A program made the translations under genes and the position numbers. From the NCBI RefSeq assembly GCF_018729455.1, contig NZ_JAHHZF010000007.1:186001-250000 (forward strand): 64,000 nucleotides of DNA. The letters run 5' to 3'. The notes under the pieces are model-generated. The model saw nothing but the letters and a program-made list of their open reading frames with translations, was not told the origin of the DNA and searched no databases. Each line of letters begins with the position of its first letter. The first letter of the stretch is position 1. This DNA is from Prosthecodimorpha staleyi (GTDB lineage Bacteria; Pseudomonadota; Alphaproteobacteria; Rhizobiales; Ancalomicrobiaceae). Positions 1 to 64,000 of this stretch are shown piece by piece.

Positions 1-1
1 T

Positions 2-970
2 CTGGCCGAGGCGGAGGGGCTCGCCGATCTGGTCGCGGCCGAGACGGAGGCGCAGCGGCGGCAAGCGATCCGGCAGGCGGGCGGGATGCTGTCGCGGCAG
101 GCGGAGGCCTGGCGGACCCGCATCGTCACGATCCGGGCACTGATCGAAGCCGAGCTCGATTTTCCCGACGAGGACGACGTACCGGGTTCGGTCAGCGATG
201 CGGCCTGGTCCGAGGCGACGATCCTGCTCGGCGAGATCGAAGGCGCGTTGGCGGACGCCGGTCGGGGCGAGCGACTCCGGCGCGGCTACGAAGTGGTGCT
301 GACCGGGCCACCCAATGCCGGCAAGTCGAGCCTGCTCAACGCGCTCGCCGGTCGCGAGGCGGCGATCGTCACCGAGGAGCCGGGCACGACCCGGGACCTG
401 ATCGAGGTCCGGCTCGATCTCGACGGCCTGCCGGTGATCCTGGTCGATTCGGCGGGGCTGCGCGATGCGCCGGGCCGGGTCGAGCAGGAGGGTATCCGGC
501 GCGCGCGCGAACGGGCCGGGGCAGCGGATCTGGTGCTGTGGCTGTCGCCGGCGGATGCGCCCGCCGCGCCGGAACGCCCGGCCTCCGGCGTGCCGCTCCT
601 GGTGCTGCAGACCAAATGCGATCTGGTTCCCGGACGGCCGCAGGACCGGGCGGCGACTGTCGGTCTGGACCTGCCGGTCTCGGCGGCGACCGGGCAGGGG
701 CTCGACCGACTGCGCTCCGAGATCGCCGCGCGGGCCGGCGTGGCGCTCGGGTCCGGCGAGGATCCGCTGATCACACGGGTTCGACATCGCGAGGCCCTGA
801 CCACGGCGGCGGCGGCCCTGCGCCTGGCCGTGCAACGCAGCGACCTGCCCTTGGAACTGCGCGCCGAGGATCTGCGCGCGGCCGGCGACGCGATCGGACG
901 GATCACCGGGCGGGTCGGCGTCGAGGATCTGCTCGACGTGATCTTCGGTCAGTTTTGCATCGGCAAGTGA
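2..970 (+). CDS. mnmE: tRNA modification GTPase MnmE, C-terminal part (5' end outside window)
   Basis: MnmE works with MnmG to install the 5-carboxymethylaminomethyl group on the wobble uridine of certain tRNAs. The frame is open from base 2, so the N-terminal formyl-THF-binding domain is mostly cut off. What remains shows the helical domain, then a G domain with a P-loop (GPPNAGKSS), a TTRD switch and the DSAG motif, and the family-typical C-terminal end FCIGK with its catalytic cysteine. mnmG follows on the same strand after a 221-base gap holding a parS site. Only the left edge makes it partial; no damage is visible. Confidence 0.97.
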
Positions 971-991
971 TCATTCCCGATCCGAAACGAA

Positions 992-1007
992 CGTTTCACG
1001 TGAAACA
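992..1007. promoter_or_regulatory. parS: parS site 1 (ParB-binding centromere site)
   Basis: CGTTTCACGTGAAACA matches the near-universal parS consensus TGTTTCACGTGAAACA at 15 of 16 positions and is palindromic apart from its first base. It lies between mnmE and mnmG, about 2.8 kb from parA. This is the only one of the three sites seen here that is outside a reading frame. Confidence 0.9.
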
Positions 1008-1010
1008 CTC

Positions 1011-1035
1011 GATTCGGATCCGAATCGGATCCGAT
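1011..1035. repeat. Nested palindromes next to parS 1
   Basis: A perfect 16-base palindrome, GATTCGGATCCGAATC (1011-1026), is followed without a break by GGATCCGAT, giving an 11-base near-tandem unit (CGGATCCGAAT then CGGATCCGATA). It starts three bases after the parS site. There is no T-run, so a simple intrinsic terminator for mnmE is unlikely. Its role is unknown. Confidence 0.6.
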
Positions 1036-1191
1036 ATGATCGTGACACTTCAACCCGCGTCGCGGATCCGCTATGGGAGGGCCGCGCGGACGCGCCGATC
1101 CTCCTGGCTTCGCGACCGACGCGGCGACCGGGTCTTGCGGCCGGCTGCTTGCGCGTGGCTTGGCGTTGCCCCTGTCCCCCGACCGTTTCCG

Positions 1192-3078
<1,887 letters not shown>

Positions 3079-3112
3079 ACTTGCCTCCCAAGCCAACCGA
3101 TTCGGACGCGAA

Positions 3113-3775
3113 ATGAGCCCGACCCTGCCGGAGACGGATGCGGCGCTGGACGCCGTGATGCCTGTTTCCCGTGAAACACGCGAGCGGCTGGCGGTCTACG
3201 TCGCCCTGCTGACGAAATGGCAGAAGAGCCAGAACCTGGTCGCCCCGGCGACCCTGCCGAAGGTCTGGTCCCGCCACGTGGCGGATTCGCTGCAGGTCCA
3301 TGCGACGCTGCCCGACGTGCTGCGCTGGGCCGATATCGGCTCGGGCGCCGGCTTCCCGGGCCTCGTCACGGCGATCTGTCTGGCGGGGCGGCCGGGGGCA
3401 GTCGTTCATCTGGTCGAGAGCAACAAGGGCAAGGCGGCCTTCCTGCGCACCGTGGCGCGGGAGACCGGCGCGCCCGCGACCGTTCATGCCGACCGCATCG
3501 AAACGGTCCTGCCGAGCCTCGCCGGGGCCGTGGAAGGGCTCTCCGCCCGGGCGCTCGCCCCGCTCGTCGATCTGTGCCGGATGGTCCACCCGCTGATGCG
3601 GCCCGGCGTGCGTGCGCTTTTCCACAAGGGACAAGATTTTGCGTCCGAGCTGGCCGACGCTACTCAATCTTGGGATCTGGACGTGGTAGAACGGCCCAGT
3701 CGGATCGATCCGGCGGGACGACTCATCCTGATCAGCGGGATGTCGCCGAAGCCTCTCTCGGGAGCTGGCCGATGA
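3113..3775 (+). CDS. rsmG: 16S rRNA (guanine527-N7)-methyltransferase RsmG (GidB)
   Basis: SAM-dependent methyltransferase that modifies G527 of 16S rRNA; loss of this enzyme is known to give low-level streptomycin resistance. The 220-residue protein has the SAM-binding loop DIGSGAGFPG (residues 74-83) and the NLVAP segment before it. Residues 18-22 are VSRET, encoded by the second parS site, an arrangement also known in other alphaproteobacterial rsmG genes. The stop codon overlaps the parA start as ATGA, implying translational coupling. The ATG at 3113 is preferred over an earlier in-frame start at 3041, which would lie inside mnmG. Confidence 0.96.
   Translation: MSPTLPETDAALDAVMPVSRETRERLAVYVALLTKWQKSQNLVAPATLPKVWSRHVADSLQVHATLPDVLRWADIGSGAGFPGLVTAICLAGRPGAVVHLVESNKGKAAFLRTVARETGAPATVHADRIETVLPSLAGAVEGLSARALAPLVDLCRMVHPLMRPGVRALFHKGQDFASELADATQSWDLDVVERPSRIDPAGRLILISGMSPKPLSGAGR
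3163..3178. promoter_or_regulatory. parS: parS site 2, inside rsmG
   Basis: TGTTTCCCGTGAAACA differs from the parS consensus at one position near the centre (A to C). It is read in the rsmG frame as V-S-R-E-T. It lies about 0.6 kb upstream of parA. Confidence 0.85.
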
Positions 3776-4593
3776 CCATGTTGACGAAATCTCCCCGCGT
3801 CCTCGCGCTCGCCAACCAGAAGGGCGGCGTCGGCAAGACGACGACCGCGATCAATCTCGGCACCGCCCTGGCGGCGATCGGCGAGAATGTGCTGATCGTC
3901 GATCTCGATCCGCAGGGCAACGCGTCGACCGGTCTCGGCATCGACCGGCGCAGCCGCAAGCGCTCGACCTATGACGTGCTGGTCGGGGAGGCCGGGCTTG
4001 GCGACGTGGTCGTCGAGACGGCCGTGCCGCGGCTCTGGGTGGCGCCCTCGACGCTCGACCTGCTCGGCGTCGAGCTGGAAATCGCCGCCTCGTCCAACCG
4101 CGCCTTCCGCCTGCGCGAGGCCATCGCCCGCTACGCGGCCTCGGTCGAGGCCGTGCCGCAGTTCAGCTACGTGCTGGTCGATTGCCCGCCCTCGCTGAAC
4201 CTTCTGACCATCAACGCCATGTCGGCCTCGCATTCGGTGCTGGTGCCGCTGCAGTGCGAGTTCTTCGCGCTGGAAGGCCTGTCGCAGCTCTTGAGCACGG
4301 TCGAGCAGGTCAAGACCTCGCTCAATCCGGAGCTGACCATCCACGGCATCGTGCTGACCATGTTCGATGCGCGCAACAATCTCTCCGGCCAGGTCGTCGC
4401 CGACGTGCGCCAGCATATGGGCGAGACGGTCTACGAGACGGTGATCCCGCGCAATGTGCGCGTCTCCGAGGCGCCGTCCTACGGCAAGCCGGCGCTGCTC
4501 TACGACCTCAAATGCACCGGCAGCCAGGCCTATCTGCGGCTGGCCTCCGAGATCATCCAGCGCGAACGGCGCCTGCGCGCCGAAGCGGCCTGA
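3772..4593 (+). CDS. parA: Chromosome partitioning ATPase ParA
   Basis: Walker-type ATPase that binds DNA non-specifically when ATP-loaded and pulls ParB-parS complexes apart during segregation. The 273-residue protein has the deviant Walker A motif QKGGVGKTT (residues 16-24), the DLDPQGNAS segment and Walker B-like VLVDCPPSL. Translation may begin at 3772 (overlapping the rsmG stop) or at the second ATG, 3778. parB follows after 34 bases, so rsmG-parA-parB form one transcription unit. Confidence 0.97.
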   Translation: MTMLTKSPRVLALANQKGGVGKTTTAINLGTALAAIGENVLIVDLDPQGNASTGLGIDRRSRKRSTYDVLVGEAGLGDVVVETAVPRLWVAPSTLDLLGVELEIAASSNRAFRLREAIARYAASVEAVPQFSYVLVDCPPSLNLLTINAMSASHSVLVPLQCEFFALEGLSQLLSTVEQVKTSLNPELTIHGIVLTMFDARNNLSGQVVADVRQHMGETVYETVIPRNVRVSEAPSYGKPALLYDLKCTGSQAYLRLASEIIQRERRLRAEAA

Positions 4594-4627
4594 CGGCGGA
4601 ATTCGAACCGGGCTGCGGAGACGGACC

Positions 4628-5500
4628 ATGGCGGAAGAAAAGCGGCGGCTCGGGCGTGGCCTCGCGGCCCTGTTGGGCGACATCGCGGAGCCGGATGCGG
4701 CGCCGGTCGAGCGCAGCGGTTCGCGGCGAGTGCCGATCGAGTTCGTGCGCCCCAACCCGCGCAACCCGCGCCGTTCCTTCGCCGAGGCCGAACTGGCCGA
4801 TCTCGCCGTCTCGGTCCGGGAGAAGGGTATCGTCCAGCCGATCCTGGTGCGCCCGGTCAAGGCGCAGGCCAATGCCTTCGAGATCATCGCCGGCGAGCGG
4901 CGCTGGCGGGCGGCGCAGAAGGCCGGCCTGCACGAAGTGCCGGTGATCGTTCAGGACGTCACCGACAAGGAGGCGCTCGAACTCGCCATCATCGAGAACG
5001 TCCAACGCGCCGACCTGAATGCCATTGAGGAGGCCTTCGGCTACGAGCAGCTGATCGCCGAATTCGGCTATACGCAGCAGGATCTCGGCCAGGTGATCGG
5101 CAAGAGCCGCAGCCATGTCGCCAACACCCTGCGGCTCCTGAAGCTGCCGGAATCGGTCAAGGATCACCTGCGCGAGGGGCGTCTCACCGCCGGTCATGCG
5201 CGCGCGCTGGTGAGCGCCGAAGACCCGGCCGGGCTGGCCGATCGGATCGTCGCCAAGGGCCTGACCGTGCGCGACGCCGAGGCACTCGCCCAGTCGCCCA
5301 AGCTGCCCGAGGCTCCCGAGCAGAAGGGCCTGAAGCCGGGCAAGGATCCTGACACCCTGATGCTGGAAAAGACCCTGACGGATCTGCTCGGCGTGCCGGT
5401 GGCGATCGACCACAAGGACAACGGCACGGGCTCGCTGAAGATCAAGTATCGCTCGCTCGAGCAGCTCGACGAAGTCTGCCGGCGGCTGAAGAACGGCTGA
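4628..5500 (+). CDS. parB: Chromosome partitioning protein ParB
   Basis: CTP-dependent DNA clamp that loads at parS and spreads to neighbouring DNA. The 290-residue protein has the ParA-activating N-terminus (RRLGRGLAALLGD), the CTP-binding box GERRWRA (residues 89-95), a helix-turn-helix around residues 149-172 that reads the parS palindrome, and a C-terminal dimerisation domain ending in a leucine-rich segment. Its three candidate binding sites lie within 4 kb on either side. The start at 4628 follows a short spacer after parA. Confidence 0.97.
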   Translation: MAEEKRRLGRGLAALLGDIAEPDAAPVERSGSRRVPIEFVRPNPRNPRRSFAEAELADLAVSVREKGIVQPILVRPVKAQANAFEIIAGERRWRAAQKAGLHEVPVIVQDVTDKEALELAIIENVQRADLNAIEEAFGYEQLIAEFGYTQQDLGQVIGKSRSHVANTLRLLKLPESVKDHLREGRLTAGHARALVSAEDPAGLADRIVAKGLTVRDAEALAQSPKLPEAPEQKGLKPGKDPDTLMLEKTLTDLLGVPVAIDHKDNGTGSLKIKYRSLEQLDEVCRRLKNG

Positions 5501-5677
5501 TCCGGCCCGGCGTCTATCGGCGCCGCGGGCCGGCGTCGGCCAGGGCGCCATGGCCTGGGCGGAGCGACAGGGTCGTCGCATCGGCTCCGAGGCCCCCTTG
5601 ATCTCACCGGACGATCGGGCAGGGTGGGGCGGGATATCCCGCGGGAGCCGGCTGGCTCGGACGCGAAGGGGAGGCCG

Positions 5678-5938
5678 ATGGATCATCGCCAACAAGAGGA
5701 AGCCAGGCGCCGACGCGAGGCCGAGGCGGCCCTGAAGCGTGTCTCACGTGAAACTGAGACCGTCGGTGAGAGCGCCATCGGGGCGGCGGCGGATCGGCTG
5801 AAGGGCCATTTCGCCGGATCCGACGCACCCGCCGAAGACCGCGTCGAGGTCTGGGGCCGGCGGATCGGGCGCGGCCTTGCGGTCGTGGCCTTCGTGGTGC
5901 TTCTCATTCACCTCGTCCGTACCTATGTGATGTCGTGA
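5678..5938 (+). CDS. Small single-pass membrane protein of unknown function, carries a parS-like site
   Basis: An 86-residue protein not assigned to a family. Residues 1-25 are strongly charged (Arg/Glu rich, probably helical), residues 22-26 are VSRET, and residues 65-84 form one hydrophobic segment near the C-terminus, so most of the protein should face the cytoplasm. A GGGGAGG ribosome-binding site lies five bases before the ATG, which fixes the start. It follows parB by 177 bases on the same strand and ends just before the DUF4893 gene. Conservation next to parB could mean a link to segregation, but this is inference; the peptide VSRET may exist only because parS must be kept in the DNA. 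Confidence 0.75.
   Translation: MDHRQQEEARRRREAEAALKRVSRETETVGESAIGAAADRLKGHFAGSDAPAEDRVEVWGRRIGRGLAVVAFVVLLIHLVRTYVMS
5740..5755. promoter_or_regulatory. parS: Putative parS site 3, inside the small membrane protein gene
   Basis: TGTCTCACGTGAAACT matches the parS consensus at 14 of 16 positions, with the central TCACGTGA intact. Like site 2 it is read in frame as V-S-R-E-T. The two mismatches make it the weakest of the three. Confidence 0.65.
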
Positions 5939-5958
5939 TCTTTTCGACGGGGAGAACC

Positions 5959-6549
5959 ATGCGCCGTCTTGTCATTGCCAGCCTGTTCGCGCTCCTGCCA
6001 TGGGCTTCCGCGCTCGCCTATGACGGCTTTCCGGCGCAGCTGACCGAGGCCGATCGCGCGAGGCTCGACCGCTTCGACGCGGTACGCGCGGAGGCGATCC
6101 GGGATGCCGAGCGTGGCGAGGCAGCCGATCGTGCGGTTCTCGCCAAGGTGCTGGAGGGCGATGCGGGGCCGATCGGGATCGAGACCTTGCCGGGGCGTTG
6201 GCGCTGCCGGACCGCCAAGATCGGCGCCCAGGGCGATCTGTTGCCGCTCGTCATCTATCCGGATTTCGAATGCCGCATCACGGCGCTGCCGGGCGGCGGG
6301 CTCAAATTCGAGAAGACCACCGGGTCGCAGCGGACCTCGGGGACGCTCTACCCGTTCGATCGGAACCGGCTCGGCTATGCCGGCTCGTCCTGGTACGGCT
6401 ACGAGAAGGGGCCGAAGCCCTACGGAACCGATCCGGATCGCGACGAGGTCGGCGTGCTGGTGCGGGTCTCGGCGACCCGGCTGCGGCTGGAACTGCCGGC
6501 GCCGAGATTGGAATCCCTGTTCGACATCATCGAGTTGAGGCGCCGATGA
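5959..6549 (+). CDS. DUF4893 domain-containing exported protein
   Basis: A 196-residue protein with a signal peptide (residues 1 to about 22, ending near ALA). The remainder fits the DUF4893 family, which I recognise by the N-terminal LTEADRARLDRF pattern and the paired segments GRWRCRT and PDFECRI with conserved cysteines. The function of the family is not known. A GGGGAGA ribosome-binding site precedes the ATG at 5959. The stop codon overlaps the start of the zincin gene as ATGA, so the two are probably co-translated. Confidence 0.85.
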   Translation: MRRLVIASLFALLPWASALAYDGFPAQLTEADRARLDRFDAVRAEAIRDAERGEAADRAVLAKVLEGDAGPIGIETLPGRWRCRTAKIGAQGDLLPLVIYPDFECRITALPGGGLKFEKTTGSQRTSGTLYPFDRNRLGYAGSSWYGYEKGPKPYGTDPDRDEVGVLVRVSATRLRLELPAPRLESLFDIIELRRR

Positions 6550-6962
6550 GCCTTTCCGAATGGCTGCAGCGGACGGCGCCGTCGCTGGAGGATTTCGAGG
6601 TGCTCGCACGCCAGGCCTATGACGGCCTGCCGGCCGAGTTCCGCGACCTGACCGGCGACATCCTGATCCGCATCGCCGATTTTCCCGACGACGAGGCGCT
6701 CGACGCGCTCGATCTGGAATCGCCCTTCGACCTGCTCGGCCTGTTCCAGGGCGTCGGCCTCGCGCAAGGATCGTCGACGCCCTTCACCGGCCAGCTGCCG
6801 AACCAGGTCTGGCTCTACCGCCGCCCGATCCTCGACTATTGGGCCGAGCACGACGAGACGCTCGGGCATATCGTCGCGCATGTGCTGATCCACGAGATCG
6901 GCCATCACTTCGGCCTCTCCGACGACGACATGGAGGCGATCGAGGAGAGCGTGGCGGGGTAG
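6546..6962 (+). CDS. Minimal zincin (DUF1025/PF06262-type metallopeptidase-like protein)
   Basis: A 138-residue cytoplasmic protein with an extended zinc-protease signature HEIGHHFGLSDD (H116, E117, H120, G123, D126), that is HExxHxxGxxD. The length and the acidic N-terminal half fit the minimal zincin family, whose members are often annotated as metallopeptidase family proteins; their substrates are not established. It overlaps the DUF4893 gene by four bases and is last in that unit. Confidence 0.88.
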   Translation: MSLSEWLQRTAPSLEDFEVLARQAYDGLPAEFRDLTGDILIRIADFPDDEALDALDLESPFDLLGLFQGVGLAQGSSTPFTGQLPNQVWLYRRPILDYWAEHDETLGHIVAHVLIHEIGHHFGLSDDDMEAIEESVAG

Positions 6963-7279
6963 CGCGCGGGCGGGCGCTCGGGGCGGGGCTCGCGATCGCG
7001 ATGCCCCGGGCGCTGACTTGGCGGATTTCGGTCGGGGCGTCAGTTCTCAGGCCGCGGTTGCCGAGGCGATCCCGGTCCGCTCCGTGCAGATGCAGGTGCC
7101 GGTGATTTCGGGATGGTTCGGTCCGGTGTTCCGGACCCCGGCTGCGGCAGGGCCTCTGCGGGAGTCCTGGACGGGCGTTTCGGGTGGCCGGTATTCTGGT
7201 CGGACCGACCCTCAAGACGCCGTCCAGGGCCTTCCTACGCGGTCGATCGTTGCTGATCCGAAACGAAAGAGTTTCCCGC
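6963..7279. other. Intergenic region between convergent genes, hairpins only
   Basis: No gene is supported in these 317 bases. They hold two short perfect inverted repeats: GGTCCGG-tgtt-CCGGACC at 7120-7137 and GGTCGG-A-CCGACC at 7198-7210. A weaker GAAAC/GTTTC hairpin lies just beyond the yggS stop. None has a clear T-run, but they may end transcription from both sides. Confidence 0.5.
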
Positions 7280-7972
7280 TCAGGCGGTCGTTGTCTCAGG
7301 AGTCTCGCCATAGTCGCGGTGGCCGAAGATGGCGCTGCCGACGCGGACATGGGTCGCGCCGAGGCCGATGGCGGTCTCGAAATCGGACGACATGCCCATC
7401 GACAGGAGCGGCAGCCCCATCTCTTGCCCGAGCTTGGCGAGCAGCGCGAAATGCGGGCCGGGCGCATCCTCCGCCGGGGGGATGCACATCAGGCCGGCGA
7501 TCGCCAGGCCGTGCTGGCTGCTGCAGCGCTCGACAAAGGCGGCGGTCTCGCGCGGGTCGATGCCGGCCTTCTGCGGCTCGAGGCCGGTATTGACCTGGAC
7601 GAGCAGTTTCGGCGTGCGCCCCTGCCGGCGCATCTCGGCGGCCAGCGCCTCGGCGATGCGGTCGCGGTCGACGGTGTGGATCACGTCGAACAGCTCGACC
7701 GCCTCGCGTGCCTTGTTGGACTGCAGCGGGCCGATCAGATGCAGCTCGAGGTCCGGCGTCGCCGCCTTGAGCCCCGGCCATTTCGCCTTGGCCTCCTGGA
7801 CGCGGTTCTCGCCGAAGACGCGCTGACCGGCGGCGATCACCGGGGCGATCTCCTCGGCCGGGAAGGTTTTGGAGACGGCGACCAGCGTCACCGCGCCTTC
7901 CGGCCGGCCGGTGGCGCGTTCGGCCCGGCGGATGCGATGGCGGATTTCGGCGAGACGGTCGGCGGCGCTCAT
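7280..7972 (-). CDS. YggS family pyridoxal-phosphate homeostasis protein
   Basis: A 230-residue PLP-binding protein of the YggS/PROSC family, which keeps free PLP at safe levels and has no known catalytic activity. The lysine that binds PLP is K35 in VAVSKTFPAE. The family motifs FGENRVQE, HLIGPLQSNK and the C-terminal MSSDFETAIGLGATHVRVGSAIFG are present. It is transcribed away from leuS across a 203-base region that must hold both promoters. Confidence 0.96.
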   Translation of the reverse strand: MSAADRLAEIRHRIRRAERATGRPEGAVTLVAVSKTFPAEEIAPVIAAGQRVFGENRVQEAKAKWPGLKAATPDLELHLIGPLQSNKAREAVELFDVIHTVDRDRIAEALAAEMRRQGRTPKLLVQVNTGLEPQKAGIDPRETAAFVERCSSQHGLAIAGLMCIPPAEDAPGPHFALLAKLGQEMGLPLLSMGMSSDFETAIGLGATHVRVGSAIFGHRDYGETPETTTA

Positions 7973-8175
7973 CCAGTCCTCGGCGGTCGATGGCAGGAAT
8001 TCGGCCCGGCATAGCAGAAGCGCGGGCGCGACGCGACGTTCTCGGTGTTGACCTCACCGGGTCTTTCTGGTGAAGGTCGCGCCTCCCCCCTCGCGCGCGC
8101 GTCGCGCGGGGTCTCTCGACTTGATCCCGCGCCGTCCCCGCGCGGGCCCCAGGCGTCCAGGACTTCGAAAAACCC

Positions 8176-10809
8176 ATGGCCAGCGAGCGCTACAATCCCC
8201 GCGAAGCGGAACCGAAATGGCAGAAGGCGTGGGACGCCGCCGAGGTGTTCCGCACCCGCAACGAGGACCCGCGGCCGCGCTACTACGTGCTTGAGATGTT
8301 CCCCTATCCGTCGGGACGCATCCACATGGGTCACGTGCGCAACTACACGATGGGCGACGTGGTCGCGCGCTACAAGCGCGCCCGCGGCTTCAACGTGCTG
8401 CATCCGATGGGCTGGGACGCCTTTGGCCTGCCGGCCGAGAATGCGGCCATGCAGAACAAGGTCCATCCGGCCAAGTGGACCTACGAGAATATCGCCACCA
8501 TGCGGGCGCAGCTGAAGTCGATGGGCCTGTCGCTCGACTGGGCGCGCGAGATCGCGACCTGCTCGCCGGAATACTACCGTCACCAGCAGAAGATGTTCAT
8601 CGACTTCTTCGAGGCCGGGCTGGTCTATCGGCGCAAGTCGAAGGTCAACTGGGACCCGGTCGACATGACCGTGCTGGCCAACGAGCAGGTCGTCGACGGG
8701 CGCGGCTGGCGCTCGGGCGCGCTGGTTGAGCAGCGCGAACTGGAGCAGTGGAACTTCCGCATCACCGCCTATTCGGAGGAGCTGCTGTCGGCCCTGGACG
8801 GGCTCGATCGCTGGCCCGACAAGGTGCGGCTGATGCAGCGCAACTGGATCGGCAAGTCGGAGGGCGCGCGCGTCCGCTTCGAATTCGCCGCCCCGGCGCC
8901 GAACGGCGACCGCACGCTGGAGATCTTCACCACCCGGCCCGACACCCTGTTCGGCGCCTCCTTCATGGCGATCGCGCCGGATCATCCGGTTGCGCGGGCC
9001 TGTGGGGCGGCGGATCCGGATCTGGCCGCCTTCCAGGAGAAGTGCCGCCAGATGGGCACCTCCGTGGCGGTGCTGGAGACGGCCGAGAAGGAGGGCTACG
9101 ACACCGGTCTGCGCGTGAAGCATCCCTTCCTGCCCGGCGTCGAGCTGAAGGTCTTCGTCGCCAACTTCATCCTGATGGACTACGGCACCGGCGCCATCTT
9201 CGGCTGTCCGGCGCACGACCAGCGCGACCTCGACTTTGCCCGCAAATACGGCCTGTCGGTCACGCCCGTGGTGCTGCCGCCGGGTGCCGATCCGGCCGTC
9301 TTCACGGTCGGCGACATCGCCTATGACGGGGAGGGCACGCTCTACAATTCCGGCTTCCTGGACGGGATGTCGATCGAGGCCGCCAAGGACGCGGTCGCCG
9401 GCCGGCTGGAGACGACGGAGGTCGACGGCGCCCCGCAGGGCACGAGGCAGGTGAATTTCCGCCTGCGCGACTGGCTGATCTCGCGCCAGCGCTACTGGGG
9501 CTGCCCGATCCCGATGGTCCATTGCGAGGCCTGCGGGGTGGTGCCGGTGCCGGCGGCCGAGCTGCCCGTGAAACTGCCCGACGACGCCACCTTCGACCGG
9601 CCCGGCAACCCGCTCGATCATCATCCGACCTGGAAGCATGTCGGCTGTCCGTCCTGCGGCCGGCCGGCGCGGCGCGAGACCGACACCATGGATACCTTCG
9701 TGGATTCGTCCTGGTATTTCGCGCGCTTCACCGATCCGTGGAACGAGACGGCGCCGACCACCCGTTCGGCGGTCGATGCCTGGCTGCCGGTCGACCAGTA
9801 TATCGGCGGCATCGAGCACGCGATCCTGCACCTGCTCTACTCGCGCTTCTTCACCCGCGCCATGAAGGCGACCGGCCATGCCGGCCTGGACGAGCCCTTC
9901 GCGGGCCTGTTCACGCAGGGCATGGTGGTGCACGAGACCTACAAGGGTCCGGACGGCTGGGTCTCGCCGGCCGAGATCGAGATCACCGAGCTCGACGGCA
10001 AGCGCACCGCCAGGATGAAAGATGGCGGCGCGACGGTCGAGATCGGCGGCATCGAGAAGATGTCGAAGTCGAAGAAGAACACCGTCGACCCGACCGAGAT
10101 CATCGGCGGCTGGGGCGCCGATACGGCGCGCTGGTTCATGCTTTCCGACAGCCCGCCGGAGCGCGACGTGATCTGGACCGAGGCCGGTGCGGAAGGCGCG
10201 CATCGCTTCGTCCAGCGCATCTGGCGCATGGTCGGCGACGCGCTGCCCTTCGTCTCCGGCCCGGCGCCGGCGCGTCCGGCCGAGATCTCGGCGGCGGCGA
10301 CGGCGTTGCGCAAGGCGGCCCACAAGGTGCTGGCGGCAGTCGAGGACGACATCGAGAAGCTCGCCTTCAACCGCGCCGTGGCACGCATCTACGAACTGGC
10401 CAACACGCTGCAGAAGGCGGTCCTGGATGCCAGGGCGGCCGAGGGCGCGGCGGCGGATGCGGGCCTCGCGGCGGCGCTGCACGAGGCCTTCGACATCCTG
10501 GTGCGCATCATTGCGCCGATGATGCCGCATCTGGCCGAGGAATGCTGGCAGGTCATGGGGCGCGACGGCCTGCTCGCGACCTCCGACTGGCCGGTCGCCG
10601 ACCGCGCGCTGATTGTGGACGACACCATCGTGCTGCCGATCCAGATCAATGGTAAGAAGCGTGCGGAGTTGACGATCGGCCGTGATGCGAGCGAGGCTGA
10701 GGTGACCGCGGCGACGCTCGCGCTCGAGGCGGTCGTCAAGGCGCTCGACGGCAAGGCGCCGCGCAAGGTGATCGTCGTGCCGCAAAGGATCGTGAATGTC
10801 GTTGCGTGA
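8176..10809 (+). CDS. leuS: Leucyl-tRNA synthetase
   Basis: Class Ia aminoacyl-tRNA synthetase charging tRNA-Leu. The 877-residue protein has the HIGH-type motif HMGH (residues 50-53), the CP1 editing domain in the middle, the tRNA-binding [14 protein letters not shown] region, and KMSKS in the context [10 protein letters not shown] at about residue 630. Length and domain order are normal. The last 14 bases overlap lptE, and holA follows, so the three form one unit. Confidence 0.98.
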
Positions 10810-11344
10810 TCCGATCGACCGTCGCCGCGTGCTGACGCGGGCGCTGGGCCTTCTGGGGCTCGGCGCCGCTGTGCCGCTGCTGGCCGCCTGTTCCAACGTG
10901 CGGCCGCTCTATGGTTCGCTCGACGGCACCGGCGGTCCGGCGGCCAAGATGACCCATATTGACCTCGCGCTGGCCGACAGCCGGGTCAGCCAACGCGTCC
11001 GAAACGAGCTGATCTTCGCCTTCTACGGCGGCGGCGAGCCGGAGAAGCCGGCCTACCGGCTCAACCTGCGCATCACCGATTCCTCCCTGCCGCTCGGCAT
11101 CGAGCGGCTGGAGACGACGCCCTCGGCCTATCTGGTGCAGCTCAATGCCAGCTTCGTGCTGGTCGACATGGCGAGCGACAAGACCATCCTGACCGGCACC
11201 AGCTTCGCCAACGTCTCCTACGACTTCTCGCAGCAGCGCTTCGCCAATGTGCGCGCCCAGCGCGATGCCGAGAACCGCGCCGCCAACCAGATCGCGGTCG
11301 ACATCCGCACCAAGATCGCGGCCTATTTCGCGACCCACGGCTGA
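10796..11344 (+). CDS. lptE: LPS assembly lipoprotein LptE
   Basis: Outer-membrane lipoprotein that plugs the LptD barrel during lipopolysaccharide export. The 182-residue product has an N-terminal signal with lipobox LLAAC (lipidated C32 after cleavage) followed by NVRPLYG, a typical start of mature alphaproteobacterial LptE, then a beta-rich body. It overlaps the end of leuS by 14 bases and precedes holA by 14 bases. The gene pair lptE-holA next to leuS is conserved in many proteobacteria. lptC, lptA and lptB lie about 45 kb away in this window. Confidence 0.93.
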
Positions 11345-11358
11345 TCGGGCGGCCCGGT

Positions 11359-12399
11359 ATGGTCGCCCTCAAATCCGCCTCCGAGATCGATCTCTTCCTG
11401 CGCAAGGCGCCGTCCAGCGCCGCCCTGGTGCTGATCTTCGGCACCGATGACGGGCTCGTCGCCGAGCGCGGCCGGGCGCTGGTCAAGGCCGCCACCGGCG
11501 GGGTCGACGATCCCTTCCTGCTCGTCAAGCTGTCCGGATCCGATCTCGTCGACGATGCGGCGCGGCTCGCCGACGAGGCCTTCACGCTGCCCATGTTCGG
11601 CGGCCGGCGCGTGGTCTGGCTGCGCGAGCCCGGCCGTGCCAACGTCGCCGGCGCGCTGGAGCCGCTGTTCGAGGCGACCGACCTGCCGTCGCTGGTGGTG
11701 GTCGAGGCCGGCGACATCAAGAAGGGCACCGGGCTGCGCAAGCTGTTCGAGGAGCATCCGCGCGCAGTGGCGATCGAATGCCGCGCCGACGATGCCCAGG
11801 CCCTGGAGCGGCTGATCGAGGAGGAGCTGAAGCGCGCCGGTCTGACCATCGACCCGGACGCCCGCGACGCGCTCGAAGCCCAGCTCGGCGCCGACCGGAT
11901 GGCCTCGCGCGGCGAGGTCGCCAAGCTTTGCCTCTATGCCCATGGCCGCGGCCGGGTCACGCTCGACGACGTGGCGGCGATCGTCGGCGACGCCTCGGCC
12001 TTCGCGGTCGACGAGTTGGTCGATGCGGTCGCCGGCGGCGATCTCGACACGGCCGACATGGTGCAGTGGAAGCTGGAGAAATCCGGCACGCCCGCCCATG
12101 TCGCCGGGCTGATGGTGATCCGCCATTTCCACGCGCTCAGCCGCATGCGCGCCGAGGTCGATGCCGGTCAGCGGACCGAGAGTGTCGTGGAAGGCCAGCG
12201 CCCGCCGATCTTCTTCAAGCGCCGCCCGGCGACCATCCGACAGCTCGGTATCTGGACCCAGCCGCGCATCGACCGCGCCCTCGGGCTGCTCGACCAGGCC
12301 ATGCTGCAATCCCGCCTAAAACCCCCGGGCCTCGGCAGCGCCGCCCTGTCCGACACCTTCCTCCAAATCGCCCGCGCCGCCCGCGCCGCGCGCCGCTGA
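11359..12399 (+). CDS. holA: DNA polymerase III subunit delta
   Basis: Clamp-loader subunit that opens the beta sliding clamp. The 346-residue protein has the degenerate AAA+ fold of HolA: the N-terminal LVLIFGTDDGLV replaces a Walker A, then FGGRRVVWL, a VVVEAGDIKKGTGLRKLFE segment and a C-terminal helical collar domain. It is last in leuS-lptE-holA and is followed by a hairpin-forming repeat that may end the transcript. Confidence 0.95.
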   Translation: MVALKSASEIDLFLRKAPSSAALVLIFGTDDGLVAERGRALVKAATGGVDDPFLLVKLSGSDLVDDAARLADEAFTLPMFGGRRVVWLREPGRANVAGALEPLFEATDLPSLVVVEAGDIKKGTGLRKLFEEHPRAVAIECRADDAQALERLIEEELKRAGLTIDPDARDALEAQLGADRMASRGEVAKLCLYAHGRGRVTLDDVAAIVGDASAFAVDELVDAVAGGDLDTADMVQWKLEKSGTPAHVAGLMVIRHFHALSRMRAEVDAGQRTESVVEGQRPPIFFKRRPATIRQLGIWTQPRIDRALGLLDQAMLQSRLKPPGLGSAALSDTFLQIARAARAARR

Positions 12400-12774
12400 A
12401 GGCCCTCCGGTGGGTCCCACACTGCCATCTCAAATCTAGAAAAGCCGGCCCCTTACCCCCCGATACCGCGACTCCTTCCCCTTCGCCCCCCAAAGGGGGG
12501 AGAAGGTGCCCGAAGGGCGGATGAGGGGGCCTGGATGCCGCGGCCGGAGCCTGAATTCCGTCCCAGTCAGATCTCAAACCGCTGATCTGTCAATGGTTTC
12601 CAAATCCATCCCCGCATCCGGCCCGCGGTCCCCGTCTCCCCGGAGGGGCGAAGGGGAAGGGGCCGGGAGGCTCGGCTGGATACGGGATCGAGAGGGCAGG
12701 GCGGGACCTCGGGGTCCGGCAGACGGCCGAGTCCAAGCGGCCTTGACTCTCCGGTCCGGCTCTGGAATCCATAG
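12400..12774. other. Intergenic region with two inverted copies of a GC-rich interspersed repeat
   Basis: No gene is supported here. The 16-base word CCTTCCCCTTCGCCCC occurs at 12474-12489 and again, inverted, at 12645-12660. Copy 1 continues as a perfect CCCCCC-AAA-GGGGGG hairpin and then AGAAGGTGCCCGAAGGGCGG. This pattern of GGAGAAGGTGCCCGAAGGGC followed by GATGAGGG is, from general knowledge, a dispersed palindromic (REP-like) element common in Hyphomicrobiales genomes. Copy 1 may double as a terminator for leuS-lptE-holA. Confidence 0.7.
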
Positions 12775-12789
12775 GAACATATAGAGAAC
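12775..12789 (+). promoter_or_regulatory. SOS box (LexA operator) of the imuA-imuB-dnaE2 cassette
   Basis: GAAC-ATATAGA-GAAC is an exact match to the direct-repeat LexA operator of alphaproteobacteria (GTTC-N7-GTTC on the other strand). It ends 27 bases before the imuA start codon, so LexA bound there should block transcription until DNA damage. Confidence 0.9.
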
Positions 12790-12816
12790 ATAACAGCCGA
12801 ACAGGATCTTTCCGCC

Positions 12817-13968
12817 ATGGAACCCGCGTTCCCGGCCCGGCCCGACCTTGCCGATCTGCGCCGCCGGATCGCCGCCCTGGAGGGACGGCCGGAGGCGGCC
12901 ATGCGGCTGGATCCTGCGAAGTCCGGGTCGCCGCAGGCGCAGTCCGGGCCGGAGGAACGCGTACGGGCGGGGGCGCCGCAGCTGCCGTTCGGGTCGGCAT
13001 CCGGGCCCGCTCAGGCCGGGCGTGGGGCCGGTGGGGGAGGGCCCGTGCAGGCGGGGTCACCGCCGATCGGGCCGGCTGTCGGATCAGGGACCGGGCCGAA
13101 GTGGTCCGGGCTCGGGGCGGCAGACGCCGGGCCGGGCGGCGATGCTGCCGAAGGGGCGATGCGGCCAGCGGGGGGGCGGTTGCCGGCGCCGGGGCCACAC
13201 CAGTCTCCCCCGGCCGGAAGCGCGGCCGCGCGGCTGGCGCTGCCTTTCGGGGTGCCGGGGCTCGACGGCCTGTTCCGGGCCGGCGGGCTGCCGCTCGGGG
13301 TCTTGCATGAGCTGACCGCCGAGGAGACGCGCGAGACCGGGGCGCTGGCCGGCTTCGCGGCGGCGCTGGCGGCCCGGCAGGCGGCGTTCCGGGCCGGCAT
13401 GGTGGTCTGGGCGGCCGACCGGCAGAGCCCGCGCGAGGGCGGGCGGCTCTATGCGCCGGGGCTGCATGCGCTCGGGCTCGATCCGGGCCGGGTGCTGTTC
13501 GTCGATGCGGCCGATCCGGCCGACGTGCTCTGGGTGCTGGAGGAGGCGCTGGCGACGCGCGGGATCGCGGCCGTCCTCGGCGAGATCCGCGGCAATCCGC
13601 GCGCGCTCGACCTGACCGCGACGCGCCGCCTGGCCTTGAGGGCGCGCGACCGGCCGGTGCTCGGCCTGATCCTGCGCGTCGACGCGGCCGCGGAAGCGAG
13701 CGCGGCCGCGACCCGCTGGACGGTCGCGAGCGGTCCGGCCGGCACGCTCGGCGGCTTCGCCGAAGGCGTCGGGCGGCCGGTCTGGCGCCTCGACCTGACC
13801 AAGAATCGCGAAGGCCATCTCGGCCGCTTCGAACTGGAATGGGACCATCATGACCGCCGCTTCGCCCGTCCCGCGCCGCATCCTGTCGCTCGTCCTGACC
13901 CGGCTGCCGACCGACCGGCTGATCCGCGCCGAACGGGGCAGGTCGTGGCGTTCGGCCGCGCCTCTTGA
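12817..13968 (+). CDS. imuA: Translesion synthesis accessory protein ImuA
   Basis: RecA/SulA-like protein of the DNA-damage-induced mutasome; it acts with ImuB and DnaE2. The 383-residue product starts with a short conserved stretch (LRRRIAALEG), then a Gly/Pro/Ala-rich segment of about 90 residues that looks like an insertion, then the RecA-like core beginning LPFGVPGLDGLF with GGLPLGVLHEL and ending near [11 protein letters not shown]. About 35 further residues run past the usual end and overlap imuB by 119 bases, an unusually long overlap. The SOS box lies directly upstream. Confidence 0.9.
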   Translation: MEPAFPARPDLADLRRRIAALEGRPEAAMRLDPAKSGSPQAQSGPEERVRAGAPQLPFGSASGPAQAGRGAGGGGPVQAGSPPIGPAVGSGTGPKWSGLGAADAGPGGDAAEGAMRPAGGRLPAPGPHQSPPAGSAAARLALPFGVPGLDGLFRAGGLPLGVLHELTAEETRETGALAGFAAALAARQAAFRAGMVVWAADRQSPREGGRLYAPGLHALGLDPGRVLFVDAADPADVLWVLEEALATRGIAAVLGEIRGNPRALDLTATRRLALRARDRPVLGLILRVDAAAEASAAATRWTVASGPAGTLGGFAEGVGRPVWRLDLTKNREGHLGRFELEWDHHDRRFARPAPHPVARPDPAADRPADPRRTGQVVAFGRAS

Positions 13969-16183
13969 GCCGGCCATTCCGGCCGCTCTCGGCCCGGTTG
14001 CTGGTGGCGGCTCGGCCGCCGGGATGACGGGCGACCGCCGCCAGGAGGAGGGGCACCTGATCGAGACCGCCGATGCGGTCGCCTCCGGGGCGACGCGGCT
14101 CGCCCGCCGGATCGGCCAGGCGACCTGGACGCCGCCGGCCCCGGCGGCGCGCGCGGCGCGGCCCGATCCGGCCCGTCCGCCGGTGGCGGTGGTCGGCCGG
14201 CAGGGCAGCGCGCTGCGGCTTGTCGCCGTCGACGAGGTCGCCGAGGCGCGCGGGCTCGCCGCCGGCCTCGGGCTGGCCGATGCCCGCGCGATGGTACCGG
14301 ATCTGATGGTCGCCGAGGCCGACCCGCCAGGCGACCAGGCCCTTCTGGAGCGGATCGCCGACTGGTGCGACCGCTACACCCCGCTCGTCGCGCTCGATCC
14401 GGTCGCCTTCGGGATGGCCGGTCCGGACGGGCTCTTCCTGGAGATCGGCGGTTCGGCCCATCTGTTCGGCGGGGAGGCGGCGCTGGCGGCCGATCTGGCG
14501 TCGAGGCTCGCCGCGCAGGGCTTCGCCGTCCGCATCGGCATCGCGGACCATGCGGGGGCGGCCTGGGCGGCGGCACGCTTCGGCGGCGCGCGCATCCGCA
14601 TCCTGGCGCCCGGCACGGAAGCGGCGGCGCTGGCGCCCCTGCCGCTCGCCGCCCTGCGCCTGCCGGCCGTCACCGTGGCGGCGCTCGACCGGCTCGGGTT
14701 GAAGACCGTCGGGGCGGTCGCCGAGCTGCCGCGCGCGCCGCTCGCCCGCCGCTTCGGGATCGATCTGGTGCGCCGCTTCGACCAGGCCTTCGGCCGTGCC
14801 GACGAGCCGATCGTGCCGCGCCGGCCGGTGCCGGCGCTGACCGCCGAGCGCCGCTTTGCCGAACCGATCCTGGCCGTCGACGACGTGGCGCGGGTGATCC
14901 GCTCGCTGGCCGGCCATCTGGCCGATCCCCTGGAGGCCCGCCAGGAGGGGGCGCGGGTCCTGGAACTGGCGCTGTTCCGGGTCGACGGCCAGGTCACCCG
15001 GCTGACCGTCGGGGCGAGCCGGCCGCTGCGCGATCCCGCGCTGGTGCTCGGCCTGTTCGCCGAGAAGCTGAAGCGGATGGGCGAGACGATCGATTTCGGC
15101 TTCGGCATCGAGACCGTGCGGCTTGCCGTGACGGCGTCCGACCGCGACGATCCGGCGCAGATCGATCTTGCCGGCAGTGCCGAGGCTTCGGCCGATCTCG
15201 CCCATCTGGTCGACCGGCTCGGTGCCCGGCTCGGGCTCGGCCGGGTGCGTCGCGCCGTGCCGGAGGAGACCCATATTCCGGAGGCCGCCGCCGCCCTGGT
15301 CCCGGCCGCGGCGATCGGCGTGGAGGCCGATGCGGCCTGGACGGCGGAGCCGCGCCCGGAAGCCGACGAGGCGGTAGACCGGCCGTTGCGCCTGTTCGAA
15401 CGGCCGGAGCCGATCGAGGCGGTCGCCGCCGTGCCGGAAGGCCCGCCGATCCGCTTCCGCTGGCGCCGGGCCACCTACGACATCGCCCGCTACGAGGGTC
15501 CCGAGCGCATCGCCGCCGAATGGTGGCGCCTGCCGCTCGCGTCGGCGGACTCTGCCCCGGGCGAGGCGCCGGCCGGCCAAGCCGTTGCCACCCCGGAGGC
15601 CGTCGCCGCCCCGGCCGTCGCGTCTGCGGAGACCCGTCCCGGCGCTCCGTCGGGCGCCGCCCGGCTTGGCTTCGGCGCACCGGGACAGGCCACCGCCACG
15701 AACCCGTCCGGTGCCGCCCCTCCTGCCACTCCACCGGCTGCGGGGCCGCGCCAGCGGGTACCGTCGCGCACCTCGGGCGAACTCCATGCCGCCGAGCGGC
15801 TCGTCCCCCGCGGCGACCCCCGTTCGACCGATCGACCCGTTCCCCGTGGCAATGCGGGCCCGGTGGATCGACCCGTTCCCCGTGGCGAGGTCAGTCCGGT
15901 GGATCGCGCGGTCCCGCGCGGGGATGCGCCTCCGCGCGATCGCCCCGCGCCACGGCCCGGCCGGGAGGACGCGGTCGCCGCCGCGGCGTACGGTCCGGAC
16001 GGCCGAAGCCAAGAACAATTCATGAACATACCCGAAGCCTTGCCGCCCGGCACGCCGGGGCTGACGCGCGACTATTTCCGCGTCGAGGACCGGTCCGGCC
16101 GGCGTTTCTGGGTCTTCCGGGAGGGTCTCTACGAGCGCGAGACGGCGCGGCCGCACTGGTATCTGCAGGGGCTGTTCGCATGA
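13850..16183 (+). CDS. imuB: Y-family polymerase-like mutasome protein ImuB with large low-complexity insertion
   Basis: ImuB is a catalytically inactive Y-family homologue that links DnaE2 and ImuA to the sliding clamp. Recognisable parts are [15 protein letters not shown] at the N-terminus, [12 protein letters not shown], the [16 protein letters not shown] palm segment, [15 protein letters not shown], and a C-terminal domain that normally reads EWWR followed closely by TRDYFRVED. Here roughly 175 Ala/Pro/Arg-rich residues separate those two motifs (about residues 560-737), including 12-residue repeats. At 777 residues it is far longer than the usual 500 or so. The stop overlaps the dnaE2 start as ATGA. 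Confidence 0.92.
15830..15937 (+). repeat. Tandem 36-base repeat inside imuB
   Basis: Three units starting at 15830, 15866 and 15902 encode 12-residue repeats of the form [12 protein letters not shown]. The first two are nearly identical at the DNA level over GATCGACCCGTTCCCCGTGG; the third has diverged. A fainter unit precedes them. The array sits in the insertion that splits the C-terminal domain of ImuB. Confidence 0.85.
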
Positions 16184-19100
16184 CGACGCGATCGAGTCCA
16201 ACCGGTCCGGCAAGGTCGGCCGGTCCGGCGGGGCCCGCCTATGCCGAGCTGGCGGTCGCGACCAACTTCTCCTTCCTGCGCGGGGCCAGCCATCCGGAGG
16301 AGATGGCGGTCGCGGCGGCGACGCTCGGCCTCGCCGGTTTCGCGGTCGCCGACCGCAATTCGCTCGCCGGCGTGGTGCGCGCCCATATGGCCGCCCAGGA
16401 AACCGGCGGGCCGTTCCGGGTCGGCTGCCGGCTGGTCTTCGGGGAGGGCCCGATCGACGGGGGGCAGGCAGATGGGGGAAGGGCGGGCGGGGATGATCGG
16501 CCGGGACGGGGCGGGCGCGGGAGTGCAGGGCCGGCCGTCCCCGACCGGTCGGCCGCGACGCCCGACATTCTGGCCTGGCCGACCGACCGGGCCGCCTATG
16601 GCCGGCTCTGCCGCCTGCTCACCCTCGGCAACCGGCGCGCGCCGAAGGGGCAGTGCCATCTGACCCTCGACGATCTGCTCGGCTGGGGCGAAGGCCTGAT
16701 CCTGGCTCCCGTCGCCGGCCGCCGGCTGGCCGGGCCGGAGGGCCGCGCGCTGGCCGCCACACTCGATGCGCTGCGGGCGGCGTTCGGCCGCGAGCACGTC
16801 CGTCTCGCCATCGCGCTCCAATACGGGGCTGGCGACCGCCGCCGGCTGGCCGCCGCCATGGCGATCGGCCGGGAGGCCGGCATCCGGCTGCTGGCGATCG
16901 GCGACGTGACCCAGCATGTCCCGGAGCGCCGGCCGCTCGCCGACGTGCTCACCTGCATCCGCGAGCATGTCGACCTGGCCACGGCCGGCCGCCGCCTCGC
17001 CGTCAATGCCGAGCGCCACCTGAAGGATGCGGCCGCCATGGCGCGGCTGTTCCGCGACTGCCCGCAGGCGGTGGCGGAGAGCGCCGCGGTGTTCGAGCAG
17101 CTGGGCTTCTCCTTGAGCGAACTGCGCTACGAGTATCCGGAGGAGCCGACCGGCGCCGATGCCAGCCCGCAGGCGGCCTTGGTGCGGCTGACCCGCGAGG
17201 GCGCCGCCCAGCGCTATCCGCAGGGCATTCCCGAGAAGGTCGCCCGCGCCATCGCGCATGAATTCGGCATCATCGCCGAACTCGGCTACGCACCCTATTT
17301 CCTCACCGTCCACGACATCGTCCGCTTCGCCCGCAGTCGCGGCATCCTCGCCCAGGGGCGCGGCTCGGCGGCCAATTCGGCGGTCTGCTTCTGTCTCGGC
17401 ATCACTGAGGTCGATCCCGACCGCGCCGACCTGCTGTTCGAGCGCTTCGTCAGCCCGGAACGGCGCGAGCCGCCCGACATCGACGTGGATTTCGAGCATG
17501 AGCGGCGCGAGGAGGTGATCCAGTACATCTATGCCAAATATGGCCGCGAGCGCGCCGGCCTCGCCGCCACGGTGATCTCCTACCGGGCGCGCTCGGCCGT
17601 GCGCGAGGTCGGCAAGGCCTTCGGGCTGTCCGAGGATGCCGTCGACAAGCTTGCCGGCACCATCTGGGGCTGGTCTTCGAAGCCGGTCGAGGCCGGCGAG
17701 GTCGCCCGCGTCGGGCTCGATCCGGCCGACACCACCATTGCCAACATCCGCGCGATCACGGCCGAGATCTCGGGCTTCCCGCGCCATCTGTCGCAGCATG
17801 TCGGCGGCTTCGTCATCACCCGCGGCCGGCTCGACGAGGTCGTGCCGATCCAGAATGCCGCCATGGAGGACCGCACCGTCATCGAGTGGGACAAGGACGA
17901 TCTCGATGCGCTCGGCATCCTCAAGATCGACATCCTGGCGCTCGGCATGCTGACCTGCATCGGCAAGGCCTTCGAGCTGGTCCGCCGCCACTACGGCCGC
18001 CCGCTTACCATCGCCGGCATTCCGGCCGAGGATCCTGAGACCTATGCGATGATCCAGCGCGCCGACACGATCGGCGTGTTCCAGATCGAGAGCCGCGCGC
18101 AGATGACCATGCTGCCGCGCCTGAAACCCGCGACCTTCTACGATCTGGTCATCGAGGTTGCCATCGTGCGGCCCGGCCCGATCCAGGGCGACATGGTGCA
18201 TCCGTATCTGCGCCGGCGTCAGAAGCTGGAACAGGTTACTTATCCGTCTAAGGATCTCGAAAAGGTGCTGGGCAAGACGCTTGGCGTGCCGCTGTTCCAG
18301 GAGCAGGCGATGCAGATCGCCATCGTGGCGGCCGGCTTCACCCCCGCCGAGGCCGACAAGCTGCGCCGCGCCATGGCGACCTTCCGGCGGGTCGGCACGA
18401 TTGGGTCGTTCCAGCAGAAGATGATCGAGGGCATGGCCGCCCGCGGCTACGACCGGGCCTTCGCCGAGCGCTGCTTCCGCCAGATCGAGGGTTTCGGCGA
18501 ATATGGCTTCCCCGAAAGCCACGCGGCCAGCTTCGCGCTGCTCGTCTATGCCTCGGCCTGGCTCAAATGCCACTATCCGGATGCCTTCGCGGCGGCCCTG
18601 CTCAATGCCCAGCCGATGGGCTTCTATGCCCCGGCCCAGATCGTGCGCGATGCGCGCGAGCATGGCGTCGAGGTGCGGCCGGTCGACGTCAACCTGTCCG
18701 ACTGGGACAACAGGCTCGAACGCGGGCCGCACGCGGCCGAGCGGCTGCACGCGCGCCACGCCGCCATGGTCGACCATATCTGGTCGACCCATGCCATCCG
18801 GCTCGGGTTCCGGCAGGTGAAAGGCCTCGCCGAGGCCGAGATGCGCCGGCTGGTCGCGCGGCGCGGCCGAGGCTACGATTCGGTGCGCGATCTCTGGCTG
18901 CGCACAGGGCTCGACCGCGCCGCCCTGGAGCGGCTGGCCGATGCCGATGCGTTCCGCTCGCTCGGGCTCGACCGGCGCGTCGCGCTCTGGGCCGCCCGGG
19001 GCCTGCAGGCCGGCGGCGCGGCGGCCCGCCTGCCGCTGTTCGATACGGTCGCGACTCCGGCGCGCGACCGCGAACCGGATGTCGCCCTGCCGCCGATGCC

Positions 19101-19689
19101 GCCCGGCGAGCAGGTGGTCAACGACTACCGCTTCCTGTCGCTCTCACTGAAGGCCCATCCGCTGAGCTTCCTGCGCCAGCGGCTCGACGCGTTGCGCGTC
19201 ACCCGCGCCGACCGGCTCGACGCCGCCCGCAACGGCACGCGGCTGCGCGTCGCCGGGTTGGTCCTGGTGCGCCAGCGGCCCGGCTCGGCCAAGGGGGTGA
19301 TCTTCATGACGCTCGAGGACGAGGCCGGCGTCGCCAACGTGATCGTCTGGCCGAAGGTCTTCGAGACCGACCGGCCGACCGTGCTCGGTGCCCGGCTGAT
19401 CGCCGTCGACGGCCGGGTGCAGAGCCAGTCCGGCGTCATCCACGTCGTCGCCGAGAAGCTCGTCGACCTGACCCCGCTGCTCGGCCTGCTGTCGGCCGAT
19501 GCCGGCGACCTGGAAGCCCTCGCCAATGCCGACGAGGTCAAGCGGCCGCAGGCCGACATGCGCGAGAAGATCAAGCCGGCCAGCCGCCTGCAGCGCCTGG
19601 TCGCCGAGGTGCCGGCGCTCAAGGAGGATTTCGCCGCGCTGGCCGACGCGACCCGCAAGGTGATGCCCAAGGGGCGGAACTTCCAGTGA
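16180..19689 (+). CDS. dnaE2: Error-prone DNA polymerase DnaE2 (ImuC)
   Basis: Alpha-subunit-type polymerase responsible for damage-induced mutagenesis. The 1169-residue protein begins with a PHP domain ([21 protein letters not shown]), has the polymerase acidic motif PDIDVDFEH near residue 431, the [12 protein letters not shown] and fingers regions, and a C-terminal OB fold ([22 protein letters not shown]). A Gly/Asp/Arg-rich insert of about 40 residues (about 88-126) interrupts the PHP domain, which helps explain a length above the usual 1050-1100. It is last in the SOS cassette. Confidence 0.96.
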
Positions 19690-19850
19690 CGGGGCCGCGA
19701 AGGCCCGACGCCGCCCGCGGTCGGATCATGCCGACAGCCCGGGGTTCCGATGCACCGGGCTGTCGAAGCGAGGCGGATTTCTCAAGGGCGACAGAGGCAT
19801 GAGACATCCGCGTCCCGACCGCCGTCGGTCCTGTCAGGCGGCCGTCGGCA

Positions 19851-20543
19851 TCACTGCAGGATGCGGGTCCGGTCGATCTTGAACAGCTTCTCGTCGACAG
19901 GCTGGTTGGCGACCGTGTTGTAGATCGCCACCGCGGTGTCGTAGCCCTGCGCGTCGGTCACGGTCCACTGCTTCAGTTCGCTCGACTTGCGGTCGAACAC
20001 CAGGGTCAGGCGGCCGTCGCCGAACACGGTCGACTGCTCCAGCACCACCGAGACCAGGTCCGGCTCGACCGACACCTTGGTGACGGTCGCCTCCGAGGTC
20101 AGGTCGAGCTGTTCGGAAAGCAGGAAGCGCAGCGGCGTCTTGCCGAGCGGGTAGAGATCCTTGGTCTGGTTCTTCCGGTCGAACACGACCACGTCGGTGC
20201 CGTCCGCGGTGACTTCCAGCGTCGACGGCTTGGCGTAGAGGAACTTGATCTTGCCCGGCTTGGACAGGAAGAACTGGCCTTCGGTGCGCTGGCCGTCCGG
20301 CCCGAACTGCACGAAGGCGCCGGCCATGGTCTTGACGTTGTTGAAGTATTTGTTGATCAGGCCGACCGCGTCCTTCTGCACCTGATTGAGCTTGGCCGGC
20401 TGCACGGCGGGCGTCGAGTTGCCGAACGGGAAGATCGAGAAGGGCGTCTCGGGCTTGGCCTGCTGGCCGACGGCGGCGAGCGTGCCGGCGCCAAGGAGGA
20501 GGCCGGCGGCTGCGGCGGCGAGAAACGGGCGGATGTTCCGCAT
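19851..20543 (-). CDS. lolA: Outer-membrane lipoprotein carrier protein LolA
   Basis: Periplasmic chaperone that ferries lipoproteins from the LolCDE exporter to the outer membrane. The 230-residue precursor has a signal peptide (about residues 1-27) and the LolA pattern: NKYFNNVKTMAGAFVQ, GQFFLSKPGKIKFLY, PLGKTPLRFLL and a C-terminal FKIDRTRIL. It lies 215 bases downstream of ftsK on the same strand, an order common in Hyphomicrobiales. Confidence 0.93.
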   Translation of the reverse strand: MRNIRPFLAAAAAGLLLGAGTLAAVGQQAKPETPFSIFPFGNSTPAVQPAKLNQVQKDAVGLINKYFNNVKTMAGAFVQFGPDGQRTEGQFFLSKPGKIKFLYAKPSTLEVTADGTDVVVFDRKNQTKDLYPLGKTPLRFLLSEQLDLTSEATVTKVSVEPDLVSVVLEQSTVFGDGRLTLVFDRKSSELKQWTVTDAQGYDTAVAIYNTVANQPVDEKLFKIDRTRILQ

Positions 20544-20758
20544 GGATCGGGTTCCCTCGATAGGCGCCGGGTGGTCGCACGGAAGGCCGTGCGCCTCGCC
20601 CGAGGCGGTCAGTTCACGAAGACGCTGGTCACGACGACGCTGATCACGATGGCACTGGTACTCGACTAACCGGGCGGCATGGCAAGACTGCGGCCGTTAC
20701 GCGCGGCCCCGGCGCCGGTGCTGGCGGGGAGGGGGCTGAGATCGCCGCCGCCTGGGCC

Positions 20759-23700
20759 TCAGTCGTCGGCATTGCCGATCAGGATTTCACGCTTGCCGGC
20801 ATGGTTGGCGGGACCGACGATGCCCTCCTTCTCCATGCGTTCGATCAGCGAGGCGGCGCGATTGTAGCCGATTTGGAGGCGGCGCTGCACGTAGGAGGTG
20901 GAGGCCTTCTTGTCCTTCATCACCACCGCCACGGCACGATCGTAGAGATCGGCCGATTCCTCCAGCCCGCTGGCGTCGCCGCCCTCCTCGTCCTCGGCAT
21001 CGTCGTCGCCGGCCGTGATCGCGTCGAGATATTGCGGCGTGCCCTGGCGCTTCAGGTGATGCACGACCTTCTCGACCTCGTCGTCGGCCACGAAGGGACC
21101 ATGCACGCGCTTGATCCGGCCGCCGCCTTCCATGAACAGCATGTCGCCCTGGCCGAGCAGCTGTTCGGCGCCCTGCTCGCCGAGAATGGTGCGGCTGTCG
21201 ATCTTGGAGGTGACCTGGAAGGAGATGCGGGTCGGGAAGTTGGCCTTGATGGTGCCGGTGATCACGTCGACCGACGGCCGCTGCGTGGCCATGACGATGT
21301 GGATGCCGGCGGCGCGGGCCATCTGGGCGAGGCGCTGGATGGCGCCCTCGATCTCCTTGCCGGCGACGATCATCAGGTCGGCCATCTCGTCGACCACCAC
21401 CACGATATAGGGCAGCGGATCGAGTGCGAGCTGCTCCTGCTCGTAGATCGGCTCGCCGGTCTGGCGATGGAAGCCGGTCTGCACCTCGCGGGTCAGGATC
21501 TCGCCGCGTGCCTTGGCTTCCGCGACACGGGCGTTGAAGCCGTCGATGTTGCGGACCCCGAGCTTGGACATCTTGCGATAACGGTCCTCCATCTCGCGCA
21601 CCGTCCACTTCAGCGCCATGACGGCCTTCTTGGGATCGGTGACAACCGGGGACAGCAGGTGCGGGATGCCGTCATAGACGGACAGTTCCAGCATCTTCGG
21701 GTCGATCATGATCAGCTTGCACTGCTCCGGCTTCAGCCGGTAGAGCAGCGACAGGATCATGGTGTTGATCGCGACCGACTTGCCCGAGCCGGTGGTACCG
21801 GCGACGAGCAGATGCGGCATGCGCGCCAGGTCGGCGATGACCGGTTCGCCGCCGATCGTCTTGCCGAGGCAGAGCGCCAGCTTGTGCTTGGTGGTCTCGA
21901 AATTCTCCGAGGCGATCATCTCGCGCAGATAGACGGTCTCGCGGCGCTGGTTCGGCAGCTCGATGCCGATCACGTTGCGGCCGGGCACCACCGCGACGCG
22001 CGCCGAGACCGCGCTCATCGAGCGGGCGATGTCGTCGGCGAGGCCGATCACGCGCGAGGACTTGACGCCCGGGGCGGGCTCCAACTCGTACATGGTGACG
22101 ACCGGGCCGGGGCGGACATGGATGATCTCGCCCTTGACGCCGAAATCGTCGAGCACGCCTTCCAGGACGCCGGCATTGCCTTCCAGCACCTCCTCCGACA
22201 GTTCGGCGGCCGGGCCGAGCCGGCGCGGCTCGCTGAGCAGCGTGATCGGCGGGAACTGGTAGCCGTCGCCGAAGCCCAGGAAGCCGCGGCCCTCGGCCTC
22301 GCGGGCCGGCTTCTTCACCTGCGCCATCGGCCCGTGCATCTGACCGACGGGGACGCGCCGCTCGTTCGGATCGCGGGTCGGCTCGGCCGGTTCGCGCGCG
22401 GCCTTTTCGCGGGGGGCGGGCTCGGGGGCCGGAGCCTCGCGGGCCTGGGTTTCACGGGCTGGGGCTTCGCGCCCGCCGCGCGGCTCGGCGGCCGCACCGA
22501 TCCGGCTGGCCGGCCCGCGCGAGGGCGGCGCTGCGACCCGCACCGGTGCGGGCGGCGGGGGCGGCGGCAGCGGCTCGTCGTCGAAGGCCTCCTCCTCGTC
22601 GTCGAGATCGAAGGGCGGCCGGTCGGCATGGCGGTCGGCGACATGGGCGCGATAGTCGGCATCGCGGTCGTCGGGATCGTAACCGCGCGGTTCGGGCGCA
22701 CGGCCCTGGCCGGCGCGGCCTTCGGCGCCCCGGGGTTCCGGACCGCCGCGCCCGTCGAAGCCGCGCGGATCCGCAGCCCGCGGATCGAGCGCACGTCCCT
22801 CGGCCTGACGCCGATCCGGGACGCGGCCGTCATCGACCCGGCCGTCGTCGCCGCGGCGCACGCCGCGGGCCGCCGGCATCGGCTCGGGGCCCCGGCCGCG
22901 CGGATCGAACCGGTCGTCCTCATCCTCGTCATCATAATAGGGTTCCGGCTCGACCGGCGCGCGCGGGGTCGAGACGCGGACGCGGGAGACGGGGGCCTCG
23001 GCCTGGAAACCAGGCTCGACGCGCTGGTGGCTGCGGGTCGGCGCTGGACGGTAGTCGTCCTCGAAATCGTCCTCCGGATAGCGATCCGGTGCGCGCCGCC
23101 GGCCGAACAGGCGGGCGAGCGAGAAGCCGCGATTGTCGAGCGTGGCGCCGCGCCGTCCGACCATGCGCAGCAGGTTGGCACGGGTGACCAGCGCCCAATG
23201 GTGCAGCATGGCGAGCGGCATGAAGCGCGGCGCGTCGTCCTCGTCCTCGTCGTCGAAGGTCTGGTCCTGCGCCCGCCCCCGTGCCGCGGCGGCCCGGACG
23301 GGCGCGCGCTCCCGGCCACCCCAGCCGATCGCTTGGGCGTTGAGCACGATGGCGCCGAGGCCGAACAGCGCCAGGCCGATGAAACGGCCGAGTTCGGTCG
23401 CCCCGGTCAGCCAGACCGGCAGCTTCATGATCATGTCGCCGATGACGCCGCCGAGCCCGACCGGCAACGGCCAGCTCTGCGAAACCGGCAGTCCGGCGAG
23501 TGCGGCGGCGGTCAGGACCGTGCCGCCAAGCCAAGCCAGCGCCCGGTTGCGGGTCACCGCCGCATGGCCGCGCGACAGCAGTCGCCAGCCGAGCCCGAGA
23601 GCCGGCAGCAGCGCGACCGTGACGGCGAGCCCGATCAGTTGGAAGGCGAGATCGGCGACGATCGCACCCGGTCGGCCGAGCAGATTGCGCGGCACGGCCT

Positions 23701-23872
23701 GGGTGGCGTTGGAATAGCTCGGATCGGTCACCGACCAGCTCGCCAGGGCCACCGCCACGGCACCCGTGACGGCCAGCACGCCGATGCCGAGGAGACCGGC
23801 CAGATTGCGCGTCACGATCTGGCGCAGGTCGGTATCCATCGGCAGGGAGGCTTCGGTACGCGATGACCGCAT
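20759..23872 (-). CDS. ftsK: DNA translocase FtsK
   Basis: Divisome-anchored motor that pumps chromosome ends apart and activates dimer resolution. The 1037-residue protein has several N-terminal membrane segments (about residues 25-190), a long Pro/Arg/Asp-rich linker (about 200-510), then the motor with Walker [13 protein letters not shown] and [10 protein letters not shown], and a C-terminal gamma winged helix ([22 protein letters not shown]) that reads KOPS sites. The start at 23872 lies four bases after the aminotransferase stop; a second ATG at 23839 is possible. The upstream CtrA box suggests cell-cycle control of this unit. Confidence 0.97.
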
Positions 23873-23876
23873 GGTC

Positions 23877-25157
23877 TCAAGCCCTCGTTCGGCCCCTCAG
23901 GGCCGGATGCAGAATGTCGGCAATACGGCTGAGCCCGTCCTCGGTGGCCGGCAGGTCGTCCACCAGAGCGACGCGCAGGAAATCGGCGCCGGGATTGGTT
24001 CCGTCCCGACCCGGTGCGGCGAGATAGCTGCCCGGCACGACCCGGACGCCGCCCTCGCGCCAGAGCCGCAGGGTGGCGGCCTCGCCGGCATCGAAACCGT
24101 CCTCGGCGAGGCCGGTCACGTCCAGCCACAGAAAGAAGCCGCCTTCCGGCGTGACCGGGCCGAAGACCGGGCCGAGGATGCGCTCGGCCGCCGCGTATTT
24201 GGCGTTGTAGAGGCGGCGGTTGGCCTCGACATGGGCCTCGTCGCCGAAAGCCGCGACCGCGACCGCCTGGACCGGTTCGGGCACCTGCGGGGCGGCCATG
24301 TTGCGGAAGCGCGTCCAGCGCGTCAGGAAGGCCGGGTCGCCGGCCGCGAAGCCGCAGCGCAGGCCGGGCAGGTTGGAGCGCTTGGAGAGCGAGTTGAAGG
24401 CGACGACCCGGTCGAAGCCCTCGGCGGTGGTCGCCGCGGCCTCGAGCACGCCGGCCGGCGGGGTCGAACGGTAGATCTCCGAATAGCACTCGTCGGCGAG
24501 CAGCATGAAGTCGTGCCGGCGGGCAAGGGCGATCAGGTCGAGCCAGCCGGCGAGCGAGACGACCGCCCCCTGCGGATTGGCCGGCGAGGCGAAGAACATC
24601 GCTACCGTGCGGGCCAGCAAATCCGCATCAAGCGCCGCCGGATCGGGCAGGAAGCCGGTCTCCGCGGTGGCCGGCACCATGACTGGCTCGCAGCCCGCCG
24701 CGACGCAGCCGGCCGCATAGGCCTGGTAGAAGGGATTGGGGATCAGGATGGCCGGGTTGGCGACGGCCTTGGCCGAGTTCATCCGCGCCTCGAGGGCCGC
24801 AAAGAACAGGCCTTCGCGCGAGCCGTTGAGCGGCAGGATCATGGTCGCCGGATCGATCCGGCCGTCGAGCCCGTAGCGCCGGCCGAGCCAGCCGGCCACG
24901 GTCTCGCGGAAGGCATCGGTGCCGCGGATGGCCGGATAGCGGCCGAAGCCGGCAATCTCGCGCTGCAGGGCGGGGCCGACGAAATCCGGCACCGGATGGC
25001 GCGGCTCGCCGACCACCATGACGATCGGCGGCCGGCCCGGCGCGCGGCCTTCGAGCAGCGTGGCCAACCGCTGGAACGGCGACACGAAGGTGCCGCCCGC
25101 GGTCTCGGCGGGGCGCGGCGCGGTCGGATGGACGGTCGTGGCGGCGGGGGCGGACAT
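23877..25157 (-). CDS. PLP-dependent class I/II aminotransferase
   Basis: A 426-residue fold-type I aminotransferase. The PLP lysine is in [17 protein letters not shown], and [26 protein letters not shown] and DECYSEIY are present. The SLSKRSN context resembles DapC (N-succinyl-diaminopimelate aminotransferase) and related enzymes, so a lysine/peptidoglycan role is likely but not proven. ATG at 25157 is chosen; a TTG three codons upstream is also open. It is first of aminotransferase-ftsK-lolA, with a CtrA box about 40 bases upstream. Confidence 0.88.
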
Positions 25158-25198
25158 CGTTAGCAATCCCTTGTAGGAGGAAGACTAGGTCGGACCGG

Positions 25199-25213
25199 TT
25201 AAGGGGCCTTTAA
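25199..25213 (-). promoter_or_regulatory. Full CtrA box upstream of the aminotransferase-ftsK operon
   Basis: TTAA-GGGGCCT-TTAA followed by C is an exact match to the CtrA consensus TTAA-N7-TTAA(C). It sits about 40 bases upstream of the aminotransferase start, where CtrA would contact the promoter. It also lies within the near-palindrome 25197-25215 (GGTTAA at one end, TTAACC at the other). Confidence 0.75.
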
Positions 25214-25565
25214 CCAAGCCGGATCGTTGAGCGGCCGTTGCCGGCGACGGAAGCCGCAGCGGCGATGGGGCGACGGCCGGTTTAGCCCGGCCGGGCGTTA
25301 AGCGGAATGCAAGGCCGCCATGCACTGCCGCGTCGGCCTGCATGATGCACGAGGCGCCGCCGCCGGGCGTCGGCACGGAACCCGACCTGCGATTCGCCGC
25401 CGGGACCGCGATCGCCACGCCCCCTCAGGGCTCACGGCGTCGTGATCCGCCGCCACGAAAATGTACGGATTCTAAACGGGGGTCTCACGGGTGGTTCAAG
25501 GGCCGGAAGGCAATCTCGCGTCATCAGGGATCGAGAGACGATCCACCGAAACGGGAGAAACGAAC
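25214..25565. other. Intergenic region, no gene seen
   Basis: These bases lie between the divergent aminotransferase unit and the small secreted protein gene. Frames open here have no ribosome-binding site or recognisable product. A GGGAGA ribosome-binding site at 25552-25557 belongs to the next gene. Confidence 0.5.
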
Positions 25566-25817
25566 ATGCTGCGCAAGACCCTCATGGCCCTCGCCGCCAC
25601 CGCCGCCCTCGCCACCGGCACCGTCGCCGCCACCTCCGCCGCCGAGGCGAAGGTCGTCATCAAGGTCGGCGGTGGTGGCTACTACGGCGGCGGCTATTAC
25701 GGCGGCTACTACGGCCCGGCCTACGGCGGCTACTATGGCGGCGGCTGCGTCAGCAAGCCGAAGCTGGTCTACACCCCCTGGGGCCCGGTCTGGAAGAACA
25801 AGACCGTCTGCTGGTAA
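25566..25817 (+). CDS. Small secreted Gly/Tyr-rich protein
   Basis: An 83-residue precursor with a signal peptide (about residues 1-28, ending SAAEA). The mature part is a Gly/Tyr-rich stretch (residues 34-60, GGYYGG units) followed by a short C-terminal segment with C61 and C82 and the ending VCW. No family function is known to me. GGGAGA lies nine bases before the ATG. The next small gene shares the plan: signal, biased region, two cysteines, aromatic last residue. The product is likely periplasmic or surface exposed. Confidence 0.75.
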   Translation: MLRKTLMALAATAALATGTVAATSAAEAKVVIKVGGGGYYGGGYYGGYYGPAYGGYYGGGCVSKPKLVYTPWGPVWKNKTVCW

Positions 25818-26121
25818 TCCGCAAGCCCGGTCCGCCCGATACCGATCCGGCCGGCCGAATGGCCGCCGGTTCGGAGTCGGGCCCGACAGGCGACAAGACA
25901 TACGTACGATCAACATTCGCAATTTCACTTGTATTCATTCGAAAGGCCATGATTCTGTCTCAATTTATGCAATCCGGTAACCCGATATGGGTCAATCACC
26001 ATGAAATGAACGCCAGATGAACGATGCCATCAGGGCAAATTCAGGCGACTGCACTATTCTCCCCGTCATTAAATGCGTGATCGGACCTTGAGCCGATCGC
26101 CATGGCGAAGGGAGCAAACTG
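25818..26121. other. AT-richer spacer between the two small secreted protein genes
   Basis: No gene is supported. The part around 25910-26030 is clearly less GC-rich than its surroundings. It must hold the promoter of the next gene, but I cannot assign -35 and -10 boxes with confidence. Confidence 0.4.
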
Positions 26122-26370
26122 ATGAAGAAGCTTGTACTCGGCCTTGCCGCTGCTGCCGGCCTTGCACTCGTGGCCGTCCCGGCCACGACCTCCACGGCTG
26201 AAGCCGGCTGGAAGCATCACCACAAGTGGCATGGCCATCACGGCCATTGGCACGGCGGCAAGGTCGTCGTCCGTCCGTGGGGCTATCCGGCCTATTACGG
26301 CTACTACGGCTGCCGCTGGAAGGTGAAGTATCGCGGCCATCACGCCTACAAGGTCAAGGTCTGCTACTGA
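26122..26370 (+). CDS. Small secreted His-rich protein
   Basis: An 82-residue precursor with a signal peptide (about 1-28, ending STAEA). The mature start is histidine-rich (ten His between residues 32 and 44), followed by a Tyr/Gly-rich stretch and C64 and C81 close to the aromatic C-terminus VCY. The His cluster could bind metals; this is inference. GGGAGC precedes the ATG, and a strong terminator lies 64 bases after the stop, so it is a single-gene unit. Confidence 0.78.
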   Translation: MKKLVLGLAAAAGLALVAVPATTSTAEAGWKHHHKWHGHHGHWHGGKVVVRPWGYPAYYGYYGCRWKVKYRGHHAYKVKVCY

Positions 26371-26433
26371 TCGCAGGCCTTCAGCCTCGCTGGTCCGGCC
26401 AGGCACATCAGCCCCCCGCCTTCCGGCCACGAG

Positions 26434-26463
26434 ACCCCGCCGCCCCAAGCGGCGGGGTTTTCT
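26434..26463 (+). terminator. Rho-independent terminator after the His-rich protein gene
   Basis: A perfect 10-bp stem (ACCCCGCCGC / GCGGCGGGGT) with a 5-base loop is followed by TTTTCT. It could also stop weak read-through from the convergent Nudix gene. Confidence 0.92.
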
Positions 26464-26547
26464 GTCGCCGGCGGGACGAATGGCCGATTTCGAGCAGCTC
26501 GGTGATCTCCGGCTTCGCGCCTGCCGTCCGTCGAAGGGTCTGCCCGA

Positions 26548-27153
26548 TCAGGCCGGCTCGGGTGGTTGCGCGGTGCCGAAGCCGGCTGGCCGGCCGCGGA
26601 AGCGCTCGCCGGTTTCGCCGGCGGGATTGACGAAGGGCGCCGGCGCCGTGCCGGCCTGCACCGCATGCTCGTGTTCGAGCGCCCATTCCACCGACGGAAA
26701 GGCCAGTTCCGTCCAGGGCAGTTCGTCCGGCTCGAACAGGCGCACCTCCAGGCTTTCCGGGCCGGCCGCGAAGGAACCGGCCAGTTCGGCCCGATAGATC
26801 AATTGCACCTGACTGATCCGCGGCACGGAATAGACCGCCAGCAGGGCATGCAGCCGGATTTCGGCGCCGGCCTCCTCGAAGGCTTCCCGGCGTGCGCCGT
26901 CCTCCGGCGTCTCGCCGAGTTCCAGATAGCCCGCCGGCAGCGTCCAGTAGCCGCGCCGCGGCTCGATCGCCCGCCGGCAGAGCAGGATGGCGGAGCCGGC
27001 ACGCACCACGCTGCCGACGACCAGCTTCGGATTCTCGTAGGCGACGAAGCCGCAATCGCGGCAGACATTGCGCTCGACCGTATCGCCGTCCGGGACGCTT
27101 CGCTGGAAACGCGACGCCGCTGCGGCTCCGGTCTCGAAATCCTCCACCGCCAT
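26548..27153 (-). CDS. NUDIX hydrolase with N-terminal zinc-ribbon-like segment
   Basis: A 201-residue protein with a perfect Nudix box, GX5EX7REAFEEAGA at residues 75-97, for cleaving a nucleoside-diphosphate-linked substrate. Residues 24-50 (GDTVERNVCRDCGFVAYENPKLVVGSV) resemble the small zinc-ribbon domain found before some Nudix domains, although only one Cys pair is visible. The substrate cannot be told from sequence. The start at 27153 has GGGAGGAGG just upstream. It lies downstream of ccmG on the same strand, 71 bases away. Confidence 0.9.
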   Translation of the reverse strand: MAVEDFETGAAAASRFQRSVPDGDTVERNVCRDCGFVAYENPKLVVGSVVRAGSAILLCRRAIEPRRGYWTLPAGYLELGETPEDGARREAFEEAGAEIRLHALLAVYSVPRISQVQLIYRAELAGSFAAGPESLEVRLFEPDELPWTELAFPSVEWALEHEHAVQAGTAPAPFVNPAGETGERFRGRPAGFGTAQPPEPA

Positions 27154-27224
27154 GGTGCCTCCTCCCGGTCCGCCGATCCGGCGCGATTGGCTCCGACCGC
27201 TCGATCGTTGCGGCGGCGGGACGC

Positions 27225-27827
27225 TCAGCGACGGGCGACCGCCTTCTGGATCTCGGGTTCGAGCTTCGCGGCGTAGCCCTCGGGGCTGAGCGGACCGATG
27301 AACTTGTAGGCGATCCGTCCGTCGGCGGCCACCAGGAAGGTTTCCGGCACCCCGTAGACGCCCCAGTCGATCGCCGCCCGGCCCTTCTGGTCCGTGCCGA
27401 CGGCCGCGAAGGGATTGCCGAGCTGGCCGAGGAAGCGCAGCGCGTTCTCCGGCTCGTCCTTGTAGTTGATGCCGACCAGGCGGACGCGGGGGTCCTTGGC
27501 GATCGTGTTCAGGATCGGATGCTCCTGCCGGCACGGCACGCACCAGGAGGCCCAGACGTTGACGATGGTGACCCGGCCCTTGAGGTCGGCGCTGGTCAGG
27601 CCCGGCACGGCGGCCCCGCCGCGGGAAAGTCCTGCCAGCGGCGCCAGCGTGAAGTCCGGCACCGGCTTGTCGATCAGCACGGACGGAATTTCCGAGGCGT
27701 CGCGCGGCTTCAGCACCAGGAAATAGGCGAACAGACCGGCCATGGCGGCGAAGACGAGCAGCGGCAGGGCCACCAGCCAGGGGCGGCGGGAGGGTGCCGG
27801 CGGGTCGGGTTGAAGCTCGGTCGTCAT
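27225..27827 (-). CDS. ccmG: Cytochrome c biogenesis thioredoxin CcmG (DsbE)
   Basis: Membrane-anchored periplasmic thioredoxin that reduces the haem-binding cysteines of apocytochrome c. The 200-residue protein has an N-terminal anchor (about residues 17-38), a thioredoxin fold with active site WCVPC (C96, C99), GINYKD and YGVPETFLV with the cis-proline. Its ATG overlaps the ccmD stop by four bases, so ccmC-ccmD-ccmG are coupled. Confidence 0.95.
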   Translation of the reverse strand: MTTELQPDPPAPSRRPWLVALPLLVFAAMAGLFAYFLVLKPRDASEIPSVLIDKPVPDFTLAPLAGLSRGGAAVPGLTSADLKGRVTIVNVWASWCVPCRQEHPILNTIAKDPRVRLVGINYKDEPENALRFLGQLGNPFAAVGTDQKGRAAIDWGVYGVPETFLVAADGRIAYKFIGPLSPEGYAAKLEPEIQKAVARR

Positions 27828-28036
27828 TCCGCCTCCGCGGGCGTAGCCGCCGCTGCGGGTGTGACCGCCTTGGCCGCATCGGAGCGCCGGCGCAGGCCGC
27901 GCGCCTCCAGATCCTTCAGGGTCCGACGCTGGGCCGCGAGGTCGGCCCGAATCCAGACGATGAGCCCGAGCACCACCACGGCCGTGACCAGATAGGCGGC
28001 GACGATGAAGCCCCAATGGGGACCGAGACCTGCCAT
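27824..28036 (-). CDS. ccmD: Haem exporter protein CcmD
   Basis: A 70-residue single-pass membrane protein that helps release haem-loaded CcmE from the CcmABC complex. It shows the usual plan: a short N-terminus (GPHWGFIVAAYLVTAVVV) with one membrane span, then a charged cytoplasmic tail (AAQRRTLKDLEARG). It lies between ccmC (seven bases away) and ccmG (overlapping). Confidence 0.9.
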   Translation of the reverse strand: MAGLGPHWGFIVAAYLVTAVVVLGLIVWIRADLAAQRRTLKDLEARGLRRRSDAAKAVTPAAAATPAEAE

Positions 28037-28043
28037 GACCGGA

Positions 28044-28778
28044 CTACCCCGCCACCGCCGAGGCCTGCAGCATCCGCAGCGTGCGGATGCGGCGGCGCAG
28101 GATCTCGTTGCGCATGGCCATCAGATGTAGCGTCACGAACAGCACCGTGAAGCCGAGCGCGGTGACGAGCAGCGGCCAGAGCATCGAGCCGTGGATGGTC
28201 GGTCCGCCGAGCCGGAACACCGAGGCGGGCTGGTGCAGGGTGTTCCACCAGTCGACCGAGAACTTGATGATCGGAATGTTGACGATCCCGACCAGGGTCA
28301 GCACCGCGGCTGCCCGGCCGGCCTTGATCGGATCCTCCAGCGTCTGCCAGAGCGCGATCAGGCCGAGATACATAATGAACAGGACCAGGACCGAGGTCAG
28401 CCGGGCATCCCATTCCCACCAGGTGCCCCACATCGGCTTGCCCCAGAGCGAACCGGTGACCAGGCAGACGAAGGTGAAAGCGGCGCCGACCGGGGCGGCG
28501 GCCTTGGCGGAGACGTCGGCGAGCGGATGGCGCCAGATCAGCGTGCCGAGCGAAGAGGCGGCCATGATCGAATAGCCGAACATCGACAGCCAGGCGGCCG
28601 GCACATGGATGAACATGATCTTGACCGTCGCGCCCTGCTGGTAGTCGTCCGGCGCTATGCCGAAGACGAGGCCGAGGCCGACGACGATCAGCAGCGCGGC
28701 CAATCCGGCGAGCCAGGGCAGGAACTTTTCCACCAGACCCAGGAAGCGGGTCGGGTTGGCATAGTCGATCAGGGCCAT
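28044..28778 (-). CDS. ccmC: Haem exporter permease CcmC
   Basis: Six-span inner-membrane protein that delivers haem to CcmE. The 244-residue protein has the tryptophan-rich haem-handling motif WGTWWEWDARLTS between spans and the conserved FIHVPAAW histidine. A GGAGG ribosome-binding site precedes the ATG at 28778. It is first of a ccmC-ccmD-ccmG unit. ccmA and ccmB, usually just upstream, are not in this window; the upstream neighbour is a divergent DUF423 gene. Confidence 0.95.
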   Translation of the reverse strand: MALIDYANPTRFLGLVEKFLPWLAGLAALLIVVGLGLVFGIAPDDYQQGATVKIMFIHVPAAWLSMFGYSIMAASSLGTLIWRHPLADVSAKAAAPVGAAFTFVCLVTGSLWGKPMWGTWWEWDARLTSVLVLFIMYLGLIALWQTLEDPIKAGRAAAVLTLVGIVNIPIIKFSVDWWNTLHQPASVFRLGGPTIHGSMLWPLLVTALGFTVLFVTLHLMAMRNEILRRRIRTLRMLQASAVAG

Positions 28779-29136
28779 CTTGCCTCCGGCGGGGCGCGGT
28801 CTGCAGGTGCCGCATTCCGGGCGCCATCCCCCGCCCCCAGGGCGCGGCAGACGGCGAGGGGACACTAGAGCGGCGGTCCGGCTTGTTCAATGACCGAGGT
28901 TGCAGCGTCGCGCCCCGCTTTCGATCAAGTTTCGATCAGGGAACGGGTCCGGATCACTGCGTATGCGTCTTCATCCGGATGGGGACGCCGGTCTCCGTCA
29001 GCGGAGCCGGCCTGGCGCGCGGTGCCCCTCCGCCGGTGCCTCCAGGCCGCCGCCTCCGGGTCGGCGTCTCCAGGCCGACGCTTGCGGCGACCGGACGGCC
29101 GGGCCACAGTCCGGCGCCCCTTCGGAGACCTCCGCC

Positions 29137-29538
29137 ATGCCGCCGATCGCCCGCCTGCATCTCCTCCTCGCCGGACTGCTCGGGGCCACGGGCGTGGCCC
29201 TGGCGGCCGCGGCGAGCCATCTCGCCGCACGCACCCTGGCGGGCGGCGATGCCGCCGCCGGTGCAGGGCTCGGTCCGGCAAGCCTTCTGCTGGTCGCCCA
29301 TGGGGCGGGACTGGCGGCTCTCGCCGCGCTCGGCATGGCAGTCCGGTCGCGCATGATCGGGCTGGCCGGCATCGTGCTTGCCGCCGGCAGCCTGCTCTTT
29401 GCCGGCGATCTGGCGCTGCGTGCGTTCCAGGGCGCCCGTCTCTTCGCCAATGCCGCGCCGATCGGCGGCTCGACCATGATCGCCGGGTGGCTGCTGGTCG
29501 CCTTGGGGGCACTGCTGGCCCGGCGTCCGGCGGCCTGA
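29137..29538 (+). CDS. DUF423 family membrane protein
   Basis: A 133-residue protein that is almost entirely hydrophobic, with about four membrane spans. The pattern LHLLLAGLLGATGVALAAAASHL at the start and ANAAPIGGSTMIAGWLLVALGAL at the end fit the DUF423 (YwdK/YgdD-type) family, whose role is unknown; the usual GAFGAH motif is altered here. GGAGA lies eight bases before the ATG. It is transcribed away from ccmC. Confidence 0.82.
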   Translation: MPPIARLHLLLAGLLGATGVALAAAASHLAARTLAGGDAAAGAGLGPASLLLVAHGAGLAALAALGMAVRSRMIGLAGIVLAAGSLLFAGDLALRAFQGARLFANAAPIGGSTMIAGWLLVALGALLARRPAA

Positions 29539-29770
29539 CCGGCCTTCTCAGGTCGGCGAAACCGGCGCGCCGATCCCGGCGATCTCGCCGCGTCCGGGCG
29601 CCCGGGCTCGTGCGGCTGGTTGCGGAACCGGATGGCTTACCACACGTTATGACTTGGACTTGGCGGCCATCATGCCGCCGACGGCGGCTCTGCGGGCACG
29701 CCGGAACCATCACAGGCTGGCGCGCCGCCGGGGAAGCCCCGTCCGGCATGGGCGCCCAAGGGATCGAGCC

Positions 29771-29947
29771 ATGCGTCTGGGATTCTTCTTCTTCCTTCTG
29801 TCCGTGGCGATCGGCTACGACGCCATCGTCTATGACGGCGGCTATACCAAGGAGGCGTGGCGGCATGTCCGCGAGGCCGGCACCCAGATTTCCAAGCAGA
29901 TCGACCGCACCCTCGATCGCCCGCCGGCCGAAAAGACCGCGTTGTAA
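29771..29947 (+). CDS. Small membrane-anchored protein, unknown
   Basis: A 58-residue product with one hydrophobic segment (residues 3-20, LGFFFFLLSVAIGYDAIV) and a charged helical tail (YTKEAWRHVREAGTQISKQIDRTLDRP). AAGGGAT lies upstream of the ATG. No family is recognised. It may be a real short gene, as codon use matches its neighbours, but it stands alone, 232 bases after the DUF423 gene. Confidence 0.55.
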   Translation: MRLGFFFFLLSVAIGYDAIVYDGGYTKEAWRHVREAGTQISKQIDRTLDRPPAEKTAL

Positions 29948-30127
29948 GGCTGGCACGACCGGCCGGATGCCGCCGGGCGGCCGCCAGGGAGGCCGGTCGT
30001 GCCGCTCAAGATGACAGGGTGCCGGCTGCGCCGACGCCCGCCGTGCGGAGCATGGCTTGATGGGTGTGTTGGGTTGCTCTCCGAAGCCGTCGAGGTCCTT
30101 GAGGGTGGACGGTGTCCTGGTCCGAGA

Positions 30128-30460
30128 TCACTTCGCCTTGGAACCCTGTTCGCGGGCCACCGAAGCCATCTCGGCCAGGAGGTCGTCCAGATTTTCCCGG
30201 AGCGTGTCGAGATGGGCGGCGAGGCGGACGCGGAACGCGCGGCCGTCGGGATGGATCGGATCCGATAGGGCCAGGCGCCGTCCGATCACATCGAGGCTGG
30301 CGGCGAGATCCTGAAATTCGGCGATGCCGGCATTGCCGAGGGTCCGAGCCGCCTCCGCGAGATCGTCCACGTTGCGCCGCAGGGCGGCCTCGGCCTCGCC
30401 GATCGACGCCGTAACCGATGGCGTAATGCCTCCGCCGGTTTCGGGTTTTTCCTGACGCAT
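30128..30460 (-). CDS. Hypothetical coiled-coil protein
   Basis: A 110-residue cytoplasmic protein with no recognised domain. It is rich in Ala, Leu and charged residues in heptad-like spacing (GEAEAALRRNVDDLAEAARTLG and LAAHLDTLRENLDDLLAEMA), so it is probably all helical. GAGGTG lies upstream of the ATG at 30460. It is flanked by long non-coding stretches and has no operon partner. Confidence 0.6.
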   Translation of the reverse strand: MRQEKPETGGGITPSVTASIGEAEAALRRNVDDLAEAARTLGNAGIAEFQDLAASLDVIGRRLALSDPIHPDGRAFRVRLAAHLDTLRENLDDLLAEMASVAREQGSKAK

Positions 30461-30929
30461 GCGACACCTCGTCTCACTCGCGGGTCGCTCGGACTATGGG
30501 GCGTCGCACCCGGCCGAGACAATGTCAGGTCGTGGCCAGCGTGCTGAAATTGGCGGCACGGCGACGCTTCAGTAAAACGCCGCGCACACCGCAGTCTGTC
30601 CCAAATGAGCCTCATTGAGGCCAAGATCATCCGTCAGGTCATGCCCCTGAAGCGGGCGCAGGTCTGATCGGACCTCGCTGTCGGATACTGCAGGGCATGA
30701 AACGAGGCCGACGGGCTGCCGCAAGACGATCGGCATCGTCCGGTCTCAACCTTCCGAACGCAAGCAGAATCACCGGAAATTCGATGCGGATGACGGATCA
30801 TCTGGATCGAAGCCGTCCGGCTCGCGTTTCATATCGGGGTGTCCCTGACGACAGCCCGGCGATCCGACAGCATCGACGACCATCCGTCGGTCCAGATCCG
30901 GTGTCCGGGCGAAGGAAATGAGGACAGGC
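30461..30929. other. Intergenic region, no gene seen
   Basis: About 470 bases with no supported gene on either strand and no strong hairpin. Composition is slightly less GC-rich than the genes. It separates two divergently transcribed hypothetical genes and may hold promoters for both. Confidence 0.4.
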
Positions 30930-31322
30930 ATGAACACACGATTCTTCGTCATGGCCGCGCTGGCGGGCGGCATCGCCCCGGCCGGCCCGGTTGCGGCCGG
31001 CGGCCGGCCCGCCAGCTACGACGGCACCTGGGCGGTCAGCCTGGTGACCGAAAGCGGATCCTGCGACCGCAGCTACCGGGCCAAGGTCGCGATCCGCGAC
31101 GGCCGCGTCCAACCGGCCGGCGGCAACGACGGTGCGGCGATTTCGGGCGGTGTCGGCGGCGATGGCCGCGTCGCGCTGGATATCCGCCAAAGTCTGGCGC
31201 GCGCCGATGCCTCGGGCCGGCTCAAGGGGCGGTCGGGTGCCGGTGTCTGGCGGGTCGCCATGATGGGCTGCAGCGGCAAATGGACGGCGTTCCGACAGAC
31301 CGCCGAAGCGCGCGCCAACTGA
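30930..31322 (+). CDS. Small exported protein of a conserved Hyphomicrobiales family, unknown function
   Basis: A 130-residue precursor with a signal peptide (about 1-24, MNTRFF to VAAGG). The mature part (YDGTWAVSLVTESGSCDRSYRAKVAIRDGRV, then G-rich turns and MGCSGKWTAFR) is predicted to be all beta, with two cysteines that probably form a disulfide. Similar proteins with the pattern DG-W-V-TE-GSCD-Y are widespread in Bradyrhizobium relatives. GAGGACAGG precedes ATG 30930; an earlier ATG at 30918 is less likely. Confidence 0.78.
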   Translation: MNTRFFVMAALAGGIAPAGPVAAGGRPASYDGTWAVSLVTESGSCDRSYRAKVAIRDGRVQPAGGNDGAAISGGVGGDGRVALDIRQSLARADASGRLKGRSGAGVWRVAMMGCSGKWTAFRQTAEARAN

Positions 31323-31456
31323 CCCGCGCGCCGCGCAGGCCTCCTCCGGAACGGAAGGCCTGCGCCGTCTCGTCATCGTTCGTCCGCCGATCGTGTGGCG
31401 TACCTCGCGACGCGGGCTCCGGGTGATGACCTGCGATGCGCCATGCCGACCAGCAG

Positions 31457-31705
31457 TCAGCCACAGACCCGGTGCTCGACCAGCATCCGCGCCACTGCGG
31501 CCCGCCATAGCAGGTCGGGCTGGGTCTCGCCGTGGCGCGCTTCGGAAACGATCCGCCGGGCCAGTTCCCGCCGGTCTACGATCGGTGCGAGCGCGGTGCC
31601 GGAGCGGCGGATATGCCGTTCCGCCTTGAGGAAAGCGATCTCGATGTCGGCGAGTTGCGCCGGCTCGAAGATGCCGTCACGGAGGCTGTCCTTGCAGCGT
31701 GCCAT
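31457..31705 (-). CDS. Hypothetical protein, small
   Basis: An 82-residue soluble, charged protein (MARCKDSLRDGIFEPAQLADIEIAFLKAERHI and onward) with no domain I recognise. GGGAG lies seven bases before the ATG at 31705; an upstream in-frame ATG at 31759 would add 18 residues but lacks a good ribosome-binding site. Codon use looks like real coding sequence. It stands alone on the minus strand. Confidence 0.58.
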   Translation of the reverse strand: MARCKDSLRDGIFEPAQLADIEIAFLKAERHIRRSGTALAPIVDRRELARRIVSEARHGETQPDLLWRAAVARMLVEHRVCG

Positions 31706-31986
31706 GATCCACTCCCGTTCGCGATCCTCCAAGAGTGCCACGTCGCGCCGCCAATGCAAGAAAACTTCTTCACGAAATTTAACGATTGTGGCGAAGGCAT
31801 TCGTGAATTCGTCCCTTCGCAGGCACGTCGTCGCCCGAATGCGCCACCGATTCTGACATCGACTTGCCCGCCGCCGGGTGAAAACGTCAGCCTTGCTGGC
31901 GCATCCCGACGATCATCGGGCCGCCGTCTGGCCGGGCCCAATCCCCGGTCTCCAGCCCCGGTCGGCATCCGCACCGCCCGCCGTCG

Positions 31987-32748
31987 TCATCGCCGCGCTT
32001 CGACCACGCCGAGGATCGGTCCGAGCGGGTAGGACGAATCCGACCGTCCCGCCGCCGGCCAATGCACCGCCGAGATGGTGCCGTCCAGGAACAGGGCCTC
32101 GGTCGCGCCGAAGCGGTCGCGGAACAGCTGCGCAAAGTCGTGGAAATTGATCGGCGTCTCGGCCTTGACCAGGACCACGCGCGTTCCGCCCAGCACGGCG
32201 ACGCCGTTGCGGATTTTACGGCTGTCGGAACCGACCCTGAAGGCCGGGTGCGGGGTGCCGCGCCGCAGCAGCATCGGCCCCGACTGGGTGGCGAATTGCG
32301 GCTTCAGTCCTGAGGCCAGGAACTGGCCGGTCTCGCTGATGCCGGCCCGGCCCCGGTCGATCCAGAACACGCCGTTCGGCTTCAGGTGGAAATTGCCGGG
32401 TCCGTCGGCGGTGCTGGCTGCCCGCATCGACCGGCCGTTCTCGACATGGAGCCCGACCGGCGAGAGATCGGCGTGATACATGCCGCCGTTGACGGCCAGG
32501 GCGAGGCGCAGGCCCTGCCGGTCGAGATCGTCTTCGAGGGATCGGAACGAGCCGTAGGGTCGGCCATCGGCGTCCGCCCAGTACAGGCGCAGGTCGTCGC
32601 GGGCGAGATCGACGGTGCAGACCGTCAGTCGTCCGGCATCCGCCGTCTCGGACCGGCAGCGGTCGTCGGCCGGGGCGGCCAGCGGCCGCGACAGCGCGAG
32701 CGTGGCGGTCAGGAGGGCGACGGCGAGGCGCAGGGCGGCCGGGATCAT
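31987..32748 (-). CDS. Exported phosphodiester glycosidase (NAGPA-like) family protein
   Basis: A 253-residue precursor with a signal peptide (about 1-24). The body has the signature of the phosphodiester glycosidase family related to the uncovering enzyme NAGPA (older name DUF2233): LAVNGGMYHADLSPVGLHVENG, HLKPNGVFWID, ATQSGPMLLRRG, RNGVAVLGG and ALFLDGTISAVHWP. Such proteins are exported hydrolases of glycan-phosphate bonds; the substrate is unknown. GGAAG precedes the ATG. Confidence 0.85.
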   Translation of the reverse strand: MIPAALRLAVALLTATLALSRPLAAPADDRCRSETADAGRLTVCTVDLARDDLRLYWADADGRPYGSFRSLEDDLDRQGLRLALAVNGGMYHADLSPVGLHVENGRSMRAASTADGPGNFHLKPNGVFWIDRGRAGISETGQFLASGLKPQFATQSGPMLLRRGTPHPAFRVGSDSRKIRNGVAVLGGTRVVLVKAETPINFHDFAQLFRDRFGATEALFLDGTISAVHWPAAGRSDSSYPLGPILGVVEARR

Positions 32749-32836
32749 GCCATGTCTTCCGTTTACCCCCAGCCGATAGGGAAGCGGCCGAGATGGACGG
32801 AATTGCGGCCGCACGGAAACTGCCGCTCATGCACGA

Positions 32837-32862
32837 AAGCCCCGGGATCGCTCCCGGGGCTT
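32837..32862 (-). terminator. Rho-independent terminator after acs
   Basis: A perfect 11-bp stem (AAGCCCCGGGA / TCCCGGGGCTT) with a 4-base loop, read on the minus strand with TTT at the end of the stem. It lies 28 bases past the acs stop. Confidence 0.88.
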
Positions 32863-32890
32863 CGGTCGTTCAAGCCATGATGTGGGCCGG

Positions 32891-34837
<1,947 letters not shown>

Positions 34838-35060
34838 AAGCCACCTCCCAAGAAGATTTTTCACGGACGGCGACCGTAGCCGATCCCGTCATGGCCGTCC
34901 GATTGCTCGGTTTCGGCCGGCATTATGGGCATTTGGGCCGGCCAGTCCATAAGCGCGCGTTGCAGACTTTGGTCGCGCTACGAAGGATCGAGGCTTGGAA
35001 TGTCAGGGAAATCCAGCCCCGATTGGATGGTGCGGCAGGCCTTGCGGGCTTCTACGGACC

Positions 35061-35087
35061 GGCGTGACGGGCGCAAACCGTCACGCC
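35061..35087. repeat. Perfect hairpin between the GGCT-like gene and acs
   Basis: GGCGTGACGG and CCGTCACGCC form a perfect 10-bp stem around a 7-base loop. It lies 40 bases past the end of the GGCT-like gene but has no T-run, so it is terminator-like or a structured RNA element upstream of acs. Confidence 0.65.
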
Positions 35088-35126
35088 GAGGCCGGCTTTG
35101 CCCTCCGGGGCCGGTCCGGCCGCCGC

Positions 35127-35648
35127 TCAGCCGGTGCGGCGGTTGGCGCCAAGCCGGGCGGCGGCCCGCGCATAGACGTCCGGCCACAGCTCGGCCGAGG
35201 CCTCATGGGGGACGCGGCCGAAGTGATCCATGACGAGTTCGGCGGCGGCGAGCGCGAACGGCTTGGCGGTCGCCTGCCAGCGCTCCAGCGACCAGGTCTC
35301 CTCGGTCGCGGCCAGAAGCCCGGTCGATTCGAAGAAGCGCGCCCGGACAGACCCGGCGGCCGTCACGACCTCGGTTTCGGCGAGGCGGTAGTCGGTGGTC
35401 TCATAGAAGGCGATGCGCGCGATCACGGTCGGGTCGGGGAGATCGACCAACAGTCCGCCGGCCCTGTGACCGAGTTCGGCGGCGAGGACCGGATAGGCCT
35501 CGCCGTCGGCCCGTCGCGCCCGGTGGCCGGCCATCGCCGCCGGCCGGGTCGCGAAATCCGCGAAGGGCCGGCCCGCGACCAGCGCAAACAGGTCCGCGTC
35601 GCGCAGCGAGCCGAAGAAGAACAGCGGCAGGGACTCGGTTACGATCAT
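35127..35648 (-). CDS. Gamma-glutamylcyclotransferase (AIG2-like) family protein
   Basis: A 173-residue protein with the GGCT fold signature near its start, LFFFGSLRDADLFALVAGR, where the family has YGSL and a nearby variable pocket, plus AYPVLAAE and IARIAFYETTDY. Family members cleave or rearrange gamma-glutamyl groups, but many AIG2-like members have no proven substrate. ATG 35648 is chosen over 35723 because the homology begins at MIVTESLPLFFFG. It is alone on the minus strand. Confidence 0.82.
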   Translation of the reverse strand: MIVTESLPLFFFGSLRDADLFALVAGRPFADFATRPAAMAGHRARRADGEAYPVLAAELGHRAGGLLVDLPDPTVIARIAFYETTDYRLAETEVVTAAGSVRARFFESTGLLAATEETWSLERWQATAKPFALAAAELVMDHFGRVPHEASAELWPDVYARAAARLGANRRTG

Positions 35649-35802
35649 GGGCGGGGCTCCCCTCGACCCGTCCGCCGGGCCCCTCTCTTCGCAAGCGCGC
35701 AGTATCGCGTCGCGGGCCGGCATGGCAAGGGTGCGACAGGGCGCCGTTACCCTTTGTTAGCATCTGCGGCGCAGCCTCGGAGGACCGAACCGGAGATCCG
35801 AA

Positions 35803-36042
35803 ATGCCCGAGGCCCGCCCGCTCGCCGCTACCGCCGCACCGTCGCGCCGGGTCGCCCTGATCGGGCTCACCGCCGGCCTTCTGGGCACCGTGTCGCTGAT
35901 CCTCGCCCTGCCGGCGATCGCCGGACAGCCCGGGGCTTCGATGTCCGCCCCGCTGGTCTTAATGAGCGCGGCCTTCGTCGGCGTCATCCTGGCGGCAGTG
36001 GACGCGGCCCGCTCGCCCGCCGACAGCGCCGCAAGACGCTGA
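35803..36042 (+). CDS. Small two-span membrane protein, unknown
   Basis: A 79-residue protein with two hydrophobic segments (about residues 17-41 and 47-67) and a short charged tail, so a helical hairpin in the membrane. No family recognised. GGAG lies eight bases before the ATG. A VOC-family gene follows after 110 bases on the same strand. Confidence 0.6.
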   Translation: MPEARPLAATAAPSRRVALIGLTAGLLGTVSLILALPAIAGQPGASMSAPLVLMSAAFVGVILAAVDAARSPADSAARR

Positions 36043-36152
36043 TCGCCATCGTCGTGTCATGATCCCCGCCATGCTGCCGCGTGGGGGGTACCGAACGGAC
36101 GGCCTTCGGCCGGAGCGCAGGCTCCGCTGCCGACCCACCGCGAAGGGATGAC

Positions 36153-36575
36153 ATGGACACGCACGGCAGTTTCGTCTGGAACGAGCTCAACACCCGCGAC
36201 CCCGAGCGCGCGAAGGCCTTCTATGCCGCGCTGCTTGGCTGGGCCTTCGAACCGATGGCCATGCCGGAGGGGACCTACTGGCTGGCCAAGGTCGACGGCC
36301 GGCCGGTCGCCGGCATCTTCACCATGAACGGCGCCGAATTCGACGGCATCCCGGAACACTGGTTCCCGTATCTGTCGGTCTCCGACATCGATGCTGCCGC
36401 GGCAGCGGTCCCGACCGCCGCCGGACAGGTGCTTCGCGCCCCATGGGATGTGCCGGGCGTCGGTCGGATCGCCATCCTGCGCGACGTGAATGGGGCTGCC
36501 TTCGGGGCGATGACGCCGGTGCCGATGCCCGAGCCTTCAGATGCCAGCGGGCTGTCAGGCGCCGGCGAGGCGTGA
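36153..36575 (+). CDS. VOC (glyoxalase/bleomycin resistance) family protein
   Basis: A 140-residue protein of the vicinal oxygen chelate superfamily: FVWNELNTRDPERAKAFYAALLGWAFEPM at the start, WLAKVDGRPVAGIFTM, WFPYLSVSDIDAAAAAV and IAILRDVNGAAFGAM near the end. The spacing fits one two-repeat VOC unit, possibly metal binding; the substrate is unknown. Its last 21 bases overlap the end of the convergent cyclodeaminase-like gene. Confidence 0.87.
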   Translation: MDTHGSFVWNELNTRDPERAKAFYAALLGWAFEPMAMPEGTYWLAKVDGRPVAGIFTMNGAEFDGIPEHWFPYLSVSDIDAAAAAVPTAAGQVLRAPWDVPGVGRIAILRDVNGAAFGAMTPVPMPEPSDASGLSGAGEA

Positions 36576-37520
36576 CCAGACCAGCCGTGCCGCGGCGAGA
36601 TCTTCGAGCGCGGTCCCGACCGACTTGAACAGCGTGATCTCGTCGGCGCCGCGGCGTCCCGGATCGGTGCCACGGCAGAGATCGAACAGATCCGCGACCA
36701 CATCCGACGGCGCGATCACGCCGTCGGCGATCGGGCGCACGATATCGCCGGCCTCCTTGAGGGCGCCGCCGCGCGTGTCGACGAAGACGCGCGCCCGGCG
36801 GACGGCCTCGTCGTCGCTCTCGCGCATGGCCGGCGTGAAGGCGCCGACCAGGTCGACATGGCAGCCCGGCTTCAGCCAGGCGCCGCGCACGACCGGCTCG
36901 GACGACAGCGTGGCGGCGGAGACAATATCGGCCTCGGCCACGGCACCGGCGAGGTCGGTGACTGCGGTCACGCGGTAGGGCCGGCCGGCAAGGCTTGCGG
37001 CCAGCGCGACGGCCTTTTCGGGCCGATGGTTCCAGACCGCGACCTCGCGGATCGGCCGCACGCTGGCATGGGCCTCGATCAGATGCGGGGCCAGCGCGCC
37101 GGCGCCGACCATGACCAGCCGTGCGGCATCCGGCCGGGCGAGCTTGCGGGCCGCCAACGCCGAGGCGGCGGCGGTCCGGCGCAGCGTCAGCCGCGTGCCG
37201 TCCATCATGGCGACGGGCTCGCCGGTCACCCCGGACATCAGCAGGTAGCTGCCGACCACGCTGGCCCTGCCGCGCGCCGCGTTGCCGGGCACCACATTGA
37301 CGATCTTGATGCCGATCATCGGATCACCGTCGAAGCCGGCCGATACATCGTCCCAGGCCGGCATGAGCAACAGCATGGCGTCGGGTTCGCCGGCGCGGAC
37401 GACCGGATGGTGATGGCGGACCGGCGTCACCACATGGCCGCGGAAGGCGGCCTCCAGGGCATCGACCAGATCGGGATAGACCAGCAGGCGGCCGACTTCC
37501 TCGGCCTCGACGACACGCAT
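36555..37520 (-). CDS. Ornithine cyclodeaminase / mu-crystallin family protein
   Basis: A 321-residue NAD(P)-dependent family member. Signatures are GIKIVNVVPGN, LTLRRTAAASALAARKLARPDA, the Rossmann motif MVGAGALAPHLIEA and CHVDLVGAFTPAMRESD. The family includes ornithine cyclodeaminase, alanine dehydrogenase and ketimine reductases, which cannot be told apart here. The start at 37520 reads MRVVEAEEV. It is convergent with the VOC gene, with a 21-base tail overlap. Confidence 0.9.
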   Translation of the reverse strand: MRVVEAEEVGRLLVYPDLVDALEAAFRGHVVTPVRHHHPVVRAGEPDAMLLLMPAWDDVSAGFDGDPMIGIKIVNVVPGNAARGRASVVGSYLLMSGVTGEPVAMMDGTRLTLRRTAAASALAARKLARPDAARLVMVGAGALAPHLIEAHASVRPIREVAVWNHRPEKAVALAASLAGRPYRVTAVTDLAGAVAEADIVSAATLSSEPVVRGAWLKPGCHVDLVGAFTPAMRESDDEAVRRARVFVDTRGGALKEAGDIVRPIADGVIAPSDVVADLFDLCRGTDPGRRGADEITLFKSVGTALEDLAAARLVWSRLAGA

Positions 37521-37670
37521 GGGAACCTCTGACCAGCAGTGGAAAACGGCGACGCCATCCGGCCGGACGGTCGGATGGCGCCTTCAGAACGGAGTCAGCA
37601 AGGCCGGCGGGACCGGCCCGGCGAGGCGGGCAGGGCGGTGCGTCCGGCCGGCCGGCGCCCCGATCGTGTC

Positions 37671-38024
37671 TCACGCCGCGCGGCGGCCGGGACCGGACAG
37701 CGCCAGGGCGGCGCGGCGCGCCTCGCGGTCGCGCTCCACGGACGCCTCGCGTTCGCCCAACAGGCGCTCGGTCTCGGCGCGCAAGCGGCGCTCGGACCGG
37801 CGATGGCGACCCTGATTGAGCCAGACCGCGACGCCGCCGATGACCACGCCGATCATCAGCACGGCGAAGAAGATCAGATAGAGCGGCAGTTCGACCGAAA
37901 GCGCCGGCGCCTCGGGGCGGAACGGATCGAGCGAGAGCTTGACCGGCGCGCGATTGGCCACCGCCAGCGCGACCAGAACGATGCCGACCGGCACCCCGAC
38001 GAGCCACCACAGAATTCGCGACAT
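37671..38024 (-). CDS. lapA: LapA/DUF1049 family membrane protein
   Basis: A 117-residue inner-membrane protein with two spans (about residues 5-25 and 48-70) and a charged, coiled tail (RRSERRLRAETERLLGEREASVERDREARR), the plan of LapA. In E. coli LapA works with LapB to tune LPS synthesis; alphaproteobacterial members are less studied. It follows ihfB by 195 bases on the same strand, the usual place for this gene in Hyphomicrobiales. Confidence 0.85.
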   Translation of the reverse strand: MSRILWWLVGVPVGIVLVALAVANRAPVKLSLDPFRPEAPALSVELPLYLIFFAVLMIGVVIGGVAVWLNQGRHRRSERRLRAETERLLGEREASVERDREARRAALALSGPGRRAA

Positions 38025-38219
38025 TCACGTCTCCCCGGGGTCCGGACCGGCGGCCGTAGCGCCGCGGACCCTCTTTAACGCCCGGTTCACCATCCGGCCA
38101 ATTGGCCGGTCCCCGGTCAGATCGGACCCCCCGGCCCGCAGCTCCGACGACCGGAGCCGAGGCTCCCGGTCGCGGCGGCCTCTTTCGAAACGATGCCGAT
38201 TCGCGGATGAGCGGACCGC

Positions 38220-38516
38220 TCAGTCGCCGAGATCGACACCGCCATTGAGACGCTCGCGCATCTCCTTGCCGGTCTTGAAGAAGGGCACGTATTTCTCGGT
38301 CACCGCGACCTTCTGGCCGGTGCGCGGATTGCGGCCGGTGCGCGAGGGGCGATTCTTGACCGAAAAGGCGCCGAAACCGCGCAGTTCGACCCGATCCCCG
38401 CGCATCAGCGCGTGACCGACCTCGTCCAGGACGGCGTTGACGATGTGCTCGACATCGCGCTGATAGAGATGCGGGTTGCGTTCGGCGAGGCGCTGCACCA
38501 GTTCGGACTTGATCAT
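38220..38516 (-). CDS. ihfB: Integration host factor subunit beta
   Basis: DNA-bending HU/IHF family protein that pairs with IHF-alpha. The 98-residue protein has the family signature [22 protein letters not shown] with the beta-arm proline that intercalates DNA. ATG 38516 ([10 protein letters not shown]) is the family start. It lies 23 bases downstream of sppA and belongs to the rpsA-sppA-ihfB-lapA order. Confidence 0.97.
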
Positions 38517-38539
38517 CGATCCATCCCCCCGGGATTTCC

Positions 38540-39505
38540 TCAATTTTTCAAGCCTTCAGGGTGCCAAACGGAGGTCAGACCGTCAAGCGCGGCGCCGCCG
38601 CGTACGGCATCTTCCATGCCGAGCCCTGAGAGCACGCCGCGGGTCGCGGCGGCGACGGCCGATTGCGCCAGATCCCAGCCGAATTTGTCGTCGCGCGGCT
38701 TCCAGTCCCGGACGGGAAGATCCTTGTCGACGCCCTTGGCCGTCTCCAGCCAGCGCCGGGCGGCTTCCGGGCCGCCGAGCTCGTCGACCAGCTTGGCGTC
38801 GAGCGCCTGCGCACCGGTGAAGACGCGGCCGTCGGCCAGTCGCTTGGCCTCGTCCGGTCCCAGGCTGCGGCGCTCGGCGACGAGGCCGACGAACCAGCCG
38901 TAGCTGTCCTGGATCATGCGGTCGACTGCGGCGCGCGCCTCGGGGCTGACCGGCTTGAACGGGGTCGGTTCGGCCTTGAGCGGGGAGGACTTCACCTCCT
39001 CGAACTTGACCCCGACCTTGGCGAGCAGCTCCGACACGTCGGCCCATTGGGCGATCACGCCGATCGAACCGGTCAGGGCGCTGCGCCGGACGATGATGCG
39101 GTCGGTACCAAGCGCGGCCATATAGGCGGCCGAGGCCGCGAGGCTGTCGACATGGGCGACGGTCGGTTTCTTCTTGGCCAGGTCGCGCAGGCCTTCGTAG
39201 AGCGCCTCGCCGCCCGAGGTGGCGCCGCCCGGCGAATTGATCTCGACGATCACGCCCTTGACCGAGCTCGACTTGCCGATCCGCTCCAGCATCTCCTGGA
39301 ACTTGCGGTCCGGCCGGATAAAGCCCGAAATCGAGATCCGCGCGACATGCGGGGTCGACTGCTGGGCGAAATTCTTGATCGTGCCGGCCTCGGTCAGGCC
39401 GACGACCAGCGCGGCACCGGCGGCCAGAAAGGCCGCGATGCGCCAGAATCCGATCTTCCGCTTCAGGCGGCGGCGGTCGAGGACAACGTCCGGATCGAGA
39501 TGCAT
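38540..39505 (-). CDS. sppA: Signal peptide peptidase SppA (single-domain form)
   Basis: Membrane-bound Ser/Lys protease that degrades cleaved signal peptides. The 321-residue protein has one N-terminal span (about residues 22-42), the S49 core [28 protein letters not shown], the nucleophile motif TGSIGVI and the lysine-bearing segment [20 protein letters not shown] precedes ATG 39505; an ATG at 39565 would give a longer N-terminus but lies behind the ribosome-binding site. It sits between rpsA and ihfB. Confidence 0.95.
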
Positions 39506-39584
39506 GGGCGGTCTCCTTGGGTGGCCAGGGGTACCAGCCCGTATCAAGGGCGGCAAGACCCGCATCGCATCGCCTGAATGCAGA

Positions 39585-39614
39585 AGACCCGCGCCGGTCG
39601 CCCGGCGCGGGTCT
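39585..39614 (-). terminator. Hairpin terminator after rpsA
   Basis: A perfect 13-bp stem (AGACCCGCGCCGG / CCGGCGCGGGTCT) with a 4-base loop, 48 bases past the rpsA stop. The T-run is poor (TTCTGC), but the stem is strong. It would separate rpsA from sppA. Confidence 0.8.
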
Positions 39615-39661
39615 GAAGAGCGGTCCGTGTCGGCACCGCCTTAGCGGTGCCGGATCGGAGA

Positions 39662-41356
39662 CTAGCGGTCGTCCTGGCGCGCCTTGAGGGCGGCGCCGAG
39701 GATGTCGCCGAGCGAGGCGCCCGATTCGGACGAGCCGAACTGCGCGATCGCTTCCTTCTCTTCGGCCACTTCGAGGGCCTTGATCGACACCTGGACCTTG
39801 CGGGTCTTGCGGTCGAACTGGACCACGCGCGCATCGACGCGCTCGCCGGCGGCGAAGCGGTCGGGGCGCTGCTCGGCGCGGTCACGGCTGAGCTCGGAGC
39901 GCTTGATGAAGGTGGTGAACTCGGTATCGACGATCTTCACCTCGATGCCCGAATCCTTCACGTCGGTCACTTCGCAGGTGACGATCGCGCCGCGGCGCAG
40001 ATCGCCCGCCTTCTCGAAGGGGTCGCCGGCAAGCTGCTTGACGCCAAGGGAGATGCGCTCCTTCTCGACATCGACATCGAGCACCACCGCCTTGATCTTG
40101 TCGCTGCGGCGGAATTCCTCGATGACCTGCTCGCCCGGACGGTTCCAGTCGAGATCCGACAGGTGAACCATGCCGTCCACGTCGCCATCCAGGCCGACGA
40201 ACAGACCGAACTCGGTCTTGTTCTTGACCTCGCCCTCGACGACGGTCCCGATCGGGTACTTGTCGACGAAGACTTCCCACGGATTGGCCAGGGTCTGCTT
40301 GAGGCCGAGGGAGATGCGGCGCTTGACCGGATCGACCTCGAGCACCATGACCTCGACCTCCTGGGAGGTGGAGACGATCTTGCCCGGATGGACGTTCTTC
40401 TTGGTCCACGACATCTCGGAGACGTGGATCAGGCCTTCGATGCCCGGCTCCAGTTCGACGAAGGCGCCGTAGTCGGTGATGTTGGTCACGCGGCCGGAGA
40501 ACTTCGTGCCGACCGGATACTTGGCGGCGATGCCATCCCACGGATCCGCTTCGAGCTGCTTCATGCCGAGCGAGATGCGGTGGGTTTCCGGGTTGACGCG
40601 AATAATCTGGACCCGGACGGTCTGGCCGATCGAGAGGACCTCGCTCGGATGATTGATGCGGCGCCACGCGATGTCGGTGACATGCAGCAGGCCGTCGATG
40701 CCGCCGAGGTCGACGAACGCACCGTAGTCGGTGATGTTCTTGACCACGCCGTCGACGATCTGGCCTTCCTGCAGGCTCTGGACCAGCTCGGAACGCTGTT
40801 CGGCGCGGGTCTCTTCCAGGACGGTCCGGCGCGACACGACGATGTTGCCGCGGCGCTTGTCCATCTTGAGGATCTGGAAGGGCTGGTTGATGTGCATCAG
40901 CGGGCCGACGTCGCGGACCGGACGGATGTCCACCTGGGAGCGCGGCAGGAACGCCACGGCGCCGTCGAGGTCGACCGTGAAGCCGCCCTTGACCTGGTTG
41001 AAGATCACGCCGGTGACCTTCTCGTTCTTGTTGAAGGCCTCCTCGAGGCGCAGCCAGCTCTCTTCGCGGCGCGCCTTCTCGCGGCTGATGACCGCTTCGC
41101 CGAGCGCGTTCTCGACGCGGTCAAGATAGACCTCGACGATGTCGCCGACCTTGATCTGGCCGTCACGCGCCTGGACGCCGAATTCCTTCAGCGGCACGCG
41201 ACCTTCGACCTTCAGGCCGACGTCGATGACCGCCAGATCCTTCTCGATGCCGACCACGGTGCCCTTGACGACGGTGCCTTCGAACAGCTCGCCGCCGGTA
41301 TAGGACTCTTCGAGAAGGGCCGCGAAATCCTCGCGGGAGGGGTTGAGTTGAGACAT
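39662..41356 (-). CDS. rpsA: 30S ribosomal protein S1
   Basis: mRNA-binding ribosomal protein of 564 residues with six S1 domains; repeats are visible as GTVVGIEKDLAVIDVGLKVEG, GVVKNITDYGAFVDLGGIDGLLHVTDI, GRVTNITDYGAFVELEPGIEGLIHVSEM and GEVKNKTEFGLFVGLDGDVDGMVHLSDL. AGGAG lies before ATG 41356. In most alphaproteobacteria cmk is directly upstream; here about 5.5 kb separates them. A candidate promoter 288 bases upstream gives rpsA a long 5' leader. Confidence 0.98.
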   Translation of the reverse strand: MSQLNPSREDFAALLEESYTGGELFEGTVVKGTVVGIEKDLAVIDVGLKVEGRVPLKEFGVQARDGQIKVGDIVEVYLDRVENALGEAVISREKARREESWLRLEEAFNKNEKVTGVIFNQVKGGFTVDLDGAVAFLPRSQVDIRPVRDVGPLMHINQPFQILKMDKRRGNIVVSRRTVLEETRAEQRSELVQSLQEGQIVDGVVKNITDYGAFVDLGGIDGLLHVTDIAWRRINHPSEVLSIGQTVRVQIIRVNPETHRISLGMKQLEADPWDGIAAKYPVGTKFSGRVTNITDYGAFVELEPGIEGLIHVSEMSWTKKNVHPGKIVSTSQEVEVMVLEVDPVKRRISLGLKQTLANPWEVFVDKYPIGTVVEGEVKNKTEFGLFVGLDGDVDGMVHLSDLDWNRPGEQVIEEFRRSDKIKAVVLDVDVEKERISLGVKQLAGDPFEKAGDLRRGAIVTCEVTDVKDSGIEVKIVDTEFTTFIKRSELSRDRAEQRPDRFAAGERVDARVVQFDRKTRKVQVSIKALEVAEEKEAIAQFGSSESGASLGDILGAALKARQDDR

Positions 41357-41643
41357 TAACGCTCCTGGTGCCGCCGTCACGGCCATGTGCGCCGGCTCGG
41401 GTTCGAAGTTGCGGGGCGGTCCCGAAGCCGCCCGGCTCCCCGCGACGGGCGGAGGAGCGCCGACAGGTACACCCGTCGGGCCGGCGCCGGCGAGCGGCGG
41501 ATCGAGACCGTATTCCAGTGTGGTCCGGCACCAAGACGGACGGATCGGCAGGGTTCGAACCCCCGTCCCGCCCACGCACTGTCCTGCCCTCGGCAGGCGC
41601 CGGCCCGCGACAACGGACCGGCTCGCTCGGAAAACGTGGGCTG
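41357..41643 (-). other. Long 5' leader of rpsA
   Basis: These 287 bases lie between the candidate rpsA promoter and its start codon. No reading frame is convincing. They hold GC-rich inverted repeats and a perfect GGGTTCGAACCC palindrome (41550-41561) that looks like a tRNA T-arm. E. coli S1 represses its own translation, so a structured leader could serve the same end, but I know of no described motif matching this. Confidence 0.45.
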
Positions 41644-41671
41644 CTATAGCCCTTTCGGCCGGTCTCGGCAA
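41644..41671 (-). promoter_or_regulatory. Candidate sigma-70 promoter for rpsA
   Basis: On the minus strand TTGCCG and CTATAG are separated by 16 bases. Both boxes resemble alphaproteobacterial housekeeping promoters. It would start rpsA transcription about 280 bases before the ATG, independent of cmk. Confidence 0.6.
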
Positions 41672-41989
41672 GGCGAGCCGTCGCGACAGCCGTCGTCGCC
41701 ACGGTCGGCTCTTTCGCCGCATACCCGCCTGATTGGGCGAGGAAGGCGGAGTTCGACCGTCGGTCCAAGCAGTGATCGCCTTTATCGTCATTCCCGTCGA
41801 CCAGCCGCTCGCTCTGCCAATGGAGTGGCGGTCGCATGGCGCCCTTCTCGGGTTCCGATCCCGGCGGGCTGCTGCGGTCCCGCCCAGCCCCGGAAGATCG
41901 AATCGCGTGAGGGCCGGCCGCAAAGGATCGGGCACATCATTGGCCGCCCGAACGCCGACACTCGATCTGCGCCCGAGCGCTCTCGACGG

Positions 41990-42126
41990 CCGAACGGCTC
42001 CCCTACGGTCTGGATCGCCCTCCATCGCCGCGGCACCACCATGAAGGTTTCGGTGATGTCATCGTCGAGCCTGCGCAGACGGGAATTGCCGAAGCCTGAG
42101 CCGGCGGTCGGTTGGGCCTTTGGCAC
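41990..42126 (-). pseudogene. Degenerate IS66-type transposase fragment
   Basis: About 35 residues, SRLRRLDDDITETFMVVPRRWRAIQTVGEPF, fit the TnpC transposase of IS66-type elements, where the pattern is GRLRRLGEDVTE-L-VVPRRWKVIQTVREKF followed by a CxxC. Homology stops after EPF, the expected cysteines are lost and the frame runs into unrelated sequence, so this is a scar and not a working gene. It lies between rpsA and the copper cluster. The surrounding stretch, about 41700-42336, contains no intact gene. Confidence 0.7.
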
Positions 42127-42336
42127 TCCGGTGAAGAAGCTGACTCATAGCGTGTCCTCTCCGACGGGGACAACGATACGCCATCACACCGTGGGTCTGA
42201 ACACTCAGACAACGTAAGGTGTCGAGGAGACAGCAGGGATGATGGTTCCCCTAAATTCAGGAAACTTCGCCGAACCCGGGAGGTTTCGTCCTTCTGGAGG
42301 CCGAATTCATTATGGCCATTTCGTCTCACGGCCGCT

Positions 42337-42618
42337 CTACTTCGATTTTTCAATCGTCGTTACCGTCAGTGCACCATTCATCCGCTCAATGTTGAATTTT
42401 ACCTTGTCGCCGGCCTTCACCTTGGTCAGAAAGGCCGTGTCGGCCACCTGGAAGACCATGGTCATTGCCGGCATATCGAGGGCCTTGATCTCACCGTGCT
42501 TGATCGTGAGCTTCTTCGCCGAAGCGTCGACCTTGGTGACCTGACCGTCGACGGGATCGGCGGCGAAGGCGGGAACGGCGGTACAGAGTACAGTCAGGAA
42601 TGCGATCGTCTTGTACAT
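42337..42618 (-). CDS. CusF-like periplasmic copper-binding protein
   Basis: A 93-residue precursor with a signal peptide (about 1-19, ending AFAA) and a small beta-barrel: DGQVTKVDASAKKLTIKHGEIKALDMPAMTMVFQVAD, in which the DMPAMTMVF segment supplies the methionines that bind Cu(I)/Ag(I) in CusF-type proteins. It is last in the copper cluster, ten bases after the cupredoxin gene. Base composition is lower in GC than the surrounding chromosome. Confidence 0.9.
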   Translation of the reverse strand: MYKTIAFLTVLCTAVPAFAADPVDGQVTKVDASAKKLTIKHGEIKALDMPAMTMVFQVADTAFLTKVKAGDKVKFNIERMNGALTVTTIEKSK

Positions 42619-42627
42619 GACAGGTCC

Positions 42628-43134
42628 TCAGCGGTTGGTGAGCTTCTGCTTGATGGGCAACACGACCAGCGTTCCCTTCATGCCGGCCTCGTAGTGTCCG
42701 GGACGCAGACAGGCGAATTCGAACGTGCCGGGCTTGGAGAACATCCAAACCAATTCGTTGCGATCTCCGATTTTCAACGACTTTCCGTTCGGATCGTCGT
42801 GTTCCATCTCCGGAAATTTCTGCATTAACGCAGCATGTTTCTGATTGTCCTCGACAGTACCGAGCATGAACTCGTGGTCGAGCTGGCCGGCATTGATGAG
42901 CTTGAAGCGGACGCGCTCGCCTTGGCGCACCTCGATGCGGTCGGGCAGAAAGGTCATGCGGCCGTCCACTTCTTTCATGCTCACTTCGACGATGCGGGCG
43001 GGCTTTTTGGGGTTGCCCGGTTCACCAAAGGCGAAGCCGTCGTGGGTGTGACCAGGCACACCTGCCCCGGCCCAGGCGGTAGCGGGCGCGACGGCGAGCG
43101 CGAGCACAAGGACGACGGCTGTCTGAAATCTCAT
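42628..43134 (-). CDS. Cupredoxin-domain copper-binding protein
   Basis: A 168-residue exported protein (signal about 1-22). The C-terminal half is a cupredoxin with type-1 copper ligands: a His in LDHEFMLG and the Cys-His-Met set in FACLRPGHYEAGM. A His-containing N-terminal stretch (GHTHDGFAFGEPGNP) precedes it. Such proteins often accompany multicopper oxidases in resistance clusters. GAGGAGA precedes the ATG; the oxidase gene ends 11 bases upstream. Confidence 0.9.
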   Translation of the reverse strand: MRFQTAVVLVLALAVAPATAWAGAGVPGHTHDGFAFGEPGNPKKPARIVEVSMKEVDGRMTFLPDRIEVRQGERVRFKLINAGQLDHEFMLGTVEDNQKHAALMQKFPEMEHDDPNGKSLKIGDRNELVWMFSKPGTFEFACLRPGHYEAGMKGTLVVLPIKQKLTNR

Positions 43135-43145
43135 GCGGTGTCTCC

Positions 43146-44549
43146 TCAATGTCCGGAATGTTTGGAACGACCCTTGCCGGGCTTGACCACGGTCACCTCC
43201 GCGCTCTTGCCCGGGATGACCTTGGCGGGCAGAGCTTCGGTCGCGGCCTTTTCTTCGCCCTTCCACTCATAGGCGACCGTGCCTGGCGGGTGGCGATACC
43301 AACCGGGGTCCTTGTAGTCGTCGCGGGCGAGGCCTTCGCGCACCTTCACGACCGAGAACATTCCGCCCATTTCGACGGGCCCGAACTGCGCGAAGCCGGT
43401 CATCATCGGCAACGTGTTGTCGGGCAGCGGCATTTCCATTTCGCCCATTTCCGCCATGCCGTTCGAGCCCATCGGCATATAGTCGGGCACGAGCTTGCGG
43501 ATCGTCTTGGCGACATCTTTCTTGTCGACGCCGATCCAGGTTTTCACATCGTGGCCCATGGCGTTCATCGTGTGATGCGACTTGTGGCAGTGGATTGCCC
43601 AATCGCCCGGTTCGTCCGCCACGAATTCGTAGGCCCGCATGGCGCCGACCGGGATGTCGATGGTGACTTCCGGCCAGCGCGCCTCGGGCCTGACCCACCC
43701 CCCATCCGTGCAGGTCACCTCGAAATGGTAGCCGTGCATGTGGATCGGATGGTTGGTCATGGTCAGGTTGCCGACGCGCACGCGCACCCGGTCACCCTTG
43801 GCGCAGACCAGATGGTCGATTCCAGGGAACGCGCGGCTGTTCCAAGTCCACAGATTGAAGTCGGTCATGGTGTTGACCTTGGGTACATAGCTTCCCGGCT
43901 CAATATCGTAGGCGTTGAGCAGGAAGACGAAGTCCCGGTCGACCGGCATGAAGGCCGGATTCTTGGGGTGGACCACGAAGAAGCCCATCATGCCCATCGC
44001 CATCTGCACCATTTCGTCGGCATGCGGGTGATACATGAAGGTGCCGGACTTCTTCAGCTGAAACTCGTAGACGAAGGTCTTCCCGGGCTTGATATGTGGC
44101 TGGGTCAACCCCCCGACACCATCCATGCCGCAAGGCAGCAACTGGCCGTGCCAGTGCACGGTCGTGTGCTCCGGCAGCTTGTTGGTCACGAAGATCCGCA
44201 CCTTGTCGCCCTCGACCGCCTCGATGGTCGGACCGGGGGACTGGCCGTTGTAGCCCCAGAGGTGGGCGACCATTCCGGGCGCGATCTCGCGTACGACCGG
44301 TTCGGCGACGAGATGGAATTCCTTCCAGTCGCCGTTCTGCCGCCACGGCAGGGTCCAGCCGTTCAAGGTCACGACCGGCTGGTAGTCGGGACCGCCGGCA
44401 GGCTTCAGTGGCGGCTGCATCGTCGGCTCGGTCATCACCGGAGCTTCCGGGATCGATGCGGCCTGGACGCGGCCGGAGACTGCGGAAGCTCCGATCAGCG
44501 CAGCGGCGGCGCCGCCGGCGCCGAGCAGGGAGCGACGGGAAACGGTCAT
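43146..44549 (-). CDS. Multicopper oxidase, Tat-exported (copper detoxification)
   Basis: Periplasmic oxidase likely to turn Cu(I) into less toxic Cu(II). The 467-residue precursor has a twin-arginine signal (SRRSLLGAGGAAAALIG, residues 4-20). Copper ligands are visible as HWHG, YHPHADEM, NHPIHMHG and HCHKSHHTMNAMG; the last supplies both trinuclear and type-1 ligands. A Met/Glu-rich stretch near the C-terminus (MPMGSNGMAEMGEMEMPL) may bind copper. AAGGAGA precedes ATG 44549. It sits between a TolC-family gene and the cupredoxin gene. Confidence 0.93.
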   Translation of the reverse strand: MTVSRRSLLGAGGAAAALIGASAVSGRVQAASIPEAPVMTEPTMQPPLKPAGGPDYQPVVTLNGWTLPWRQNGDWKEFHLVAEPVVREIAPGMVAHLWGYNGQSPGPTIEAVEGDKVRIFVTNKLPEHTTVHWHGQLLPCGMDGVGGLTQPHIKPGKTFVYEFQLKKSGTFMYHPHADEMVQMAMGMMGFFVVHPKNPAFMPVDRDFVFLLNAYDIEPGSYVPKVNTMTDFNLWTWNSRAFPGIDHLVCAKGDRVRVRVGNLTMTNHPIHMHGYHFEVTCTDGGWVRPEARWPEVTIDIPVGAMRAYEFVADEPGDWAIHCHKSHHTMNAMGHDVKTWIGVDKKDVAKTIRKLVPDYMPMGSNGMAEMGEMEMPLPDNTLPMMTGFAQFGPVEMGGMFSVVKVREGLARDDYKDPGWYRHPPGTVAYEWKGEEKAATEALPAKVIPGKSAEVTVVKPGKGRSKHSGH

Positions 44550-44562
44550 CGGCGGTCTCCTT

Positions 44563-45984
44563 TCAATGGCCTGCGCCGCCGGCCCCGGCCGGTGCGGCGG
44601 CAGCTGCGACCAAGGGGCCGGACCCGCTCCCGCCGCCGACCAGGGCGGTTTCGAAATCGACGGCAGCGAGCAGAAAATCGCGTCGCGCTTCGATTGCACC
44701 GACGTTCGAGGCCGCGCTTTCGCGGGCAGTGGTGAGAAGCGTGAACACGTCCTTGAGCATCCCGTTATATTCGAGGACTGCTTGCTCGCTGACGATCCGC
44801 CGCAACGGCAGGATGCGGTTCTGGAACTGGCGGGCGATATCGTAGGTCGCCCGATAGGCCACATAGCCGGTGCGGACCTCGGAGCGGATGGCGACCGCTT
44901 TCTCGATCAGGCGGTTGACTGCCTGCATGTAGGTCTCGCGCGCCTTGCGCACCCCCGTCTCGCCGAGGTCGAAAATCGGGACGCGGACTTCCAGTTCGAG
45001 GCCGCGCCTGCGGGTACGGCTCGTTTCCCGTCCGTCCTTCTCCCACTCGGTGCTGGAGATGCCGGCCAATTCGACCGCAGAGACGTACCGCGTCGCCTCG
45101 GTGAGGCCGAGCGAAGCGGCGAGAGCGTCAAGTTCGAGCCGGTCGGCAATCAAGTCGACCCGTCGCAGAATGGCCTGCGTCTCGAAATCACCTGCGCTGC
45201 GCACCGACTTCGGCAGCGACGGCAGGCGCGTCGGAATTCGATAGCCAAGATCGCCCCCCCACAGGCCGAGCTGACGCGTCAGCGCTTCCCGGTCGATCGT
45301 CGCCTTGAGGCGCGCCCGGGCGAGATCGTTCGAGACCTCGGCGTGGAAGGCCGCGGCGCGGGCCTGATCAAGCTTCGTCGCCGTGCCGGCCGCGCCGAGC
45401 TTGCGGGTCAGTTCCGCTGCCGCCTCGGCGGAGAGCCGGGCTTGCTCCAGAAAGCCGACGGTCTCGGCCGACGCCACTGCGCGGATCCAGGCGCGCCGTG
45501 TCTCGGCCGCGGTTCGGAACGTGGCCTGGATCGCACGGTAGCCCGCCGCTTCGAATCGATCCCGGCCGATTTCGCTCCGCTTCTGCAGCGTGGCCAGCGA
45601 GAGGAGATCGGCAACCAGCCGACGCTCGATCTCCAGGATGCCATCGCCGACGAGTCGCTCGATCGAGAGGGTCGGACTTTCGGGCAGCGTGGCGGCGACA
45701 TAGTCGGTCTCCGCAATGCCCAACGCGTTGTAGTCCGCCTGCAGGCCGCGATTGTTGAGGAGCGCGACCTGAACCGCATCGCCAAGTCCAATCGGCTTGG
45801 CCAGCTTGGCCCGGACCCGATCGCGCACCACGGCAGCGGTTTCCGACCCGTCGATCTTGACGACGTCCTGCTTCAGGTCGGCCGACGCGGCGGCGACGAC
45901 CGGGGTCATGCCGCCGTCCTCCGTGAAACTCGCGCAGCCGCCAAGGATCGCCGCTGCGAAGAGGAGGGAGAGCACCGTCTTCAT
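44563..45984 (-). CDS. TolC-family outer-membrane lipoprotein
   Basis: A 473-residue outer-membrane efflux-type protein. The N-terminus has a lipobox (LGGCAS), so it is anchored as a lipoprotein. The body repeats long amphipathic helices typical of TolC (AVQVALLNNRGLQADYNALGIAETDYV and RRVDLIADRLELDALAASLGL) and ends in a Gly/Ala-rich tail. It may export copper or a copper chaperone, but no inner-membrane pump gene is in the cluster. It overlaps the small lipoprotein gene by four bases. Confidence 0.9.
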   Translation of the reverse strand: MKTVLSLLFAAAILGGCASFTEDGGMTPVVAAASADLKQDVVKIDGSETAAVVRDRVRAKLAKPIGLGDAVQVALLNNRGLQADYNALGIAETDYVAATLPESPTLSIERLVGDGILEIERRLVADLLSLATLQKRSEIGRDRFEAAGYRAIQATFRTAAETRRAWIRAVASAETVGFLEQARLSAEAAAELTRKLGAAGTATKLDQARAAAFHAEVSNDLARARLKATIDREALTRQLGLWGGDLGYRIPTRLPSLPKSVRSAGDFETQAILRRVDLIADRLELDALAASLGLTEATRYVSAVELAGISSTEWEKDGRETSRTRRRGLELEVRVPIFDLGETGVRKARETYMQAVNRLIEKAVAIRSEVRTGYVAYRATYDIARQFQNRILPLRRIVSEQAVLEYNGMLKDVFTLLTTARESAASNVGAIEARRDFLLAAVDFETALVGGGSGSGPLVAAAAAPAGAGGAGH

Positions 45985-46202
45985 GGCACTTTGCCTCCCG
46001 GTCGGACGGCATCGTTGCTCGCCTTCCAAGGTTGCGGTTCGACCGGCTCGAAGACGGCCGTGCCGTCAAGGACGGGCCGGTAGGCGACGGGCCGGACTTT
46101 TGCGGCCGGGTCGGCAGGATCGGGCCCGGCTGTGACGACAGGCGCAGGGGATGCGCAGGCGGACAGCCAGAGGGCTGCGCCAAGCGCCAGACAGACTTTC
46201 AT
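45981..46202 (-). CDS. Small lipoprotein in the copper cluster
   Basis: A 73-residue precursor with a signal and lipobox LSACAS, followed by a short Pro-rich mature part (VRPVAYRPVLDGTAVFEPVEPQPWKASNDAVRPGGKVP). No domain is recognised. Its ATGA overlap with the TolC-family gene shows that the two are translated together, and it is the first gene of the tight block running to the CusF-like gene. Confidence 0.75.
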   Translation of the reverse strand: MKVCLALGAALWLSACASPAPVVTAGPDPADPAAKVRPVAYRPVLDGTAVFEPVEPQPWKASNDAVRPGGKVP

Positions 46203-46324
46203 GATGGTCTCGCAGGAGCAGGGCCGCGCAACGGCGCGAGCCGGGGCCGATCACCGAACGGACGGATCGGCTGCGTGAGCAGCCGCACGCGCAGGCCGGG
46301 AGCGTCCCGGCGGCGCCGACATGC

Positions 46325-46723
46325 TCAGGCTCTCGGCGGGCGCTCCAGCAGATCAACCGGGCTGCCCGACCGGACGTCACTTCGCGCGAGGACTTGCAGG
46401 CTGGACGGGGTCGGCGGGGCCGCGAGGTTGAACAGGGGGCCGTCGGCAAGCGCGTGACATGCGGTTCCGCAGCAGGCGCCGTCGTCCGTATGGCTCGAAG
46501 CCGGACAGGGCAGTTCGCCGTGCCCGGCCGCAATCGGCGAGAATGCCCGGTCGGTCGTGTCGATCGCCGAGCCTACGGACCCGCGGATGTCCGCCTGTCG
46601 CTCCGCTGACGCCGGTCTGTGATGGGCATGCCCTGAATCGGCGTACGCCGTCGCGCTGGCCAGGAAGGCCAGCACCAAGGCGGCGAGCATGCCGAAAACC
46701 AGATGGCGAACCGTTCGGACCAT
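46325..46723 (-). CDS. Exported Cys/His-rich protein, probable copper-cluster member
   Basis: A 132-residue protein with an N-terminal hydrophobic signal (residues 6-27, ending ATAYADSG). The mature part starts GHAHHRP and carries a Cys/His motif, CPASSHTDDGACCGTACHAL, that could bind metal. It does not match a family I can name; small His/Cys regulators such as CopL are a remote possibility. An upstream ATG at 46786 is open, but 46723 fits a signal peptide better. It lies 122 bases upstream of the small lipoprotein gene. Confidence 0.65.
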   Translation of the reverse strand: MVRTVRHLVFGMLAALVLAFLASATAYADSGHAHHRPASAERQADIRGSVGSAIDTTDRAFSPIAAGHGELPCPASSHTDDGACCGTACHALADGPLFNLAAPPTPSSLQVLARSDVRSGSPVDLLERPPRA

Positions 46724-46854
46724 ATGCGGGATTATACGTTCGGTTCCCAATTCGGCAAGCCGGTGCATGCAGGCGAGCCGTCGCACCAGCGCGCGAGCGC
46801 GCCGGCGCGGTCAAATCGGCCGGCGGGCCGTGGCCTTCGCTGAATTCCGGTGCG

Positions 46855-47496
46855 TCAGCAGCGCCGTCTGTCGATGATCGCGGTCGCGGCCGCGAAGGCG
46901 CCGTCGCGGTCGAGATGGCTGGTGTCGAGCAGGACCGCATCGGGGGCGGGCTTCAGCGGCGCGGTCTGGCGGCCCGAATCGCGCGCGTCGCGCTCGCGCA
47001 CTTCGGCGAGGATGCGCTCGTAGTCGACCGAGCGGCCCTTGGCGGCCAGTTCGTCGGTGCGTCGCCGGGCGCGCACCTCCGGCGAGGCGGTGACGTAGAT
47101 CTTCACGTCCGCATCCGGACAGATCACGGTGCCGATGTCGCGCCCGTCCAGCACCGCGCCGGGCATGCGGGTGGCGTAGCCGCGCTGGAAGGCCACGAGC
47201 GCCTCGCGCACCGAGGGGTGGACGGCGACGCGCGAGGCGAGTTCGCCGGATTCGCGGCCGCGCAGGCCGGGATGTTTCAGATCCTCCGGATCGAGCGCCT
47301 CGGCGATCTGGCCCGCCAGCACGGCATCGTCCAGGTCGAAGCCGCGATCGGCCATCAGCCGGCCGATGGCGCGGTAGAGCAGGCCGGTATCGAGATAGGG
47401 CAGGCCGTAATGCCCGGCGAGGCGCTCGGCGAGGGTGCCCTTGCCGGCCGCAGCGGGGCCGTCGATGGCGATGACGAAGGGCTTTTCGGTCGGCAT
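46855..47496 (-). CDS. cmk: (d)CMP kinase
   Basis: Phosphorylates CMP and dCMP. The 213-residue protein has the P-loop GPAAAGKGT (residues 14-22), YLDTGLLYRAIG, VLDGRDIGTVICPDADVKIYVTAS and the lid region RRRTDEL. The usual downstream neighbour rpsA is displaced by the copper cluster, whose nearest gene begins 132 bases away. fzlA ends 24 bases upstream on the same strand, so the two are probably co-transcribed. Confidence 0.96.
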   Translation of the reverse strand: MPTEKPFVIAIDGPAAAGKGTLAERLAGHYGLPYLDTGLLYRAIGRLMADRGFDLDDAVLAGQIAEALDPEDLKHPGLRGRESGELASRVAVHPSVREALVAFQRGYATRMPGAVLDGRDIGTVICPDADVKIYVTASPEVRARRRTDELAAKGRSVDYERILAEVRERDARDSGRQTAPLKPAPDAVLLDTSHLDRDGAFAAATAIIDRRRC

Positions 47497-47520
47497 GGGG
47501 CCCGGTTTGGATCGATCAGG

Positions 47521-48213
47521 TCAGAAATCGAGGTCGGCGTAATGCGGCGCGGGCGGGATGGCAAGGATTCTGTCAGCCAGGATCGGCCGGAAGGACGGCC
47601 GCGACTTGATCCGGCTGTACCAGTGGCGGGCCTGCTCGTCGTCGTCCCAGGCGACCTCGCCGAGATAGTCGGCACAGGACAGCGTCGCGGCGGCGGCCAG
47701 ATCCGCGAAGGTCAGCTTCGGCCCGGCCAGCCAGTCGCGGGTACCGGCGAGATAGCCGACATATTTCAGGTGGTGGCGCACATTGGCCCGCGCGGCGCGC
47801 AGCACCGCCGAATCCGGGGCACCGCCGCCGGCCTCGCGCGGCATCTCCAGCTTGTAGATCTTCTCGTTGACCAGATAGCCGGTGACTTCGCCCTCGAACT
47901 TGATCAGGAACCACTCGACCAGCCGGCGCACCTCGGCGCGCACTTCGGCATGGTTCGGCATCAGCCGGCGGTCGGCCATCGCGTAGCCGCGGGTCTCGTC
48001 GATATATTCCATGATCGGCGCAGCGCCGCAGATCGGCGGGCCGCCATTTTCGCTCATCACCGGCAGCGTCCCGGCCGGGTTCATGAGCAGGAACTCGCGG
48101 CGCCGGTCCCAGGGCCGCTCGACGACATATTCGGTCTGAATCCCGTATTCGGCGGCGACCAGACGCACGAAGCGCGATGCGGCCGAAAAGGGATGATGGA
48201 AGACTTTCAGCAT
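47521..48213 (-). CDS. fzlA: FtsZ-localised GST-like protein FzlA
   Basis: A 230-residue glutathione-S-transferase-fold protein. In Caulobacter FzlA binds and curves FtsZ filaments and is needed for constriction. Identification rests on the start LKVFHHPFSAASRFVRL, NPAGTLPV, the helix block LRAARANVRHHLKYVGYLAGTRDWLAG, DYLGEVAWDDD and the highly typical C-terminal tail APHYADLDF that contacts FtsZ. ATG 48213 begins the homology. It lies upstream of cmk and is divergent from uppP. Confidence 0.88.
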   Translation of the reverse strand: MLKVFHHPFSAASRFVRLVAAEYGIQTEYVVERPWDRRREFLLMNPAGTLPVMSENGGPPICGAAPIMEYIDETRGYAMADRRLMPNHAEVRAEVRRLVEWFLIKFEGEVTGYLVNEKIYKLEMPREAGGGAPDSAVLRAARANVRHHLKYVGYLAGTRDWLAGPKLTFADLAAAATLSCADYLGEVAWDDDEQARHWYSRIKSRPSFRPILADRILAIPPAPHYADLDF

Positions 48214-48379
48214 GCGTCGCCGGATCCCGTTTTTCCGTCTGAAACGGACGGTCGCGCCCAGTTCGGGTGCGGGCGCCGGTCGCTTGGCCATTCGGACGGC
48301 GATGCGGTATAGAGCCGCCACAGCCCCCGAACAACCCCGATCGCGCCGGCATCCGCGAATTTAGCCGAGAGGTCATTGC

Positions 48380-49276
48380 ATGAATCTTGATCGCGCCGTC
48401 GAAGCCCTCGTTTTCGGGGCCGTCGAGGGGTTGACCGAGTTCCTGCCGGTCTCTTCGACCGGCCATCTCCTGCTGCTCGGCCATGTTCTCGGGGTCGACG
48501 GGGAGGGGGCGTCCTGGAAGACCTTCGTGGTCCTGATCCAGCTCGGCGCTATCCTGGCCATCCTGCTGGTGTATTTCCGCCGGCTGCTCGGCATCGCGCT
48601 CGCCCTGCCGAGCGATCCGGGCGCGCGCCGCTTCGTCGCCGGCATCCTGATCGCCTTCCTGCCGGCCGCGGCGATCGGCGCCGGTCTGCACAAGTACATC
48701 AAGGAAGTTCTGTTCGAGAGCCCGGTGACGATCTGCATCGCGCTGATCGTCGGCGGCATCATCCTGCTCGCGATCGACCGCATGAAACTCAAGCCGCGCT
48801 ATACCGACATCACCGCCTATCCGATGTCGCTCTACCTGAAGATCGGCTTCTGCCAGTGCCTGGCCATGATTCCCGGGGTGTCGCGCTCCGGCTCGACCAT
48901 CGCGGGGGCGCTGCTGATGGGGACCGACAAGCGCTCGGCGGCGGAGTTCTCGTTCTTTCTGGCCATGCCGACCATGGTCGGCGCCTTCGTGTACGATCTC
49001 TACAAGAACAAGTCGGTGCTCGATTTTGCCGATGCGCAGTATATCGCGCTCGGCTTTGCGGCCGCCTTCGTGGCCGGCCTGATCGTCGTCAAGCTGTTCC
49101 TGGAGATCGTCTCGCGCCGCGGCTTCGCGCCTTTCGCGTGGTGGCGCATCGCCGTCGGTACGCTCGGCCTGATCGCCGTCCTGGCCTTCCCGCAGGGCCA
49201 TCTGCGCAAGTCGGCCGAGATCGCGCCGGCCTACCGGAGCGTGCCCGGCATGCTGGCTCCGGCCGTCAATCTCTGA
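48380..49276 (+). CDS. uppP: Undecaprenyl-diphosphatase UppP (BacA)
   Basis: Multi-span membrane enzyme that recycles the lipid carrier of cell-wall synthesis and gives bacitracin resistance. The 298-residue protein has the two catalytic motifs [14 protein letters not shown] (residues 16-29) and [17 protein letters not shown]. Its length and the roughly eight spans are typical. It is divergent from fzlA, 166 bases apart, and convergent with the NDUFA9-like gene. Confidence 0.96.
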
Positions 49277-49301
49277 AGGCTGTCGCGGATCGAAACGCAA
49301 G

Positions 49302-49327
49302 GCGGGCGACCCATCCGGACCGCCCGC
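49302..49327. terminator. Possible two-way terminator between uppP and the NDUFA9-like gene
   Basis: GCGGGCG and CGCCCGC form a 7-bp stem with a 12-base loop between two convergent genes. There is no clear T-run on either side, so it is a weak call. Confidence 0.45.
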
Positions 49328-49357
49328 TGAAATCTTCCGGACGAAGCGCGCAGCCCA

Positions 49358-50338
49358 TCAGGCCGCGCGGCTCTTCGTGAACTGGCCGTGCACACGATAG
49401 GGCCACAGATAGCCGGCCAGCACCGCGGCGAGCGCCTTCGGCTCGATGCCGAGCCCGGCGAGGGTGCGGCCTTGCGCGATCGCCTCTGCCGAAACGACGT
49501 TGTCGTGCTTCAGCATCTCGACCTGGTCGACGGTCAGAAGCGCGCCCGGCAGCGCCTGCAGGATGCGCGCCTGGACATGGGCGAGGCCCCACGGCACCGG
49601 CGCCAGGATGCGGCGGCGGCCGATCGTCTCAAGCATGAGTTCCATGCATTCCTTGAAGCTCTTCACCTCCGGGCCGCCCAGTTCGTAGACGGTCCCGGGT
49701 GTCGCGCGGCCCTCGACGGCGCGCGCCACCGCTTCGGCGACATCGCCGACATAGACCGGCTGGAACTTCGTTTCGCCGCCGCCGATCAGCGGCAGAACGG
49801 GGGAGAGACGGGCGATCGCGGCGAAGCGGTTGAAGAACTGGTCCTCGGGGCCGAAGACGATCGACGGCCGCATCACGATCGCGCCGGGAACCCGCTCGCG
49901 CACCGAGGCTTCGCCGGCGGCCTTGCTGCGGCCGTAGTCGGCCGCGCTGGCCGGGTCGGCGCCGATGGCGGACAGCTGCACCAGGGTGTCGATGCCGGCC
50001 TTGGCGGTGGCCTCGGCAACCACGCGGGCGCCGTTGGCCTGGACGGCCGCGAAGGTCTGGCGACCCGACTCGGCCAGGATGCCGACCAGGTTGACGACCG
50101 CATCGGCGCCCTCGACGGCGCGCTCCACCGACCAGCGGTATTCCGGACGGATATTGGCCTGCACGGCCTGGATCTGGCCGACGACGCCGTAGGGCTGCAG
50201 GTGGCCGGCGAGATCGGGCCGGCGGACCGCCGCGCGCACGCGCCAGCCTCGTTGCGCCAGGGCGCGGACGACATAGCGGCCGAGGAAGCCGGAGCCGCCG
50301 AAGACGGTGGCGAGTTTTCCGTTGAGCGGTGCGGTCAT
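49358..50338 (-). CDS. Complex I NDUFA9 subunit family protein (NAD(P)-binding, epimerase-like)
   Basis: A 326-residue atypical short-chain dehydrogenase. The N-terminus has the nucleotide-binding motif VFGGSGFLGRYV, then YGRSKAAGE, VMRPSIVFGPEDQFFNRFA and FQPVYVGDVAEAV, which together mark the NDUFA9-like branch. The mitochondrial member is a subunit of complex I; the bacterial role is not established. ATG 50338 begins the homology. The gene is commonly next to uppP in alphaproteobacteria. Confidence 0.9.
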   Translation of the reverse strand: MTAPLNGKLATVFGGSGFLGRYVVRALAQRGWRVRAAVRRPDLAGHLQPYGVVGQIQAVQANIRPEYRWSVERAVEGADAVVNLVGILAESGRQTFAAVQANGARVVAEATAKAGIDTLVQLSAIGADPASAADYGRSKAAGEASVRERVPGAIVMRPSIVFGPEDQFFNRFAAIARLSPVLPLIGGGETKFQPVYVGDVAEAVARAVEGRATPGTVYELGGPEVKSFKECMELMLETIGRRRILAPVPWGLAHVQARILQALPGALLTVDQVEMLKHDNVVSAEAIAQGRTLAGLGIEPKALAAVLAGYLWPYRVHGQFTKSRAA

Positions 50339-50518
50339 GGCGGGTCCCGGATTGGGCCTTGCCGCAAGCCGGAGCCCGCAGCGGGCTCTTCGCTGCGGCG
50401 CAGCGCGGGGTCTGAACGCTGGGTTCATACCGGCTCGGCGCCCGGCTGTGAAGGGCGGGAACGACCGGACCGGCTAGGCCTTTCGCCGGCCGTCGTCCTG
50501 CCCGGGCCGTGCCGTCCC

Positions 50519-50556
50519 GGAAAACGAAGCGGGCGCCCGGTTTCCCGGACACCCGC
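50519..50556 (-). terminator. Rho-independent terminator after the trypsin-like protease gene
   Basis: On the minus strand a 12-bp stem (GCGGGTGTCCGG with CCGGGCGCCCGC, two G-U pairs) around a GAAA tetraloop is followed by TTCGTTTTCC. It lies 27 bases past the protease stop. Confidence 0.88.
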
Positions 50557-50582
50557 GGATCGGTGCGAAGGTCACGGCCGCC

Positions 50583-51821
50583 TTACTTGTCGAGGGCTGC
50601 CGTCATGGCGCCCAGCGCCGAAACGCGTCGCTCGGTCTCCTCGACAATGCAGGCCTGGCGTCCGGCGCTGCCGCCGGTCTGTTCGGCGAAGCGGCACAGG
50701 CCGGTCAGCGAGGCGCTCCAGGCCGACTGGCTGACATCCACCGCCGCCTTGCCGGTGCCGGCCTTCGCGCGCAGCACCTTCAGGAAGCCGGCCATGCGGC
50801 CGTTGGCGCCGCGCAGGGCGTCGGCGAGGCAGGTCGCCTTGGACGAGGCGGATACGGTCCTGCACCTGGCGGCGTCGGTGGTGACGATTGCGTCGGCCGC
50901 CATCACGCCCTCGACCCAGGATTCCACGGTCGTGACCCGGGTATAGACGCCCGGATACTTCTTCTTGGCGCAGCCGTTGCCCCAGCTGACGATGCCGGCC
51001 TGATACCAAGTCTGGGTGTTGGAATCCTGGACCAGCAGCGGGCCGCCGGAATCGCCCTGGCAGGAGTCCTTGCCGCCCTTCTTCTCGCCGGCGCAGAGCA
51101 TGCGGTCGGTGATCGAATCCGAGCCGTAGGACTTCCGGCACTTCTTCTGCGACACGACCGGCACCGTGACCTGGTAGAGCTGGGTCGGGTAGCTGGTCGC
51201 GCTGCTGGCGTTGGTGTCGCCCCAGCCGATCACGGTGGCGTTGTCCCCGGAATCGGCGAGCGCGGATTGCGCGCTGGTCAGCATGGCCAAGGTCGACGGG
51301 CTCGGGATCGCCGAAGCGAGATGGATGACGGCCACGTCGTAGTCCTGGCTGTCCGGATCGTAGTTCGGGTGGATCGTGTAGGCGTCGACGGTGTAGCGGG
51401 TGCCGTTGCTGGTCGTGGTGGTCGAAAGGGTCTGGGTGCCGACCAGGACCTGCACGTCAGCCGCGCTGGTCAGATCGTAGACGCAGTGGGCCGCGGTCAG
51501 GATCCACTGCGAGGCGATGATGCTGGCGCCGCAGAACTGTCCGTTCCAATCGATCGGCTGGGAGGACTGCACCAGCGCCGCGATATACGGCCACTTGCCG
51601 GATTGCGCGACCGTGCCGCCGATGATCTTCGTCTCGACTTCCTTGGTCGCGGCCGGTCCGTCCGTGCGGCTGAGCACCGCCGCGTCGCGCTCGGAAATGG
51701 CGCGGCTGATCCAGTTGTCGCCTGCGGCAGCCGGAACCACGGTCGCGGCGCTGGCCGCGAGCCCGAACAGGAGCCCGGCCGCTCCGCGCCGGCGGGAACG
51801 AACGGATCGCAGGTTCGACAT
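50583..51821 (-). CDS. Secreted trypsin-like S1 serine protease with C-terminal LprI-like (DUF1311) domain
   Basis: A 412-residue precursor with a signal peptide (about 1-33). Residues 66-310 are a chymotrypsin-fold protease: the activation site TK/IIGG after K65, catalytic H112 (TAAHC), D162 (YDVAVIHL) and S258 (GDSGGP), and D252 in the position that gives trypsin its Lys/Arg specificity. Residues 312-408 resemble the lysozyme-inhibitor-like LprI/DUF1311 fold, with C320, C331, C376, C391 and the SQSAW motif. It is probably self-activating in the periplasm or outside the cell. GGAGGAATT precedes the ATG. S1 proteases are sparse in alphaproteobacteria. Confidence 0.9.
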   Translation of the reverse strand: MSNLRSVRSRRRGAAGLLFGLAASAATVVPAAAGDNWISRAISERDAAVLSRTDGPAATKEVETKIIGGTVAQSGKWPYIAALVQSSQPIDWNGQFCGASIIASQWILTAAHCVYDLTSAADVQVLVGTQTLSTTTTSNGTRYTVDAYTIHPNYDPDSQDYDVAVIHLASAIPSPSTLAMLTSAQSALADSGDNATVIGWGDTNASSATSYPTQLYQVTVPVVSQKKCRKSYGSDSITDRMLCAGEKKGGKDSCQGDSGGPLLVQDSNTQTWYQAGIVSWGNGCAKKKYPGVYTRVTTVESWVEGVMAADAIVTTDAARCRTVSASSKATCLADALRGANGRMAGFLKVLRAKAGTGKAAVDVSQSAWSASLTGLCRFAEQTGGSAGRQACIVEETERRVSALGAMTAALDK

Positions 51822-52000
51822 CGGAATTCCTCCACGCGAGGCCGCACGACCGGCGGCTTGAGGGGCGCAATTGCCCCGAAAAAATCTGTGGGCGACCGAA
51901 TCCGACTCACGGCCGCCAGCGGCGCGCATGTTCGGTGAAGTCGCGTTTCCCCGCAACAGAGCGGCAACGCGTCTCCCGCCACGAACATCCGAGACCCTCA

Positions 52001-52029
52001 TTGACAAGCCCGTCCCGAAGCCGTAATCA
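52001..52029 (+). promoter_or_regulatory. Promoter of tRNA-Leu
   Basis: TTGACA-N17-TAATCA, a near-consensus sigma-70 promoter; the -10 box ends 11 bases before the mature tRNA. Confidence 0.85.
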
Positions 52030-52039
52030 CGCCGCCGTT

Positions 52040-52124
52040 GCCCAGGTGGCGGAATTGGTAGACGCGCTGGTTTCAGGTACCAGTGGTGAAAGCCGTGGAG
52101 GTTCGAGTCCTCTCCTGGGCACCA
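52040..52124 (+). tRNA. tRNA-Leu (anticodon CAG)
   Basis: An 85-base class II tRNA. The acceptor stem GCCCAGG pairs with CCTGGGC, and the discriminator A and CCA are encoded. The anticodon stem CTGGT / ACCAG encloses the loop TTCAGGT with anticodon CAG. The T-arm reads GGTTCGAGTCC, and a long variable arm is present. A strong promoter lies just upstream. Confidence 0.95.
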
Positions 52125-52148
52125 ATCAACAGCGGAGCTGTTGATTGG
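52122..52148 (+). repeat. Perfect hairpin that begins in the tRNA-Leu CCA end
   Basis: CCAATCAACAGC and GCTGTTGATTGG form a perfect 12-bp stem around GGA. The left arm includes the encoded CCA of the tRNA. There is no T-run after it, so it may be a 3' processing or weak termination signal. Confidence 0.7.
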
Positions 52149-52338
52149 ACGTTAAGATCGGCACCCACATCCGAACAATGCGGTGGAAGACGATCTTTGC
52201 GGACGGAATCGATCGGTTCGGCGAGAGCGAGAGATGCTCGCTTGATGGACCCAAGCAACGCGGTTTGCGTCGGCCTTTTCGAGATAGCCGAATCGTTGCT
52301 ACGGCTGATCGAAGCGCCGTAACGAGGACTCAGATCCC

Positions 52339-53073
52339 TTGCGTGCCATGGTCGTTGGCTTTCCAAAAACCGGGACGACGACCATCACCCGTGCATTGTC
52401 GACGGCCGGCTGGCGCACGGCGCATTGGCGAATCAACGAGGGTTTCGTCGGCATTCTGATCCAGGCCAACATCGAGGCCGGCCGTCCGGCCTTTGCGGGT
52501 CTGGAACGCTACGACGCGGTGACGCAGGCGGATGTCTGCCTGCCCGGCCGAGGGCTCAATTTCTGGCCCAATCTCGACCTGACGGTGCTCGACACGATTC
52601 GCCGGGACTATCCCGACTGTCTCTTCATCTTGAACACGCGCGATCCGGCCAAGACCATCGCCAGCATGCGCGGCTGGGGGCGGTTGCATCGTCGGATCAT
52701 GCTTGCCGAGGTCCCGGGACTGCCGAAAGGGTGTGGCCGGTCGGATGCGGAACTGGAGCGGTGGATCCAGGCCCATTATGCGGCCGTCCGGCTCCGCTTC
52801 GGCGTCGACCCCCGCTTCGTCGAGTTCGACATCGAGGATCCTGCGGCGCGCGACATTCTGGCGGCCGCCACGGGACTCGACCTGGTCTGGTGGGGTCGTG
52901 CCAACCGCACGAACCTGGCACGCCAATCCACCGGCGGAACGCAGGGATCGAGTGGCGGGTCCGGGTCGCGCATCGCCCGGAAGGGAAAGACCTCGGGCGT
53001 CGGACCGAACCGGCGGCCGGCCATGCTGCGCTGGTTGAAGCGTCTGATGAAGCGCAATAAGACGGTGCGGTAG
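52339..53073 (+). CDS. Sulfotransferase family protein
   Basis: A 244-residue protein with the PAPS-binding P-loop-like motif GFPKTGTTTITRAL at its start and a second conserved region around FILNTRDPAKTIASMRGW, which fits the 3'-phosphate site. Other parts resemble bacterial sulfotransferases that modify surface glycans or small molecules. The frame begins with TTG at 52339; ATG at 52348 is also possible (MVVGFPKTG). It follows tRNA-Leu after about 200 bases and ends 14 bases from the convergent glycosyltransferase. Confidence 0.83.
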   Translation: MRAMVVGFPKTGTTTITRALSTAGWRTAHWRINEGFVGILIQANIEAGRPAFAGLERYDAVTQADVCLPGRGLNFWPNLDLTVLDTIRRDYPDCLFILNTRDPAKTIASMRGWGRLHRRIMLAEVPGLPKGCGRSDAELERWIQAHYAAVRLRFGVDPRFVEFDIEDPAARDILAAATGLDLVWWGRANRTNLARQSTGGTQGSSGGSGSRIARKGKTSGVGPNRRPAMLRWLKRLMKRNKTVR

Positions 53074-53082
53074 ACGGATTGC

Positions 53083-53102
53083 GGCGCTCAGAGCGCCTTT
53101 TT
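53083..53102 (+). terminator. Rho-independent terminator after the sulfotransferase gene
   Basis: GGCGCT-CAG-AGCGCC followed by TTTTT. The hairpin overlaps the last codons of the convergent glycosyltransferase gene. Confidence 0.88.
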
Positions 53103-54095
53103 GCGGCCGACGCGCGCGATCGTGCCGGCGGCCTCGGACGATGGGCGCAACTGCTCGCCGGGCTTCAACGCGATCCGCGCCGTCGGCACCCGCAATCTCT
53201 GACCGATGCCGGACCAGCGCTGGCGCAACGCCCGCGACAGCCGGAATAGCGGCGAGGCTTCGGCTGCCTCGAGCCGCGCAGCCAGTTCGGCCATGTCGGC
53301 GCGGACCGCGGGGGCGACGGCGAGCAGGTCCGGACAATGGAAATCGTTCAAGTCGAGGGACTTGAACAACTGGGCCGGATTGCCGCGTTTTTTCTGCGGC
53401 TGTCCCGCCGCGATGGTGCCGCGGCCGCGTGCGATCTTGCCCAGGAACTCCGTTTCCGATTTGACCGCATAGTGATGGACCCGGCCGGCGGCGGGCCGGA
53501 TCTCCTGTGAAATTCCGTGAAGCTTGCCGAACTGCACCGGCGTCTCGTCCGGATGGACGGCGATGCCTTCGCTGAGGAAGGGGGCATGCACGTTGACGAG
53601 CGCGATCCGATCGCAGCGCGTCACCGATTTGAGATGACCGTTGACGGCTTGCTGTGGCGAAGAGGCCGACAGGAAGCGCTCTATGATCAGGCCCTCACCG
53701 GGGTCCTTCCGGCCGGACGATCCGAACACACGCCAATTGAATCCGACCTGCGAGACCTCGTCGTCGAAGCGGCGCAAAAGCTCGGGAAGGGTGCTGGCGC
53801 GCTCGAGAACGAGATACTCGTCGAGATCGAGAAACATCACCCATTCGGTGCGGCAGCAGCGGACGGCGTCCGTATAGGCATAAAATTGCGGGCCGCGACG
53901 GGGCCGGTCGGGCTGCCGGCGAAAGGTGATCACCCCAAGGGCTGCCAGCCCGGCCAGGAACTTCGCGCTGCCGTCGGTGCTGCCGTTGTCGTAGACGACG
54001 ATCTCCTTGAAGCCGAGCCGTCGGTGATAGGCGATCCACTCCAGCAGATAGGGGCCTTCGTTCTTCGCGCAGGCCACCAGGGTGACGTCGGTCAT
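53088..54095 (-). CDS. Glycosyltransferase family 2/92-like protein
   Basis: A 335-residue protein whose first 130 residues form a GT-A fold: TLVACAKNEGPYLLEWIAYHRRLGFKEIVVYDNGSTDGS and FLDLDEYL, the DxD-like metal site. The middle part (VHHYAVKSETEFLGKIARGRG) matches the GT92/DUF23-like family seen in bacterial surface polysaccharide loci. The target is unknown. It is convergent with the sulfotransferase gene, so the two may decorate the same cell-surface glycan, but this is inference. Confidence 0.85.
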   Translation of the reverse strand: MTDVTLVACAKNEGPYLLEWIAYHRRLGFKEIVVYDNGSTDGSAKFLAGLAALGVITFRRQPDRPRRGPQFYAYTDAVRCCRTEWVMFLDLDEYLVLERASTLPELLRRFDDEVSQVGFNWRVFGSSGRKDPGEGLIIERFLSASSPQQAVNGHLKSVTRCDRIALVNVHAPFLSEGIAVHPDETPVQFGKLHGISQEIRPAAGRVHHYAVKSETEFLGKIARGRGTIAAGQPQKKRGNPAQLFKSLDLNDFHCPDLLAVAPAVRADMAELAARLEAAEASPLFRLSRALRQRWSGIGQRLRVPTARIALKPGEQLRPSSEAAGTIARVGRKKAL

Positions 54096-54257
54096 CAGGC
54101 GGTCGCTTCTCTTGCCGGTACGCAGACAGTTGGAATTGTCATCCTATACCAATGCAGGTGGCGCCCGTCGACCCACACCGCGGCGGTCGTGCTGCCGATC
54201 GGCTGGCCGCCCTCTGGGCAGCGGTCCTCGACCTGGGGCTAAGCCGGTGGCCGGCGC

Positions 54258-54293
54258 CTGCCCGTCAGACGTCCGCTGCCCGTCAGACGTCCG
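54258..54293. repeat. 18-base tandem duplication across the response regulator stop codon
   Basis: CTGCCCGTCAGACGTCCG occurs twice in a row (54258-54275, 54276-54293). The response regulator stop codon lies in the second copy. Being a multiple of three, the duplication keeps a second in-frame stop in the other copy. Confidence 0.9.
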
Positions 54294-54654
54294 CCGACGG
54301 CATGATCCGGGTGATGGCGGCCTGCAGTTCCTGAACGATGAACGGCTTCTGCAATGCGGGGACATCGCGTCCGAAATCGTCGATGGCACCCGGGCCATAG
54401 CCGGTGGCAACGATGAACGGGATGCCGCGATGGCGCAGATCATCGGAAACGACGGTGCTGCGTATCCCGTCGATATTGATGTCCAGGATCGCAAAGGCAA
54501 TCTCGGACGCGCGCGCCACGTCAAGAGCTTCCTTGATGTCGTCCACCAGAGTGACCTGACGCCATCCGAGCTCGTTGAGCATATCTTCAATCAACATTGC
54601 CACGATGGGCTCGTCTTCCAGAACGAGAACCAGTTTCGATCTTGCTTCTATCAT
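54283..54654 (-). CDS. Single-domain response regulator (REC only)
   Basis: A 123-residue CheY-like receiver with no output domain. The phosphoacceptor is D58 (AILDIN), with acidic E13/D14 (LEDEP), T84 (VATGYG) and K103 (LQKPF). Hyphomicrobiales have many such regulators near stress or signalling genes; no kinase gene is next to this one. The C-terminus falls in an 18-base tandem duplication. Confidence 0.88.
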   Translation of the reverse strand: MIEARSKLVLVLEDEPIVAMLIEDMLNELGWRQVTLVDDIKEALDVARASEIAFAILDINIDGIRSTVVSDDLRHRGIPFIVATGYGPGAIDDFGRDVPALQKPFIVQELQAAITRIMPSADV

Positions 54655-54880
54655 TCATGCTCCTGGGTCTTGATTTGAATTGTTAGGAGAATAGGACGCT
54701 TGAAGTTCAATTCTGTTCCCGGACGTCTGGAGATGCTCATGAACGCGTCGTGCATACCGGATCCTGCATGTCGACCCGGTCGCCACCCCGTGATCAGGCA
54801 GATCGGTGGAAACACATGGTCTCGTGATCATCGCCGTGATAGGACACCCGGCCCGCAGGATCTGGACCGAGCTGTACACG

Positions 54881-55495
54881 ATGACCATCCGCTACCATGT
54901 CGGCGACTTGCCGGATCTGTCCCGCTACCAGGGCAGCGTCGCCATCGATACCGAGACCATGGGCCTCAACCCGCATCGCGATCGCTTGTGCGTGGTGCAG
55001 TTGTCGCCCGGCGACGGCACCGCCGATGTCGTCAAGATCCGGCTCGGCCAGACGCGGGCGCCGAACCTGGAAAAGCTCTTCGCCGACGAAGGCATCCTGA
55101 AGCTGTTCCACTATGCCCGGTTCGATCTCGGCGTCATCTACCACACTTTCGGCATCATGCCGGCGCCGGTCTATTGCACCAAGATCGCATCCAAGCTCGT
55201 GCGCACCTACACGGATCGGCACGGCCTCAAGGATCTGACCCGCGAACTGGTCGGGGTCGAACTGTCCAAGCAGCAGCAGAGCTCCGATTGGGGGGCTGAC
55301 GATCTGACCGAGGCCCAGCTCGCCTATGCCGCCTCAGACGTGTTGCACCTGCATCAGCTCAAGGCCCGACTGGATCCGCTGCTGGCCCGCGAGGGCCGCA
55401 CCGAGATTGCCGAGGCCTGTTTCCGGTTTTTGCCGACTAGAGCCCGTCTCGACCTGCTCGGCTGGATCGAATCGGATATTTTCGACCATTCATAA
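54881..55495 (+). CDS. rnd: Ribonuclease D (short, exonuclease domain only)
   Basis: A 204-residue 3'-5' exonuclease of the DEDD family. Catalytic residues are visible as AIDTETMGL (D, E), HYARFDLGVI (D) and YAASDVLHL (Y, D). It lacks the C-terminal HRDC domains of E. coli RNase D, a short form usual in alphaproteobacteria. ATG 54881 begins the homology. It lies upstream of lptC. Confidence 0.9.
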   Translation: MTIRYHVGDLPDLSRYQGSVAIDTETMGLNPHRDRLCVVQLSPGDGTADVVKIRLGQTRAPNLEKLFADEGILKLFHYARFDLGVIYHTFGIMPAPVYCTKIASKLVRTYTDRHGLKDLTRELVGVELSKQQQSSDWGADDLTEAQLAYAASDVLHLHQLKARLDPLLAREGRTEIAEACFRFLPTRARLDLLGWIESDIFDHS

Positions 55496-55658
55496 GCCAC
55501 ACCACACGCCGAGGCTGATCCGGGCTGGCCGATCGCAGTTGCAGAAGCCGGCCCGCCATACCATGCTGCGATGCGGAACCGATCGGCTCCGCACCTGCCG
55601 ACCGTGAAGTCCGACCGACGGTTTCCGCCCGGTCCCCTGATCCGGATAGTCCGAGACG

Positions 55659-56417
55659 ATGCTGAAGCGTCCGCCCCGCCCCAGTGCCGAAACGCCGCCG
55701 GACGCCGTCCGGGTGGCAACGGGGCGGTTTGCGGCTACTACGGAACGGCGCGCAGCGCGCCGTCATTCGACGCTGGTCCGGCTGCTCAAGGTCGTGCTGC
55801 CGATCCTGGCCCTCGGCGTGGCCGGCGTGGTTGGACTGCGCGTGTTTCTGTTCAGCTTCGCCCCGGACCTGAAGCTGCCGACGGTGCTCTTCTCCCGCGA
55901 CGGATTGACCATGGTGGAGCCTCATCTGAGTGGCCGGTCCAAGGACCGCGCCTATGAGGTGACGGCCCTGCGCGCGGTGCAGAATCTCACCGACACCAAG
56001 AAGGTGCGTCTGGAGAAGGTGAGCGCCCGAATCGAGCTTGCCGACCGTCAATGGGCCAAGGTCGCCGCCGAGGGCGGGCTCTATGATGGTGGGCAGGAGA
56101 CCCTGCGTCTCGAACAGGGTCTGGTAGTGACCACGTCGAACGGCTATCGCGCGGCGACCGACGGCGCCGACTTCGATCTGAAGTCGGGCCGGATCGTCAG
56201 CCGCGGCGCGGTTCAGGTCGAGGGACCCGCCGCCACGATCGAGAGCGAAGCGCTTGAGATCGCCGACAACGGCCACAGCTTCCTGTTCACCGGCCGGGTC
56301 CGGTTGAACCTGCGGCCGGCCGAAACCGACCGCTCATCCCCCGCGGCAGCGACCCGGCCGAACGGCTCGGAGCGATTGGCCGGATCCGATGGCGCGTCGC
56401 GTTCCCTGCCCCAGTGA
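55659..56417 (+). CDS. lptC: LPS export protein LptC
   Basis: Inner-membrane-anchored bridge protein of the Lpt machine. The 252-residue protein has one N-terminal span (about residues 42-66) after a basic cytoplasmic tail, then a periplasmic beta-jellyroll (LFSRDGLTMVEPHLSGRSKDRAYEVTA, IELADRQWAKVAAEGGLYD). A Ser/Pro-rich C-terminal tail of about 30 residues follows. It is followed by lptA after six bases. Confidence 0.92.
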   Translation: MLKRPPRPSAETPPDAVRVATGRFAATTERRAARRHSTLVRLLKVVLPILALGVAGVVGLRVFLFSFAPDLKLPTVLFSRDGLTMVEPHLSGRSKDRAYEVTALRAVQNLTDTKKVRLEKVSARIELADRQWAKVAAEGGLYDGGQETLRLEQGLVVTTSNGYRAATDGADFDLKSGRIVSRGAVQVEGPAATIESEALEIADNGHSFLFTGRVRLNLRPAETDRSSPAAATRPNGSERLAGSDGASRSLPQ

Positions 56418-56423
56418 GGACTT

Positions 56424-56996
56424 ATGCCCCGCGTTCTGACCGTTCTCCTCGCCCTCGCTCTTGCCCCCGCGGCCCTTCCGGCTGCCGATGCCTTCGCCCA
56501 AGGCTCGATGTCCGAGGCGTTCAAGGGTTTCGGCGCCAACCGCAAGGATCCGATCCAGATCGAGGCCGACAGCCTTGAAGTGCGCGACAAGGAATCGGTC
56601 GCGCTGTTCAACGGCAATGTCCTGGTGCGCCAAAGCCAGACGGTGATGAAGGCGGCGCGGCTCAAGGTCTTCTACGATTCAAAGCCCGGCCAGGAGGGCG
56701 GCACCGGCTTGCCGTCGAACCAGCAGTTCCGCCGGCTCGAAGCCGATGGGCGCGTGATCATATCGCAGGGCGATCAGACCGTGACCGGCGAACAGGGCTG
56801 GTTCGACATGAAGTCCGAGGAGGCGATGATCACCGGCGGTGTGGTGCTGACTCAGGGCAAGAACGTGGCGCGCGGCGAGCGCCTCGCGATCGATATGAAG
56901 ACGGGCCAGTACCGGCTGGACGCGGCGAAGGGCTCGGGGCGCGTGCAACTGATCCTGGAGCCGGCTGCCGCCAAGGGCGCCGGCGGCAAGCCGTGA
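56424..56996 (+). CDS. lptA: LPS transport periplasmic protein LptA
   Basis: A 190-residue precursor with a signal peptide (about 1-25, ending AFAQG). The OstA/LptA jellyroll is recognised from PIQIEADSLEVRDKESVALFNGNVLVRQ, FRRLEADGRVIISQGDQTVTGEQGWFD and MITGGVVLTQGKNVARGERL. It sits between lptC and lptB. Confidence 0.93.
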   Translation: MPRVLTVLLALALAPAALPAADAFAQGSMSEAFKGFGANRKDPIQIEADSLEVRDKESVALFNGNVLVRQSQTVMKAARLKVFYDSKPGQEGGTGLPSNQQFRRLEADGRVIISQGDQTVTGEQGWFDMKSEEAMITGGVVLTQGKNVARGERLAIDMKTGQYRLDAAKGSGRVQLILEPAAAKGAGGKP

Positions 56997-57036
56997 TCGG
57001 AGCGAGCGTCGACGTCGCGACCGAGGCGCAACAGGC

Positions 57037-57882
57037 GTGGAGACCGGCTTGGCTCTGAGTTCGGACAGGACGGCGCCGGCGACCTCTGGCGCCAGCGCCA
57101 TGGCGAGGCCGGCCGGCCGCAGCGCGGGCGGACACGATCAGGCGCGCGACGGCGTCGGCGCCGAGGGGCTGATCGTGGCCGGTGTCGCCAAGAGCTACAA
57201 GCGGCGACAGGTCGTGCGCGACGTGAGTCTGATCGTCCACCGTGGCGAGGCGGTCGGACTGCTCGGGCCCAACGGTGCCGGGAAGACCACGGTCTTCTAC
57301 ATGATTACCGGTCTGATCCGCCCGGATCACGGCGACATCGCACTCGACGGCTATGCCATCACGGGCCTGCCGATGTATCGCCGGGCGCGGCTGGGCATCG
57401 GCTACCTGCCGCAGGAGGCCTCGATCTTTCGCGGTCTGACCGTCGAGGAAAACATTCTTGCCGTGCTGGAGGTGGTCGAGCCCGACCGCGCCCGGCGGCG
57501 CGAGCAACTCGACGAACTGCTCGATGAGTTCCGCATCGACCATCTGCGCAAGTCGCCCGCCATCGCCCTGTCGGGCGGCGAGAGGCGGCGCTGCGAGATC
57601 GCCCGGGCCCTGGCCAGCCGGCCCTCCTTCATGCTGCTCGACGAACCCTTCGCCGGCATCGATCCGATCGCAGTCGGCGAAATCCAGGCGCTGGTCGTGC
57701 ATCTGACGCGGCGCGGCATCGGCGTCCTGATCACCGATCACAATGTCCGCGAAACGCTCGGCCTGATCGACCACGCCTATATCATTGCCGCCGGATCCGT
57801 TCTGACCGAAGGCCGTCCGCGCGAAATCGTCGAAAACCCCGATGTCCGCCGTCTTTACCTCGGCGAGCAATTCAGTCTTTGA
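57037..57882 (+). CDS. lptB: LPS export ABC transporter ATP-binding protein LptB
   Basis: Cytoplasmic ATPase that drives LPS extraction. The 281-residue protein has Walker A GPNGAGKTT, signature LSGGERRRCEIARAL and Walker B MLLDEPFAGID. The frame starts with GTG at 57037 behind a weak GAGG; the ABC fold itself begins at LIVAGVAKSYKRRQVVRD, about 45 residues in. An ATG at 57100 is an alternative. It precedes rpoN by 96 bases, the usual order. Confidence 0.94.
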   Translation: METGLALSSDRTAPATSGASAMARPAGRSAGGHDQARDGVGAEGLIVAGVAKSYKRRQVVRDVSLIVHRGEAVGLLGPNGAGKTTVFYMITGLIRPDHGDIALDGYAITGLPMYRRARLGIGYLPQEASIFRGLTVEENILAVLEVVEPDRARRREQLDELLDEFRIDHLRKSPAIALSGGERRRCEIARALASRPSFMLLDEPFAGIDPIAVGEIQALVVHLTRRGIGVLITDHNVRETLGLIDHAYIIAAGSVLTEGRPREIVENPDVRRLYLGEQFSL

Positions 57883-57978
57883 ATCGGTCCCGACCATGCG
57901 ATAACTGAAGAAGACGCAAATTCCGGACCAGTTTCGCGGCGACCCGCGCGACCGTCCGGCGGGATCGATCGGGACGCG

Positions 57979-59550
57979 ATGGCGCTTTCTGCGAAGCTGG
58001 AACTGAGACAGAGCCAGTCGCTGGTGATGACGCCGCAGTTGATGCAGGCGATCAAGCTGCTCCAGCTCGGCAGCCTCGATCTGGTCGCCTATGTGGAGGC
58101 CGAACTCGAACGCAATCCGCTGCTCGACCGCGACGAAGGCGAGGAACGCCGGGCCGATCGGGAGGCGCCCGACGGCGGCGGCGCAGCCGAGGCCGGGACG
58201 GCCCCGGAGGCTCCGGCCGGTCCCGACGGTCCGGGCTCCGGCGACGGCGAGCCGTCCGCCGACTGGGCCGAGCCGAGCTTCGAGACCGCCACGGCCATGT
58301 CGGAACGGCTCGATACCGACATGACCAATGTTTTTCCGGACGACGCCGCCGGCGGCGAGCGTCCGCTCGATCCGGGCCTGATGGTCGGCGACAGCTGGGC
58401 GGGCTCCGGCGCACGCTCGGGCCCGGGCGGCGACGACGAATACAATCTCGAGGCCTTCGTGGCGGCTGAGACCTCGCTCGCCGATCATCTCGCCGAGCAG
58501 CTGGCGCTGGCCGTCACCGATCCGGTCCGCCGCCTGATCGGCCACTACCTGATCGACGCGGTCGACGAGGCCGGCTACCTGCGCACCGATCTGGATTCGG
58601 TCGCCGAGAAGCTCGGCTGCCCGGTCGCGCTGGTCGAGGAGGTGCTCGCGGTCCTGCAGGGCTTCGATCCGTCCGGCGTCTGCGCGCGCGATCTCAGGGA
58701 ATGCCTGGCCATCCAGCTGCGCGAGCGCGACCGCTACGACCCGGCCATGCGCAAGCTGATCGAGAATATCGAACTCTTGGCGCGGCGCGACTTCGCGCAG
58801 CTGCGCAAGCTGTGCGCCGTCGACGACGAGGACCTCGTCGAGATGATCGGCGAGATCAAGGCGCTCGATCCCAAGCCGGGCAACCGCTTCGGCAGCGCGC
58901 CCGTGCAGCCGGTCGTCCCGGACGTGATCGTGCGGGCCGGGCCGGACGGCGGCTGGCTGATCGAGCTCAACACCGAGACGCTGCCGCGGGTTCTTGTCAA
59001 CCAGACCTACTACGCCACCGTCGCCAAGGGGGCGAAGGGCGAGAAGGACAAGCAGTATCTGTCCGATTGCCTGCAGAGCGCCAACTGGCTGGTCAAGAGC
59101 CTCGACCAGCGCGCCAAGACGATCATCAAGGTGGCGAGCGAGATCGTCCGTCAGCAGGATGCCTTCCTGGCCTACGGCGTCCAGCATCTGCGTCCGTTGA
59201 ACCTGCGCATGATCGCCGATGCGATCGGCATGCACGAGTCCACGGTCAGCCGCGTGACGTCGAACAAGTACATGGCGACCAGCCGCGGCATCTTCGAGTT
59301 CAAATACTTCTTCACCTCGTCGATCGCCTCGTCCGAGGGCGGCGAGGCCCATTCGTCCGAGTCGGTCCGCCACCGCATCAAGGATATGATCGATGCCGAG
59401 GCGCCGAACGACATCCTGTCGGACGACACGATCGTGAAGCTCCTGCGCGAAGCCGGTATCGACATCGCCCGCAGGACGGTCGCCAAGTATCGCGAGGCGA
59501 TGAACATCCCGTCCTCGGTCCAGCGTCGGCGCGAAAAATCGCTCGGCTGA
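57979..59550 (+). CDS. rpoN: RNA polymerase sigma-54 factor RpoN
   Basis: The 523-residue protein begins with the glutamine-rich activator-interacting region (LELRQSQSLVMTPQLMQAIKLLQL), followed by an acidic linker rich in Gly/Glu/Asp, the core-binding domain (ALDPKPGNRFG), a helix-turn-helix (MHESTVSRVTSNKYM) and the RpoN box ARRTVAKYREAMNIPSS near the end. The lptB-rpoN-hpf-ptsN order is conserved in proteobacteria. Confidence 0.97.
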   Translation: MALSAKLELRQSQSLVMTPQLMQAIKLLQLGSLDLVAYVEAELERNPLLDRDEGEERRADREAPDGGGAAEAGTAPEAPAGPDGPGSGDGEPSADWAEPSFETATAMSERLDTDMTNVFPDDAAGGERPLDPGLMVGDSWAGSGARSGPGGDDEYNLEAFVAAETSLADHLAEQLALAVTDPVRRLIGHYLIDAVDEAGYLRTDLDSVAEKLGCPVALVEEVLAVLQGFDPSGVCARDLRECLAIQLRERDRYDPAMRKLIENIELLARRDFAQLRKLCAVDDEDLVEMIGEIKALDPKPGNRFGSAPVQPVVPDVIVRAGPDGGWLIELNTETLPRVLVNQTYYATVAKGAKGEKDKQYLSDCLQSANWLVKSLDQRAKTIIKVASEIVRQQDAFLAYGVQHLRPLNLRMIADAIGMHESTVSRVTSNKYMATSRGIFEFKYFFTSSIASSEGGEAHSSESVRHRIKDMIDAEAPNDILSDDTIVKLLREAGIDIARRTVAKYREAMNIPSSVQRRREKSLG

Positions 59551-59790
59551 CAGCGATCCGTCATGCGCTCGCCGCAGCGCCGACGGTCGGAACCGGCGGC
59601 GTCAGGCGGCGCGTCGGCGTCCCCGCATCGCGGGGTTCGGCCGGCCGGTTGCGCCGCAACGACCCGCATCCGGCCAAAATCGTCGGTCCGGCGGCAGAAC
59701 GGCCTGGAATCGACGCGAAGGCGCGCCATATCTTGAGTCTGGACGGATGCATCGCCGTCCTTGCGGGCGGCGACGCGGAGAATGCCGGAT

Positions 59791-59818
59791 TTGACAAGAC
59801 CAGCGGCAATGTTATGAG
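59791..59818 (+). promoter_or_regulatory. Sigma-70 promoter of hpf
   Basis: TTGACA-N16-TATGAG, 94 bases before the hpf start. The rest of the 361-base gap after rpoN (59551-59911) holds no gene that I can see. Confidence 0.72.
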
Positions 59819-59911
59819 ACCGCCCCCATTGCCGCCGCGCCTGAACGGACGGGGCAGATGAAAAAATGCGGGGCCGCCCGGTGCGGACCGTCGCCAAGGA
59901 GGTCGCATCCC

Positions 59912-60490
59912 ATGGGCTTGAGGGTTTCGGGCAAGAACGTCGACATCGGCGAATCTCTGCGCACCCATGTGGAGGGCCGGATCGCCGAGACCCTGGGCAA
60001 GTATTTCAACGGCACCTGGAACGGCCATGTCACGGTCGAGAAGGATGGCCACGGCTTCCGAACGGAATGCGCGCTCCATCTCGGCACCGGGGTGACGCTG
60101 CAGTCTGAGGGCCAGGCGCACGAGCCCTATCCGAGCGTCGACCAGGCGGCCGAGCGGATCGCCAAGCAGCTGCGCCGCTACAAGCGCAAACTGCGTGACT
60201 ATAATAACGGCAGCGCTCGCGCCGAGGCGGTCGAGGGAACCTATCGCGTCATCGAGGCGATTGCCGACGAGGACGAGGTGCCGGCCGACTACAGCCCGGT
60301 CGTCATCGCCGAGACCACCAAGACTTTGAAGACCCTTACGGTCGGCAGCGCGGTCATGGAACTCGACCTGACCCATGCACCCTTCGTGGTATTCCTGAAT
60401 GCCGGCAATGGCGGCCTGAACGTCGTCTATCGGCGCCGTGACGGAAATATCGGCTGGATCGATCCGACATTGCCTGCAACCTCGGCTTGA
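59912..60490 (+). CDS. hpf: Ribosome hibernation-promoting factor, long form
   Basis: A 192-residue two-domain HPF. The N-terminal domain (LRVSGKNVDIGESLRTHVEGRIAETLGKYF) binds the decoding centre, and the C-terminal S30AE dimerisation domain (EAVEGTYRVIEAIADEDEVPADYSPVVIAETTK and NVVYRRRDGNIGWID) joins two ribosomes into a 100S dimer. AAGGAGG precedes ATG 59912, which fixes the start. A sigma-70 promoter lies upstream. ptsN follows. Confidence 0.95.
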   Translation: MGLRVSGKNVDIGESLRTHVEGRIAETLGKYFNGTWNGHVTVEKDGHGFRTECALHLGTGVTLQSEGQAHEPYPSVDQAAERIAKQLRRYKRKLRDYNNGSARAEAVEGTYRVIEAIADEDEVPADYSPVVIAETTKTLKTLTVGSAVMELDLTHAPFVVFLNAGNGGLNVVYRRRDGNIGWIDPTLPATSA

Positions 60491-60677
60491 TCCGGTCGAC
60501 CCGGTCCGGCAGTGTCATGACCGGGCGACGCGGGGCACCCCGCTTCGCCCGGCCGGACCTTCCATCCGGTCGAACAGTACCCGATCCCGATTCCGAGCTT
60601 GACGCGCCAGACGACCCGACCCGACCGTTCCGCGCATGGCGCCGGAGCCGGCGGCGGGCTCCTTTCCGGACCCATCG

Positions 60678-61142
60678 ATGGACTTGAGCGACATTCTCGA
60701 CCTCGGCGCCGTCATCCCGGCGCTCAAGGCCAATTCCAAGAAGCAGGCGTTTCAGGATTTGGCGACGCGTGCCGCGAAGGTGACGGGGCTCGGCGAACGC
60801 GAGATCTTCGACACGATCCTGCAGCGCGAGCGTCTCGGCTCGACCGCCGTCGGACGGGGCATTGCCATTCCGCACGGCAGGATCGACGCCCTGCCGACGT
60901 TGGTCGGCCTGTTCGCACGGCTTGAGCGCCCGGTCGATTTCGACGCGATCGACGATGCGCCGGTCGACCTGATCTTCATGCTGCTGGCGCCGGAGGGCGC
61001 CGGTGCCGACCACCTGAAGGCGCTCGCCCGGGTCGCTCGGGTGTTGCGCGACCCGGCCATCGCCGCCAAGCTGCGCGCTGCCAACGATGCCGACGCGCTC
61101 TACAGCGTGCTGACCCAGCCGCTCGCCTCCCACGCGGCCTGA
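60678..61142 (+). CDS. ptsN: PTS IIA-like nitrogen regulatory protein PtsN
   Basis: A 154-residue EIIA-Ntr. The phosphorylated histidine is in GIAIPHGRIDALPT, and the motifs ALEKAL-like KKQAFQDLATRAAKVTG and IFMLLAPEGAGADHLKALARVARVLRD are conserved. ATG 60678 (MDLSDILDLG) is the family start; an upstream ATG at 60636 is not needed. It is last in rpoN-hpf-ptsN, 187 bases after hpf. Confidence 0.95.
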   Translation: MDLSDILDLGAVIPALKANSKKQAFQDLATRAAKVTGLGEREIFDTILQRERLGSTAVGRGIAIPHGRIDALPTLVGLFARLERPVDFDAIDDAPVDLIFMLLAPEGAGADHLKALARVARVLRDPAIAAKLRAANDADALYSVLTQPLASHAA

Positions 61143-61223
61143 CCGGCCTTGGCGGCCGGCCTCGACCCTCGTGAGTGTGCCGTCGGGGCTTGCGGTTTCG
61201 GCTGCGTGCCGGGCCTGCGGCGT

Positions 61224-61484
61224 TCAGTGGACGCTGACCGTCGTCAACTCGTTTTCCAGGGCGCCGGCGACCGCAACGTCGCGCGAATCCGCGAGCAGGA
61301 TCGGCGCGCCGCTGGCATTGATCAAAGCCCAGATGGTCACGCCCGGCGCGATGCGCGGCACGTTCGGGAACAGACCCGGAAGCTCTTCGGATTTGAGTTC
61401 GCGCAGATAGGCAACCTCGCCTTCGCCCAGATGGGCGAATTCGGCCGTCTCCATCACGGCCTTGGCGGCATGGTCCTCGGTCAT
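61224..61484 (-). CDS. DUF1150 family protein
   Basis: An 86-residue alphaproteobacterial protein of unknown function, recognised from LGEGEVAYLRELKSEE and PGVTIWALINASGAPILLADSRDVA near the C-terminus. The family is regularly encoded right after an Hsp20 gene, as here (101 bases downstream of the small heat-shock gene on the same strand), so it should be co-induced by heat. Confidence 0.9.
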   Translation of the reverse strand: MTEDHAAKAVMETAEFAHLGEGEVAYLRELKSEELPGLFPNVPRIAPGVTIWALINASGAPILLADSRDVAVAGALENELTTVSVH

Positions 61485-61585
61485 GTGAATTCTCCTCGAT
61501 AAGGTTCGACCCGGCGTCCGCACCGGGCGGACGTCGACGGGGTCAAGACCGGTGCGCTGCCGGTGCCCCGGTCGGCGGTCCGCCT

Positions 61586-62017
61586 TCAGTCGCTGGTCGC
61601 GATGTCGATCTTCCGGATCACCCGCTCCGGCTCCGGCCGGGCAAGATCGATCGACAGCAGGCCGTCCTTCAGCTCCGCGCCGATCACCTCAATGCCTTCC
61701 GCGAGCACGAAGGCCCGCTGGAACTGGCGCGCCGCGATGCCGCGGTGCAGGAAGTGACGGTCGCGGTCATCCTCGGTCTGGCGGCCGCGGATGACGAGCT
61801 GCTTCTCCTCCAGCGTCACGTCGAGCTGGTCGCGCGTGAAACCGGCCACCGCCAGGGTGATGCGCAGCACGTCGCCCCGGTCGCCAGGACGCAACAGGCG
61901 TTCGATATTGTAGGGTGGGTAGCCGTCGTTGGCGGCCTTGGAGACACGGTCCAGGACGCGCTCGATCTCGTCGAAACCGAGCAGAAACGGGCTCGAGAAG
62001 CCCGTGAGGCGTGACAT
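61586..62017 (-). CDS. Small heat-shock protein, Hsp20/alpha-crystallin family
   Basis: A 143-residue IbpA-type chaperone that holds unfolding proteins. The alpha-crystallin domain runs from about residue 35 (YNIERL) to 133, with VLRITLAVAGFTRDQLDVTLEEKQLVIRG, HRGIAARQFQRAFVLAEGIEV and LKDGLLSIDLARPEPE. An RpoH-type promoter lies about 80 bases upstream, with a hairpin at the start of the leader. DUF1150 follows in the same unit. Confidence 0.95.
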   Translation of the reverse strand: MSRLTGFSSPFLLGFDEIERVLDRVSKAANDGYPPYNIERLLRPGDRGDVLRITLAVAGFTRDQLDVTLEEKQLVIRGRQTEDDRDRHFLHRGIAARQFQRAFVLAEGIEVIGAELKDGLLSIDLARPEPERVIRKIDIATSD

Positions 62018-62098
62018 GATCGAGGCCCTCCGTCGAAGCGACCCGTAGGCTTCCGGACCCCTCGGGCATCCGGCCGGGTCCGGTCGGACCCGTTACCG

Positions 62099-62129
62099 CA
62101 ATATGGGTCGGCTTCGAACGAGGTTCAAG
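62099..62129 (-). promoter_or_regulatory. RpoH (sigma-32) promoter of the Hsp20-DUF1150 unit
   Basis: On the minus strand CTTGAA-N16-CCCATATTG resembles the heat-shock sigma consensus of alphaproteobacteria (CTTG-N17 or 18-CYTATNT). The transcript would begin near 62092. Its first bases can fold into GGGTCC-GACC-GGACCC (62076-62091). Confidence 0.78.
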
Positions 62130-62170
62130 ACGGTCCCGGGCGGCCGGCGGGCGCCCGGCGCCGACCGGCG

Positions 62171-63163
62171 TCAGACCGGATATTTCATCTTTGCGAGATC
62201 GTAGCCGGTCGCCGCCGCGAAGGCCCGGTTCTCCGGCCGGAAGGCTTCGATCAGCCGCTCGCGATGCGGCGTCGGATCGAACAGCGTGTTGTTCTCGATG
62301 ACCCAGCGGAATCCGGCCTCGTCGGCTTGCAGCTGCTCCGGGGTGAACATGTTGCCGCGCTTGCGCAGGGCGGTGCGGTTGCGCTTCAGCTTCATGATGT
62401 GGCTCTCGTCGGAGGCCGTGCGGCGCCGGTGCGGCAGGCCCGGCGGCATCGTGATGCCCTCGTCGGCGAAGACGCGCCGCAGCATGGACTGGTCCCCGGT
62501 CACATCTTCGAACGGCACGAAGGCGACCCGGACGCCGGCCTCCGCCGCGGCGCGCCGGACGTGATCGTAGAAGAGGCTCGCGGTGACCGAACGCCAGGAC
62601 GAGGCGGTGGCGAAGTCGTCCGATTGCTCGGACAGGAAATGTCCGAAGGTGAACGGATAGCCGGTGCGGATCAGGTGCTTCCAATAGGAGGTCAGGAAGG
62701 GCAGCTGGCTGCGCATGACCACGACCACCAGCGCCTCGGGGCCGAACAGGCGCCCCGCGGTCTGGATGATACCCTCGAGGCGACGGCGCGGCTCGTTGAA
62801 GAAGATGAAGCCGGCGCCGGACAGGACTTCGTCGGAGACCAGCAGCTTCGCCGGATCGCCCTTGAAACCGCGCACCGTGGCGTCGAGCTCGGCGCGCATC
62901 GCGGCGATTTCGCCGTCCGACAGGATGCGGTCCGACGGCAGCGCGTCACGGAAGATGTCGCGGATCGCCTTGGTCGGGTAGAGGCTCTCGCGGAAGCGCG
63001 GCGGTTCGCCCAGAAAGGTCCGGCGCATCCAGTCCCTGACCGCCTCGAGCCCCGTTGCATTCGCCCCCTTGCCCAGGAAGGTCGTGCCCCTTGCCTGGAT
63101 GAACAGGACCTGCAGGCTGGTCGATGCGCATTTCGGCAGGCCGACATGGATGATCTTGGACAT
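62171..63163 (-). CDS. Sulfotransferase family protein (second)
   Basis: A 330-residue protein with the PAPS loop at its N-terminus, HVGLPKCASTSLQ, and a second site around VVVVMRSQLPFLTSYWKHLIRTG. It is longer than and clearly distinct from the sulfotransferase at 52 kb. ATG 63163 begins the homology, although the frame is open further upstream. It starts about 250 bases from tRNA-Ser, so it may be part of an accessory insertion there. The substrate is unknown. Confidence 0.82.
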   Translation of the reverse strand: MSKIIHVGLPKCASTSLQVLFIQARGTTFLGKGANATGLEAVRDWMRRTFLGEPPRFRESLYPTKAIRDIFRDALPSDRILSDGEIAAMRAELDATVRGFKGDPAKLLVSDEVLSGAGFIFFNEPRRRLEGIIQTAGRLFGPEALVVVVMRSQLPFLTSYWKHLIRTGYPFTFGHFLSEQSDDFATASSWRSVTASLFYDHVRRAAAEAGVRVAFVPFEDVTGDQSMLRRVFADEGITMPPGLPHRRRTASDESHIMKLKRNRTALRKRGNMFTPEQLQADEAGFRWVIENNTLFDPTPHRERLIEAFRPENRAFAAATGYDLAKMKYPV

Positions 63164-63373
63164 CGGGCGCGGGTTCCTGCGCTGTTCGGACCCGGCCGGG
63201 CCGGATGCAGCGCCACCCGGTCCCCTCCGCCGGGACGGTCCCGGCGGGCTTCTCTTGGACTGGATTTCCCGCCGTGTCGACCGGAAACCGCCGGGATCCG
63301 CCATTCCACCCGCCCCGACTTCCCGATCCCGGGACCCGCTCGCCGCAATAGACGACAACCGCATGAAACCGCC

Positions 63374-63402
63374 TTGCGTACCGCCCCGACATCCCCTAAT
63401 TA
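63374..63402 (+). promoter_or_regulatory. Promoter of tRNA-Ser
   Basis: TTGCGT-N17-TAATTA with the -10 box inside the palindrome CCTAATTAGG. The mature tRNA begins 16 bases past the -10. Confidence 0.6.
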
Positions 63403-63418
63403 GGCGCCTCTATGGACT

Positions 63419-63508
63419 GGAGAGGTGGCCGAGCGGTCGAAGGCGCACGCCTGGAAAGTGTGTATACGGGAAACCGTATCGCGGGTTCGAATCCCGCTCT
63501 CTCCGCCA
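63419..63508 (+). tRNA. tRNA-Ser (anticodon GGA)
   Basis: A 90-base class II tRNA. GGAGAGG pairs with TCTCTCC (one G-U pair); G and CCA follow. The anticodon stem CACGC / GTGTG encloses CTGGAAA with anticodon GGA. The variable arm (TATACGGGAAACCGTA) is long, and the T-arm reads GCGGGTTCGAATCCCGC. Confidence 0.95.
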
Positions 63509-63782
63509 ATCAACTCAAAAATAGTTTCTCCACCCGTGATTTGGGCGGGAAAACTTCGTTAATCCCGAAGGATATGACGGAAGGCCGTGAACTAGCGGCC
63601 TTGCTGGCCGAGCCAAATTCTCCGTCTGAGGCCTGAATTCTCCGGACCTATGTACCTCGCGTCTTTAGAACACAGCTCGGGAACTGGCTGAATTCAGCCG
63701 ACTTTGAGAACGGCGAGCTTTGTACCAATTCGATTTTGCGACCAGCTTTCGAATGGAGTCCCGATGACGTTGCCCCCAGTTT

Positions 63783-64000
63783 CTATCCAGCCTTGAGTTC
63801 GTTCCGGCGGTTGGATTGGCCCTCCCGGCCGGGTTGAGCGTCGAGGGCTGACGCAGAGCTATTCACGCTTCGTAGCGTCTGATCCCGCCGCGGGTGGAAC
63901 GTGGCCGCGAAGTCCATCGGCGTCTGCCATCCAAGCTTCGAGTGCGGCCTTGTGGTGTTGTAGTCGATCCGCCGGTTGCGTGATCGTCTGCTCTCCACGG
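63783..64000 (-). mobile_element. IS3-family transposase, C-terminal end (runs off the right edge)
   Basis: The frame is open to the right edge and stops at 63783. DYNTTRPHSKLGWQTPMDFAATF is a typical end of the integrase core of IS3-family OrfB transposases, followed by a short Arg/Ser-rich tail. No start is visible, as the rest lies beyond the window. Between tRNA-Ser and this fragment, 63509-63782 has no gene and is AT-richer; the IS end must lie there, but I could not pick out the inverted repeat. Confidence 0.85.

Follow-up and report, generated by a model that had tools for sequence, protein, structure and literature searches.

A gene on the minus strand of the window (the whole 64,000-nucleotide stretch of Prosthecodimorpha staleyi DNA that was analysed) encodes a complete trypsin followed by a tail that, judged from its sequence, is a divergent LprI/DUF1311 domain. 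Two known families are newly paired in this trypsin-LprI fusion, which, in the genomes searched, was found in a single genus only, the Prosthecodimorpha/Prosthecomicrobium hirschii group. A literature search tying LprI/DUF1311 to trypsin returned nothing but two incidental co-mentions, and DUF1311 is unmentioned in a survey of prokaryotic serine proteases. The predicted open reading frame, 50583-51821, proved exact; its strand, which had been left unstated, is the minus one. The layout of the gene is as follows.

50583..51821, minus strand: trypsin-LprI fusion gene, 412 amino acids plus stop, with orthologues in two other genomes from the genus
51723..51821, minus strand: putative Sec-type signal peptide, residues 1-33 (sequence inspection)
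51627..51722, minus strand: propeptide, residues 34-65, its last residue, Lys65, standing before IIGG (sequence)
50907..51626, minus strand: trypsin domain, residues 66-305 (PF00089, E 2.2e-62; alignment to 2f91)
50865..50906, minus strand: linker, residues 306-319 (identity to two orthologues)
50610..50864, minus strand: divergent LprI/DUF1311 domain, residues 320-404 (PF07007 at 21.1 bits with a cut-off of 22, reciprocal tail-profile matches, alignment, profile comparison, fold model)
50529..50556, minus strand: probable intrinsic terminator, a 12-bp stem and T-rich tail directly after the stop codon

The assignment of the trypsin domain is straightforward. PF00089 covers residues 66-303 over its entire length (model positions 1-220 of 220) with 211 bits against a curated cut-off of 20.6, and the domain aligns to the crayfish-type trypsin 2f91 (E 3e-49), animal and other trypsins being its closest solved structures. 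The catalytic triad (H112, D162 and S258) and I66 are invariant in the three orthologues, the GDSGG motif and the IIGG N-terminus are present, and cysteines occupy the trypsin disulphide positions 97/113, 228/243 and 254/284. Also invariant is D252, six residues before S258, which corresponds to the Asp at position 189 in the base of the S1 pocket and from which trypsin-type Lys/Arg specificity is predicted. Triad, D252 and the activation site between K65 and I66IGG all align at the positions given in the original prediction, whose claim of an active enzyme stands in so far as the full domain and triad make an intact, very probably active protease.

Upstream of the catalytic domain, the putative signal peptide shows an RSRRR n-region, a hydrophobic core and, by eye, a cleavage site near the AAA/G34 junction; this AAAG end is also present in the 42%-identical orthologue when the three orthologues are aligned, and the residue before IIGG is K or R in 3/3 of them. 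Such a trypsinogen-like protease would be exported by Sec, form its three trypsin-type disulphides and be activated by a cut behind Lys65. The protease may plausibly make this cut itself, as the site fits its own specificity, and the activated enzyme would cleave after Lys or Arg.

The tail is a more difficult case. It spans about 85 amino acids and carries four cysteines (C320, C331, C376 and C391) and a QSAW motif (365-368), the cysteines and the SQSAW stretch lying where they had been reported. PF07007 (LprI) is its only convincing Pfam match: on the full protein, the match extends over residues 327-403 (model 10-106) with 18.0 bits, and on the tail alone it reaches 21.1 bits (E 4e-4), below the curated gathering cut-off of 22, which is why we call the tail LprI-like rather than a formal member of the family. 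The tails of the two orthologues, 93% (P. hirschii) and 29% (third genome) identical to that of the window protein, score 20.8 and 21.3 bits, also sub-threshold, with equal boundaries.

A single score of this kind would not settle the identity of the tail; the agreement of the orthologues, together with reciprocal retrieval and shared positions, does, in favour of a relation with LprI. A profile built from the three tails retrieves standalone secreted DUF1311 proteins in unrelated genomes (L034, L035, L049, L062 and L131) with E-values of 3e-6 to 4e-4 per genome. Aligned with ten LprI proteins, the tail keeps the shared pattern (C..C..QxxW..C..C..R..L), in which a pair of cysteines near the N-terminus is followed by QxxW, more cysteines and, at the end, R and L. 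The profile-profile score of the tail against 15 canonical LprI domains is 25.6, while the maximum in 100 column shuffles is 20.8. The HHalign probability is 36% with these 15 domains and 7% with a smaller reference set. AlphaFold2, given the three orthologues, models the tail as all-helical (pLDDT 82.6). The best TM-score that Foldseek gives this model among solved structures is 0.65, with 6ar7, at a non-significant E of 6; the 6ar7 protein is itself matched by an LprI profile, and the DUF1311 structure 3gi7 is absent from the listing. Searches of the tail against the PDB with phmmer or a profile returned chance-level matches only. That the tail is an unrelated helical four-cysteine domain resembling LprI by chance is very improbable: each comparison is sub-threshold or weak when taken singly (Pfam, HHalign and Foldseek alike), but three orthologues agree, one of them divergent, DUF1311 proteins are retrieved reciprocally, every shuffle scores lower and the invariant positions are shared. 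The predicted match to LprI/DUF1311 thus holds, as a divergent, sub-threshold, member-like domain.

The search for the same fusion, proposed at the outset, turned it up in the window's genome, in P. hirschii and in one more genome of the genus. Its downstream neighbour is the same gene in all three, which we read as an NDUFA9-like reductase, and in the other 12 genomes of the family this gene is present with no trypsin within about 1.5 kb. A fusion-profile search of about 400 genomes from the order and another 400 from the phylum, generally confined to scoring the top four candidate places in each genome, brought up numerous trypsins but no other fusion, and a scan of the genome collection with the tail alignment returned P. 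hirschii only. Additionally, two profiles detected no LprI domain on the other long-tailed trypsins among the loci compared, long LprI reading frames across the class held no GDSGG motif, and a plasmid search matched trypsins that all fell short of 80% query coverage. Among 63 trypsin domains in a maximum-likelihood tree, the three fusions group (100/96) with trypsins that lack a tail and come from other families in the order. As the fusions are nested among tail-less proteins, the tail was most simply added in the Prosthecodimorpha/P. hirschii lineage.

Purifying selection maintains both parts, as indicated by a dN/dS, window against P. hirschii, of 0.15 for the trypsin and 0.14 for the tail. 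A frameshift or read-through artefact is ruled out, as the same fusion occurs at the same locus in three genomes with low dN/dS. The linker is the least conserved part: it is 71% and 29% identical in the two orthologues, where the trypsin reaches 93% and 48%. No sigma-70 consensus promoter was found upstream of the gene; a stem-loop comparable to its terminator lies 3′ of the P. hirschii fusion gene, and the gene probably forms a transcription unit by itself. Its conservation argues that it is used.

Elsewhere in the window, at 43146-46029, two minus-strand genes look by eye like a multicopper oxidase carrying a Tat-type signal and an outer-membrane efflux protein of the TolC type. A dip in G+C to 0.60 at 42-44 kb adjoins this pair, which is perhaps an acquired metal-resistance island.

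The LprI domain also occurs on other proteins. Standalone LprI proteins are common (open frames of 120-190 amino acids), and the domain is C-terminal on caspase (PF00656) proteins (L140:1407-2978, minus strand; L203:2002-3708, minus strand) and N-terminal on bacterial alpha-2-macroglobulins of 1800 and 1697 amino acids from two alphaproteobacteria (L195:949-6348, minus strand; L196:2109-7199, plus strand). Three genomes of the order (L132, L067 and L054) encode LprI together with a bacterial SH3 domain (PF08239, over the cut-off in L067 only), and it also accompanies DUF3298/PdaC-like domains. This occurrence on several unrelated envelope-type proteins suggests that LprI is a mobile envelope module. 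A further alpha-2-macroglobulin (L200:1134-6251, minus strand) has a weaker LprI match and perhaps the same pairing, and five or more tandem LprI-like repeats make up two secreted-looking proteins (L135:1397-3400, plus strand; L136:523-2040, plus strand).

Trypsins, in turn, carry diverse tails. Other trypsins of the family, including two in the window genome that sit elsewhere in the tree, have DUF4384-like or caspase plus DUF4384-like tails (the label "DUF4384-like" is our reading of the sequences and not a Pfam result), and in some proteobacterial trypsins (L117 and L124-L127) the C-terminus is a short, glycine-rich, sorting-like tail. We also observed single chains of about 820-950 amino acids with a trypsin, a caspase and a DUF4384-like end (L010:1-2544, minus strand; similar in L008, L011, L012, L014, L083, L086 and L089), which join two proteases of different class and form their own clade in the trypsin tree.

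The mobile-module pattern of LprI, the varied tails of trypsins and the properties of the Salmonella LprI protein ScwA described below lead us to favour a localising or docking role. We give roughly even odds to the proposal that the fusion is an exported, self-activating trypsin whose LprI-like tail localises the enzyme or docks substrates in the cell envelope; the acquired helical domain would hold the protease in the envelope or dock it on envelope- or peptidoglycan-associated proteins. The targeting tail of the original prediction fits with this, given that tails differ among the secreted trypsins of related bacteria and that LprI is attached to unrelated envelope-type proteins. Against the proposal, the tail scores under the Pfam cut-off and is missing the R and RD found in the canonical QRxWxxxRDxxC motif, so that its surface may be an altered one, and the type II-like secretins of the genome mean that the protein could leave the cell. 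A further-reaching idea, speculative and rather unlikely, is that LprI/DUF1311 does not inhibit lysozyme but serves for docking in a network of envelope proteolysis in alphaproteobacteria, having been joined in parallel to trypsins, caspases and protease-trapping alpha-2-macroglobulins; the fusion would then be one member, directed at peptidoglycan-associated substrates.

Next to the localising role, a less probable reading, to which we nevertheless give some weight, is that the tail regulates its own protease in cis, as a folding aid, a zymogen stabiliser or a partial inhibitor that keeps activity low until export. LprI does recur on protease-related proteins (trypsin, caspases and protease-trapping alpha-2-macroglobulins), and between near relatives tail and catalytic domain are equally conserved. 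However, LprI also stands alone or with SH3 or DUF3298 domains, close trypsins of the same clade manage without a tail, the linker is short and variable, and the full-length AlphaFold2 model from three input sequences (pLDDT 34.5) gives no confident packing of the domains.

Somewhat less likely still is a tail that guides export or final placement, in the manner of the C-terminal sorting tails on other secreted bacterial trypsins, and does nothing more after the enzyme has arrived. The sorting-like tails of other trypsins speak for such a function, as do two type II-like secretins above the cut-off in the window genome; yet a domain that is often a whole small protein is unlike a sorting signal.

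The original prediction had also proposed a role against host or competitor enzymes, for which we found no support. The LprI family is named after a lipoprotein of M. tuberculosis that, according to PMC7933661, also carries an MliC lysozyme-inhibitor domain. ScwA has LprI without MliC and leaves lysozyme sensitivity unaltered; it resides in the periplasm, relies on its cysteines for stability and changes the levels of peptidoglycan enzymes, and its authors credit lysozyme inhibition to the MliC domain (PMC7933661). In the fusion tail, a Pfam search found no match to MliC at E up to 10. In view of ScwA, reading the tail as a lysozyme inhibitor is weakly based. A bifunctional defence protein, its tail inhibiting host or competitor lysozymes and its trypsin degrading them or other attacking proteins, is thus improbable: the family name and the M. 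tuberculosis report, as cited in PMC7933661, speak for it, but ScwA confers no lysozyme resistance, MliC is missing and the tail is divergent. The free-living habit of the Prosthecodimorpha/P. hirschii organisms also counts against it.

The fusion adds a new domain pairing for bacterial trypsins. Together with the caspase and alpha-2-macroglobulin pairings, it argues that calling the family "lysozyme inhibitor LprI" may be misleading in a large part of its members. The interest lies in how LprI behaves as a module more widely, not in an anti-lysozyme weapon. The compact fusion could serve to show directly what an LprI domain does.

Compared with known systems, the protein resembles the trypsin/chymotrypsin family S1 (PF00089) in its whole domain, triad, S1 Asp, activation site and three disulphide positions, and differs in its C-terminal LprI-like domain, which its nearest tail-less relatives do not have. 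With LprI/DUF1311 proteins (PF07007; solved example 3gi7), it shares length, the four cysteines, QxxW, a terminal RxxxL and an all-helical model, but its tail falls under the Pfam cut-off, reads QSAWSASLTGLC where canonical members have QRxWxxxRDxxC, is joined to a protease and has no MliC domain. The caspase-LprI proteins (PF00656 plus PF07007; L140 and L203) likewise combine a protease with a C-terminal LprI domain, although their protease fold is unrelated and LprI was presumably attached independently. Trypsins of the same order with DUF4384-like or caspase plus DUF4384-like tails (L002 and L010) also place an accessory C-terminal domain after a secreted trypsin, but with another tail and on another branch of the trypsin tree. 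Finally, Salmonella ScwA, like the fusion as we predict it, is exported and carries LprI at its C-terminus, with four conserved cysteines, whereas it has no protease domain and modulates the levels of peptidoglycan enzymes (PMC7933661).
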